Source: Polytrichum commune (Eukaryota; Streptophyta; Polytrichopsida; Polytrichales; Polytrichaceae). Taken from it: a stretch of 64,000 nucleotides of DNA. A program made the translations under genes and the position numbers. The stretch covers positions 14,818,001-14,882,000 of the forward strand of contig OX485806.1 of the NCBI GenBank assembly GCA_950295325.1. Reading direction: 5' to 3'. Shown here one piece after another: positions 1 to 64,000 of the stretch. Numbering within the stretch: position 1 is the first letter of the stretch; each line of letters begins with the position of its first letter. The notes under the pieces are model-generated. The model saw nothing but the letters and a program-made list of their open reading frames with translations, was not told where the DNA came from and searched no databases.

Positions 1-379
1 ACCATATTTTTGAATAATGATGACTAAAGATTTTAAGTGACAAAATACAATGCCAACAGTTTGTCAGATACACATTGACCACATGAATGTCCAACGTTTT
101 AAGTTTCGTCTGATGTGATTGTCAACTTTCTGCATACTGACGATTTTTTCAAAATAGGTTCTGGAATTTCCAGTTTCTGTGACACAGGAATTTCAAACTC
201 CTTATTTAATAAATAATTTAGTAAGTAAACAAATTTCTCTGAACAACTGAACTGCTCAGCTCTTTACATAAGCCTAATGCAACATGTATGCTGTGACATC
301 TGAACACCTCTTCCGTTAGTAAGATGAGCCAATTGGCTCTAATTGTTATTTAAAACTTGGAAGTTCTATTGCTCCTTGA

Positions 380-3300
380 CTACTTGGACTTGACAACTCC
401 CACTTCTGCAGGTCGAATAACCCTGTCATGAAGCTTGTATCCAGCCTGTGTAAGCAAGAACACCGGAAAAACAATCAGTACTGTCCACATAATGTGACAT
501 AGATAACTTGTGCTTCCCTTCGCTGTACACAATGGAAGATCCAAAAAGGTTCAGAGCAGGTGAAGAAATCATACCTTCATTACTACTGCAACTGTGCCAG
601 GTGTTTTAGATTCATCGTCAACTTCAAATAATGCGGCATGGAGGTTGGGGTCAAATTGTTCTCCATTGGATTCAAACTTCTCTAAACCATTCAGTCTAAA
701 CACCTGTTTAATTCATCATCCACGAGGACAAAGATCCAAGTCAGCAAACATTCTGAGGAGATTTTCCTTAGAAAATGTTCAGTAGTGATACTATAATACA
801 TGTCTGTCTATTAGAAATTGCTGATCCTATTCAACTATTCTCAGGACTTGGTGTTCAGACAGAACTGCATAGTCATTCCCATGATCAAGACTTGAGCGCC
901 CTTTACACTATAGAGGTTGAGAGCTAGAAGAAAGGAGCCTCTTACACATGCTTGTTGACTCAAATCTACTTTACACTTGAGAGCTTGTAACTTTTCTTGA
1001 AGCTCAGAACACTTAGATAGCACCTTGATGGATCCCACGTGGAACAACTACGATAAGCTTTCAGTCATTTTTGACAAGCTCTTGGTCAAAATCCTAAGCT
1101 ACATCATGGAAGCAGCTTAGGAATATCGAAGTTCAAGCTCTCATTTTTAGGCCCCAAGCCAATGGCTTGTTATGAATGCTCATTTGTTTAGATATGCTCA
1201 AAGTTAGTATCATTCTCACTTTGAGCATGCTCAATTTGCAATTGCTCAATCTATTGCAAGATTGAAGATTGATGAAATTTTCTCAATAGTTTGAAACTTC
1301 AATGAAAGCTTGTCAACTCCAAGTATCAAATTCCCAAAAATTGCAAGTTTGAGCTCTTGTGTACCAGGGGGCTTAAGTTGGATTTCCATTAGGGTCTTAG
1401 TCCAAGAAACTTGGGGTCATTATCACCTCTACATGGACCTTTCTTTCAGACTTGAAATTAGACCCAAGCTTGAGGATTACTTTCGCAGAGTAGGTAGTAG
1501 TATTTCTTGAGTGGTAACTGCCGAGATTTGGCAGGACAGTGATGCCACATTGGCGCCACTTCGTTTTTCATACCTTGGACTTGAACCCAGACCCTAGTGT
1601 AAACTCCTGGGGTCCAAACTTTTGCTCTCGACCAGTGGGAGCACTAGATATTGGAGTTTCTTTGGTCTTGGACCCTAGTTTAAACCCACCCTTAGTGCTC
1701 CAAAGTAGTGTGTTCAGTAGGGAATTGAGTTAGACCTGTTGCAATTGCCTTTCTGTCATTTCCACACCCTGGAGCAACGAAATCAGGAGCTGAGCTGCCT
1801 TTTTTAGGTCTACTTCTTCTCCTCCGGGTTGTCGGAAATTTTGTGGGACTGCCTCTGCAGCCCTTCCGAGATTGTCAGCTACATCCAGCAACCCCTTGGC
1901 AAAACCCTGCACTCACAGAACATCTTGCCAACTTCAACACACAAAAACTAGCTTCACTATGGTATGTGGGCCTCATGTGGTCACTATTCTTGTTTGGACA
2001 CCTATGTTTGAGTGGTATATGGCAAGGCTTGTAGCTAAGAACGGACACAACAAATACACATGTTTGGATGAGATTTAACTATGTGTGCTCCAGTGCCCAG
2101 GAAGTTTTTGGGCATAGTCGGTTAATATCATAGTGATTCTAAATCCAACAGGTTACATGTTAGACATCTTCCTGTTTTCCTTTATTAAATTGGGGAATAT
2201 TCTATAAATTCCTCTAAAATGATTGGTAATTCTCCTGAAGTCTCCGACTTCAACCGGTTATTTCACTCACCCAGTTCATCTGTAACTAACCGCCGGTTCT
2301 CCCCGAGCCCTGGTGTGCTCAGAATATGGACACAATATTAGATTCAATAGTTAACACAAGTGGGAGGGTCTATGTGCTCATTTAAAGAAAAGAGAAACTT
2401 CACTTTGACCTCTATACCTTTTGCATCTCTTGAAACTCCAATTTTGCACCATAAATTGACAATCTTCATGGTTTGCAAGTGTTAACGGATGAACCAAATC
2501 CCTATCAGAACCAACGGCCAATATTGTCTGTGGAGTCAGAAATGCCCACAATAGGACCAATTACCTTCATGAAAGGATCACAATGGTAGGAGCCTTTGCT
2601 TTAAGGTACACAATGGTAATTGTGAAACCAAAAACAAGAATTACCATGTAAAAGTATTTTTGATAGAAAAGTATTTTTGTGATTAAGGTATGTGAATTTA
2701 GGAGGGACATCTGTTTTCAAGTGGTCACCAATCTATTACTGATGTATTACAAAAGGGATGGATATTCCACTTTAGAACCAATGTCCATGTATAGGTTGAA
2801 ACATACTATATGTTGGGAACATTTGTGAAAGCAAAGAGAACCGTTTTGTAAACAAAAGCCAAATGTCTATTTTTCATTGCCTTGGAGAAATCAGTCACCT
2901 CAGGAAGCAGAAAAACATCTGAATGGATACCATGGCTAGCTATAACTCATGGTTGACATTCAGATTACCCTATGTGCGGGTAAGATTAAACTTATGTTAA
3001 TTGTTAAATTGCCCTACCTCCCCCAAAGCCACGTGTCATTTAGGTGATTGATTGAAATTTCTTCAAATTAATGTGAAAATTAAATTTAGGCACAGATGCC
3101 CCACCAGATCTGAACATGTATTTTACCTGAAGAGCAAATTTACGTGTGTTCTCTGCCTCCCGCCGAGCCCTGGCCATAACATTTTCGATCTCCGCATAAC
3201 TTCTCAGCACTTTCTCCCTCAACTCCTCAATAGTTTTATCTTTTTCTTGCAACAGTGTCTCTCTTTCTCCTAGCAACTCCATCAGCTCCGCTTTACTGAC

Positions 3301-6300
3301 TTCTTCTGCAACTCCTTTTTCGTCACTTGGCGTTTCTATGTGTTGAACTGGCTCAGCCGTGTCCTCTCCTGCGGGAGTTGGTGCAGCTTCTGTTACAGGA
3401 GTCCCTGGAGTATTGCTCTTACCTGATTTTATTCACATTTCATATATATGTGAGCTTTTGATCTAGGTAAGCGGGCCTAATTCAGTTCCATATCTCAATC
3501 AGACACTTATACTTGCATGGTGTGTGGTTGCGTGTGGATCTAAGAATGTTCACCAAAAAGGTAATCTATTTACAAGAGATTGGACTACATGCTTAAAATT
3601 TGTTAAGTATTCTAGGTTCAATATTTCAACATCATTGGGGAGACCTATGTGACCAATTTTAGAAGAAAGTTAATCTTCACTTTGGTAATGGATATGTGAG
3701 CTCTGAATAATATGAGGGAATGGCTATAGCCTTCATTTGAATTTGATAATCATCTTGTACTGATCACGTGTTTCATATCCTTAAAGAAGTGGGTGCAGAG
3801 CTATTAGTGTCCGTTTTAGGCCCACTTATCTAAGGTATATTCAGCAAGCTTCAAGGAGAGCCTACAGCCAAGAGGAAAGAGGGATACGCAGCCCTATTCT
3901 GGGCACTTCTAACTCTACAGGCAATTTTGACCGTTGGATCTGACCAGAAGATGTCTCATCCTGTTAGCAATTGCAATGAATCACACGAATTGTCATTTCA
4001 AGGTTCATCACAACCGGAGTTGAAATGCAACATTTAAAAGAGGTCAAAGTGAAGATTAACTCTCTTTAAAGGATCACATAGACCCTCCAGTTGTGTCAAC
4101 TATTGAACCTAGAATGATGCTTGTCTAAAATTTTGAGCACATAGTCCATCTCATCATAACACGTGTCTTTCTGGTGTCTTATCTTAACTACAAAACTTGC
4201 CATGTACCAGTCAATATAGGCGTCTAATTGAAAAACGTGACCACATAAGGCCCACATACCTTAGTGGAAAAAAAAGCGCAAATGGCAGTAATCAGGAAGG
4301 TCCAAAAGAATTTCCCAAATCTGCCTCCAACTAGAAGTACCAGACATAATCACTGCCATAAACTGATGTACCCAGTATACAACCTATCACAAATATGGTG
4401 AGGAGGTATGCACATGATCATTATGATGATATATATTTTGACATGAGAGAGTGTGTCTTTTGTGTATCTGGAGATTACCTGACATATCTGGAGAGGCAGC
4501 AGAAGACACTACACTAAAGGTGTGGAAGTTTGCACAAGATGTAACTTGAGGCACTCCATGACGAAGAGCAGCAGTTGACCATCTCTGCAAGAAAGAGCAT
4601 CCCAAAGTAAACTTAGCGACAAGCCAGCCACCCACCGTAGGGAAAGTAGTCCTCTATATTGCTGAACAGGAAGAAGTTTTTTGTTTTTTTAAAATTAATT
4701 TAAAATCAACATAAAGCAACTACACTAATTAGTCCTATCAGTGTGGGTGGAAACTTGATGTGGGCCACACTGATTTTCTAGCCAAGGTGAAAATAATGTA
4801 GGTCCAAGACGTCTGGTCCTCCCCTCAGTCTTCCTGGAGACTCCTGACCAAGACCTACAGTATTCCTTCAAGGACAAAAGTACCATAAATCACAATAGTC
4901 ACCTAAATCAATCTACTAGAAACACAATTAGTGTGGCCCAAACTAAAAATTCGACATGATTTTAAAACTTCATATTGTTTCTGAAGAATTACAGTGGTCC
5001 ACACTATTTAGTATAGCTGCTTTATGATCGATTGAAAATTACAATTCGTTTTGGTTGTAAAGGTCAGATAATCAACCTAAAGTTCTATACTCGGCTTCTT
5101 ATGAGGGGATGCCACCACATTTTTTAACTCCAAATAAAACAGATCGATACAGCCATTCCCCTGCTATAGTTCTTAATCCTTTAGTTCACTATTGGCTCCC
5201 CTCTGCTCTTAGTGGACTCAAATTTGGCATCATCCTCATCCTTGACTTCATCACTACAGTTCTTCAAAGAGCATTTAAATTGATCACTATGCTGCTGGAC
5301 TTTAAACTCTCCAAGAGGTTTATCAAAGGCTACAATTATAAATAGCTCCTGTAACTCTTGTGCAAGACAATACTTACAGATGATGGTAACCAGGCAAAGA
5401 AGAATTGGAGATAATCAATGGAGTGTTGAGTTACAGAATCAGTCAATGGTTCAATGAAGAACAATAGTTGTCCAAAATTTTATAGAATTATATTGATAGA
5501 GGATGGTTGAAAAACCTTTGGCCTGATGCCTTCCTGAAGGGAAGGAACAAAAGATTGACAATAAGGCCTTCAAGCAAACGCAAGAATTGAAGAAAATTGT
5601 CTCTGTTTTTCCAGACTTAAAACAGGGGTTAAGAGCTAAAAGAAGTCCTAGGGTTTAGGGTTTAAGGGGCTTAAGAGCTGAACTGAAGCCCTAGGGTTTA
5701 GGATTTAAGAGCGTGAGGGTCAGGACAATAGACGCACAGAGATTCAGATGCAAGCGACAACCTTGGAGAACAAACCTTAAAGGAACTGTACAGTTACAGG
5801 ATCAGCAAAGAACGAAGGTTGTCCAGAATTTGAAAGAGACACTATTGATAGGGGTCATGGTCCCAAAACCTTAGACCTGACACTACAAGAAGAGAAAAGC
5901 CAAGAAAACTGAGAAGTTTGTTCTTCACGTCAGAAGGAATACTGTTAGGTATTCAAGTGAAGAAGAAACAAACAGCTTAACAAAGAAATCAAAGAAGAAA
6001 CTTATGCAGCAATAGTCAAATGGGAGCAAGAATTCATGCCATCCCATGAATCATAAATACTCTGACATGCTCTAAAGATCCACACTTGAAACAGGGGCTC
6101 CAGAGCTAAGAATGAAGTCCTATGGTCTAGGGTTTAAGGGGCTTAAGAGCTAAACTGAAGCCTAGAATTTTATGGATTAGGGTTTAAGGGTATAGTAGGT
6201 CAAGAGCAGTAGACGCAAAGACGTTATTTGGATGTGAGTGACATACCTTGGAGAGGGTAGAAATGAAGGGAAAGGACAAGAAACTGAGAAATTTGTCCTT

Positions 6301-6702
6301 TAAGTCGGAAGGAACAATTAATGGAATCATCAGGTTTTTAAGTAAAAAAGGAACAAACAGCAAGACAAAAAAAATTTAAAGAAAACTTATGCAGCAATAG
6401 TCAAATGGGAGCAAGAGTTCATGCAATCCCAATTTATCAAAGAAATCTAACATGCTCAGAATATCCACACTTGGAACAGAGCCAAGAATAAAGTCCTAAG
6501 GTGTAGGGTTTAAGGGTTTAGGACGCGATTGACATACCTTGGAGAGAGGAGAAATGAGGTCGGTGTCACTCAATCTTCGACCAAAGACAGAGCTTGCATT
6601 ACTGCTGCTTTGGGCAGGAGATGGCGGTGCTCGAAAACATCGAGTCTGTGGCGCCTTTTGAAAGGCTTTGAGGAGCAACCTGGCATGCCTCATATTGCTC
6701 AT
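380..6702 (-). CDS. Mitochondrial GrpE nucleotide-exchange factor (Mge1 type), 6 exons, 310 aa
   Basis: GrpE releases ADP from mitochondrial Hsp70 in the matrix, supporting protein import and folding. Exons on the minus strand: 6702-6538, 4584-4479, 3422-3127, 1906-1736, 703-575 and 445-380. Every junction is GT-AG, the phases agree, and the sum is 933 nt (310 codons plus stop). Residues 1 to about 90 are Arg/Ser/Ala-rich with few acids, as in a matrix-targeting presequence. About 125-185 is the long coiled-coil helix, with KVLRSYAEIENVMARARREAE. The head follows, with FAKGLLDVADNLGRA (about 191-205), and the C-terminus has GYKLHDRVIRPAEVGVV. These are family hallmarks and the length is normal for plants. 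A GTG codon lies one triplet upstream of the chosen ATG, so I start at 6702; an in-frame ATG 9 nt downstream is an alternative. Introns carry several transposon copies. A minus-strand ATTAAA at 205-210 may be the polyadenylation signal. Confidence 0.95.
1540..1700. repeat. Dispersed repeat R3, copy in GrpE intron 4-5
   Basis: Sequence with CCTTGGACTTG...GACCCTAGTGTAAAC and, near its end, GACCCTAGTTTAAACCCACC. A second copy lies at about 13295-13412 just upstream of the calcineurin B-like gene. It is also internally repetitive. Probably a short non-autonomous transposon; class not determined. Confidence 0.6.
1957..2415. repeat. Dispersed repeat R2, copy interrupted by the hAT-like insertion
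   Basis: R2 is a roughly 200-250 bp repeat with one end reading AAGGTATGTGGG and internal GACACCTATxTTTGAGTGGT and GGGAGGGTCTATGTG. This copy is split: 1957-2090 and 2313-2415 are the two halves, with an R1 element between them. The same junction is uninterrupted in the copy at 39262-39510. Other R2 copies are at about 3478-3720, 4060-4262, 7765-7990, 14115-14356, 26990-27190 and 60050-60270. Confidence 0.7.
2091..2312. mobile_element. Non-autonomous hAT-like element (R1), 222 bp, with 8-bp target duplication
   Basis: The left end CAGTGCCCAGGAAG pairs imperfectly with the right end (reverse complement CAGGGCTCGGGGAG). Both sides are flanked by an identical 8-bp GTGTGCTC (2083-2090 and 2313-2320). 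Eight-base duplications with CAG-starting ends are typical of the hAT superfamily. No ORF inside. The same family recurs at 22313-22538 and 30278-30500 and as broken copies elsewhere. Confidence 0.88.
3478..4262. repeat. Two R2 repeat copies in opposite orientation inside the GrpE gene
   Basis: About 3478-3720 is in the same orientation as the 1957 copy. About 4060-4262 is inverted and ends GGCCCACATACCTTAG. Between them, 3720-4060 shows only AT-rich sequence with short matches to the same family. This lies in the intron between exons 2 and 3. Confidence 0.6.
5385..6530. repeat. Degenerate tandem triplication in GrpE intron 1, touching the exon-1 donor
   Basis: Three diverged copies share AGTCCTAGGGTTTAGG (about 5644, 6114, 6491), a run TTATGCAGCAATAGTCAAAT (about 6003 and 6387), and a copy of the exon-1 splice junction GACATACCTTGGAGAG (about 5750 weak, 6240 strong, 6531 real). 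Copy spacing is about 490 and 290 bp. TTTAGGG telomere-like motifs recur in it. No extra coding exon was found. Confidence 0.75.
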
Positions 6703-7019
6703 CACAATAAATAAAAAATTATATAGCTGAGCTTTTCCTTCGATCCTTTTGTCAAAATCCTTCCAAGTCCTCTACAAGTGCCGCAACAAAAACCGTTCCT
6801 CAAAATTAGCTTGAGCCCCACTCTTCACGTAATCGCAAACATCCCTTACACATGACCAAGAACCCTAAAACCTGAACTTCACTCACCTTCCTGAAGACAT
6901 ATACTTGCATTTTTATTTTATTTTTCACAAACTTACGTACATTGCATTCAGGAAACTCCAGAAGCTCAAAGAAAGGAGGAATAAAAGATCCATTGCAAGT
7001 AATCTGCTGCCTTTCTTGC

Positions 7020-7740
7020 ACCAAACGAAAACCACAAGAGAAGCTATCGGACGTATACCTCCTTAAATGATTGCAAACATAGCCCAGAGAAAAATCAGAA
7101 GAGACAGTTGAAATGTGGGAATAATTAAAGAAATGCGAGACGGGGCCAGACGAGAAGTGCCCAAGGGGGCGCCGTGCTGTCGCCCCAAGGGGCCACGGAG
7201 GAGGGAAGGAAACTTACCAGACAGCTCCACGCCCTTGGGTGACGTGGCGATAGTTGGGTGGCCACCGAGGGCTCGGTTGACGGAATCCCGAATCAGATCC
7301 CAAATGAGATGCGCAAATGACGTGGCAATGTCTCAGTCTTCAGTAAGGTCCCTTTTGAGATCCTGAGGCTCACTCCAGGAGATCCCAAATCACTGAGGTC
7401 CTGGTCTCCCAATTGAATAACTTTCAGTGAAGGCATTCGGAATTTTGGAAGCTCTTCTTCTCCTTCTCCTATCAAGAGTATGTAGGAGCATCCGGGAGAG
7501 TAATAGCATGCTTGCACTAGGGCCAGTCGTTGCTCCTTGGCGGCAGCAGCAAAAGTCCCTCTTGATAGAGGGAGTTTGTCTCTTTCTGAAAACCACTGCT
7601 ATCTTTAAGGATTCTTCATCAAGATTACTCCACAACACCCTCATTGAATGTAATGTACTGCAGTCTCACCCGTTCGTTTCACAACATACAAGATAGAAAC
7701 TCTTACGAAGATGGGAACTCTCCCACTGATGTGGGCCAGT
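7020..7740. other. GC-rich segment upstream of the GrpE gene with competing open frames
   Basis: The stretch 7140-7345 is much richer in G/C than its surroundings and is open in several frames. On the minus strand, 7345-7217 can be read as coding up to a good donor (CTGTCTG|GTAAGT). It contains LIWDLIRDSVNRALGG, but an in-frame stop lies just upstream and no partner exons were found. Minus 7644-7390 is open from an ATG, with an arginine-rich run. It could be the promoter/5' region of GrpE, a transposon, or a broken gene. I assign no product. Confidence 0.35.
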
Positions 7741-7764
7741 TGTTGGTCATGATGTGGGCATGCT

Positions 7765-7990
7765 ATAAGGTATGTGCATGATAATTCAATTACTTTTCTT
7801 GATCGGACACCTACATTTGATTGGTGTGTGTTCCGTGAGGATCAAAGTACAAACATCATAAAGACAATGTTTAAAATACATCAGACTATGTCTTCATGTT
7901 TTGTTTAACACTCCACATTCAATAGTGAATTGGGAGGACCTATGTATTTAGGTAAGGAATCAACAAACATGCACTTCCAGTAGCCATAAT
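7765..7990. repeat. R2 repeat copy
   Basis: Begins TAAGGTATGTGCATG, contains GGACACCTACATTTGATTGG and ends near GGGAGGACCTATGTATTTAG, matching the other R2 copies. No coding potential. Confidence 0.6.
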
Positions 7991-8229
7991 TAAATCAACG
8001 GAGGTCCAATTTTTGTTGATGCTTCATTGTGTAAATCTAATTAACAGAAGTTGGAGAACATGAAAAAAATAACACCTACATACCTTCAAGGCCTAGGCCA
8101 CACTATTAGTTTTGGGTAGGTAACCAATGCTAATGAGTGTTAGGGTGGAGTGTTAGCTTAACTTGTATGTTAACTTCCATTTGTGCCGCCACACCACCAG
8201 TTAACATAAAGATTTACTAACATTTTTCC

Positions 8230-9720
8230 TTCTTTAGAAAGATGATTGGAAAGATATAACCTTAGATGTCACTTTAACATGTGTAATGCCACAACATATG
8301 TCAATGACCTAGCCATCCTCACAAACAACCTATCAGACATACAACCACAAATTAATAAGCTACAAAAATTCATGGAGTAGGCAACCTAGACATAAACCTA
8401 ACCAAATGCGCCATCACATATAACCTTAATAAATCTAAAATAAAACCAATAGTATTCTAAGTGTACATACAAGCCCAAATTATCATATATAAGAATAAGC
8501 CCTTCCCTACACTATCTCAAACTAAAGCCTACACACACTTAGGACTGCATAAGCAAACAATTAATACTCACACTCAACAACCTAAGGCAACTAAGGTTAA
8601 TCTACCAAGGATTAGCTAGACACACCAAAACTTAAGCCACATGTGATGAAGTAATTAATAATTAGTTTTTTGTGTTGTGTTGTGTTATGTTGTGTTGGAA
8701 TCTTGGGCAATGAAATCACAGCCAACTAGCAATCGGAGGGGAATATCCACAATAAACGTGTCCCAACACCCCACATCCATATAGCACACACCACCCTCTA
8801 CTAGCTCAACGGAACCCCGACATGTGAACACCAAAGAGACATTCACAACCTTCAAAGATACATAAATAAATGTCACCACAAACAAGAACTGACAACTGCC
8901 AAAAATTGACTTTGTCTACATAGACAAATGGGTGTTTGATGAACAAATCCACCAAAAAGTATCAAACCACTTTTGGAAAGCTCCAAACACGTCCAATGCA
9001 CAAATCACACAAACCTTCAAATTCCGATATCGATACGGCCAAGATATGGGAAACCACCGGAAAAGTATTTTGGCCACTAAGACGCCCCAACCCAAATTGC
9101 ACACCTTGTCCGAACCACAAAATCAACACATGGTTGCACCTACTCTCTACTTGTACTCACCCACACATAAAAGCTCTCCACATAGCTCGGAATAACAATG
9201 TTGAACATCAAAACAATTCACACACTCCAATCCAACAAACATACAAGATGCTACACCCTTGCAAATATTGACAATTAATAAGCCCAACCCCAAGACAACA
9301 CATTCCCATAATGGTTATTACAATGCACATGTCCTTCCAACACGACTCGGTTATAGCTGGATATCCTTTGCATCCTAGGAGCCCCCATAGATAGCCATAC
9401 ACCCATCCCCCTAGACCCATCAAACACCATACAATTCATACAATTCACATATTGTCACAATAGATTCCCCAATAATGCCATAAGAGAAAGAAAAAAAGTC
9501 AATAACTACAACCCCCTCATCCAAGCTTTCAAAAATGCAGGATGGAACGCTAACCCCCTTATCACCATCACAACAAGAATACGCATCACCATTCACAAAC
9601 AATCCATGAAGGCAATAGAAAAAAAACTCAATATATTCCCATGGGTTGAAAACACATACATCAAGTTGCCATAAAATATCTCACATACTTTGTCCTAAAT
9701 AAAAGAAAACTTGACAACAA
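8230..9720 (+). pseudogene. Decayed LINE (non-LTR) retrotransposon: reverse transcriptase and C-terminal remnants
   Basis: Fragments of one LINE open reading frame are recognisable on the plus strand but are scattered over frames and broken by stops. About 8293-8470 encodes YVNDLAILTNNLSDIQ and then LDINLTKCAITYN after a frameshift. This resembles the reverse-transcriptase palm, where the usual DD pair reads ND here. About 8932-9200 encodes CTPC...NTWLHLLSTCTHPHI, a Cys/His knuckle typical of the LINE C-terminus. About 9508-9674 encodes NPLIQAFKNAGWNANPLI and continues toward a terminal segment. It is followed directly by a 5S rRNA-like stretch. Clearly non-functional. Confidence 0.8.
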
Positions 9721-9760
9721 TGAAGCCCTGGCTGATTTGCTTCCCATAAACTCAAACAAC

Positions 9761-9792
9761 ACCAGATCCCATCAGAACTCTGAAGTTAAGCG
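9761..9792 (+). repeat. 5S rRNA-like fragment at the 3' side of the LINE remnant
   Basis: The 32 bp beginning ACCAGATCCCATCAGAACTC and ending AAGTTAAGCG match the internal region of plant 5S rRNA (known consensus ACCGGATCCCATCAGAACTC then CGAAGTTAAGCG) with two differences. The 5S similarity ends at both sides. This is not a 5S gene: the flanking stems are missing. The following 50 bp ends in a CTCTCTCTC run. Confidence 0.75.
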
Positions 9793-10359
9793 ACAAACAC
9801 TTCATTCACGTCGGTCCCCTACCGGAGACTGAAGTTTCTCTCTCTCTCAAACAACACCACCAACCTCAAATCATACTACCTCATGGAGCCTACCTCCCAC
9901 AACGATAGGAAATACTCCTACCTTGTAGCCCAATAAAATAGAATCAAAGTAATGAGCAACGGGCTCCCATTCATGCCAGTGCACATAGAAAAAAATGATG
10001 TTATTTTCTATTTTATTTGATTTTAGTGTCTAACTAAAACAGATTTCAAGAAATTCTAAATACCCATTGTTTTATAAACTTAACCAAACAAGAACCATTG
10101 CTTCGAATTACATACCATACCTGCTTATCTTTCACAATGAGACCCAAATAGAAAATGCACAAGTCCATCGCTTCATCCATGTCTTTAACATATTAGGTAA
10201 CATCACTCAAGGAAACGTCATGATCATTGACATCTTGTACCATGAACACATTCTACCTCGTCTAGAGAACACATGTAGTATTACGCCTGCTAGCGGTCCT
10301 TCAAAGTAGCTTCCATCAACAAAATAGGGGTCATACTTGCTTTATGAAATCATACGAAG

Positions 10360-11146
10360 GTTGAAGGTGCTTAAACCAACACTTTAAGTTATAGCTCGTA
10401 CAATTGGCTATGTGGTTGATATTAAAATTTTCATATTAGCCTTTGGGCTAAGCATAGGTTAGAAAGAAAGAAAGAAAGAAAATTAGCCTCAATTGAATAT
10501 TTGATGAATATTTAAAGCCAAAACCATTAGCTTCTTTAAACCGATTCCTAGGCCATGTGTATGACGACCTTGCATATGATGAGGACCTCCACTTTCATTG
10601 CCTAGAACCAACATAACATAGTTGGGTACTAGACCCAAGCTAGATCAAAACACAACTAGCAATGATGCACAAGGTCACATAGCCACCTTCGTGATCATGC
10701 CCGGTTCGGTTGCAAAACCGTCACCTTCCATCATGGGTACCAACCCCCTGCCATCCCGGGTACCGACCCACTATATGCCTAGAACCAACCCCCCTTTGTG
10801 CTTTGTGGGTCTACCTCCTTGGCTTTGTGAATACAATGGCTAGAACCGTTCCCCACTGTGAATAGAATGGTAGGAACATGCATTGACAAGCCACCCTAAA
10901 GCCACCTTGAACCGACCAAGATAGAGTGGAGCTCGTTACCTACCCTATATGGAGGAAGTGAAGGTTGCAATGAGATGGCGCCACTAATGGCACCTAAACC
11001 CATTACTCTGTAGGCTTGGGCACTCTTTTTCCATGGGGAACGGTTCAAGGTTCAACGCTCCATGGGGAGTGTTGGCAATTGGGAGACGTTTATAGGTGTT
11101 GCTTCTGGGTGGGGTGTTGGTTTTAGCGCCCTCTACCTTATACTAG
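10360..11146. mobile_element. Non-autonomous element with R7 terminal inverted repeats
   Basis: The left end GGTGCTTAAACCAACACTTTAAG pairs with the right end GGGGTGTTGGTTTTAGCGCC...CTCTACCTTA. The left interior (CAATTGGCTATGTGGTTGATATT, GGGCTAAGCATAGGTTAG, GAAA repeats) matches another copy whose left end is at 47256. A minimal version is at 35440-35519. The interior around 10680-10800 has short GGTACC/ACCCCC repeats and no convincing ORF. Confidence 0.6.
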
Positions 11147-13294
11147 ATTCATGAGTATGAAACAATTTTCTCACATGAGATTCATAAACGAATTCTATGT
11201 CATATTTATTAATTATGGAATGCAATCTTTTCTAGTACCCCATTGACCTTCAAAATGATTGCAAAGAGCTCGAGTGAATACTAACAAGAAATTGCTTGAT
11301 CTCACATTCATGGCCTTATGCCAAGGAACTTCATGGTCATAATCAACACTCCCCATTCAAATAAACATGGCCAACTTTTCTTGGCCCCACCTTTGGTGAT
11401 TGAACACCACATGAATTTGAGCAATTTGGATGGACCAAACAATGACACCATGGTGGCATCTCTACACTACGAGGAACTTGTTCATTCCAACCATCCATTG
11501 CAACTTGTCCGTTGTAACTCATGGCGAGGAATTGCACATTTGAATCACTTTGCTTGTCAACTGGAGGTTTTTGGTTGCAGATTTGGTAACCAAAAGGATT
11601 TATTTAAAGGTGAAAGACCCTAGATTAATCTAGACATGTTAAATTGGAGTCTTAATAAACAAGAAACCTGCAGGGGACAAATTTTTCACCACCAACTCAC
11701 CCCAAATGGTAGATGTTGGGAAACAAACTTCTTGTTTGCAGACTTGCAGACTTGCCACCATGCCTTCTACTAAATTGGGATGAATTAGTAGCCAAATTTT
11801 AGGGGGCATGTTTATAATATTACCTTATTGTTAGGTGTTAGGAAACCATACTGCCCATAACCACCTACACTTTGCATACTTTCTGAGGTCTAACCTTGCA
11901 ATGATCTAGGAACTTAAATACTATAAATTAAAAGACAAAATTCTATTATGGGAAGTATATTGATTATGCTTATGTAATATTCATTGTTAACTTCATATTT
12001 GAATAGCATATGAAGATTTGGTTGAATTGTAGTTGAACTTCTCAAAGGATCTTTTTGCCCACGCGTTCATGGCATGTAGCAATTTTCATCCATGTAGATG
12101 AATGCATGAATCTTGCCTTCTAAAGGTTTGTGGTTAATTCATCCCAATGAATCTCATCATATTCTAATTCAAGGTCTTTTATATTAAAATTCTATGTCAA
12201 TACATCTTTAAATAGACAATCCCAGGTAAAAAAAAGGTTATCTTTGTATATTTCACCCATCCAAATAAGAATTGTTGGAAACCACAAAGCTATGGCCATG
12301 TCTACTTTGAGCGATATTTACATCATATTTTATTGCAGTTTCATGATTTAGGCATTTTTCATATCAACTTGTATTATATTATCTCTTTCTCAAAATCCAA
12401 TGCTAAGGTTTATGCCCCATTTATGGTTCCCATGATTTCTTGGCGATAGAGATCATCCCAATCTTGCACTATTTCAATGAGATCCTACCCATGAAGATTT
12501 ATTGAGGTGTTTGGTACTAATGAGATTTCAATTGAAGAAAGAAGAAGACAATTTAGTAACTTCAATGTTAAGATGCACATGCTACCTCAAAATCATATCT
12601 AATCAACATTACATTGACAACACATTATCACAAGAGGAAACACACAAACAACCTACAAACCAAACCCTCCAAATTTTATAAGTGGTGGGAGTGAAGACCC
12701 CTTGGAAACAAAAGGCAGAGAAAATACTCATTGTTTTGGAGGAAAACAAAGCTCTTGGAGTGAAGCATGCGTTGAGTAGGATCCATTTACTGGTCGGGTA
12801 ATGGGTATGGGTAAAAAACAATTCTTGGCATGTAAGGATACTTGGCGGATATTGCCTTCAATGAATATATATTTCCGGGTAAGGGTACCCTTTACTTGCA
12901 AAATAACCCTTTATTGTGGAGATGTGTTGGAAAAGTGATGCCACATTAGAGTTAACCGTAAAGCCACCAAAAATTGGGGATCGACTCAAGTGTTTTGAAG
13001 GAATTTTCCCATGTTTGCCACTCCCAACACTTGTGTTAGCGACCTTAAAAAAAACCCAGGGAGGGCAATCATTTTTCCATGAGTTTGATTCTATTTTGGG
13101 GAGTACACAAGTGGTGAGAGGAGCAAAGAGATGCCTGCACACATAGACGACAACGACAACGAGAAGATTATTAGTTATATAAAAATGAAAATGTAAACCT
13201 CAAAGTTATCTCTCCAAATAATTTCAGTGATACTCAAAATAGAAACCATTAGGAGATTTCGATCCCAGTTCTTTATTAGCACCAACTCATTATT
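11147..13294. other. No gene recognised
   Basis: AT-rich sequence with scattered short open frames. The longest are plus 11318-11623 and opposing frames at 12858-13146 (the plus frame from 12916 ends CLHT). None resembles a family I know, and no clean splice structure was found. Old transposon sequence is possible. Confidence 0.4.
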
Positions 13295-13412
13295 TCATAC
13301 CTTGGACTTGGACCCTATTATTATAAAGTCCTTGAGTTTCACCCTCGACCAATAAGATCGCTCCATTTGGGAGTTTTCTTTGGACCCGGACCCTAGTGTA
13401 AACCCACCCTTA
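13295..13412. repeat. R3 repeat copy upstream of the calcineurin B-like gene
   Basis: Matches the 1540-1700 copy: CCTTGGACTTGGACCCT, then GGACCCTAGTGTAAACCCAC. It ends about 230 bp before the start codon, so it may form part of the promoter. Confidence 0.6.
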
Positions 13413-13416
13413 TGTT

Positions 13417-13522
13417 ATTCGTCGTTCATAACTTATGTTATGTTATTCGTCGTTCACCCTTATGTTTTGGGATCCTTAAGTTATTCGTCGTTCATAACTT
13501 AGGTCAGTTATGAACGACGAAT
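13417..13522. promoter_or_regulatory. Repeated 17-bp motif forming a perfect hairpin upstream of the calcineurin B-like gene
   Basis: ATTCGTCGTTCATAACT occurs at 13417-13433 and 13483-13499, and its first 12 bases at 13445-13456. The exact inverted copy is at 13506-13522. The last two form a 17-bp perfect stem with a 6-nt loop, ending 116 bp before the ATG at 13639. It could be a 5' leader structure, a regulatory site or a transposon scar. Confidence 0.6.
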
Positions 13523-13638
13523 CTGTGTGTTGCATTGACGGAGTGCCGGGAACAAGCTTTTTTAGGTTTAGTAGCTCCATCATCTCTCTTGTCTTGTGTG
13601 CTAAATTCTAAGAACTTAAGGGATCGAAAGTGGCAGCA

Positions 13639-14547
13639 ATGGGAAATTCTTCGTCCCTCCTCACGCAATACGACTTGGAGGATCTCCAGAACCACTGCAA
13701 CAATCTCTGTAAGATGATTACTAGACCTACTTATTGCCCGCATTTCTGTTTTTCTTTTCCTTCTTCTTCAGCTCTTCCTTTGGAGATTTCCCTTTTCAAA
13801 ATATGAATTTGACTCCTACCTGCTTATGGATTCCTCAGATTCGCAAAGAGAAATAATTGCTCTGTATGAGAGGTTCTGTCAGCTGGACCGCACCGGCAAG
13901 GGTTTCATATCTGCGGATGAGTTTATGGGAGTTCCCGAATTTGCAGTGAACCCGCTTTGCCAGGTATGCATATGATATGACCTATTTCTGATGTTTTCAA
14001 TCTCCAACTTCTACCGGTTAGATTTACAGAATGAAACGTATTTTGTGTTGCATCAACATATCTACAATGAAGCACCACCTAAAGTCGGATTGAACATCAG
14101 ATATCCCCTGGTTTAGTTATGGTTATCACAAGTGCATGTTTGTTGATTCGTGAACTAAATACATAGGTCCTCCCAATTTTGTTCAAATATTGAATATTGA
14201 GTGTGGAGTAGTTAGTAAAATTTGAAGACGCAGTCCAATCTCTTTTAAGCATGTGTCTTTGTGGTGTTTGTACTTTGATCCTCACCTAACCACACACCAG
14301 TTAAATATAGGTGTCCATTTAAGAAATGTAACTCAATTAACACCCACATACCTTATGTTATTTAATATTCAAATTGAGAAGGATGTCGTGTCATATCATG
14401 TCATGTTATGTTATGTTGCAGAGGTTACTGAAGATGCTGGAAGGGTTAAACTTCAAGGAATTCATTGCCCTTCTCTCTGCGTTTAGTTCCCGTGCAAAAT
14501 TTGAAGACAAACTCAATTGTGAGTGTTCTTTTATAAACTTTACCCTG

Positions 14548-14594
<47 letters not shown>

Positions 14595-15933
14595 TTTTAG
14601 AAACCTTGTAATGAATTAGGTGGTGGTGGTGGTGGTGGTTCTGGAGTCTGACATGACAGTGGGAATGGGTGACCAGTTATTTTCAGGGTGTACGATGCAG
14701 ATGGAAATGGCAAGGTGAGAAGCAGCGATATATTGCAAGTGTTGCGAGATTTATCAGGAACTTTTCTAACCGATGAACAACGCCAAGTGAGTCCTCCTTC
14801 AATACTATTCTTGCTCTCAAATGCGTGTGTAATTTTACTAAGAGGGACTTTACACCAGAGTTTGAGGGTCAATGAACATTGAAATCTGAATCCTCTCATT
14901 GGTGGAAAATGTGTATTTTCTTGTCATCTAATTTAGTACGATTTATTCTAATTTAGGGTTTGTTACGGTGTGGATTGTTGACGAGTGATGACGTGTTGGA
15001 TTGAAAACATGGCAGCTGGTCTTGAATCAAGCTCTGGAGCAAGCAGGGTACACAAAGGACTCAGAACTTACTCTTGAAGACTTTGGGAAGGTGAAATTTC
15101 ATTCCATTTCTGAGACTGAAGAATATAAGAGAAAATGTTTTAAATTAAGCAATTTATAGCCTTGTGGTATCATGTTCAAGTGACATTTAGTGCCAGTCAA
15201 AACTCATACAGACAACAACAGTTGACATTGGTGCTTTCATTCTGGAGCAGATTCTGGACTCTTGAAATTGTGGTTGGTGGTTTGTAGCAGTGTTGGTTGG
15301 TTATCAAGTGTCCATTCTAATCAAAATTATGAACTTTGTGAGACAAACATCTATTTCACAACCACGGTTATGAAATAAGTTTCATAGTTGGTGGTTACCC
15401 ATTTCGGTTGTCAATCTCAAGCCATTTTTTTGTTCTATATAATTTTGTGTCATTGAATTAGAAATTGTCCTTCTAGATGATCTTAATAGAATGTGATTGA
15501 TGATATTGTATTGAACACTATTTTGACTTTTGAGAGTAGCGGTATCTACTATTGACATTTGTGTCTCCATAACTAAAAGGTTATTCATAACAACAATCTA
15601 GTTAACGGATGTCAATAGTGGTTGGTTATGTAAATTTTTTTAACCCGCAGATACCTGGAGTTCATAGATTTGTGATAACCAGTTGAAAACTGGCAAAAAT
15701 GTATAGAAACTCAGCGTTTGCAGCCTTATGGTATCATGTCCAGGTGACATTTTGTGCCTGGCAAAACTCGTGCAATAAAAGTGGTTGAGACTGGTGCCTT
15801 CATCCATGAGCAGATTCTGACTCAAAATTGCAGTTGGTGGTTTTTTGCAAAAGCTTGGTTATGACAGATGTGTTGTTTTTAGGTGCTTGGAAAGGCTGAG
15901 CTGAAGATGGATGTGGAGGTACCAGTGGACTGA
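13639..15933 (+). CDS. Calcineurin B-like EF-hand protein (plant calcineurin regulatory subunit-like), 6 exons, 175 aa
   Basis: A small calcium sensor of the calcineurin B/recoverin group. Exons: 13639-13708, 13839-13963, 14422-14518, 14677-14786, 15016-15090 and 15883-15933. All junctions are GT-AG with agreeing phases, 528 nt in total. The start MGNSSSLLTQYDLEDLQNHC has a myristoylation-type MGxxxS N-terminus. EF-hand 1 contains LDRTGKGFISADEF. EF-hand 3 contains YDADGNGKVRSSDIL, a complete loop. The C-terminus is LGKAELKMDVEVPVD. The order and many residues match the Arabidopsis calcineurin B-like protein that is not one of the numbered CBLs. Exon 4 must start at 14677, after CCAG, to restore FIFRVYD; a second CAG 10 bases downstream breaks the frame. 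The first and second EF loops look degenerate, so strong calcium binding is clearest in the third. Confidence 0.95.
14115..14356. repeat. R2 repeat copy inside intron 2 of the calcineurin B-like gene
   Basis: Inverted relative to the 7765 copy and ends CACCCACATACCTTATG. Contains CACACCAGTTAAATATAGG, matching the 4060-4262 copy. Confidence 0.65.
14550..14639 (+). repeat. GA microsatellite and GGT microsatellite
   Basis: About 20 units of AG/GA at 14550-14590 and about six GGT units at 14620-14639, in intron 3 of the calcineurin B-like gene. The exon-4 acceptor lies 37 bp after the GGT run. They create a false poly-Pro frame on the minus strand. Confidence 0.9.
15148..15868. repeat. Direct duplication inside intron 5 of the calcineurin B-like gene
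   Basis: About 15148-15305 and 15708-15868 are diverged copies sharing TGGTATCATGT, AAGTGACATTTxGTGCC, GGTGCxTTCATxC, GAGCAGATTCTG and TTGxAGTTGGTGGTTT. Non-coding. Confidence 0.7.
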
Positions 15934-18510
15934 TGGAACAACCTGGTCAAGGGATATGTTTTCGCAAGACAAATTGGAATACAGTACATACAATTTACAT
16001 AGTATAATCCACCATTCTATTAAACTCATTAACCACTTCAAACCAGAGTTCCAAAGCAATGAAATAGTCCTGGACAATGGCTATGAATTGCACACCTTTG
16101 TGGTGGAAGTGGTGTAGAGAATAGCTCACCCTGAGAGGAATTTGTAACACTAAGCAGTGGCGATTTGTAGTATATCATGCTAAGAACTCCCTTTTGTATT
16201 CTGTCCCAGCATCATTTTCTTAAATGTGGATTGGAGTAACTGCATGACCTGGATGACCAACTTTCAGCTGCTGACCTTGTATTTCTATTTTAGGTCTTCA
16301 AACTGAGGGCCACTTTACACTATGGGCAGTGGCTGTGGCCATGAAATTGTGAGGGCCCTTGAAACTCGTCCGAAGGCTGTATTGTGGAAAATTGAATTTG
16401 AATTTTTTGTGGTCATGGGCCTTTAAATGTAGTGTAAAGACATCTCTATTTTGTAACCATCTGACCTATGAGGCCCCCTCTACACTAAGTCATATCAAAA
16501 TCAAGGGTTGTGAGGTTTTGAAGTGTCACTATCTCATGGTTTTGGGTTAGGAGGGCTTGATGCAAAACTGGTAGATCATGAAACATTATCCATTGCATAT
16601 GGCACTTGTCAAATAATGCTCCCACCTGCAAAGTTCAAGATCAAAAAGCTACAGTCCATGTGAATATGAGGATGATATATCAAGTCAAAGTTTGTTGACC
16701 TAGATGAGCAAGTTTGTTGATTGGTTGGATTTTCTCATGGGAGCTTCCATTACTTGTAAAGGAACCCTCAAAGCATTGTAGGCAAATTCTAATGCTCAGA
16801 ATGCTTTCAAAATTTGATACAATTGGAAAAAGATTTCTAGATTGCGAGAAATTCAGATTTAATCTGCTTTTGCTTGAATTTCTGTTTGAAGGTTGTGTCT
16901 GTTTCCCCCCACAAGTACACACATGCAAGCAAAGATGGAATATCAAACTAAAGAATTTTAAAAGTGGAATAACTGTTAGCTGCCCCCAAAACCATATACT
17001 GGCCCATGGCTGCTAGTTAGTTTTCTGAATATTTATGGGCCCTCCCAAACTAAACATGAGTCAATACTGAACAGAACTTGGGTCAAATGTGTTTTCCCTC
17101 TCGCACCTTAGTTATTTCAAATTGAGAAACATCGTAAATGAGACTTCAGATTCAATAATATTAGTTATCAACACTTCGATCACCCTTAACTGAAATTGAA
17201 AGTTGAGTGTAAGGCTCATGTGTATGGTGTCTAAAATCACAACCCCTTCAAGTGTCTATTCTGTAAGTCATGAGCCTTACGCGTGTTGGATGTTTCAGCA
17301 GAGTATCCATTCATCAGGTAAAAATTGTTTTTACAGAATGCAGTGCTAAATTTCAAGCAAAATGTCACAAGTTGCAATAGATTTTGACTGATAAAGATCT
17401 CAAGGAATATGTGGTTGCAATTATGGATCAATGCTTAAAGTTGCGGATTGTCACAAAGTACAATTCAGGAGTGGTTAATTATTATAGAACATTTCACATC
17501 CATTTGTGCGACTGGAAAGAAAAATCTATGGAACTCACTATACATATACTGCGCACCTAGAGATTGTTAATAGATTTAACTACATTCTCAGTTCAGATTA
17601 GTCTAGTTGTGACTGATCACATTGCAGAAAGCATATTACAGGGCACCAACTTCTGCAATTTAATGGACATTACGCTGACTATGGCGACGACCAGTACAAA
17701 GAATTACGAAGAATCAGGACTACGGTTTGTTCAATGATTCTGACAGGCATTTAGAGAAAAAAATGATCATATTAACCTACAAATCAAATTATTGGAGGCA
17801 GCCAGAAAGTTAGGTTTATAACATGCTGCATAGATTCATGGGTTGATGTATAGGTCAGTTCAGGCCATGAAATCCTGTGTTTTCCCTCAAGACTAATTAT
17901 TTATGTAAGGATTTGACAGAATGTTAAAGGAAACTTTTTCCTGGAGCATCAGCATAAGGTATTTATACATGACCTGCAATCAGTCTACATGCACCCAAAA
18001 TAAATAGTTAGGCCATGTTCTCAAAGACTGCTTGGGCCAAAGCATTTAATAATCCTTTCACCTCCGAAGGAACCCAAGATTCTTGGCAACTTCAACACAC
18101 TTTTTGGATCAATGCAACAACTTACTTTGCTTTATGATCTAATCTCAAGATGTGATATTAGAACATGACGTTGAGTTCATTGATCATCCTAAGGAGTCTC
18201 GTTACCTATCTTGGGGTTGTTTGGTTTCATTGTGTGCACCCTAGAAACTATCCATTTGTCCTCTTTCGAGTCCTAGCCAACAATCTTGTATGATTTTGTG
18301 GCAACGAAATACAATTGAGGTTTCATTTGGATTAGCAATTGAACCAACAAGTTGACATTAGCTTCTATCTCATGGAGGCTATTGCACGCCACCATTCTAG
18401 ATAACTAGCTAGTTTGAAATCATCTTGATGTATTGTCATTCCCATTAGTCTTTTGGCTTCCCAAACTTTAAAAACCAATTTCAATTCATTCCAATTTGTC
18501 TTTACAAAAG
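15934..18510. other. 3' flank and gene-free stretch
   Basis: Contains the 3' UTR of the calcineurin B-like gene, then AT-rich sequence. Around 16290-16490 there are short inverted pieces (CCACTTTACACTA with TGTAGTGTAAAG) suggesting a small old inverted-repeat element. No coding exons recognised. Confidence 0.4.
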
Positions 18511-18854
18511 CTCGGGGGGGGGGGGGGGGCAATGTGTTAAAAAGTTAAGGATATAGGTGCGAACAACCACTATTTTATAGGGGGGTATTACTTTCAATAC
18601 TCTTCTTTTTTTCACATGCTATCATTATGTAAATTTCTACTTTGGGTTAATAGAAAAATGCCTTGCATTACTTATAATTTCAAATTACCTATTATTCCAT
18701 ACCCTATAGTACTTTAAAGATGTCCAGTGCCATTTTTGATACCCTATATTACTCTTAAGCCCAATTATAAATTTTTGCTCCCATGTTTTTAAAATACCCT
18801 ATCATTTGTTCGCACGTATATTGCTACTCCAACCAATGACTACCCCCCCCCGAG
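18511..18854. mobile_element. Non-autonomous element with G-run terminal inverted repeats and 8-bp duplication
   Basis: The left end is CTC followed by a run of about 17 G, and the right end is a C run followed by GAG. It is flanked by identical 8-bp TACAAAAG at 18503-18510 and 18855-18862. The sub-terminal GGTGCGAACAA and TTGTTCGCAC are also inverted. 344 bp with no ORF. The 8-bp duplication suggests hAT or a similar class. Confidence 0.85.
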
Positions 18855-19125
18855 TACAAAAGAAAAAGAGAACAACCAGGTGGTGACAAACAACAAGATA
18901 GATTGAGTTTGCTGGATACAAATATCTTAAACAATGATCTTTCAAAAGTGTCCAAGAGTTTGGTGGACCTGTAGCAGTTCATGAGTGATCACATTCAGTG
19001 ATTGGGGAGATGTTTGGGCATAATCGGTTGCAAGTGTTGACATGTGTTTGCAAGTCCAACCAGTTACATGTTGACATCCTTCGGTTTTCCTTTATTAAAT
19101 TGGGGTATATTCTATAACTTCCTCT

Positions 19126-19590
19126 GGGTTTGATTCCCGCTATGAAATCTTCTCTCTACCTGATAGAAACAAACTAGCTAGGTAGGAAGCCAAGAGCCCA
19201 CCCACCACACGGGAGGCAGTAAACCCCACCCTGCACCAAGAGGGTTTTTGAACAGGGTAGGGCCAATGGGCTCAAATTCACATTAGATTGTCTGACGTTG
19301 ATTTTTTATTTATTTATATTTATATTAAAAAAAATTCATTGTGTCCACCTTATTGGTAAAAGTTGGGGAACAGAAGTAACGAACCAAATAATACCCACAG
19401 ATCGATCATGTACTAATTCATGATCCCTGAGTCCATTTCCGGAGTCGTATCATCCAAAAACACATTGGAAGACTATGAAAGAGTTCTCTACCTTTATGTT
19501 GGAAAGGTTTGCGTAGACACCACGAATGCTTGGGCCATGACCGTGACCTACTACGGTTCTGATAAAGACCATGTGCACGACCGGTCACGA
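19126..19590. other. Left part of the insertion, possible SINE-like sequence
   Basis: Starts GGGTTTGATTCCCGC, which resembles a tRNA-type B box, and runs to an A-rich stretch near 19325-19335. I could not place an A box, so the SINE reading is weak. 19420-19590 is open in the plus frame but matches no family I know. Confidence 0.3.
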
Positions 19591-20322
19591 CATGAAACAT
19601 TATCTCCAAGAATTGTAATATTAAGCTGTGAACGAAGACGGTGCTTAAACTTTCCGAAGATCGATTCAAATCCATATGAGGAAAAGTGGGATGAATGCTA
19701 AATTTTCATCCCCCACGTTGTGGTCCGAGAGCCGTGACCATCTTCATAACCCTTGAAAATGAAACATTATCTCCAAGTATTGTAATAAGCTTTGCATGGA
19801 GATGGTGCTTAAACTTTCCAAAGATCGATTCAAATCCACATGAGGAAAGTGCAATGGATGCTAAATTTTCATCACTCATATTGTTGTCCGAGAGCCGTGG
19901 CCATCTTCATAACCCTTGAAAATGAAACATTATCTCCAAGTATTGTGATAAGCTTTGCACGGAGACGGTGCTTAAACTTTCCGAAGATCGATTCAAATCC
20001 ACATGACGAAAGTGGGATGAATGCTAAATTTTCATCATTCATGATGTTGTCCGAGAGCCGTGACCATCTTCATAACCCTTGAAAATGAAACATTATCTCC
20101 AAGTACTGTGATAAGCTTTGCACAGAGACGGTGCTTAAACTTTCCGAAGATCGATTCAAATCCACATGAGGAAAGTGGGATGAATGCTAAATTTTCATCA
20201 CTCATGTTGTTGTCCGAGAGCCGTGACCGTCTTCATAACCCTTAAAAATGAAACATTATCTCCAAGTATTGTAATAAGCTTTGCACGGAGACGGTGCTTA
20301 AACTTTCCAAAGATCGATTCAA
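19590..20322 (+). repeat. 163-bp tandem repeat, about 4.5 copies
   Basis: The landmark GAAACATTATCTCCAAG starts at 19593, 19761, 19924, 20087 and 20250, giving periods of 168, 163, 163 and 163. Each unit carries GGTGCTTAAACTTTCC, AGATCGATTCAAATCC and TTGTCCGAGAGCCGTG. Because 163 is not a multiple of 3, the open frames seen across it shift between units and are not a repeat protein. Confidence 0.92.
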
Positions 20323-20396
20323 AAAAATGATCGGTAATTTCCCTGTGGTCTTGAACTTCAACCGGTTATTTCTCAAACTCAATCGGTTCTCCCTGA

Positions 20397-21330
20397 TCAT
20401 TATTAGGTTTGCAGGAATTCAGTTGAAGTGGATAGGCTTCATGACTAGATGATGAAATGGCAGTTATATCCAAACGACTTTGTTGTAAAAGTATAAGAGT
20501 TTGTGTTCTCCCTTGATCCTGGAATCACTGTCCCAAACCGCACACCTTCCAAATATAGGTGCTTGATTAGGATAAGGATTCAATGAACTAGGCATGTCTA
20601 CCTTAACCTTTGAGGGACTAGAAGACCATATATAACATGGTTTTGCTTGTGTAGAGAATTCATCATCTTCTAGTGAATATCTTTCTCCATAACATGCATC
20701 AAGCAAACTCGTATACAGACCGTGATCTCACTTCACATTTATAAAAACTGAAGATTATTAATTTTCTATAAATGCACTCTTCCTCCATGACTCAAGTTTT
20801 TTTTTCAAAGAAATTGTTTGCATGGGATAATCAAATTCTTGAGATGATTCCAAGAGTTTAATCATGCTATGCAACTTACATTTTCTACCCATCAAAACAA
20901 GGTCCAATGATGTCAAATCCTATGGAAATTCGGAGAGATTCTTGAATGAAATTCTTCTCGAATGATAAACTAGTGGCAATCAACAACAATATTGCTTGTT
21001 CCAACGTTAGAAATAAATACAGTTATTTGCCAGACAATGAAGTATTGCAATGGATAGCCGAATGATGGTTCGGAAGCCAAGAATAGTGGCCAAGTTGGAT
21101 TTCTCCCTTTCATTGACACAAACACATGCTTGTTTATTCATGAAATACCAAACTATTTGTGATCGTTTTTTTAAATTTTTTTTGTTTAATTCACAACCTA
21201 CATGCAAGGGAATATATATTCTATCCAAAATCTTTGACAAGCTACAAACATCTTTAGGTTCTTCTAAAAAATCTTGAACACCCACCTCAATTCATATACA
21301 TGTCATACACCTATAAGTGGATACCGTCCG

Positions 21331-21365
<35 letters not shown>

Positions 21366-22312
21366 ATTACCTACACAATTGGTCACAGAAAGTGTAACGT
21401 CACTAAAAAATAAAGAGGAAATATGAGGCATGGTCCACCCAACCTTGAGCCTTATATACTTGTAGGAACTAAGAGTTAAAACTCCTCTCAACTAGTCCTC
21501 AAGCATATAGTTATCTGGCTCCCCTCCACACCTTTGGGGTGAGCTAAGTGCTCTTAACTAATGATCATTACTTATGAGGTGAGTACATCGTGCAACACCA
21601 TAGTCCCAAGTGGGTGACTCCCCTTACTTTTTAAAACTATTAGATCTCCTAGGGCGGAGTCCTCTAGTTTTACATATAGTAGAGTCTAATTGAAATTAAT
21701 GATAGTAAAGGTAAGTAATAAACAGATACACGTTACACACCTCCCTACTTAGAAATGAACGTCCGCGTTCATGTAATGCAAATCCCAAACTATAGTGCAT
21801 CAATACAATAGTCAAGACCACCACTTAATTTACACCAAGCTATGAGATTTGTATGTGTACCATATACGGAGAAATGTACAAGGGCCTTGGCTTGAGAGCT
21901 TTGATGCTGTATATGGTGCGAATCATGTGCATTATATTGTACTAAGCTTCTAGGGTGGGTAGCAAGATTCTTTGGTCTTTTAGAATACCCTCAAAAGGAG
22001 CACAATTAATATGTGATTCTCATTCTTTCCTAGCTAGGTAATCAAGTTGTGTCACCCATTGCGCTACAGGTACTTATGTTGGGGTTTGTAATTTATATAT
22101 ACTTTCTAGCGGACGTTCTCTTAGGTTTCTTGTTCCCCCAATTTTAGAATGAAGATATTTTCTAGGTATAGATTTACTTCTCACTAAGACTTTGGACATT
22201 TTAACACCCAAGTATTTACACCAACTGATACTGAAACATGAGGTAGTCTTAATTACATTGACATCTAAACACTTTGAAGTGTGGAAAACTTCGCAAGCAT
22301 AGTAAAGCGGAC
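20397..22312. other. Gene-free stretch with a GT microsatellite
   Basis: A (GT)n run of about 14 units lies at 21334-21363. 21490-21760 has a string of CTCCCC/GGGTGACTCC and ATGAACGTCCGCGTTCAT motifs that may be an old retroelement, not assignable. No coding exon recognised. Confidence 0.4.
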
Positions 22313-22538
22313 CAGTGCCTGGGAAGTTTTTGGGCATAGTTGGTCAAGATCCTAGTGATTCTAAATCCAACTGGTTACATGTTTATGTCTTTTGGTTGTG
22401 CTTTATTCATTTGAGGTTTTATTCTATAAATTTTTCTAAAATGATCGGTAATTCTCCTGAAGTCTTGAACTTCAACCAGTTATTTCTCAAACTCAACCGG
22501 TTCATCTGTATGTAACTAGTAGTTTTTCCCGAGCAGTG
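22313..22538. mobile_element. R1 hAT-like element, 226 bp
   Basis: Left end CAGTGCCTGGGAAG, right end reverse complement CACTGCTCGGGAAA. Flanking octamers AAGCGGAC (22305-22312) and AAGTGGAC (22539-22546) differ at one base. The interior is closely similar to the 2091-2312 copy. Confidence 0.88.
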
Positions 22539-22546
22539 AAGTGGAC

Positions 22547-25500
22547 CCAAAAAAATCCTCCAGTGCCTTAAACCATAGGTTTTGGGTCAAACACCTAAAA
22601 GTAGTAGCAAAATGTTGTCTAAATTAATTTTTTTTTCATGATTGACCTTTATTGTTGTGTTAAGTACTCAAATGTAGAAAACCAAGACGAGGTCTTTAAA
22701 ACTTATCATTAAAAGTAATACTCAAAAGCAAATGGCTAGATCTGGGTTTGAACGTATATTTCATGACCTTAACTATTTTGAACTTGATTTTCTTTTAGAA
22801 TAATTTTTCTTCATACTCCTCGAATTCATTATAAGCTTGAGGTCATCATCAAATAGTTTTATAGAAAACTATGAATTTAATGTAATTTTATCACATTTTA
22901 AACATAAATTTGACAATTACTTGTTCAATATCACCACTTGCACCATCCTTGAAAATATGTAAACTTTTTGTGAGATTTTTCTTGTTGACATAAATTGCTT
23001 GGTTTTGTAGATCAATATGTTTTAAAATGCTTATGATCTTTTTTTTCACAAAATTTCAAAGTTAGTACATTGTTTTGAACCACTTTCACTTAAACATGTG
23101 CAAGGATCAAGCGTTGTCCACTTTACTGTGCTTGCACCCATATACAACTCGATACACTACCGTATTATATGATGCACATTGGATTGACGCATCTCCAAAG
23201 GAGGGTTGTAGCATGCTCTTCATTCATGTTTGCTTCGTATTCGAATTTGGAGTTCACGATTTACATTGTCATAATGCATAGTGGTATGAAATGTATCCAA
23301 TTTATGCTAGTTGTATCTAGTGTATTAAAATAAGCATGTCGAAGATATCAAATGCATTGATTGAAACTTAAACAAGAGAAACTTGACATTGGTGTGTTTC
23401 CCCCTATAAGTATAGTTGAAGTGCGATCTTCATACCTAAGTTACGTAAACATACACTCTAAACTCTGTAACTTCACGCTTGTGGCAACCAAAGTGCACGT
23501 GATATTAAGGAGTTCTGTAGTGTTAACATGGATGTGTGATTAAAGAGGATTAGTGTAGCATGTGATATTATGGAATAACATAAAGTCAACATTCCAGTAA
23601 TAACAATAATTATAATGATAGAAACGTGAATCGTGCGAGCTTGTGATTTGAATTCTTTGGTGGTTTATTTTAATGTCAAAACCAATGAAATATGGGAGAT
23701 AAACGTGATGAAAAGGAGTGAGATTTAAACTAAGAACATTAATTTCCTAGGATTTGGGGATATAACAGAAGTGGTGACATTAAGGCAGTTTTTATTATGG
23801 AGTTTAGAGTTTGCTTTGCTCTCTCATAGGTGTTGACTACAGGCAACCAAATTTTTTATACTTAAGCTTATCTATCAAAGTTATTTTAGACATCAAACAA
23901 GCTAGACTTCCAACTGAAACATCCTATCAAGCACAATCTGATGCGATCATCGAATACAAGTAGACACTCAATGTCGACTTCTTGAACGACATGGGTTCAA
24001 AACACAATACCCATTCTAGACTCGATAGTCGACATAGTCGGGAGCACTGATCATACAACCATTTGATGAGCATGAGATCCTTCACTTTGACATTCAATTA
24101 GATATTCACATGAGCTCCGTAACGTACGAGGGAATCGGCCAGGGCCTCAATTTGGATTTGCTCGCCATCTCGTACTAATCACGTGTTTTCAAACCCCAGG
24201 AGATCGAAGCGAGCTTGTCAGAAACAGTAACCATTTGACACCCATCTACCCATAATATTATACTATAATCGGCTGCAGGAAAGGAGTCGGAAAGCATCAA
24301 ACAATGTCCCCGGGAGAATATTCCAAGCTGCCTTGTTATCGAACGAACACTGAATCCGTGTTTGTAAATGTGTGTGTTTCTGTGATTATATTGGTAGCCA
24401 AGGTATCTAGGGACATGCTAATAACTACACCAACAGTATAAAGCAGTACATCTTTGGCTGTGAGACTTGAAGTGAAGGCCATCATGCAGATCCACCCAAT
24501 TTGAGGTCACCTTGGAAGTAGAGTGCCGATTGTTTCAGCCATCCACGGCTTTGTGACGACATGGAGCTTTTCAAGTGCGTTGGGAATGCTGCAATAGCAG
24601 TACCAAATAGTAGGCCTAAGTTGTGGGGCACTTTGCTTATAAGTTTGTTGATTTTTTTGTTTTTATTGGTAGTGTTGAATAGTGTTCACTTGTAAGATCC
24701 TCGGCATAACATTAAGCAGTGTACCGCTCTCGTTCCATGGGTCCTCGAAACATGGCAGTGGGATGCTCAAGGAGACTTAGATTCGGACTGAACTCCAAGC
24801 ATGCGATTGTCATGTTTTGAGGGCCCACGTTGCTGAGTAATGGTAAAAGAATATGTGTCTAGCTTCCTTGCGTATTTTGACATGGCGAATCCCAGTCCAT
24901 GTCCCCAGATAGGTCTATATTCTTGAGATTGATAGGTACGAAGGTTACAAAAGTGGGCAACAAGTACATTAAATATCTAACGTAGTGTGGCATGAGAATC
25001 AATGTGCAACTATTTATTGTGGGCCACGTCATTTATTCACGTCTTTGAAATTGATGCATTGTCTTGTTACAATACACTAGTCCATTTTCTAGCATGTTGT
25101 TGGTACGTACGTATACATTTGTTTTTCTTTATAAACTTCTTTTATATAGGAGGGGGTTTAATTTCATAGGGACCACACACGTCCAACAAAGAGACTACCG
25201 CTTGGGTCTTCCTCAATGTAGGTAAACATTTAGTAGAAAACTTCTTCATCTCTATGCTTCAACAACTAGATAGGTGAAGGAATTGCCATTCTTATGCATA
25301 TGTAATGCGGATGAAGTTTCTTGTTTTAATATTCAACAAGAATGACCATATCTCCTAGTGGTTTTGGTGTTGCCATGGGCTTTATGCTCGTATATTCAAG
25401 TGAATGTTTGACCCGTAAAGGCCCAAGGCTTTTCTCAAATAGTGGGCACATAGTAACACACAATGTTGTTCATGCGCTATAAAATGAAGGTTGCAAGGCT

Positions 25501-26530
25501 TAAAAGAAAAAATGCTTTGAAGCAAAATTGTTGATGTTAATCTCAAGTTCAAATTCATATAGTTGTTGCTGCTTGAAATAACTTGGTCAATTTCATATAA
25601 GCAATTTACAGTTTCAAATTAATTAGTCTGTTTCTCACAAATCAAGATAACATAACTTTGGATTAAAATTATATGGGTGTTACGAGCACATGTAGGTTTG
25701 TGATTTAGCAAAACATGTGACTTGATGATGACTTTTTATGGATGATATGGCAGGGAACATTCGTTTGAATGCTTCTTCATAATTTACAAAAAAATCTTGA
25801 AGAAATTGTGGTGACATCTCTGTCGAGATAAGAAAGAACTTGCAAAGAATCTTCTCTATAAACAAAATTTTAATAGTCAAAATATGGTGGGAATATCATG
25901 GGCTCGATGAGACATTGACACTTATTCCGTCGCATCGGCCTTCGTGACGAGTCAACAGGGGCTACCTTGTCGTCCATTTTAAGAATGCCTCCAATGATGA
26001 TGCACAACATGCAGGGTCCACTGTTTTCTTGAATTGGTTCTCATGTCCTCTTGATGAACTTGATCAATGGAACTCATATAACTTATAGGGCTTCTCCGTA
26101 GGTTTAATTTCTGAGGATAAGTCTCGCAACAAGAGCTAACAACCCTCATGATCCAAGTGGCTGGCTTGCGGCCAACTGCAACTCAAACTCTGGACTGGAA
26201 TCATGCCAGGGAATACATCCATGCATGTCATGCGGTGGTTTGGGGAGGGGCCGCTTTCAGAGAAGCTAAAGAAACATGTGCATTTGGGCAAGACTGCCAA
26301 TCATGGTGGCGTCCAGAAAGCTTCAAATATATCAATCAATCAGTATTGGTGATGGTCGACCATATTTGCGCATGCAAGAATAAATCCTGGAGTTTATGCT
26401 TGCCAGTCAGTTCAAATATAGACAACTACAACTTGGAAAGCCGATCATGGCTCCACAGATTTTTCTTCGGACCATATTTTGATCATTGACTTGATAAGCA
26501 TCGCGCTTCAAATTCTATCAGACTCCAGAG
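22547..26530. other. No gene recognised
   Basis: AT-rich sequence without a recognisable exon set. The longest ATG-initiated frame is plus 26148-26489 (113 aa, Trp- and Cys-containing). It has no family resemblance and no splice partners, so I do not call it a gene. No clear tandem repeats. Confidence 0.4.
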
Positions 26531-26532
26531 CA

Positions 26533-26850
26533 TCACTACACTATACAGGATATTTAGTGTTTGATACACTCAATACGAACGTGTACACTACATATCAATA
26601 ACCCTATGAAAGTAAGTAACATCGAATGTAAACTCAAACGCTGAACATCAACTATGGTAATATGTGGAAGTTACATGTTTGCGTTTAGTGTTGGTAAGAA
26701 TATAAAGAAAAAAAGGATATAATAAGGGAGGTGGTAGTAGGGAAGGTAGCGGCGCATTTATGTCAAACACTAATTATCAAGAAATTGAAAATTAGTGTTG
26801 AGCAAGGTAGGATGATAAAAACACTAATAATAATCAAACACTAGAAGGTC
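26533..26850. mobile_element. Inverted-repeat element R5, first copy
   Basis: Shares long stretches with 28273-28652: AACCCTATGAAAGTAAGTA, ATGTGGAAGTTACAT, GGATATxATAAGGGAG and GAAATTGxAAATTAGTGTTG. The edges carry ACACTAAATAT / ATATTTAGTGT type inverted repeats. No ORF. Confidence 0.75.
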
Positions 26851-26989
26851 GATCACATAGAGGGTGGTGCACAGTTTCCAGCAGGCTTTAAGATACGTCA
26901 CCCTATCACAAACATTTTCATTTTCAAGTTTTAGATTAATGGGAGTTGAGATCCAAAAGCTATAAGAATTTAGCAGAATGAGAATTCTC

Positions 26990-27345
26990 TTTTGTTAAGT
27001 GATGACATATGCCACTAACTATTGAACTTAGAATGGGTAATTATGTTTTGAGCATATAGTCCGATTTACTTGTGACACATGTCTCTTTGGTGTCCGTTCT
27101 CAACTATGTAAGTGTAGCCACATAGCACTCCAATATGTAATTCAAGAAGAGTGGCCATAATGCAGTTCCTCTGCATACCCTAATCAGTGAGTCATTATAC
27201 ACTAATATGCGCAATTAAGTTGCCGCACGCTAGTTTATCGACACGCCATGATTCTGTCTTGAATGCTAACTACTACAGTAGAAACAAAATTGCGTGGGTA
27301 AAGAGGCAACCTATTCGTGAAGGCGATCTAATTGCACAGATACAG
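26990..27345. repeat. R2 copy followed by R6 copy
   Basis: 26990-27190 is an R2 copy (TATTGAACTTAGAATG, ATGTCTCTTTGGTGTCC). About 27210-27345 is R6, whose ends read GCGCAATTAAGTTGCCGCAC and GGCAACCTATTCG...CTAATTGCAC as inverted repeats. Other R6 copies are at about 34593-34790 and 45455-45680. Confidence 0.6.
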
Positions 27346-28272
27346 ATTCAGCGCAAGTAGAAACCAAACATCACCCACTTCGTCCACTCTGAACATAAAA
27401 CAGAAGGTCCGGTATATTTGGGTGGCTGGGCGCCAAAAAACAACATGGCAAATGAACACGAAGACATTAATTTACATTGGAAGTTGAGCTCTGAAACAGT
27501 GGAAAGGAAATGTTGCCAAAAGGGGTGCTAAAAAGGGTACCGATCGGCATTTCCATCTGAGACGCCGTAGTACAAGGCTAGTGGGCCATTCTTTTGTTGT
27601 TCTTCGCAAACCCTGAAATTGTTCACGACTTTCACTAGAATCGGGCCGTGCACCCCACATCACATGACTGCCCTAACTTGTGGCCACCAACCCGGACTTT
27701 CACTGGCCTTCATCCCAATGCAAAATGCTCCAGGCCCCTCCTCTTTTTGTTCGTTATTCAAACAGGAATTCCTGGTCTCCGAATCTAAATTTCGCAATAT
27801 TGGACACAAGCAGCTATGGTCCATGTCCTTTACCATTTAACCTGTGATTTACCTGGAGTTGAATGGCAGGGTGGAATGTATAAGCAAAACCGACACTACA
27901 CCTAAAAGCAACACTGCAACCACAATCATGGTACGTGGTGTTAGTTTTAGGTTCCGTGTTGGTTTTGGGTGTCCCTACCATAGTTTGCAATATTGCCCTG
28001 AAGTTGTAAACGAAAGTCCACTTATTGCAAGGTTAGTAAGGCGGTAAATCCTCATGTATCAAGGCGATTCCTAAACATGATAGGGTCAGTGGGATTAATG
28101 TCACATCCTACATACATTTGGGGTAGGGCCAGTGACTTTGACGGAACATTTGACAGGTTTGTGATAGGTGTAAAACGCAACAATTCTCCAAGATTTTACA
28201 ATCCCAGGACGAGTCAATTTTGAATTGCACTTGAATATGGATCATAATGCACTTCACCCTTCGAAGGGATGT
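27346..28272. other. No gene recognised
   Basis: Short frames on both strands at 27472-28047 are open but mutually overlapping and unlike known families. No splice structure found. Confidence 0.35.
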
Positions 28273-28652
28273 ACTACACTAAATATGGTATTTAGTGTTA
28301 CTTACTATTTGGAATTACACAATGCTTTCTCTATCTAAGATATTTAGTGTTTGATACACTAAATACGAACGCATACACTAAATATCGATAACCCTATGAA
28401 AGTAAGTAGTATTAAATGTAAACTCAAACACTAAATATCAACTATGATAATATGTGGAAGTTACATATCTGAATTTAGTGTTAGTAAGGATATGGAAAAA
28501 AAAGGATATGATAAGGGAGATGACAATAGGGAAGTTAGCAACACATTCATGTCTAACACTACTTGTCAAGGAATTGGAAATTAGTGTTGAACTGGGTAGG
28601 GTGGTAACAACCCTAAATATACTCAAACACTAAATATCATATTTCGTGTACA
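28273..28652. mobile_element. Inverted-repeat element R5, second copy
   Basis: Begins ACACTAAATATGGTATTTAG and ends CACTAAATATCATATTTCGT. The interior matches 26533-26850 throughout. Related palindromes occur at 58480-58500. Confidence 0.8.
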
Positions 28653-28707
28653 TGTTCCTGTTCATGGTGGTTCCTTCCTTGTGCTCATTCTTATTCCGTG
28701 CTTCTTA

Positions 28708-29081
28708 GAGCATCTCCACCCTGTCGCGTTAAAGGGACTTGGCAAGCCCTTTAACGCGGCCTTGGAGAAAAACATGCCCCACCCCTCCCCAACACCGAGG
28801 CCTTGATTGCCAGGGCTCTTCAAACTTCCGGCTCCACTCACTATCCTCGCGGGTGAGCGTTGCTCTTGCTGCGCCCACATTCCGGGGCCTCATCCACTTG
28901 CGATTCAGTGAATCGTGCCACTTTTGGGAATCAGGGAATATTCCTGACAATTTTTCGGCTTGAAGAGCCAGTATGCAAGTAACAGTGGGGGAGTGCCACC
29001 CTAAAAAAATTTAGTGCATGCTTGGAACCCTTCAAAGTGCATTTCGAGAGCCTGCCTTTCTGCCCAAGGGTGGAGATGCTC
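28708..29081. mobile_element. PIF/Harbinger-like (Tourist-type) element, 374 bp, TTA target duplication
   Basis: Perfect 15-bp terminal inverted repeats GAGCATCTCCACCCT and its complement, flanked by TTA on each side (28705-28707 and 29082-29084). This TIR and a TTA 3-mer are classic for plant Tourist-like elements. The interior is GC-rich (ribosomal-like GGGGCC stretches) and has no transposase. Confidence 0.88.
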
Positions 29082-29084
29082 TTA

Positions 29085-30277
29085 CTTCCGTAGTCCTAAC
29101 CGCATGCACGAGGCCTTTTTCTTCTTCTTCCTCCTCCTCCTCTCGGCTCGTGAGGAAATATCTGGAGATGATAATGGAGCCGTGTGATATTTTGATGAGA
29201 AAGTTGAAGAAAAGGGGCAGGCTCATCAAATGGTCCTACCAGCTCCAGGGCAGCCAAGGGCCAATACAGTGTGTGTCTCCCCGGAGGAGGGGAGGAGACT
29301 CGGCCTCCAGGAGGATTTCCAAGTCTGGACCCCAGCCTAGCTAGAAAGTAGCCACCTTAAAGCAGTTGCATCATAATATATATATGCGAAGATAACTCCG
29401 ACATGATCAATATTATTAGTCGACATTAGTTGGAGAATCTCATGCGATGCTCTTATCACCAAGCCTACCAAATTCATGGAAATTGGGCTACAACAACATC
29501 ATTTGCTTAATATATATACACATGGCAGACAGTGAACTTCCTGATAGTGAACGAGTGGTTGTGCGTAAGTTACCATGTCGCATGGGTTTCTCATGTCCCG
29601 ATCACACCAAACTCTCCGTCAACAAACCGGAGGAGATGTCGACAAACCGGAGATGTTGACGGATGGTGTCTGAACTGGCCGGTGTTATCAACCTCTCAAC
29701 GAGTTAGAGAATTGGTGCTCATAACCGATCACTTAAGAAGAGATTTTGTGCCAAATTTGGAGAAGTATAAAGCGGTTTTCGTGTAGGAAGATAGAAATCA
29801 AGAGGATTGTAAATATTTTTGGTAACTTTTATTCCTTGAATTGAAATTATTATGAATCTTCCAAGGCAAAAATTGGTTTGCGCATATTACTAATGTCTAG
29901 AGTATGTCAAAACCGCTCATTTTAACTGTTCATTCTTCCTCATTTTAGCAGTCAAAACTAGGACATGTGTCATGGCACTATTGGTTCCGGCCCAATCAAA
30001 ATTTAGTCCCAACGTGATCGAACTTTCAATCCCAGCCTTATCGAAATTGCGTTACCTTGTAGATTGTTGATGGGATCTGGATTGAGGATAGGCACCTCTA
30101 CTATATTACCTAGATTTTATCACCTTGTGTCCCAATATCTAAGACGTATGGCAAATGTTCTAGTATCATCTACACAAATCCTAGATACTATATAGCGCCG
30201 ATGAACTTTACTAGAGGACCATTATATGGAGTGCTCTTAATATGGAAAGGGGCTAACTTATTTATAAACACATGACA
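29085..30277. other. Gene-free stretch; small open frame at 29168-29344
   Basis: After a CTT/CCT pyrimidine run (29119-29140) there is an ATG-initiated 58-codon frame (29168-29344, plus; basic, Arg-rich end). It has no recognised domain. An exon of an unseen gene is possible, but I found no partner. Confidence 0.3.
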
Positions 30278-30500
30278 CAATGAACGGGGAGAACTGACCA
30301 CTAGTTACAGATGAACCAGTTGAGTTTTAAGGAATAACTGTCTGAAGTTCAAGACCTTAGAAAAATTACCTATCATTTGAGAAGAATCTATAAAATATAC
30401 CTCAAATTAGTAAAGAAGAACTGAACAGAACATGTAACCATCTGGGCTTGGACACACCAGGTTTAAAACCGATCATGCCCAAAAATCTCCCTGAACACTG
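30278..30500. mobile_element. R1 hAT-like element, inverted, 223 bp, perfect 8-bp duplication
   Basis: Ends CAATGAACGGGGAG and (complement of right end) CAGTGTTCAGGGAG. It is flanked by identical ACATGACA at 30270-30277 and 30501-30508. Orientation opposite to the 2091 copy. Confidence 0.9.
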
Positions 30501-30550
30501 ACATGACACTTTCTATAAGTGAAAGAGTTGTATGTGACAGGTGAGAGGCA

Positions 30551-30925
30551 CAGAGTCCGGGAAGATTTTGGGCAAAATCCATCCAAATCCAAAGTATTTC
30601 CAAGACATCCAACTGGTTACATGCTGATATCTTTTGGTTTTCCTTTATTAATGTTAAAAGGCAGATTCTTCTAAAATGGTCTGTGATTTGACTACAATCT
30701 TGAACTTTGAACAGATTGTTTCAAGGAGGGTCCTCTTGTGACTAGCAGTTAGAACTCTCACTTTCTAGTTTCCAAGTCCAACCGGTGATATGTTTTCCTA
30801 TATCCATTTAAGTTACATTGTACAGATTTCTATAAAATGATTGGTGCTTTGCCTAAAGTCTTGAAGTTGAACCAGTCACTCAAACTCAACCAACCCATCT
30901 CTAACTAGCGGTCAAATCTCCCCGT
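30551..30925. repeat. Two fused, degenerate R1 copies
   Basis: 30551 begins CAGAGTCCGGGAAG and runs to about 30755. A second partial R1 body follows to about 30925 (CCAAGTCCAACCGGTGATATG through CAAATCTCCCCG). Clean target duplications are not visible. Confidence 0.65.
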
Positions 30926-32028
30926 TCGTAGCTTTCACCACAGAGGCTCTAAAGTTTATCACATCCATTCTAATATCTCAATATCTAGGATCTATGTAGA
31001 TGCGCCAGTTTCATCAGTGGTGCCATCTATAACCGCCCTTAGAGAATCCCGATCAGAATACACAAACGACAATCACAATTTATAGTATTATATGTGATTG
31101 GGTTGGTTGCCAACTTGGGTAGGACTGTTCATCATGAGTCAAAGTCCACCAATACTAAGCATGCACCTGCATAATGAGAGCTTAATCAATAATAAGCAAC
31201 CACCTAATTTTTGACATAGGATATCTAAGTAGTGTAAAATAATATATATGCAATCAAATAAGTCCCTTGGAGGGCTGGGGGAGGCACGTCATATATGTCA
31301 TTTATGGAGGGGGTTTGCTCCCCTTGTACCTACAATGGTACAACTTTCTGACAAGCCAACCATTGGTGGGTCTCATTTTCTAGTGGTACGGGTATCTAAA
31401 TAGTCGGGATAGCACTTGCTGATAAGTCCCTTGCGGCATCTTGTGGGGATGCTCTTAGCAATACTCGTAGAGGTGATGAACTTCATGGCTCTTTTTGTGT
31501 CTAGATAAAGTGGAGTAAGTTAGTACCTGCCAAAATGGAAATGAGCTACACCAATGACAAGTATTTGAGAATGTAATTTTTACCAAGATAAGTCATTTTA
31601 TATTCGTTAATGTCCGAAAAACCCATTGCACTTTTGTCACCTAGTAAAAATTGAATCCCTAGTAAGACGTTATTACAATGTGTAACTCTAAGTAGTAAAC
31701 ACACACTCATGATTGGGATAATCGGTGTAGGGCCTCCGGTCATGGGCTTCTCATAGGATTTGGACAACCCATACACTCGTTCCTTGTTGGATGCCTAAAC
31801 CCTTGCCTCCAAGGAATCAATGTACGAGTTGGTTCGCCCCAACCCTTCTCACAAGGGAAGTTGATGTAAGTTCAACTTCTCTTTCTCAATGTCTGAAATT
31901 ATGGAAGGCCTACATGCTTTCACTAGTGTTGCCATCTATTATTAACCAATCCTAGATTTGGAGAGAGGTGATGAATTGCAAGGCCCTTGTGGAGTCTGCA
32001 ACTACGAATGGGAGACCCAACCAGTAGT

Positions 32029-32490
32029 TACATATGGGCCGGTTGCTTTTCAGAAATAACCAGTTCAAGTTCTAGATTTCAGGCAAATCGCTGGTAGACA
32101 AGGCTAGAAACCCACCTTTTTTTGAGCTTGGCCTCCACCAACATTATCAAGGTGAAAAAGGGTCTAGTAAAAATATGATTCCGTATATTTGTGCTTGATT
32201 CATCTCAAGTAGGGTTCTCTAGCTGACTAATACAAGATCTCTGATGCTAATTTCGGGGTCAAACACTTTGGAAAGAAGACAATCACACGTTACAATACAG
32301 TTGACTGCATGTTCAACTCGGTTAATGATGATGGGGCCCAACTCAAAGAATGGTCCTGGTTATTGGCGATCAGTTTTTATATATAATATACCTGAAATGA
32401 ATAAAGGAAAACCGAAATATATCAACATGTAACTGGTTGGGCTCGGAAACACTTGGTCTCAACCAATTTTGCCCAAAGTCTTCTTTATGC
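32029..32490. mobile_element. R1 element, inverted, split by about 280 bp
   Basis: 32029-32103 (CAGTAGTTACATATG through TTTCAGGCAAATC) and about 32386-32490 (GAATAAAGGAAAACCG through TTTTGCCCAAAGTCTTC) match the two halves of the inverted R1 body. The middle is foreign. Confidence 0.6.
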
Positions 32491-32837
32491 AGGAAAATTG
32501 TAGTAGACTTGGTTCCCAAGTTATGGACAAAAATACGGGCAGAATCATCGTGTGGACCTCGTTGAGTGAGTAGTTTCACTAGTACTTGCATGCCGCTGTG
32601 GGGATAGGAATTAGAAACGATGAAATCCATGAGAGCATATGCTGATGCCTCCTGCCTGATTCAATCTGAACCAGTCTCAACATGTCCGGAGGCCCAAGTC
32701 ACACAAATGCAGTGCATTATTCTAGACCTAGAAGCCTTACTTACCGATTCAGCTCATCGCCACCGTTATGACGCTATCGTGACCAAATTGGAATGTCAAA
32801 CTGTCAAATTCTAAGTACTGCGCTGATTATCCCAATT

Positions 32838-33020
32838 AGTGTGTCTTACTATTTGAAGTTACGCAATGCTATAACTATTTATTGTGAATGTAGCATTTAC
32901 CAAGCAACGTCATTTATGTTTCTATAAGGTGTGAACAACTTAACGTAAACTTCTGAATATGACATTATTGCACTGTGTAACTTTGTTTTAGTAACGCACA
33001 CTAATTGAATAATTTGTGTA
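32838..33020. mobile_element. Short inverted-repeat element R8
   Basis: Left AATTAGTGTGTCTTAC...GAAGTTACGCAATGCTATAA pairs with right TGCACTGTGTAACTTTG...CACACTAATTG. A similar element is at about 39070-39245. No ORF. Confidence 0.65.
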
Positions 33021-33768
33021 GTTCAATCACATCATTCAATATGTGGATACATGAACAACGAGGAGTTTGCAATTTCTATTGTAGTTAGTTGTATAATATG
33101 TCTAGATAGTTATATTATGTAAGAAAAAAATATAAAATGTGACTCTCTCTCCTCCAATGACCTCATTTTGTTACAATTATAAAAATCTCTTGGATGAGGG
33201 AGTGTGGGTCACAAGTGCACAAGGGCCCTGGAGGTCATCACCTTTGTCTAGTATCTAGGAATAGGGTAGATGGGACCACTTGTGAAAGTGGTGCATCTAC
33301 TAGAATTCTAGATTTTAGGACAGAGGTGATGAACTTCAAAGCCCCTCTGACTTGCACTCCCTCACCCAGGGAATTTCAAAATTGTAGCAAGATGACGTCA
33401 TTTAGAGGAGAGAGAGAGATAGCAACATTTTATAAATTTTTACTTATCTCATATTACTATCTGGACCTAGTATTATACATGTTACCGTAATAAAAATTGT
33501 AGATTGATATTGCTTCGAGAATCCTCAGAAGCAGCTCACCGATGCATCCCTAGAAAATATGGATCTAGAACACACTTTCCATTCGACGAGATGATCATTT
33601 GCACACGACCCGATTGACAAAAGTCAAGTGCTAACTATGACCATTGTGGATTGTGCTTGAGTACTCTTCTCAGTCAGGTCGGGTTGTGTGATATTACATG
33701 ATATTATGGGAAGTGCATTCTAGAACCATACTTTCTGGTCGGGAAAAATTCTCTAGATTCTGTCATGG

Positions 33769-34221
33769 TCATTTCATCAGGGGTTTAGGTAATGCATTTT
33801 TGGCCTTAGGTAAGTCAAGAAAATTCAGGGCCCCAGGTTTGCCGAGGTTAATTCCAATCTCCAGCTCTAGCATGTTTGGGCCTGAGATTAGACTTCCTAT
33901 GTACAGTATTAGACTGTGGTGAAGGTTAGCCTCCAATTTACATGCTGCCACTCCTTTTGGAGCTTTTTCCAAAGACTTTGATACCCTCCATGATCTAAGC
34001 TTACCCACCCTTACGTGACGTGTGGGAATGACCCTCACTTTCTTTCTTGTCAGATTAAAAAAAGTTATGGTGAGGCCCTTGGTTTCCAGAATCAAGGCGT
34101 CGGTTAGTGCCAGTCCCTGTTTGGCATCACTTGATTGCGGTTTCACAGAAACGTACTGAACTCTTGATTTGCAGCAGCCAGTGGGGGTTCCCTTGACTAC
34201 ATGTAATACCCAAATCTTCAT
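33769..34221 (-). CDS. Uncharacterised ORF, 150 aa
   Basis: A true ATG at 34221 opens a 150-codon frame, long for this AT-rich surrounding, ending in TGA. The product is basic and hydrophilic in its first two thirds (TRKKVRVIPTRHVRVGKLRS at about 58-77), then has a mildly hydrophobic patch (LILYIGSLISGPNM). There is no signal peptide or family I recognise. The flanks are repeats, with no obvious promoter or introns. It could be a lineage-specific small gene, a transposon remnant or a chance frame. Confidence 0.3.
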   Translation of the reverse strand: MKIWVLHVVKGTPTGCCKSRVQYVSVKPQSSDAKQGLALTDALILETKGLTITFFNLTRKKVRVIPTRHVRVGKLRSWRVSKSLEKAPKGVAACKLEANLHHSLILYIGSLISGPNMLELEIGINLGKPGALNFLDLPKAKNALPKPLMK

Positions 34222-34592
34222 AGATCACAATTTTATATGTAGAATAAATATTTATATATAAGTAGTGAAATTGAATATACTCACTGGTGACATGAGTTGA
34301 CAAGATTGAGAGCTAACTTGTCTTCCCAAGAACGACCAAGATGAGGTACAAAGGCATGCATCGCGAGGGCCCTGAAGTTCCACACTCCTACCCAGTATCT
34401 AGGGACAGTGTACATGGTGACACTTGAACATCTAGCATTTTTACTAGATATTGGGACAGAGATGATAGATGAGTTCAAGGCCCTTGACATGCGTGCAGGC
34501 TGGATGACACTACTAGCTAGCCAGCTTGCTCATAACAAATTCAGTGTTCAGAAAGTCAGAGTAAAGTAAATCGAAGATCTCTATGTATACTG

Positions 34593-34790
34593 AAAATGTG
34601 CAAATAGGTTGCCCCACCCCAATGTATGGACATTCCACACTACTTTGAATGTGTATTATCACAGCAACAAAACGCTTTTATTTATTTAAATTTTTTAAAG
34701 ATTTTTTTTACTGTGGTTGCTGTACGGATGAATAAACTAAGTTATAAATTTTTGTGATTTGGTTCGGACCCAAGGCGATTTACATGGGGG
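34593..34790. repeat. R6 repeat copy
   Basis: Matches 45455-45680: AGGTTGCCCCAC, ACATTCCACACT, TTTTTGTGATTTGGTT and ACCCAAGG. Confidence 0.6.
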
Positions 34791-35439
34791 GCTGAAGTAG
34801 TTCATCACTTCTATCTGTCCCAATATCTAAGAACTAGATGGATGTGCGGTTGGTACCATTAACCAAATTCTTAGATGTTGGGAACTCACTTCAGCCTGGC
34901 CCAGCTTGTGTTGCAGCAATATTAGAATCTCAATAGCTGTGCTTCTGAAATATTATATAAGGGATTAATGGGTAGCAATTCAGATCCTGGCCAGGTCCAG
35001 TGACTCACAGAATCAATATCTAGGAACTGGTAGATGTACCAGTTTCACCAAAGATACCATCTTACACACGTCCTAGATACTAGACGGACTTGGTGATTGT
35101 CATGATCTGTAAACTGTAGCTGTGAATCCTATTGTAATGCAACTACACCTACTACGTACAGATGGGCCGCCCGGGGCATAGATAATTAATTGGCATAAGT
35201 TGGGGGAAACTTGAACATTTCTATTATTGATGGATCGGCCCCTCAGCTTCATTGATTTCAGCATTAACTCCCGGGAACTTAGAACTGTGCCAGTTTTCCT
35301 GCATTTTGAATTTATTTTGTGCCTAATTAAAATTTTTCACTGCCATCTGGACGACAATACTCTCAGCATTACCTTGGCTTGTTTTAGCTGGTCTGCTGGA
35401 ACTTGGAGCAATTGCCAAGAGGTCGCAATGCGAGGCAGT

Positions 35440-35519
35440 TAAGGTAGAGGGTGCTTAAACCGAGGCGTTTATAGGTGTTGGTTTTGGATGGGGTGTTGGT
35501 TTAAGCACCCTCTACCTTA
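35440..35519. mobile_element. 80-bp miniature inverted-repeat element R7
   Basis: TAAGGTAGAGGGTGCTTAAA at the left and the exact complement at the right, 22 bp in all, with a 36-bp centre. Same ends as the elements at 10360-11146 and 47256. Essentially only termini remain. Confidence 0.85.
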
Positions 35520-35611
35520 CTCAGTTACCAGCTGCCGATGACTTCCTGGAGCACGCAAGGATAACCGACTGCAAGTGTGGGCCTTGCTTGCTTAAGCTTG
35601 CAGCAGGTGCT

Positions 35612-35618
35612 TATAAAT
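35612..35618 (+). promoter_or_regulatory. Candidate TATA box
   Basis: ATAAATA core in TTATAAATACAC, followed after about 30 bp by a CA-rich start-like region. It may serve the ATP-grasp gene, but the first exon could not be identified, so this is tentative. Confidence 0.25.
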
Positions 35619-35806
35619 ACACTCTTGAGTTTCGTCAGAAACCAGTGCACTCTGAAGTCTTCATCAGTAGTACTCGCTCAGTCAGATCACACTCCTTAAA
35701 CTTCTCCGTGTGTGTGTGGCGCTCATATTTCAATCCTAGCCTGCACAAGTCTCTCCTGGCACGGTTATGATCATCACTTGAGCATCATCGTGCATCAACA
35801 TTTTTA

Positions 35807-36046
35807 TTAAGTTTGCATCTGAATTAGTTCTATAGTCTGCTTATACAGAGAGTGATCATCACTGGGGAGGTTCTTGTAAACCCGAAGAAGCTTGGAGGTC
35901 AAGGCCGGCCAGGGAGGGATATTGCCATTGCAGGACCCAGATCCAGTTTCACCAAAAATCTGAGCAAAGTCCACATCATCATGGTCATGGTATGGAATGA
36001 GTCTCATTGAATCAGCTTTACAATAAGCTTCATGCTAGTTTTTTCA
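35807..36046 (-). pseudogene. Orphan coding-like exon, minus strand
   Basis: After a possible acceptor (AACTAG|CATGAAGC) the minus strand is open for about 79 codons to a stop. It has a natural-looking composition: HDHDDVDFAQIF, then CNGNIPPWPALTSKLLRVYK, then a Lys/Gln-rich end. It looks like the terminal exon of a protein gene. No further exons were found on that strand up to 38 kb, so it may be a gene fragment. The plus strand of the same DNA is also open (VIITGEVLVNPKKLGGQG), with an acceptor at 35848 and donor at about 35992. It could instead be an upstream exon of the ATP-grasp gene. I lean to the minus reading. Confidence 0.35.
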
Positions 36047-38183
36047 ATTGCAGAATGATTCATGCGAAGTTGATGCAACTAATTGTGACGCTTTTGATGG
36101 TGCTTTTATTTTCTCTCTAGTGGCATATGAGTGGGCTGGTTTATTGTCTTGTCACTTGAAATGAGTTTAAATAGCTTCCCGATTCAGCAGTTATAATAGT
36201 GTGATGGGATGGGATGTGATGTGATGGTGCAGCATTTTACTAATATTTGCAGTCTTGATGAAAGTATCAGACTAAATTCTGATGATCATGTGATAACTCA
36301 TGGTTCCTGATTTGCATTTTGAGCTTGTGATGATGATATCTATCTATTCTCACACCGTAAATCTTGATCATGTGAGGTTAGCCGATCCTGATGATGCGAA
36401 TCCAATTATATTACTGCTTATTTATTGAACTTGCAGTAGCCTAAATTCTTGTGATGGGAGCAACCTGTATAGAATTATAAGTCTGTCTTTTGATCTGTAT
36501 ATATATATATTTGAGACTGTTCATGCCTTTCTGTATATATGACAATGCCCATTCAGTAACTGTGCTTGAGACTTGTAACTTCAGAATTCAGTTTCTGTGA
36601 TTGAGTCCTGTAGCTCAAAATTCAGTTCGAGTGCTGATGGAAGAAATGCAATTCTAATATTATTCTATATTGAATCATCAGTTAGCTGCTGTACTTGGCC
36701 GGCGTCGTGATCCTGATCATCTTTGTTGGGGTTTAGTATATTCTTCATACCATAAATATAGTCTTTCTACATTAGAAACTCCTGACATGAATCAAGATAT
36801 AATTGGACAACATGAAAAATGCTTCCAGTGCGTTAAGTATGACTCATCTGGACTCAAGTCGTTGATTTTGTCAACGCATTCTTATTATATTCCCCCTGAT
36901 CTGATCCCTAGTATACCGGAAATTCTTTAGTTTGTCAGCTCTTTCGGTCATTCGTATCTGGCATGGCGTTTTTGTAGGGGTGTCGACAAGTGGTCCCTTC
37001 TTCGAAACCTTGCTGTAGTTGTCACATATTGGTCCTGCAATTTGACCTCACCCCTCTACCAATATCAGAGATATTGGTAGATGTACCATTGTTACCAAAT
37101 GGTACTATCTACAACTTTCCTAAACACTGGAGACGCTGATAGACTACAGTGAAGAAGTACACTACAGTCAAGAATTTTAAGGGAATGGCTACCGAATGGG
37201 TTTTGCCATTGACCGAATTTTACACTATGTCAAGACTTCTCCAGTGGAGAACTCCAAGCATGGATGAAAGAATGAGGAGACACTTTTTTGCTGAGGGAGT
37301 TCTCAAGAGGTCAAGTGTCTTGGGCAATCTCAAATCTTCATACAAGAAACTTGACCTCCACAAAAATCCATCTTGAGGCTTTTTTTTTCTTTTTTCATTA
37401 TCTTTAATATTTCTTTTCCATCTTGTTTGTCATATCAACCATTGCCTCAAATAACCATGTCTTGGACTGAAATTTTTGACCAACAAGTGCACTTCAATAT
37501 TTAGGAAGAAGGTAGATGGTACCCAGGGTAGATGTGTTACGTGCACAAGTGGTACCATCTACCTTTTTCCTAGATACTGGAATGGAGTTAGTAAATTTGG
37601 TGTTTGGTATTTGGTTCTTTGTTTGTATGGTTTATTTAGAATTCTTCCTCACTGGATGACCTCTGTCCCAATATCTAGTGTAACCATCTACACACATCCT
37701 TGATCGACTGGGCAGAGGTGAAAATCAAACTCACTTCAGGGCCCAGCTATCTGATTCTGTCTAGAATTCATGCTCTGATTTGAGTTTATATTGTGCACTG
37801 GGAGATGGAAAATATAATTTGCTTCAGAATGCGTGTCGTTCATAGCTTTCCAGCTTCAATGTTTTTCAGTCTGCTAATTTTCTATGGTATTCTGCTTCCC
37901 CAGTTGATGACTAGGTCAGGGATTAATTTCATGCTCTATATAGTATGTCAAATGATTGTGCAATATAAAGGACGCGGAAAATGCTTCGCAATGAATGTTG
38001 ATAATTTACAGCTTTTGGTGTCTGGTTGCAACGGTTTACTTACCCAATCAATGACCTGGGGGAATTCGTATAATATACTCTGTTGGAGGAAAAATGATAC
38101 AGGACATGCAAACTGCTTTTGATTTATGCACGTTGATAATTATTTACAGTTAATTTACTTTGCCATCAAATTATGTGATACAG
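36047..38183. other. Upstream region or first intron of the ATP-grasp gene; exons not resolved
   Basis: Contains two R4 hairpin repeats (37030-37140 and 37490-37700) and AT-rich sequence. Plus frames at 36670-36930 and 37149-37376 are open but start at non-ATG codons or have no family resemblance. The missing 5' exon(s) of the ATP-grasp gene probably lie in or before this stretch. Confidence 0.35.
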
Positions 38184-41100
38184 GGTCCTCTAACCGCTGC
38201 TACAGTTCCTCTAGTACTGGAGGATGAGAAGAATGGTGTTATGGAGCACAAATTCGCGTGGACACGGGGGAAACTCGACAAGGGGTTCACGAGTTACGCG
38301 GAGCACCTTGGCGAGGACCCCGAGAAGGTCATCTTCATGAACTCGTGCGTGGTGAACCCGGAGGGGAAATCATGGTCCATGGCCCAAGGCCTCGACGAGA
38401 AGATTGTCACCTTGTTGTCCGGCCCGGGCTCCACCGCCTTGCACTTCCCACTCACCAAATCCGAGGAGGCCTACACGAAAGCGTACTTGGTGGAGGGAAC
38501 CCTACACCCGGTGCAAAAGAACGGGGAAGGCTTCGTGTACCCGGATTTCTCGGCCGTGACTGCGCTCCTTCAACAACTCGAAATCGACCCGAATGCGCAT
38601 GAGATTTTGAGGGAGAAGGTGATTGTGAATTCGTACACGACCGAGGAGGTCGAGTCGCTCGCGGAGGCCATGGGCGGGCGCACGCTCATGGATTGCGACA
38701 CGTTCCTCAAGTTTGGGGGCAAAGATTACTTGCACGTGATGGCGCGGGACGAAGGGTTTAAGGTTCCCCCCGGCTTCGTGATCGAGTCGGCTCCGGAGTC
38801 TGCCAAGGCGTTGGTCGAAATGTGTCGAGGCAAATTGGTGGAATTGGGGATCAACCCCGACAACACAAAGATCTGGCTCAAGGTCTCCTCTCTCGGGGGC
38901 GGGCGGGGGATCATCAACAAGCCAGACGCGAAGCCGCAATCGTTGCTCGAGGCCTTCAACTTTATTGCGCAGGAGTATCAGGAGTTTGGATTCTTTGGAG
39001 GCGACACCACGGACAGGTAAGAATCAATGAGATAAAACTGCACTGAATAATGTACTTTTTGTGTCACTTACTATTTGAAGTTACACAATGCTATTTGACA
39101 CCTTGTTGTATTCTTGTCCCAAGTAAAGATTCATATTAATATTCTATCACTTCCAAATAACCAATTTGACTTTTGTTGGCAGAAAATGAGATATAGAATA
39201 AATAGTTATAGTATTGCATGATTTCATATATTAAGTGATACTTAATACAAATTATTTTGGTATAGACATTTTGGTGTACTGTGTGGGCCAACATTTGTGG
39301 ATGGTCATTTTATTTAATTGGACACGTGTAATAATTATATTCGATTGGACCTCCCTACATGGCAAGGCTTGTAGTTGTTCAGAAAGGACACTGTGAAAAT
39401 AATAATAATAATAATACTTTCTCAATAAGATTGGAGTATGTGCTCAGAATATAGTTTCCATTCTAGATTCAACTAGTGAACAATACCTGGAATTTGGGAG
39501 GGTCTGTCTTATGTGGTTGTTCGCAATTGGATCTATTACACCTTATTCTTTAATTGAGGAATATACTTGATACCTCATGTTTTAGTTATTCTCGTTATGA
39601 GCTTAATTATCTTTAGTTTTAAACTCTAATATTTTGGTGCTCAATCAATTGTTTGCTTCCTCTTAATTACAACAGGAGTTGCCACCGTGTGGCGATGGGC
39701 GACCTCGCCGACGCCCGCAACCCGTTTGAGGGGATCGTGAGCTTCATGCCGATCGTTGTGGAAGTGGATGTCGGACAACTCCCGAACGTGAAGAAAAAGC
39801 TTGATGATGTGGCGGTGAATGCAATCGTGGGTAAGGATGGTGTGGTGCACATTGACTCGCTCCCGTTTGCTGCGCCCAACGGGTGTTACATGGGGAGCCG
39901 CATCCCGCAAGTGGAGGACGACTACATTGTGTTGCCCTCAGAGATCGAGGCAGACAAGCTCCTTCAACGCATGTGGCGCGAGGGGTATGTAATTAATCAA
40001 TACTTCATCATGTCAAGATCTTGTGAGCAATTCATTAATCAACTAACAGCAGGTTACCATAAGGCGTTGTCTGGTTCGACACAAAGTAAATGTTTTCGGG
40101 AGAAATTTGCCACATTGGCTCACATTGGTCAAGACCTTGTTGAATCCCACGTGGAAATTACTTTCAAAACACTCAGTGTTGATACCAGACATCATTCTGC
40201 AGGGATTTGGCATGTCAACCAGTGATTAAGTCTTCATGAGCATGTACACAAAGAGGAGGTTAATCAAACAATGTCAATGCACAAACATCAAGAGAGCTCA
40301 AGGATCCCTTGTGCATGTGTTTATAGTAATCCTACAAGAGGCCGCCCACTATTCGGAGAATCTAACCATTTGAGAGCTATCTTATGCCCTTGCAATAGGT
40401 ACCGAGGCTATGTCGGGGTGGACGCCATGGTCGTCGAGGAGCACGACGGAAGCATCAAAGCTTACTTGAACGACATCAACCCGCGCTTATGTGGTGCGAC
40501 ACCATTGATCGCCATGGCCCACAAGGTGGAGGCGAAGCTTGGCCGCCGCCCGGTTGGGTTTACCCTAAAGTCGCACAACATCCCATTGCCGGAGAAGTGC
40601 GAGGACGTTTTCCAAGCTGCTCTCGACTTGATGGGCCACCACCTCTACCGGGGCATCGAGAGTGGGTACACGGGCATTGTGCCAGTTCAAGTGGACGTGC
40701 GTCCTCCCCATTACGATTGCTTCTATTTGCGCTCAGTTGCGATTGCGAGAGACAAGCAGCACTTACGGGAGCTTCAGAACGTGATGGACCCATCCTGGAG
40801 CGTTGATCAGAGCATGAGCTTGGCCAGCATTGAAGTCATACCAGGTTTTGATTTTATACAAGCAATTTAAATGTGTTTCTTCTTTTATAATTTGTGGACC
40901 TTGTATCTATCTTTAAATTCATAAACCGTGTGTGTTCTCTCAATGGGAGTTTGCTCTCGAGGGATTAGATTAAGTGGTGAAGTGAATGTGCATCCTAAAT
41001 AAGCATCTAATTGGAACCCTCAGAGAATATATGCACGCGGAGGATTCTTTTTGGGAAGGTCTTTAAGTTGAATCTTGTCCGGAGATAGGTTTCAATAAGG

Positions 41101-41216
41101 TTTCTTTTGAGCTTTATAGTAAGTTTCCGGAGCCTCATTGTGCCACTGCCCTTGGTTATTATACAGGAGTTGGCCTTACTGGAGTCCCTTTGGGTGTCGA
41201 GATTGAGGCAATCTAG
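38184..41216 (+). CDS. ATP-grasp ligase-like protein (pre-ATP-grasp plus ATP-grasp), 5'-incomplete, last 4 exons
   Basis: Exons 38184-39016, 39676-39984, 40399-40844 and 41167-41216; all junctions are GT-AG with agreeing phases, giving 545 residues plus stop. The N-terminal end lies in an unplaced upstream exon; the reading begins at an acceptor (ATACAG), and the triplet often read as a start nearby is TTG in the intron. Residues 140-200 resemble the pre-ATP-grasp region (TTEEVESLAEAMGG, then a GFKVPPG turn). Residues 230-242 contain WLKVSSLGGGRG, a Lys plus glycine-rich nucleotide loop. Residues 385-410 contain YVGVDAMVVEEHDG and YLNDINPR, the D/E-x-N metal-ATP motif. The family joins a carboxylate to an amine or thiol via acyl-phosphate. 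Its nearest relatives to my knowledge are PGM1-type peptide ligases of bacteria, so the substrate is unknown. No targeting signal can be judged. Exons are strikingly GC-rich against AT-rich introns that carry R8 and R2 insertions. Confidence 0.82.
39070..39510. repeat. R8 and R2 insertions in an intron of the ATP-grasp gene
   Basis: About 39070-39245 has inverted ends GTCACTTACTATTTGAAG and its diverged complement (R8). About 39262-39510 is an R2 copy that preserves the empty site for the hAT insertion at 2091 (ATGTGCTCAGAATAT at 39438). It also holds a short (AAT)n at 39398-39415. Confidence 0.6.
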
Positions 41217-42642
41217 ATGTCACGACATTTGTTTTTGGCATTTTCACGACCACGGCTAACAACCAAACCCAAAATTTCAACAAACTTTCTTTTCAAACCT
41301 CGACCCTGATCAATTTTACGAGGTCCCAACATTTCAAGCATGACCTGCAGGGGCCAGCTGCTGTACTATTATGCAAGCATGGGAACTTGAAGACGATGAT
41401 GTAGCTTCAAATATTGAGAATGAAGATCGGCGTAACCTACTTAGACGGCTTAGTCAGATAGTAAACTGAGACTATATGGTGATGAGATGAGAATTATTTA
41501 AGTCTACATTAAATCCTGGGACTCTGTCGCAGAGTTGTAACAGTTATGAAGTCTTCAATTATGTGATTATGTTCGTGCTCAATATATGTAACTTTTATAA
41601 ATTGCTTAGTGATCAACCTTGATACCGAACTACCGGCCTGGAACAATAAGCACTCCTGTATTCTAGCCTGTTGTTGCTCATAATTGACGTCCATGATTTA
41701 AAAGGACACTTGACTCCGTGTACAATATTTTAGTACTCATATACCAAACTACAGTATTTTTTTTAGTCAATCAATATCTACATACATATTCTTACCTATT
41801 TAATTTTGCATTCACAGATTATATATCGATGTTGTGAAGTTATCAGCATAATACTCATGAAGTCGGACCATCTGTGGGACGAACCTCAAGCTTCATTTGA
41901 AACAAGGCATCCCTGGAATTGCAATGAAATAAACCGTTTTGTTTCTCTTGTCACCCACAAAAGAAAAAGAAAAAAAGAGAAATAAGCACTCATGGAATTC
42001 AAGTTTTACGACTTGTCAAATTGCAAGGACAGATTGCGCTGTAATAACCTGTGGGAAAATTGTTGTCAGATCATTGCAACAAAATGCAGAGACACCTAAA
42101 GTCTATCATTCACTACATTTTACTTTTTCATTCCAGTCAATTGAAGAACAAAACTTATACAGGGTCGTATGTAATATCCTATTGAAATTAAGTCAAAGTG
42201 ATGCTATCCAAGACTCCACTACATGCAATTTGATTTTCCTCTGCATGCATTGGGAGAAGCCAATTTGCCTTACTGCATGTCAAATTCCTCAATGGATTTC
42301 CTCTTTTAATTGCATAACAAATCATCAGTTCATTAAACTCGTCACAAGTGATTTAGAATGAGCTGTAACTCTAAAAGGAGAGGGTTTCCAATCCCCAGAA
42401 AATTCATGACAACTACCTTTGATCATAAAGAGTCTCCAGTGAACACAGTTCTCAAATATCCAACTGAGTACTATGTCTACTCCCTTGGATCCACCCTTGC
42501 AGAAATACGTAGTTTTAGTTTGATGATGGTAGTCAACTTTGTGATGCGGATATAATGTGCATAGGGCTAGGAATCGATTTAATTATTTATTACATGTAGC
42601 AGGAGTATTGATCCGGCCTGCCCTAGCTAGCCTGCACATGCC
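41217..42642. other. Intergenic; no gene recognised
   Basis: 3' flank of the ATP-grasp gene. A 140-codon open frame at 41939-42361 begins at TTG rather than ATG and has no family resemblance. AT-rich otherwise. Confidence 0.4.
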
Positions 42643-43023
42643 TCACCCAAAATCATACAGGGAAGATGAAAGTGGGCAATCTACTTCAAATTCCTTCTTC
42701 AGCTTTTGAGAGAGTTTGCTACGGATCATCTGCAAGTCCGGCAGCGGAAAGATATCGCGGGGCTTTGTAAGATCATGATGTTCCGGTATATCAAAATCAA
42801 ACCTTAGCCTTCTGGCTAGCCTCTCCCTCACCACCTCCACCTCCACATCACTCGCAACCGCAATATTGGGTGCTGCCTGCTTCCGAAGCTTCGCCTTCAT
42901 CATCATCGCACGCTCCGAAAGTGGCGACGCCGTCCGGGCTAAGTATGAGCGCAGCCTCAAAATTGCGGGCGGCCGACTATTCGTCGACACTCGGGTCAAA
43001 AACCTGATGGAAGAAAACTTCAT
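42643..43023 (-). CDS. Small uncharacterised protein with organelle-targeting-like N-terminus, 126 aa, intronless
   Basis: A true ATG at 43023 and TGA at 42643. Residues 1-35 (MKFSSIRFLTRVSTNSRPP and following) are rich in Arg, Ser and Leu and lack acids, as in mitochondrial presequences. The rest alternates acidic and basic helices (VEVEVVRERLARRLRFDF, then SKLSQKLKKEFEVD) with a Pro-rich link. The GC content is higher than its flanks and the frame is uninterrupted, which supports real coding. I recognise no domain. No neighbour suggests a role. Alternatives are a lineage-specific mitochondrial accessory protein or a processed gene copy. Confidence 0.6.
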   Translation of the reverse strand: MKFSSIRFLTRVSTNSRPPAILRLRSYLARTASPLSERAMMMKAKLRKQAAPNIAVASDVEVEVVRERLARRLRFDFDIPEHHDLTKPRDIFPLPDLQMIRSKLSQKLKKEFEVDCPLSSSLYDFG

Positions 43024-43194
43024 AGCACCAAACTTAAATGACTAAAACAGTATTCATACACGTACCAAAACATTCAATTGTGTGTTGAAGTCGGTCGACT
43101 GTGCTACAAAAATTGAACCTCAATGCATGTTGTAATGGAAAATTACAATCGCCTCAATTGGTCAGGATCTATGTATATTTATAATCTTCCTGTA

Positions 43195-43630
43195 ACTGAC
43201 ACTAGACTAAGCCACTACATGAATTTGAAACCGGTGTTGATGGTCCATGTATACATTATATACACTATTGACGTTTGTGCTATATCGGACTATAAGTATG
43301 GATCTGTTGGGAAATCTGAGTACCTATGTAAACCTACGTGTCCATCTTGTAGGAGGCAGAGGTATATAAATCAAGTTGTTGGGTACGTTCAAAGTTGGGC
43401 CTTCAAGCAACTGACACTAGGTTACAGTAGTACATGAACTTGAAACCTGTGTTGATGATCCATATGTACAGTATAAGTTATATACTATTGAGACCCCTGA
43501 AATATCTAACAAAACAAAATTATGACTAGCTACATGTCGCTCGACTAGTATGAGCAGTACATGAGTTTGAAACCTGTGTTGATCCGTATGTACATATATA
43601 AAGACTATTGACAATTGTGCAATATCTGAC
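43195..43630 (+). repeat. Three diverged direct copies of a roughly 95-bp unit
   Basis: Copies near 43195, 43415 and 43545 share CACTA(G)...AGTACATGAxTTTGAAACC, TGTGTTGATG, CCATATGTACA and ACTATTGA. Spacing is about 220 and 130 bp. It lies upstream of the small gene at 42643-43023. No coding role seen. Confidence 0.65.
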
Positions 43631-43639
43631 AAGAAAATA

Positions 43640-46520
43640 CAAATGATCCATGGCCCGGGATCAATATAATATAACATAACATAACATATTTATTCGCTTT
43701 CATGTCTATCTTGAAGTTAGGAGGAGGCTGAGCGAGTGAGGTACTTGTGTATTTGAGAGTTCCCCAGGAGTCTGACATTAAGGAAAGCAGCAACAATCCC
43801 ATGCTCGTTCTGAAGCTGTGCGGTAGCCAGTCAGGGCTCAGGACAAAGTTTTTAGTCATGCGGGACATGCCCACTTGTCACTAAGTTACGGAATGTTCCA
43901 TGAACTACGCTATAAGCTGCTGCACTACCGGCATGATCATGATGATGACGTCCAAACTCCCAAGCAACAAGAATCATCCAGTTTCATTATCAATTAGTTT
44001 TTGGTTTTTTTGGTTTTTTTTCTAACTATGTCGTAATGTGATGCGGAAATGATGGGTATCAAGCTCTGTGCTATCAATGCATCTTTGAGCACTTAATTAT
44101 CTTCCAAATTGATGTGCTGTGGGTTTGCAAGACCCTAAACCTTAAATAAATAATTATATATATATATATATATATATAAGTGTAAGGCCATGGCTACTTT
44201 GCTATTTCAGATGCCTTCTTTTTTACATAGCCATCTTCTGGCCAAAGTTAAGCGTTTCTCCAACATTTCATTTAAATTCGGGGTTTCGACACTAGTTGAA
44301 TACTTCTTTAACATTATAAAATGTTAAAAGTGGACCAATACTCCCTACCAAGCTATGAGTTTTTGAGAGAAAAGACATCAAATCTATATTAGGGCATTGG
44401 GTTTGGATGGAGTGTGGATTTTAACACCCTCTATCCTAGAACAATTGCTTCTAAATCATCTCTCATGATTATGTTGATTTCCATAATTTTGATTCCGTAA
44501 AGATGAGCATTATCATTCTCGGAAAGAGAGGTCCACCAACCACATTCCACACCTCGGCCTAGGTATCAAATTATGGGGAGTTCAGGGTCACAATCAACAC
44601 ATTAGAGTGCTTGTATTTGATGATTGAACTTTAATGATGGGCCCAACCTAGGGAGGACTACTTCGCTTCATGGTACATTGAAAGGCCTTGCAAAGTGATT
44701 CTCCACCCTTCAACCAAGTTGCTTTTAGATTGGCTTGTTACACATATGGTTGATCCATGGGTGAGTCATGACTTTGTTAGCAATAAGTAGTCTACTCATT
44801 GGGTATAATAATTCATGTGTCCATGCATTTTAAGTTTCTTTGCAATCACCATTTTTCAAGACGCCACGAATTTCTAGTCAATGTGTATGAGTTGACTTTT
44901 GATTCATGAATTTCATCTAAGGATCACCCATCACTTGTGATACAACCAAACATTATGATAAGGGGCCAACCGAATTGGCATTGAAAGTGCACAGTACTAT
45001 GCTCACGGTCTCACCTATACCCAACTACCCTTGCCTAATATTCATGAATGGACAAGGGCAAGTGGCATCTTAAGAATTGGCGTTCCGTAGCATGCTATTT
45101 GGTGTTGAAAGCTAATTTCCATGTTGGATTGAACACCGTCTTAACCAATGTGGATACGACACGTGTTAGTTTTATTTTATTTCAACAAAATCATAATTAT
45201 CTTGTGTTGAACCAGACAACACCCTACGGTATTTGGTCACAGAGAACTTGAGTTGAAGTATTTTGCCTGATATTCATGCATGGATAGGGGCATGTGGCAT
45301 CTTAGAGTTATGAAGTTCAATGATGGCACTTGTTGTAACATACATATTGTGTACTTTCAATGTCTAATGAATGTGAGTCTTATAATGTGGTCACTTTTCT
45401 CAATCAGATGTCACCTAGATTTGAGTTGTACTCTATGGCAAACGTTGTAAATTGATGTGCACAATTAGGTTGCCCCACTCTCATTTATCAACATTCCACA
45501 CTCTTCGAATGTCATTACCACAATACAACAAAATGCAATAATTATTCTTCAAGTGTGATTTATGTATGGATGAACACAAAGTTGTAAGTTTTTGTGATTT
45601 GGTTTCCACCCAAGGTAATTTGCATGGTGAAGTGGCAACCTATTTGTAAAGACAACTTAACTGCACATGTTAGTGTAGTTATCCTAAGAGGTGCACCTTT
45701 CATAACACATATGAGTATACATGAGTGCACAAAAGGGGTGTTGATTTGAACTATTTTGTACTACGTATACATATCCTACTCAAATTCAAACTCGTAGTTA
45801 TGTACATGGAGGACCTCTAGAAAATACGTAATAATTGTACTTGTACGATAGGGTCACTAGACTTTATGGGATAAGTATTTAATATTGGATGAAACTAGGA
45901 TGAACATTTTTTTCTCATTTCCTTATGCATGTATGGAAGAGGCGGTATTAGAGTTTTGGAAGGGATTGTTGAGCTAAGAATGAGGCCACTTCTTGCTTAG
46001 AGTTGCATGCAAGAGGAACGGCATGTGCTTCTTTGTGGTCGATGCAGGTGGTTGATGTGGGTAGTTGACGCAAGTGGTTGGAGGTAGTTGATGCCTTCGT
46101 TAGATTATGAGTGGCATCGAAATTGCAAAGGTCTCAATTCCCATGTGGGGTTTCTTTCAATAATCTTCAATCCATTAGTAAACCTCCGATGTGTGCAACA
46201 ATTTGGATTAAGCATTTTAAGATTGCAATTGTTGCAAGTTCTAGGATCAAGCATGGAGATTGGTTTATGTTGTTATAAAAAAGGAACCAATAATAAGTAG
46301 ACTTACAATCTCATGAATCATCTAATGGTAGTTTAGAAATAATGATTGCAATAACTTCTATATGACATATATTGTAGACTTAGATGCTTATGAATCACTT
46401 TTTTTTTTCTATATAATTAGCGAGCTCATTTGGTTTGTGTTATATGCACATCGGTAATCTAGAGGCATCCTAGAATGAGTTTGACCATTTTATGCGTATG
46501 TTTGTTTTCTTTTTTCTTAT
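43640..46520. other. Gene-free stretch with a TA microsatellite, an R7 end and an R6 copy
   Basis: (TA)n at 44154-44178. About 44397-44440 carries a right-hand R7 end (GTTTGGATGGAGTGTGGATT and on to ACACCCTCTATCCTA). R6 copy at about 45455-45680 with paired GTTGCC ends. No exons recognised. Confidence 0.4.
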
Positions 46521-47080
46521 TTATTCTATTTGGTTGAAGGGCCATTTGTCTATATAGGGTATTATATTTTTTGCATGAGAGATGAGTGCGCTTACATATT
46601 CTTTTTCTATGTAGATTTTCAAGTTGCAGACTAAGCCGTCATGTTGTGTGGATAGATGGCCAATACAATGTGGGTTATTCTGCTCCTCGTTTGGCCAATT
46701 TATTAGCCTCGTCATTTCCAACAATGTTTGTGTGCGCTTCAACTTTGCATATGGTGATATTGTGGTGGGAGGTTTTTAGCCTATTTACTATTCGGGTTAT
46801 GAAAATCTTATCTAGGTGGTTATAATGGGAGGATGGGTTTCTTATTTGGTTAAGGAGAAGATACATGATGTTGAGTATATCTGTGAATATGAATGTATCC
46901 GTTGGGAATGTTTTGATGTGTTTTGCAGCAATCAAGAGTGCGTATATTATGCACTGAGAATATTGGGGTATCTAGGTAGGCGAGCAACGATATTGACTTG
47001 TAGTGGTCCATTGGAAACTCCAACTCCTGCAATATTGCGTTTATTTTCTCCATCCGGTGGTGTGAATGAGCCATCCCTAT
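46521..47080 (-). pseudogene. LINE RNase H remnant
   Basis: The minus strand encodes an RNase H-like segment in pieces. A FTDILNIMYLLLNQIRNP strand and NITICKVEAHTNIVGNDEAN...KLAKRGAE are visible in the frame 46935-46675. The catalytic Asp usually found after GNDEA is Asn here. 47074-46850 and 46742-46521 hold flanking parts in other frames. Same type of LINE as the remnant at 8230-9720, opposite strand. Non-functional. Confidence 0.75.
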
Positions 47081-47255
47081 AGTAGGATTGGGTGGGTGGG
47101 AAGTGTAGGGGAAGGATTGATGTTATAAGTGAAGGGAAGGGGAGGGGTGTTGGCGCGCGTTGGGTTGGTGGTGAGGGGGCGGGGGTTGGGCTTTGTGCCA
47201 TGCTTTAGGCATTTTGATGTGTGCTCTATTTGTATGGGGGGTGGGTGTGGTGGGG

Positions 47256-47420
47256 TAAGGTAGAGGGTGCTTAAACCAACACTTTAAGCTATTGCACATA
47301 GATATGGCTATGTGGTTGATATATAAAAAATATATTCATATTAGCTTTGGGCTAAACATAGATACCAAGAAAGAAAAAATATTTTTAGTCTCAACACCTT
47401 TGAATGTGGAGCCTAAATGA
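47256..47420. mobile_element. Left end of an R7 element
   Basis: TAAGGTAGAGGGTGCTTAAA at 47256, followed by an interior that matches 10370-10500 (GGCTATGTGGTTGATAT, GGGCTAAACATAGAT). A matching right end was not found in the next 2 kb. Confidence 0.65.
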
Positions 47421-47526
47421 ATACCTTCCCCAAGTGCATTTTATAAGGGTTTTGAAATGCATGATCCTTATTTCAAAATGCTAACATGCTCAAGTTTTAA
47501 GTACATCCCTCGGATAGTCACTTTGA

Positions 47527-48285
47527 CGAATCACATAGTCGCCAATAAACCATTGTTCATGCTCTATTTAATATACGGAATGTGATATAAAAATAAATCG
47601 GAGAAGCACAACACCAAATGAAGCCATTCAAGCAATCATGTTGTTATTGATTGTTCCCTCCACGTACATTACATAATGGCGCAAGATAAAGTTGATGTTG
47701 TTTGTATATGGAGGTAGCACTGAACAACTATGAGATTTGGTGTTTAGGGTTTAGGGTTTAGGAGTTAGGGTTATAACACATTGACTTACTGATGAGAAGA
47801 GTCTTATAGGAAGGTTATAGTAAAGACGATTTTGATTATGTTAATTTGTTATTTGGGACGTTTAAACGTGATATATTGATTGGTCTTTTGTTTATTCAAA
47901 TAACATTTCATGTTGTGCATATTATTAGGGGTTAGGGGTCCAACTTTGGATGTTTTGCTCACTTTAGGGAATCACATAGTCGCCAATAAACCATGGTTCG
48001 TGATGTATTTAATATATGGAATGTGATATAAAAGTAAATCGGAGAAGCACAACATCAAATGAAGCCATTCAAGCAATCATGGAGAAAGATATAGCAGATG
48101 TTGTTTGTATAATATGAAGAAGAGTCTAATAGGAAGGTTATAGTAAATATAATCTTGATCATGTTAATATGTTATTTGGGACGTTTAAACATGATATACT
48201 AATTGGTTTTGTATTTAGTCAATACATATTTCATGTTGTGGATGTTATAAGGGTTTAGGGTCAAACTTTGGATCTTTTGCTCACA
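47527..48285 (+). repeat. Direct duplication with telomere-type TTTAGGG tract
   Basis: About 47527-47963 and 47968-48285 are adjacent copies (AATCACATAGTCGCCAATAA, TCGGAGAAGCACAAC, AGGAAGGTTATAGTAAA, TTTGGGACGTTTAAAC). The second lacks about 120 bp. In the first copy, 47742-47771 holds (TTTAGGG) units. Non-coding. Confidence 0.85.
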
Positions 48286-49080
48286 CACATTAGTAAACTT
48301 GAAGTGAATTTGAGGATGTATTCAAATATCATTGAAAGATTGAACTAAAAAGCGTCACTGGTAGTTAGTATCCCCTTAACGACGTCCACATACGTTCGTC
48401 ATTGCCACACTTGCATGCGAGATAATAGAGCAATGTTGTAGAATTAAGGGTTTAGGGATGATAACATATTATGTTTAAAAGCTTTTGTCACTTGCATTGC
48501 TGCAAATTGAAATTTGGAACAATAAATGAACTTTGTCATGACATCATTTGTTTTCAATATTAATAATTCCTCATGCAAGGATCTTAACAACTACTTTAAC
48601 TATTGTATGTAATGACTCTTACCATAAGGCGTTACACAATGTTTAGACTTCTTTTGTCTACATATTGGTTAAAAAATACCGTAATGTTTGAGTTCAAGTA
48701 GATTAATATCATGATTTAATATGTATATGATGCATTAGAGTGACATTGTAGAAGTCTTTGTTCTAAATCATTTATCACAAACCTTTTCTCATCATGACAC
48801 TTGAAATAATTAATGTGGCTGCCACCCTTCCTAAGTTCCTCCCAATGGCACATGTCATATCCACAAAATAAAATAAAATAAATATCCACTTTACTTTCAA
48901 TACACATTGTCAATATACACTAAGTCAGATGACGGCTGGGGTATCCGAGGGCATTGAAAGATGCGCATTTTCTATAATTAACAAAAAAAGGGAAATTATG
49001 TCAGGAGGTTTGAAATAACCTCTGTAGGAGAACAAGGCGGGAAAGACATCCAATGAGGAATTCGGGGAAGCGGAGGTGGA
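48286..49080. other. Gene-free AT-rich stretch
   Basis: No ORF of note, no clear repeat. It precedes the promoter-like region of the DUF7869-type element. Confidence 0.4.
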
Positions 49081-49083
49081 TAG

Positions 49084-49089
49084 TATAAA
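49084..49089 (+). promoter_or_regulatory. Candidate TATA box for the transposase-like gene
   Basis: TATAAA followed by a GC-rich stretch (GGGGCGGACCCCCCGGAG) and a pyrimidine-rich leader. About 960 bp before the first ATG of the decayed ORF set. Tentative. Confidence 0.3.
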
Positions 49090-49295
49090 GGGGCGGACCC
49101 CCCGGAGAGGCGGTCATTTTTTGCTCTTCTCCCACTTTTGAATTCATAGAGAGAACTCTCAGTCGGAGCTATACTTCAAGGTTTGTGCATGAGCACCTAT
49201 CCACATCATGCAAGCCCACTGCGAAGTTCGCAATGAGCTCAAATTCAACACACCTCGCAATTTCCGCCGCATTATACACCGGATTTTGCGGTGTG

Positions 49296-49843
49296 TTTGG
49301 GTCGGTCAACCCAAACCCCTCCACTAGTGTCGGCGGGTTCAACTTGTAGTATGACCCTTATAAAGTTTGGGTGGGTCGACCCAAACCCCTACCCCATTGT
49401 GGGCGGTTTCAATATGACCTTTCAGAAGGTTTGGGTCCGTCGATCCAAACTTTTTCGCAGATCGTGAACGAATTGTTAATGGCCCTTAACCCATGTACTC
49501 ATAAGGTTTGGATGGCCTGAGTACGAACCTAAACCCATCATATTCCAAGGTTTGGGTCGACCGACCCAAACCCCTACCCAGTGTGGGTGGATTTACCTTG
49601 AGAAAGTTTGGGTCGGTCGACCCAAACCCCTACCCCAATATGGGGGGTTTTAGTTTGACCATGAGAAGGTTTGGGTCGGTCGACCCAAACTGTTTCCCAC
49701 AGCGTGAACGAATTGTGAATGGCCCTGAACCCATCATGGTACAAGGTTTGAGTCGGTCGACCGAAACTCGACCCCATCCCATGGGTGAGCTTTGGATGGC
49801 CCTCAATCCATGCTGCCACAGGGTTTAGATCGGTCGACCCAAA
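49296..49843. repeat. Array of 8-9 near-perfect 20-bp palindromes
   Basis: The unit TTTGGGTCGGTCGACCCAAA has 9-bp arms around GT or AC. Copies are at 49296, 49366, 49430, 49551, 49607, 49670, 49747 and 49824, with a degenerate one near 49506. Spacing is about 56 to 121 bp. Linkers also repeat (CCCCTACCCCA, CGTGAACGAATTGT). The array lies directly upstream of the transposase-like ORFs, as sub-terminal transposase-binding repeats or a regulatory array would. Confidence 0.9.
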
Positions 49844-50044
49844 CCCCCCTCCAAAATATTTTGTAGCATATTTTTTGGACTGCCGCACAGTATTGGGAAT
49901 TCACATTGTAATTGTGTTGCACATGTCTTGGGCCTCGGTGTCCCCAATGATCATGATGTCTCGCATTTTCCAATATTTGATTCTTTTGGACCCTTACATT
50001 GTGTCCATGTTTGTTGAGATTTCATGTGCATGTGTGTAGGCGCA

Positions 50045-53000
50045 ATGGAAGGAGTTGGTAGAACAGGTGATTCCTTCTTTGAAGACATGGACACCACCCA
50101 ATCTGCATCTGGGGAAGAGCTAGACATTGTCGGGGAGGATAGTTTTCATGACAGTGCAGATGAAGGTCATTTGGGAGGTCCTTCGTCATCTGCATTTTTT
50201 TGTCCCATTGTGGAATGTGCGGGGCTTTTACGAGCTTTATGGGTGAATTTGGATGTGATACTTGTTAATGACAATGGAGTTGCTGTGGCGGAGGGTATTT
50301 GTTGTAACACCCATTCATAAGATTGCATTGATGAAAATCCCCTTGGCACCGAGGACGTTGAAGTTGTTATATTGGAATCACTCGTACATTCCGAAGTGAA
50401 TCCAATTCATAGGTTCTCTTTACGTAGGTGGCCGCTGAGGAATGTGACGATTGAGGGGGTTAGCTTGCATGACCATAAGCGATGATACATCCAAATCCAA
50501 CACGAGCTCCAAACAAACATTCGGCCACGCAAAGTCCTACGGAAGTACGATACATCGGCACGTCCTACTCCGTCTGTAAATGAGTGAGTCTACTACTCCG
50601 TCTGTAAGGAGTCTACTAGAGAAGTTGCCACAAATGATTGTTATGTACATCGTTGTTGCCAATTGTTCCCAAGGGATAAATTGAAGGCCATCCGCGAAGA
50701 AATGTGCCTTGGAAATTTCCGTCTAAGATCCACCAAAAAACTTGATATCTATAGGGCGATACATGTGCACGGAGCTGGTCGCAAGGTCATCACCATTGAG
50801 AGCATAGACGTGTGTTGTACGGCATGGTACACCATTCACAGTGTGTCGAAAGTGGAATTTTATAGACAAGCCGCGTATGCCAAGGAAGGCCGCCGGTCCC
50901 GTCATCATCGGAACATAGGCTTAAAAAAACCTAGGGAAGCAACGAGGTAAGCAACAGCTACTCTGGCAACCATCATTGTCCCCTTTGCCAATGCAATGCC
51001 GCCAAAAACATGCACATTCGCAACCGGTGAAAAGGTTGTGGAGAAGGTTCTTCCCACGGGCACAAAATGCAAAAAATATATTGTTGGACGTGAACGCAGT
51101 TGGCGAGAAGGTTGGATTGGACCCAATTTCGTTGTCAAAACTGAGTGCAATCAAAAAATCAAACTTTAGCGAATACATCATAAAAATACGAGGCGACAAA
51201 TTTGCCCGTTGTTCCAAATGCTAGAAGTTGAAACGCCTTCGAGATGCACACACGATGGGGATAGAATCCAATGCAACACATCAAATGAATTATTTCAAGT
51301 ATGTGAACATGCAAGAGGTACACCGTAATGATTACTACACAAATAAAGCTTTATCCATCTCCAGGCCTTTGGAGGTCTTAACAATCATCTATGACAAAAT
51401 GGACCATGCCAAAACAGCCTTACCATGTTTTGCAAATCGAATAAAAACCACATATGGTTTTTTAAAGCTACCTGTATCGGTTATAGGTGAATTTGAAAAC
51501 AATTGCATTGCATTACCTAAACACAATTTTGTGCTTTTAGGTTTGTATTTGGGCATGGATGTACACCATGTGAATTTTTTTGTGTTATAGTTGAATATTA
51601 AACCATTGGGTTGGCATTGCAGGAATGATTGCACATGGACATAGTGATGTCAAGTATGCTCATTATGCTCTTGATTTGTATCATGCGGACTCAAACCACA
51701 CGATAGGGTCATTTACAAAGCTTTTATGTGATTTGGAGAAACCACCGTCCTATTCGTCAAGATTGTTATTTGAAAACTCGGGGTCAACACCTCTATATGA
51801 AGCGGTCTTGGATGGAAAAGATGTATGCCTGCACTCGTTGCCGGAGCCACCAAGTGAAGATGTGATTGCCACGAATTTGCCCCCAACTCTGCGTGTCCAA
51901 TTAGACAATTGTGCCAGGGACAATAAAAGTAGATATGTTTTTGCATATTGGTCGTTGCTAGTTGCAAAAGGCATTTTCAAGGAAGTGTTTGTGTCATTTT
52001 TGTTGGTAGGTCACACGCACGATGATATTGATCCATCTTTTGGGCAGTGGAGCATGAAGTTGCGCGAGGAGGATTTTCCAACAATCCTATTGTTAATGAA
52101 GTCGTACATGGATTTGGAAAATATTCCCGTCATCCCCCATATGATCGAGGAGGTTCCCGACTTCAAGGCATTTATAGAACCGTATATTCAAAGCGGAGCT
52201 CACCGATTGATCGGGCATACGAAGGCACAACAATTTTGTTTCTACATGCGTGACGATGGTGTCCCCGCCATGCAATACAAGTTGTTGTGCACGACACAAG
52301 ACTGGAGCCTACCTGAGGGTCTCCTTGTATGGCGCGTTGATGGGGAGGGAAGGACGATGTTGCCAGACGAAGAGCCTAAACCTTGCAAACCAATACACAT
52401 GAAGAATTTAGAGGATATTGATAAAGACATATCATACTTCATATAATATTGGGAGAGTTTGAGGGTATCGGATGTTGGTGGATCATGTTGGCTTTGTTAC
52501 GGAAGTTGGATACAGTATTGGGTACATGTTCGTGGCGCCTTGGCAACCCTTCATCAAGATACACCCCTTATTTTGAGGCATGAGTTTTGGCCACAAACAC
52601 GTGTCAATGTACAAGCTTCGGAGGTTAGTCTTTTGGGAAATGAAGAGGTTCGAGAGGAGTTTGATGTGGACGACCATTACGTGGGCCCTGCTAGTAGTCG
52701 TCCCCCACCATCTTTTCACATTGCAGTGGATCGTCATGAAGGCTATATGCTTATTTTGCGTCCTGGAGATGAGACATATGCGAAGCCAGTGTGGGTGGCA
52801 AGAGCTTTGTCCAAACCAAATTTTGTAACTTCCAGCCCTCATTTTCGACAAATACAAGTGGAGTACTACCGACGACAACACGGAATGAAGATGTGATTCG
52901 GCATTATACAGGCTGGGATACAAACCCTAACTTTTGGTGGAAGGTGGATTCTGAGCACGGTCCATCTTGGGTAGATACAGATTCCATATTCATAGCATGG

Positions 53001-53107
53001 AAACCACGGAAAAATCATAGTAGATCAGTGTCCATCCCTCAAAATTACATAACTTTTATAAAAGACAACCTTGCTCGGATCGCACAAGAAGCAACCCACG
53101 TTGAATG
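50045..53107 (+). pseudogene. Broken DUF7869-type transposase-like gene of a DNA transposon
   Basis: The set of frames reads as one protein interrupted by stops and frameshifts. 50045-50457 is an acidic N-terminal part with a premature stop at 50318. About 50663-51225 is basic with Cys pairs (FARCSKC at about 51200). 51228-51590 follows one stop codon later in the same frame. 51625-52446 is the conserved core: LPPTLRVQLDNCARDNKSRY, then FVSFLLVGHTHDDIDPSFGQ, an RNase H-like fold with Asp and His-Asp-Asp residues. 52459-52896 continues in frame after one stop. 52870-53107 continues after a frameshift. The family is known to me from mosses, liverworts, fungi and oomycetes, and its mobilisation mechanism is not well described. 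Termini were not located. Confidence 0.8.
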
Positions 53108-53900
53108 AGAAGTTGGTAGGATTATGTTAGCATGACTATAGTTTCATATGTAATTCTAGCAATATATATTACTCATATGTGTACTCTTCAAAATTGGGGC
53201 AGAGTTTGGGTTGAACTTACGAATGCTATATTGTTTGGGGTTGGATGAATATCCATTTATTATATTTCAAAACGAATGTGAAGTTCATCTTATCATTAAG
53301 TTTGGGACTAAATTGTCGATTGAAGAAATATGCATTTATTACATGCACTTTATATGTTGCAATGTCTATATTTTATTGATCATGCTAATAATAGAAACCA
53401 TTTTATATGTTTTTTGGGTGAATCTTGTTTGGAGTGCTCTACCCAATGTGTTTTTGTTGATGAAGTTGGTGTCGAGTACTCTACCATATGTGCTTATGTC
53501 CGCACATCATAAATTTGGGATATTAGAACATATAATATATTTGAGATTGTTGATAATATAGTTTCGGGCATCTTCATGTTGTTTGATCTATATATTAATT
53601 TGAGACTAGAGAAAGTCTCAAATTAACGAATATAGTGTTAGTAGGGCAATTTTCTTCTTGTAAAAATACCTAGGTAGTCTTGCGATTCTTTGAAGTTAGT
53701 GGATCTGTATCATCTTGATAAACTGGACACAAAAGTTATAGAATATTATATTGTCTCTAGATGTGTTGGATAACCTTTATATGAGATGAATATTATAGAT
53801 GGAATGTTCAAGGTCAATACTGACTGTATTTTAAATGAATATTGGCCCTTAATTTGTGATACTAGAGGACAATCTACCTTTACAACTTATGATTCTCAAT
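53108..53900. other. 3' side of the element; no gene recognised
   Basis: AT-rich. At about 53597-53630 there is a palindrome TTAATTTGAGACT / AGTCTCAAATTAA with an 8-bp loop that could be a terminator-like or terminal structure. No ORF recognised. Confidence 0.4.
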
Positions 53901-53904
53901 GTGA

Positions 53905-54860
53905 AATTGTCGCGCACCTCTCCATGAGGAGTGCCCGCAACACCATGGGCATAAGGGGGACCCCGGAGTGACACCCGGGACTTGTGACACCATTGGTGAG
54001 AGGGCCCAAGTGATCCAAGGGTGGGTGAGGGCCCCAGGCGTTGAGAATACCTCCCACCCACAGAGTCACGAAGGTAAGGCCATGAACTACGAGTAGCTTA
54101 TGGCGTCAGGATTCTAGAATCTTCAAGGACACCTCAATCGGAGGTATGAGCTAGGACATATGGCTATTAGAGTGGGGCGCTGCCTAGGGATAGTGCCCTG
54201 GGACAACGGTGACCTGGGAATGGCGCCTGGGACTGCCAAGGTTTAAACAGGCAAAACTTCCTCAACACTTGCCTGAATGAGGCAAGTGAGAGGTCCATCA
54301 ACATCTACGCAAAGAGGAGATGTCAATAAAGTGGTCGCTTGATAGCATCATGGATCATATGTAGAAGTTATGATGGTATGGAGCTGCTAGGGGGTTCTAG
54401 CCCGAGCGGCTAAGGGAAAATGTCTACTTGGCCCCAACCCTTGTAGAGAGACAAAATGATACTTGACAATGGGGTAGGGCCCCTGTCCAAAGTCCTAGAG
54501 GCTTATATGGGTGAGGCGGCTTAGCTGACCGACCCCACCCGGAGCATATTTGGCAATTTGCTTCAGGTTGTTGTAGTGTTGTTTTGGCAACACGATGATC
54601 AACTCAAGAATGGATTTTCATAGATGGTAGTCCACATTAACCATTGGCTAACTACTAAGGGGAGAGTCCCGAATGCATGTGTAGGAGGGTTTGGTGACCA
54701 AGTCATGAGCTTGTCCATAGGTCTACGGTATTGAGAGCTAACCATGCATGTGCGTGGGATGTGGAGGTTAGTGCTCGTGGCACTTGCTAGAGTTGGAAAG
54801 CGGTCAAGCCAACTGAAGGAAAGCTAGCAAGGGTCGCAACAAAATCGTGAGATAGCAATG
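53905..54860. repeat. GC-rich block, possible LTR or other retroelement part
   Basis: An abrupt change to GC-rich sequence starting TGTCGCGCACCTCTCC, with CTCCATGAGGAG inverted near the start and several CCTGGGA/CCCGGGA motifs. It is open in no long frame. The composition and TG start suggest a retrotransposon LTR, but I could not define a matching CA end or duplication. Confidence 0.3.
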
Positions 54861-57476
54861 TGACAAAGATTTTATTTGCGACCTTCCAAAATAAGTTTGA
54901 AATAAGTAATGTGTTTTTAATAATTTGTAGTAAGTAATATATATAGATAGAAATATGTAGATCACATAAGCTTATAGGAGGCGTTCCTATGCAAGGACAA
55001 TTTGTATAAAGAGCTATGAGCTTTCCAAGTTGTTGCTAAGGAGTGTACGAAGATCTGTTATTTGGCAAGAAATAGATAGAATTTGCCTAAGAATCTTTAC
55101 AATCTTTTTTTCTTTATTCACCACATTCGCACACTGTACAATTTAAACGCCACCGATCCACCTAGGGGTAACAAATAACACCTCTTTGGCCACCTTTCAA
55201 CTGATGTGACATACATGAATACAACTATGGGTAAACGAAACTGGTTGTGATGACCATGTGGATAAGTATGTTCCGGAATGCCACCTTTATATGTGCCCTA
55301 TACCTAGGGGGTCAAAAACAACAATATTGGAAACATCACCCGGCTTTTGACTTGACCATCAAGAATGCACCAACTACTTGCAACCACCATCTACAAGTGA
55401 CCATATCCACTGTAATTATAGCAACCCATCAGGGTTGATTTGGACATGTGTTCCTCTTGTGTTATAGCAAACTCTACACACTGGTCTTATGTTCAAGCCA
55501 ACTTTTGGCTTCAAAAATTCACAACAATTTCATTTTAAGGAATAAAATTATACAAAAATTGCAACCCTCATGAATTTTATTCTCCTACACAGGAAAATTT
55601 TGCACCACCTTATACTTCTCCAAATTTGGCGTAGAATGTCTTAAGTGATCGGTTATGGGCGCCTCTACTCTATATTCGAGAACTACATAATAACGCTTGT
55701 AGTTATGAACGGACATCAAAAACACACATAGCACAAGGAGATTGGACTATGAGCTCAAATTACATCCATTGTTCACGTTTCATGATCCTTAACATCGCAA
55801 GTAGAAAATGTCTATATTATCACTTTAAGCTTTTTTTATTGAATTTTTTAAAAATTAAAAAAAACAATCTACGCTTCGACCTCCTACAACTTTTGTATTA
55901 ATTCAAGTCCAATTCTGAAACTCATTTTTCACGGTTCTCTAGTGCTACCTGCATGAGACGACCATACAGGTGTACAGGTGGCATCTATTGTCTGATGACG
56001 TGGAAATCCTACGTGGCATGTGTATTGACTGTAATATCATGTGCATTGTACTGTGTACAATTCTTGGTACATTACTCTGCCAACATGTCCACAGATTCTT
56101 GCACATGTCTACGCATGTATGGGATCACACTCACATGCCAACACCAACAGCGACAAAATATCATTTAAACCATGTTATCATCATCAAATATTAGTATTAT
56201 TTTATAGATGTCAAACCAGTCACAATAATGTCTTCACAGCGGCGGCTCCTCTTCCTCTTCCTCTTCCTCTTCCCCGAATCACTTTGCAACTTCATACAGG
56301 ATTTGGAGTCCTGGCAAATTTATTCCTTAGAATTTCATCACCCCCACAGGCCTGGTATGAATTTCATCACCCTGGAGCTTTAGCTGCTTCACTACTGTTG
56401 CGGATTGTCCAAGAGTGCATGGAGCATAAACGATAAGACTTGCTTTACAAGGTGTCTGGATATCAATAACTCCTTAGCCTTACTCTGGCTGCTACTTTAT
56501 TTTCCCAGGAAATGTTTCTTGGGTTGCTCTTGGGGGGGATTCTGTCAGCAAGTTCAGTGTTTTAGTTTTTTCTGGCATGGTTTGTGTATGAATGTGTTAT
56601 ATGATCTGAGACCAGAATCTGGGGATTACTTCTTGATTATAAGGCAGTGCACCCGACTTGGATTCAAGTCTCGTGCTTTCTCAAGCATCGCAACGTGGTA
56701 GACTGCAAATTTTAGCCAACTACATTGCAATTTGTTGCTGGTAGTAGACTTGTAGTGGGGACTAATTTCAAAGGTTTCAATTCCTGGAGAATCATGGTGA
56801 CTTTTAGGTTAATTACATCATACTCCCAGACCATAAATAATTGTCGACTTGCAGAATATATATGTTTTTGCCTGCAATCCTTATAAGATTCTTCTTTTAA
56901 TTAATGAGGTCATGTGCACATCATCAGTGGCTCCTGGAACAGGCTGTAGATTTTTTATGGCTCTAATTTCATCCGGGCCACAAGCGTGCTATTTATCCAT
57001 CAAGACATCATTTTACTGCTTGAATGTTGTATGAACAAAAGTTTCGGATGGTATTGATTGCCTTGGAAGCTGTGACCAATCATTCCTTCATGAAGAGTTA
57101 GTGATTCTAATTCGCTTTTGTGAATGAATCCATTCCAGTCTCCTTCAGCATTCTTCACTCATCAGAATGTGGGTAGAGTGCAATTTTCTTAAGCCTCTTC
57201 TTGTTAACCTCATCCACCCACATTCTGATTCAGGATTTGCTAGGATCTATAAAGTTTTTTTAGTTGCAGACTGACTCAGAGCTAGCCTGTCTAATGTGGT
57301 TTTCTTTTTCTTTTTTTGTTTTCTAAAGAGTGGCTCAACTTGTAGGTTAAGAAGTCCATCATCATGCGAATGATATACTCCCAGATCACCACAAACATTT
57401 GTCAACTTACATCTATGCTGTGACTCATTCGATATATACACACAGCTTGAATAACATAATCTCTTTTTCCAAGTAG
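54861..57476. other. No gene firmly recognised; possible upstream exons of the next gene
   Basis: 55650-55790 resembles part of R2. 56248-56272 is a CTTCCT repeat. The frame ending at 56432 (from about 56330, AWYEFHHPGALAASLLLRIV) and the segment from about 56856 after TTGCAG (NIYVFACNPYKILLLINE) look coding-like and could be exons, but donors are weak. About 56655-56680 reads GATTCAAGTCTCG, a weak tRNA B-box resemblance. Confidence 0.3.
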
Positions 57477-58701
57477 ATTGAGCTCTCTTACACTGATGAA
57501 TCTGAAGATAATAATTCCAAGATAGTAAGGGAAAAGAATGAGCGATTGTTATAACTTTCTGGTCTCATAAGTTCACCAATTCATTCGTATATCTGAATTC
57601 AATAGTAGTAACTGCAATTCTTTCAGTTGATAAATCATACTGCTTTCCTCAAAGTAGTTAACTCCCGATTGCATTTTGAAATGATTCATCATCAATCTCA
57701 GCTGCAGGTTAAATTACATAATAGCTATTTTATGGATATTGTCTCCAACTCCAAAAGGCCTGATCGTGTGTATGTCTCTCTGCTGGGTTCCAGATTGCCC
57801 AAGAAGTCGATCGGACAGTTCGCTACTCCGCCAAAAGGTGTGAACAATCAATCTTAAACCCTAGCCACTTTAGTTTACGGAAAGTGCTTGTTGGAGAGGT
57901 TGAAATCTTGTAACGTCAGGGTGGCAACTCTATAGTCCTGTTCCAGAGCAGTTGTTTCTAAATCATTTCGGATACTTCTAATAAGTATCCGAAATGATTA
58001 TTGATTTCACAAAAATGCGGCATTAATCTAGGAACCCATTTCAGATGCAAATTGTGTCTAAATTATGAAAAGTTTGCACTTATAATTGTCATTTGTAAAC
58101 CCAACCTTAAAGGCAATTTTTTTCCAAAAAGAATCACAAATCATATGAACTTTCTGGATGACACATCTTATGAATAAGTGAACAAATATTGTCATGGATG
58201 ATGGGTGAATTCATTTATTGGCCAAAACCCTACCTTCTCTTGTCAGCAACTTCTGATGAAATATTATCATGGATGATTGAAATTTGGATGGAAAACCACC
58301 TGGTAAGTGACAGTTATTGCAACACTGTAAATCTATAATCCCCCCAAAAAATCACAAGGAATGACACATATGTTGGGTTAACATTGACTGTAGGTGACAC
58401 TATACCGCGGTTTACAATTAGTATTGAGCAAGACAATATCATAATACTAAATCAGTGATAGCAGAATCAGTGATACTAAATATCATATTTAGTGTAGCTA
58501 TCAAACCACATTTCTAAAAGAACAATACATAAAATCTCTTGGCTTAAATTCTAGTCCTCACAAATCATGTTTCATATTGTAAAAGAAACTCCAAACTCGA
58601 TGCTTCCTCAAAATGACATAGCAGCTCCAACCCACATTCTAAAACACAGTGCCCCCCTGCGAGTGTTGCTGCAGAGAGTTGCCACCTTGTTAAGATTGTA
58701 A
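57477..58701 (+). CDS. Probable 3' exons of an unrecognised gene (about 113 residues visible)
   Basis: Four exons fit together with correct phases: 57477-57524 (ELSYTDESEDNNSK, acidic), 57627-57837 (FLKVVNSRLHFEMIHHQ then SYFMDIVSNSKRPDRVYVSL), 58247-58302 (TSDEILSWMIEIWMENHL) and 58675-58701 (RVATLLRL, stop TAA). Acceptors TTTCCAAGTAG, CTTTCAG, CTTGTCAG and GTTGCTGCAG are good, as are donors GTAAGG, GTGTGA and GTAAGT. Inside the second exon, a donor-like CAG|GTTAAA and an acceptor-like CCAG offer an alternative 78-bp intron, but that choice gives a stop in the next exon. I recognise no domain. The gene ends about 200 bp before the next start codon on the same strand. 5' exons are unknown. 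Confidence 0.5.
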
Positions 58702-58845
58702 TCGTCGGGCATGGCTTGTCGGTTTTAAATCTCTGATCTTATAAACTCTCCTCCAGGAAATTCCCCAGTAATCTCTATCTGTGACTGAATCAACAGAAAC
58801 TTTGGCAATAATTCCATGGGTTGACGAACGAAAACAAGGAACTTA

Positions 58846-59061
58846 ATGTCGCAGGCTGCTTCTGATCGATCAATCGATCGAAAGGGACTCATTCAGAGAT
58901 GGAGAGCGCTGGGAAACGGCAGACGTCGATACCCGCCAGCGAGGCGAGCCAGGGGTATGTGTACCTACCCGTCTCATACACTGCCCAGCTGGCGGACATG
59001 TACCCGTGCCCCGACGAGGACGAGAACCCACTGGGCCCAGCTGATATCCGCCGGATATTGA
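58846..59061 (+). other. Overlapping upstream ORF, 71 codons
   Basis: An ATG at 58846 (weak context, T at -3) opens a frame that runs through the start of the next gene in another phase and ends at 59061. Basic and Arg/Thr-rich beyond the overlap. It may act as an inhibitory upstream ORF if included in the transcript, or be chance caused by high GC. Confidence 0.3.
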
Positions 59062-62000
59062 AGCTCGCCCCGGGCATGGAGGAGAAGCTGACGGCGCTGG
59101 GCCTGTCGTGTCAGGCGGACAATTACGAGGCCATGTATGTGATACCCGCCCACGAGATACCCGCCCAAGACGTCCGTGTGATGGAGGGTAGCATCCACTT
59201 GGCACCCAAGATCAAGCCGGGCCCGCTTTTAAGTAATTGTAGTAGGAGCCGGGGCCCGGTGCACGATTTGAAGCTGAAGCCCCTCCAGAACAGGGTCACA
59301 TCTCTCGGGGCCACGATCCAACGGCTTGAGACAGACCTCAACAACATGAAGGAGCTAAGGCAAGCCACTGTGAAGAAGGTCCGCAAACTGCATTTACAGG
59401 TGCCCGAAATGATGTCGTCAACTTTACTCTGTGGATTCCTCGTACGTTTTTTCTTGGATTTGTAAAAATCTTCGACTGATGCTTTAATTGAGTCACACCA
59501 AACATTGTATTTGGTGTCACCAATTCTAGTTGTCTTGCTCAATAACTAATTATAAAACGCCTGTGTAGTGGCACCAACACTACAGTAGTTATAAACTTAG
59601 CGTCATTCTGGGCATTATAGAGTTACAATGTTGCAAACACTGTCACTTAGAAAGTGATTTGTCATCCAGATTTCAATCAACCACAACAATATCTCATTAC
59701 AAGAATGTTAGGGTGCAGAATATATCAAGCTTTGTAAGACTTGTTTCATTACATAACTGTAAGTGGGGATGACAGTAGTTGTAAACTTATTCATAAGAAG
59801 TGTCATTAGAGAGGTCACCACAGTGAAATAAAATACCATATGACACTAAATACAATGTTTAGTGCACTGAACTTGGTGACGTATAAATGGAGTGGACCTC
59901 AGGGTTAATTATGGACTAACTTAGATGTTCACCATGGGGTGGACCTAGCAGAGTGGAGGGTTGACCCAATGGCCGATATCTAATGTAATGTCCATCTGGA
60001 AATTGTGAAGATTGTGGATGTTACGTAATAGAATCTTATCTAGACAATAAGGTAGACGTGTCGAATTAATCCAACTTAGTAATAACCTAGACACCCATAT
60101 TTGAGTGGTATATGGGCAGGTGTGGATTTAAGACGGGATATCGAAAAGATATCATAACCACATGATCAAAATCTGCTAACAATTCTAAGTTCAATAATCA
60201 ACATGATTGGGGGGGGGACGTTTATGACCACCTAATAAGCACAAAAATCTTCACTTTAATAATGAAGAAGATATTAATATGAACTCCATGGATTATGATG
60301 CGAATGGTTACTTGCACGATTTAGGCTTGCTATAATCTAACTCGCACTAGCTGCATGTTTCATATCCTACGAGAAACGTGTGCAGAGCAAAGAGGATCCA
60401 AAGAGTATGTTAGACCTTATGACATTTTCCAAATGAGGTGGATGTCCTTGAAATTATGTGTGGTTCATGCTAGAATCCGCTTTCAAGGGCATGTAATCTC
60501 CTCCCAATGGAACAATGTTGAACAGAGAACACACCTAGTACCGTAGTAGTATCTTTACCACTTCGGCACTACCTAAACTATTTAAAGAAATTTTTAAAAA
60601 CATCCAAAATAGTATGGAAAACAATGAGGTCGCTTTATATCCTGGATCGTCGAATCTAAAATTAGAAACTATACTAACTAGTCGCTTATAAGTAGCCGGC
60701 ATGGTAAAGGTACAGTAATCTCCCACTTAAGTACGCACCCATTTAAGTACGCATCCCGGTTAAGTGCGCAAATTTTTTGACAAAAAATAGGGTTCATACT
60801 TTATTGTTTGAACATGTCATGCATAGTCATTTGCCATGAATGCATGAATTTTTTACAGTTAAAATTCAATGTCAGTTTGTTAATGTTTCACTGAAACGTC
60901 TCAAACAATCGTCGCAGTCAATCATACATATGTTCAACTTCCGTTTGAACATTAGAGCAAAGCAATTGGTCGTCAATGTCGAGGACATTGTTGTGTAGAG
61001 CTTCAAAGCCTTTGAAGTCTGTAGCACTATCAGAGTCAACAAATGTCCCGATAAGTTGGATTTTGTTGCAGTATGTTCTCCCAATTGTCCCAAACTTTCC
61101 GGATGGTGCCTTCACTGACTTCATACTCCCGCCCCAGTGCCCCCTTGCTTGGTGTGTTCGGTTTGCTCAACTTTGTAATAATCTTACATTGTTGGGCTTT
61201 GGTCAAGCGGGTTGCCTCAAGTTTCATTCATTTCCCGTTGCGATTCATCGAATCATAAGATCTAGAAAGCAATATAAGTAAAGTACGCACCTACCAACTA
61301 AGTGCGCACCAACGACTCATGTTCAAAGTGCGTACTTAAGTGGGAGATTACTGTACTACGTTCGTACCCCAATGATTTCTCTTATTTGGTAGAAGAGCAG
61401 GTCAGTCAAACATGTACTAGGGCAATGGAGTATAAATGGGTCATTCTAAGAATTAATATCATAAAATGGGGATCTGCATACAGTGGCTGAAATGCAGCCA
61501 TTACAGTCAATCGAAAGGCATCAAAAGGGGAGTAATAAGATAACTTTAGCTATTGAACTCTGTATCCATAACGACTCGTAACCTTATGATATGAGAGTTA
61601 ATATCCTTCAATGAGATGAGATGTTTGGTCAGGAGTTGGCCTTTTTGCAAACATTAACCATTTCCATGTTTGGTAAGTTTTCAATGCATGCTTGTAATTG
61701 GTGTGTAGGTTGAACGAAGGCCATAATATATTAGTTCATTTGGGGTCAAAACTCATTTTAACACTTCTTGGCATGTCAAAATGGGTTTGTCCACAATGAA
61801 CCAATATTAGATTGTCCTTTGTTCGATCCTCCATGCCAACTCGAAGCATCCACCAAGAACTTACGAAACATGGAAAGAGTTGATGTATGCAAAAAAACCA
61901 ACTCTCGACCAACAGTCCCACTCAATCGAAGGACAACTCTATCACTGAACAAAGAAGAAAACTTTAATAAAATTGTCGTCACAAATACAATTTTATGATC

Positions 62001-62517
62001 GACATTTAGGAGTTGCGGTCACTTGCAGATGCTCATCCTCCGCGCATGCAACAACCTGGCGTCCAAATTGGGTCTCGAGAAAGGGGCCAACCAAAGGTGG
62101 TTTGAGTTCCTCCAGAGGTTAAGGGAGGACCAATGGAAGCAAGTGCAACTCGGGAGAGATGGACGGGACATTCTAATTGAGACATCGATGTGGATGGAAG
62201 TTCACCTCACGACCACAAACGAGGACATGGCAAAAGCCATTTGGTCGCTCAAGAAAATAGGGAAAGATGATATTGACCGTGGCCTTAATGATTTGAAGAG
62301 CAATAATGTTTCGGCCGGCAAGGGCCGGCGCGGGTGGGACAAGGCCTTCCGGTTGGAATCGGCGGAGGAAGTTTATGGGTGGGACGAGTTGTTCAAGTTG
62401 GCGTCGGGTTCCAATAAGTCGTTCGCCGAGTTTCTTGACGACCATGAGGATCCATCTTCATCATCATCGTCACCAATGGCCGCCCTCACGGTCCCGGATC
62501 TAAACCAACAGTCGTGA
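58899..62517 (+). CDS. Uncharacterised protein, 2 exons, 329 aa
   Basis: Exons 58899-59399 and 62029-62517, joined by a CAG|GTGCCC donor and a TTGCAG acceptor in phase 0. Both are GC-rich and uninterrupted. Start context GAGATGG is good. The N-terminal half (1-115) is Pro/Asp-rich (MYPCPDEDENPLGPADIRR). About 118-167 is a probable coiled coil (NRVTSLGATIQRLETDLNN, then KKVRKLHLQ). The second exon (168-329) is mostly helical and charged (RWFEFLQRLREDQWKQVQ, GWDKAFRLESAEEVYGWDE) and ends in a Ser run and MAALTVPDLNQQS. No domain, signal peptide or membrane span recognised. If the intron were retained, the exon-1 frame would end at 59465 after a hydrophobic tail. AATAAA motifs near 62916 and 62997 could serve polyadenylation. 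Confidence 0.75.
59491..59882. mobile_element. Small inverted-repeat element in the intron of the 58899 gene
   Basis: Left CACCAAACATTGTATTTGGT and right GACACTAAATACAATGTTTA are inverted with respect to each other. Outer motifs GGTGTCACCAA and TTGGTGAC also pair. No ORF. Confidence 0.6.
60050..60270. repeat. R2 repeat copy
   Basis: Contains GACACCCATATTTGAGTGGT and a TTCTAAGTTCAATAATCAAC segment as in other R2 copies. A G-run of nine lies near 60209-60217. Confidence 0.55.
60713..61353 (-). mobile_element. Tigger/pogo-like (Tc1/mariner) element, 641 bp, internally deleted
   Basis: Perfect terminal inverted repeats start CAGTAATCTCCCACTTAAGT (at least 26 bp) and are flanked by TA on both sides (60711-60712 and 61354-61355). 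Repeats of AAGTACGCAC/AAGTGCGCAC lie inside each end. The minus strand 61227-61036 encodes an N-terminal helix-turn-helix of the CENP-B/Psq type: RLTKAQQCKIITKLSK, then EYEVSEGTIRKVWDNWENIL. The catalytic DDE region is absent, so the copy is non-autonomous. Sits in the intron of the 58899 gene in antisense orientation. Confidence 0.92.
61700..61935. repeat. Repeat R9, first copy (in intron)
   Basis: Shares CTTGGCATGxCAAAATG, CAATGAACCAATAT, AACTC...CACCAA and ACTTAC...AACATG with 63205-63440. It contains an internal inverted repeat around TTGGCATGTCAA. Confidence 0.7.
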
Positions 62518-64000
62518 TGATCTTCTTCGTATAAAATGGTCTTCAATCACTTTGAAGTATATTCACGAAGGAAATGTGCACATTGATTACATTCAAAGGT
62601 ACCAGAGCATGGGATTTCTTGCCAGAGTCATGTGGGAAGGAATTGTTTCTTGAAGTGGAGCAAGATTTACTTTTGCTACATTACTACAAGACTGTTGTTA
62701 TGCTTTAGCATTTTTTTTAGCAGTAAGTGATTTCTTCAGTTATGGGAGAGAAGATATTTTGAAAACAAGTATTTCTTTCTGGTTTGTATTTCGTCGAATC
62801 TTGAGCACAATGTGCGGAAAGTCATCGATTGGGCATGCTTCTTATTCTTTGCATGCACTGGAGCTCGTTGTCAAGTTTAGTTTCATTGATCAGAGAGAGG
62901 GTGGTTCATGTCTCATAATAAACTAATTTTTTTGATTTCATAACATTACTCAGTTGATGAGCTGTGTTCATGAGCCTAGCGCGCAGTAGATTCAAGAATA
63001 AAGACTCCAGATGTTGGAATCCCACTGTTTCAAATTGAATATGAAGTCAGGGTAATTGAACACATACACCTCATCAGCTAAGAAATGTTATGTTGAGGTG
63101 TATAATAAATTTTATCCTTTAATACAACCAAAGCTTTGATTCAAACCTGATTGTTTTGTGTACATCATTTTCTATGTTCAGTAATTTGTGGGTGCATGCT
63201 TGAAACTAGTGTGGAGATTTGAACGGAAAAAACGTTCTATATTCGCTCATTAAGGGCCAAACTCATTTTGGGATCTCTTGGCATGCCAAAATGAGTAAGT
63301 TGGCCCTCAATGAACCAATATAGGATGCTCTTCTTTGAAACTTCCACACCAACTCCAATCATGCACCAAAAAACTTACCAAACATGAAAAGTACTATATT
63401 ACATGCAAAACAACCAACTTTCAATCAAAACTCCAGCTGAATTAATGGAGAGTTACTCTTTGAAGAATCTTATCTTATTTATTGAAAGGAAGCAATTTCA
63501 ACTGTGAGAAAGAAGACTATTTTGAGAAAGATAAATTATTTCTGTAGGATCTTGAGCAAAATTTGGGTGTTAAAGATTGGGCAAACTTGAGGAGATAGCT
63601 CCTTAATTGATGTTCTTTGCATGTGTGCGAGTGAGCTCTCATGTTTTGTTTCATAGTCCACAGAGGGCTTCAAGTTTGCCCAATGCTTAGCAAACTCGAG
63701 CTGAATCAAGAACTATTCAAATTGATGTGATTTGAGGACAAGCACAATGACTCTAATGAATATCAAGTACACTGCATCTCAATTGGGAGGGATCACTCAA
63801 AGGTTTGTTCAAGTTTTTTAAATTTTCTTCAGGGGCTTTGAAAATTGAGAAGATTTTATTCATAATGACTACTGTAAATAGTGGAATAGAGACTCCAAGT
63901 TAAGAACTTAATTTAAAGTTCTACTATTCTTCAAATTGAGTACTTAAATCAGTTGAATTCGTACAGTAAGAAAAATGTATTGTTACAATGGATCCATGCA
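62518..64000. repeat. 3' flank with duplicated sequence
   Basis: R9 second copy at 63205-63440. 62755-62900 and 63500-63665 are also diverged direct copies (ATTTCT, AATCTTGAGCACAATxTG, GATTGGGCA, TTCTTTGCATG). The duplication thus spans the 3' UTR region of the 58899 gene. No further gene recognised to the window end. Confidence 0.6.

Follow-up and report, generated by a model that had tools for sequence, protein, structure and literature searches.

Palindromic sites occur in clusters in the ParB-parS partition systems. In the En/Spm (CACTA) transposons, the sites of the element-encoded protein TNPA are short, subterminal and present in many copies, and they have been tied to promoter activity and to methylation. 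The VANDAL elements of Arabidopsis carry VANC anti-silencing proteins (PMC5735166, PMC10398659), and the targets of VANC21 and VANC6 are arrays of family-specific motifs in non-coding DNA, introns among it (PMC5735166). VANDAL/VANC is the one published case retrieved by our searches in which a transposon encodes anti-silencing that is specific to its family and co-evolves with motifs in non-coding DNA.

The locus considered here lies in a stretch of 64,000 nucleotides of the genome of Polytrichum commune (the window) and belongs to one of at least four families, A to D, of transposons that carry a DUF7869 gene. It shares with VANDAL/VANC the family-specific motif arrays in non-coding DNA. The two differ in that the VANDAL motif is directional and 8–9 bases long, whereas here the unit is a 20-bp palindrome, and in that the transposase-like gene encodes DUF7869 and is not of the Mutator type. 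Moreover, the exons scanned contain no VANC-like domain that Pfam recognises, and both binding and anti-silencing are putative here, by analogy. With En/Spm the elements have in common a multi-copy short site and, in families A and B, a few units near the ends; in contrast, their main arrays are internal and promoter-proximal, and families C and D lack a unit near the DUF7869-side ends tested. The likeness to ParB-parS consists of the clustered palindromes and of a (V/I)xGQH segment in the second gene of the elements (gene 2) that is in register with the ParB N-terminal domain, but the context is that of a eukaryotic transposon.

A pattern scan of the window yielded eight near-identical 20-bp palindromes that match TTTGGGTCGGTCGACCCAAA with 0–2 mismatches, at start-to-start distances of 56–121 bp (Table 1). 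The rest of the window contains no such unit at up to 3 mismatches, and 100 shuffles gave a mean of 0.00. The original prediction of eight or nine palindromes immediately preceding DUF7869 reading frames is thereby borne out for the spacing, the position and eight units, all of them within the predicted interval; a ninth was not recovered by the scan and is, at best, a very degenerate unit that can be placed by eye near 49505. Directly downstream of the array there is a broken DUF7869 gene, which scores 133.7 bits with PF25273, where the curated cut-off is 26. The further suggestion of a dimer-binding site is supported as to appearance. In family A as a whole the arms are conserved and the spacer letters variable, and the arms extend to about 10 bp, with a flanking G conserved at 92% and a flanking C at 93% (110 sites).

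Table 1. Features of the family-A copy in the window (positions counted from the first letter of the window)
Feature	Position	Strand	Basis
Partial family-A DUF7869 transposon; left part with gene 2 and far terminus missing	47400..53639 (start approximate)	+	Alignment to intact relatives
Array of 8 20-bp palindromes, arms TTTGGGTCG, 2-bp spacer	49296..49843	.	Pattern scan and palindrome clustering
Starts of palindrome units	49296, 49366, 49430, 49551, 49607, 49670, 49747, 49824		
Decayed DUF7869 gene, split into several reading frames	50045..53108 (start set by eye)	+	Open reading frames, PF25273
DUF7869 domain, PF25273 profile positions 54-191	51868..52293	+	E 7.9e-39
Terminal inverted repeat, DUF7869-side end; reads AACACTATATTCGTTAA on the minus strand	53623..53639	-	Common to other family-A copies

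The array is carried by a decayed and truncated copy of a family-A DNA transposon of about 17 kb. The exons of gene 2 have no match anywhere in the window, and a second terminus of this copy was not found in the alignment to intact A copies. In many relatives the DUF7869 domain sits in an open frame some 500 aa long. In the DUF7869 gene of the window copy 19 of 115 CpG positions have changed to TG or CA, as against transitions at 142 of 3328 non-CpG positions, an excess that an old, methylated copy would be expected to show. The arms of the array have undergone the corresponding change at 1 of 16 CpG positions, too few for a comparison with the gene. The predicted fold of the window DUF7869 fragment had a mean pLDDT of 36.6 and was unusable.

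Intact relatives in family A are bounded by the terminal inverted repeats (AACACTATATTCGTTAA...) and carry DUF7869, an unclassified second gene and a NIF-type phosphatase. Two A elements were read from end to end; in both, transcription of DUF7869 runs toward one terminus, and the unclassified multi-exon gene and the phosphatase (PF03031, E 2.8e-13; E 3.8e-11 for a B copy) occupy the opposite strand. Alignment of copies revealed a sharp end beside the DUF7869 gene. One family-A copy departs from three others (L002, L003 and L004) within that gene, at L001:5376, where another repeat has apparently inserted. A 27-base A end pattern was found genome-wide 488 times on the forward and 489 times on the reverse strand at up to 2 mismatches (control 0), with recurrent head-to-head pairs about 16–18 kb apart among 100 listed places. 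The terminal sequences of the other families are ATGGGGATATTAACTAAAATGAG (B), AACACTATATTCGTTAATTGGAGAC (C) and AACACCGGTTTCGTTAA (D); paired ends are spaced by about 22–25 kb in B, 17–20 kb in C and 11–12 kb in two D elements of which the halves were read, many D pairs being shorter. With the end read at AACAC..., a 4-bp target duplication is present in 22 of 23 scored end pairs, which were hand-chosen from listings of end-pattern matches: 10/10 for A, for which the search pattern itself fixed two of the four bases, 5/5 for B, 3/3 for C and 4/5 for D, a sixth D pair being unscorable. A 2-bp duplication within ANNT was considered and rejected, because the search pattern had forced the A and the T; the correct end gives the 4-bp duplication. 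The latter led us to consider a tentative assignment to the Sola type. DUF7869 elements thus gain a defined anatomy, comprising ends, 4-bp target duplications, sizes of about 11–25 kb and accompanying genes.

The assembly holds 1494 candidate DUF7869 matches, of which the 150 that were scored belong to PF25273. In profile searches the exons scanned gave no transposase-like match other than DUF7869, and a Pfam scan that covered part of the exons of gene 2 and of the DUF7869 gene yielded no VANC-type family. No relatives were matched in viral contigs, and no publication naming DUF7869 was found in the literature searched. Between families, the first two gene-2 exons of A show 34–35% identity to a C element and the third 25%; the phosphatases of A and C are 41% identical and the B phosphatase match is at 31%. 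A NIF/FCP1-type phosphatase gene was seen in three DUF7869 families, at L010 (5421-6119), L046 (1428-2138) and L049 (4408-5028). For the second gene of D a cross-family match was not found, and it was assigned by position and its VDGQH segment alone.

Unbiased clustering of palindromes in 27 stretches demonstrated that it is the family which decides the letters of the dominant cluster upstream of DUF7869, and that all four family words consist of 9-bp arms and a 2-bp spacer. The arms of A are those of the window array; they read CCACGGGYG in B (CCACGGGTG or CCACGGGCG), TTACGRACG in C (TTACGGACG or TTACGAACG) and GGTGRGGCA in D. When the words were counted in 33 loci at up to 3 mismatches, the cross-family matrix was diagonal apart from one stray D-type site in L007, the sub-words cross-matching within B, within C and within D. 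A minimum of four DUF7869 families in a single genome thus share one site geometry while differing in the letters, and they offer a natural series in which to test how a DNA-binding protein and its site diverge together.

Clusters of at least five palindromes were present in 24 of the 27 stretches, the exceptions being L008, L032 and L033, and in 21 of 25 fetched DUF7869-bearing loci, among which L045 was tested only in the word-count matrix. Two sites are present in L033, which is a B copy that has been truncated. L032, without a cluster in the 7.5 kb read, represents a diverged DUF7869 lineage with about 35–52% protein identity to D in its main matches. L008 and L045 have no sites, and both are internally deleted D copies in which the two D ends and a 4-bp duplication are present. 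These two copies had looked DUF7869-only, and the idea that the sites go with gene 2 and not with DUF7869 was considered on that account; it was rejected because both still hold pieces of gene 2.

A check proposed with the original prediction was whether other DUF7869 genes have the same array. They do in the other fetched family-A loci, where the array recurs upstream of DUF7869, and they do not in families B, C and D, which lack the A word; there, a 20-bp palindrome with other letters takes its place. The reverse comparison was likewise mixed, since the D-type word occurs without DUF7869 in two stretches that were chosen for their D-type ends and consist largely of palindrome arrays (L064, G000 C1:17778600-17785400; L065, G000 C1:54848100-54855600). 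They contain 50 and 43 D sites, respectively, at up to 4 mismatches, no DUF7869 match and, of gene 2, remnants only. Apparently they are non-autonomous elements that have retained and enlarged the arrays; the duplication did not match at the end pair of L065 and the pair of L064 was unscorable.

At the level of the whole genome, the A word has 11488 forward-strand matches at up to 2 mismatches and the B word 1109 sites at up to 1 mismatch, with a control of 0 in each case. Over the first 21.33 Mb of contig C1, 100 exact A sites were listed, and 63 of them are found on the inward side of an exact A end at a distance of up to 18 kb, in zones that make up 0.97% of that span; the 37 others, one cluster of 18 among them, are away from any exact listed end. 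For B, a listed end is no more than 26 kb away from 17 of 50 listed sites; the number rises to 33 when listed B-type DUF7869 matches are counted too, leaving 17 near neither.

Within the elements, the main arrays are situated kilobases inside, upstream of each gene set, and single units occur between exons. Taking as coding DNA the protein matches between families at 1e-6, a definition that reached gene 2 only in part in B and not at all in D, none of 173 sites (3 of them counted twice in overlapping pieces) is in cross-family conserved coding sequence, against 48.5 expected from coding length, in 15 of the 33 loci. One B site (L049:2479) falls within an open frame of 630 aa, which is possibly a coding one. 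Sites are found in gaps between coding matches, which we read as introns, at L006:4861, L036:3224, L046:5597 and L010:3222, and none in the DUF7869-gene gaps of L009 and L040.

We consider it somewhat probable that the palindromes are bound by a dimeric protein which the element itself encodes and which activates, or relieves the silencing of, the family to which it belongs. The promoter-side arrays, the singles between exons and the letters, uniform within a family and different between families, resemble the sites of VANC21 and VANC6, and we infer the three parts of the reading, namely that the reader is dimeric, that it is encoded by the element, in the second gene or as the DUF7869 protein, and that its effect is activation or anti-silencing. 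Such a family-specific protein would bind the palindromes, occupying the arrays before both gene sets and the single sites between exons, and binding would activate the element genes or remove silencing marks from non-coding DNA, in its own family only. Co-evolution of protein and site would presumably have led each DUF7869 family to a palindrome of its own. In favour of this reading are the family-specific words of one geometry, the placement of the sites, the isolated units and the genome-wide counts; against it are the subterminal units of A and B, the lineage L032 without a cluster, the exon gaps without sites, the B site in an open frame and the listed A and B sites away from listed ends.

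A role in transposition itself is less likely than activation or anti-silencing, although we give it a modest chance. Subterminal repeats of CACTA elements serve in loading the transposase for the transposition complex, and a DUF7869 dimer might similarly load on the palindromes, including those near the ends, and assemble such a complex. The palindromes do occur in transposons and are linked to DUF7869, and the D-type stretches without that gene have kept and enlarged their arrays. A stricter scan had suggested that no site lies near the ends, a view that was rejected when distances to the termini were measured at up to 4 arm mismatches. Family A then shows a unit with 4 mismatches 191–192 bp inside the DUF7869-side end in all six copies tested and, at the far ends of two out of two elements, four units at 765–1581 bp and three at 252–891 bp, with 3–4 mismatches. 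In B there are units 207–230 bp inside the DUF7869-side end in 5/5 copies (1–3 mismatches) and, at the one far end read, at 240, 431 and 614 bp with 3, 3 and 0 mismatches. These units are not due to chance, because a search of 14 loci for the words of other families gave a single match at 4 mismatches and none at 3. Against loading at the ends, the five C DUF7869-side ends tested have no unit in the adjoining 2.1 kb, and none was detected within 2.6 kb of the ends of five larger D pieces (L029, L030, L031, L043 and L044); the one C far end read has a single unit at 724 bp with 4 mismatches. Subterminal units thus exist in two of the four families and are mostly degenerate, whereas it is in the interior, upstream of genes, that the arrays are dense and well kept; moreover, L008 and L045 have ends and duplication without any site, though deletion after insertion may account for this. 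The proposal that the array is the recognition sequence of the DUF7869 system is weakened in that intact elements have terminal inverted repeats of their own and arrays kilobases inside, and it keeps some force from the units near the ends of A and B, which fit end binding too and may point to a function in transposition, either besides the one inferred above or in its stead.

Three further readings seem to us improbable. The palindromes might act as nucleic acid structures, with hairpins or cruciforms forming in RNA or single-stranded DNA, for example in splicing or small-RNA production. This would suit the symmetry that is retained while the letters differ between families, as well as the units between exons, but the units of one element use the same letters and are not assorted compensated stems, as is expected of sequence recognition rather than of stem formation alone; we doubt it accordingly. 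Equally doubtful is an origin as a minisatellite, in which slippage multiplies unselected repeat units and exons are the one place where they are not tolerated. Most units do belong to tandem arrays whose repeat units are larger and whose copy number varies, but the geometry is identical, with different letters, in four families, and isolated units exist, 1.7–7.6 kb from the nearest array in the one B copy read. Sites with perfect arms stand alone in unrelated flanks, for example at positions 319, 1792, 5398 and 6249 of L049, which shows that the 20-bp unit itself has been kept. It is no likelier that the elements harbour a ParB-parS-like system, in which a gene-2 dimer of ParB fold would load on the palindromes of its own family in promoters and introns, spread and keep the element open, site and protein being re-coded in each family. 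Comparison of gene 2 with bacterial ParB by hhalign gave a non-significant E of 0.22 (reversed control 0.66), and searches of Pfam, NCBIfam and PDB sequences returned no ParB match; for these reasons homology of gene 2 to ParB was not adopted, and a ParB-like fold of gene 2 is suggestive only, as judged from sequence.

The assembly of 408 Mb comprises 64 contigs, and the seven above 40 Mb account for nearly the whole. Three family-A matches on contig C3 (G000 C3:10609273, 10693048 and 10776890) have identical scores at intervals of about 84 kb, which suggests segmental duplication. The same is suggested by a variant D-type end in four copies, 79–193 kb apart (G000 C6:5939000, 6129000, 6321823 and 6400795). 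The chlorophyll a/b-binding family has 58 matches in the assembly, and among 14 control genomes only Synechococcus matched, which marks the source as a photosynthetic eukaryote and probably a green plant; fourteen chlorophyll a/b-binding matches, with equal scores, are clustered at G000 C5:1751760-1846160.
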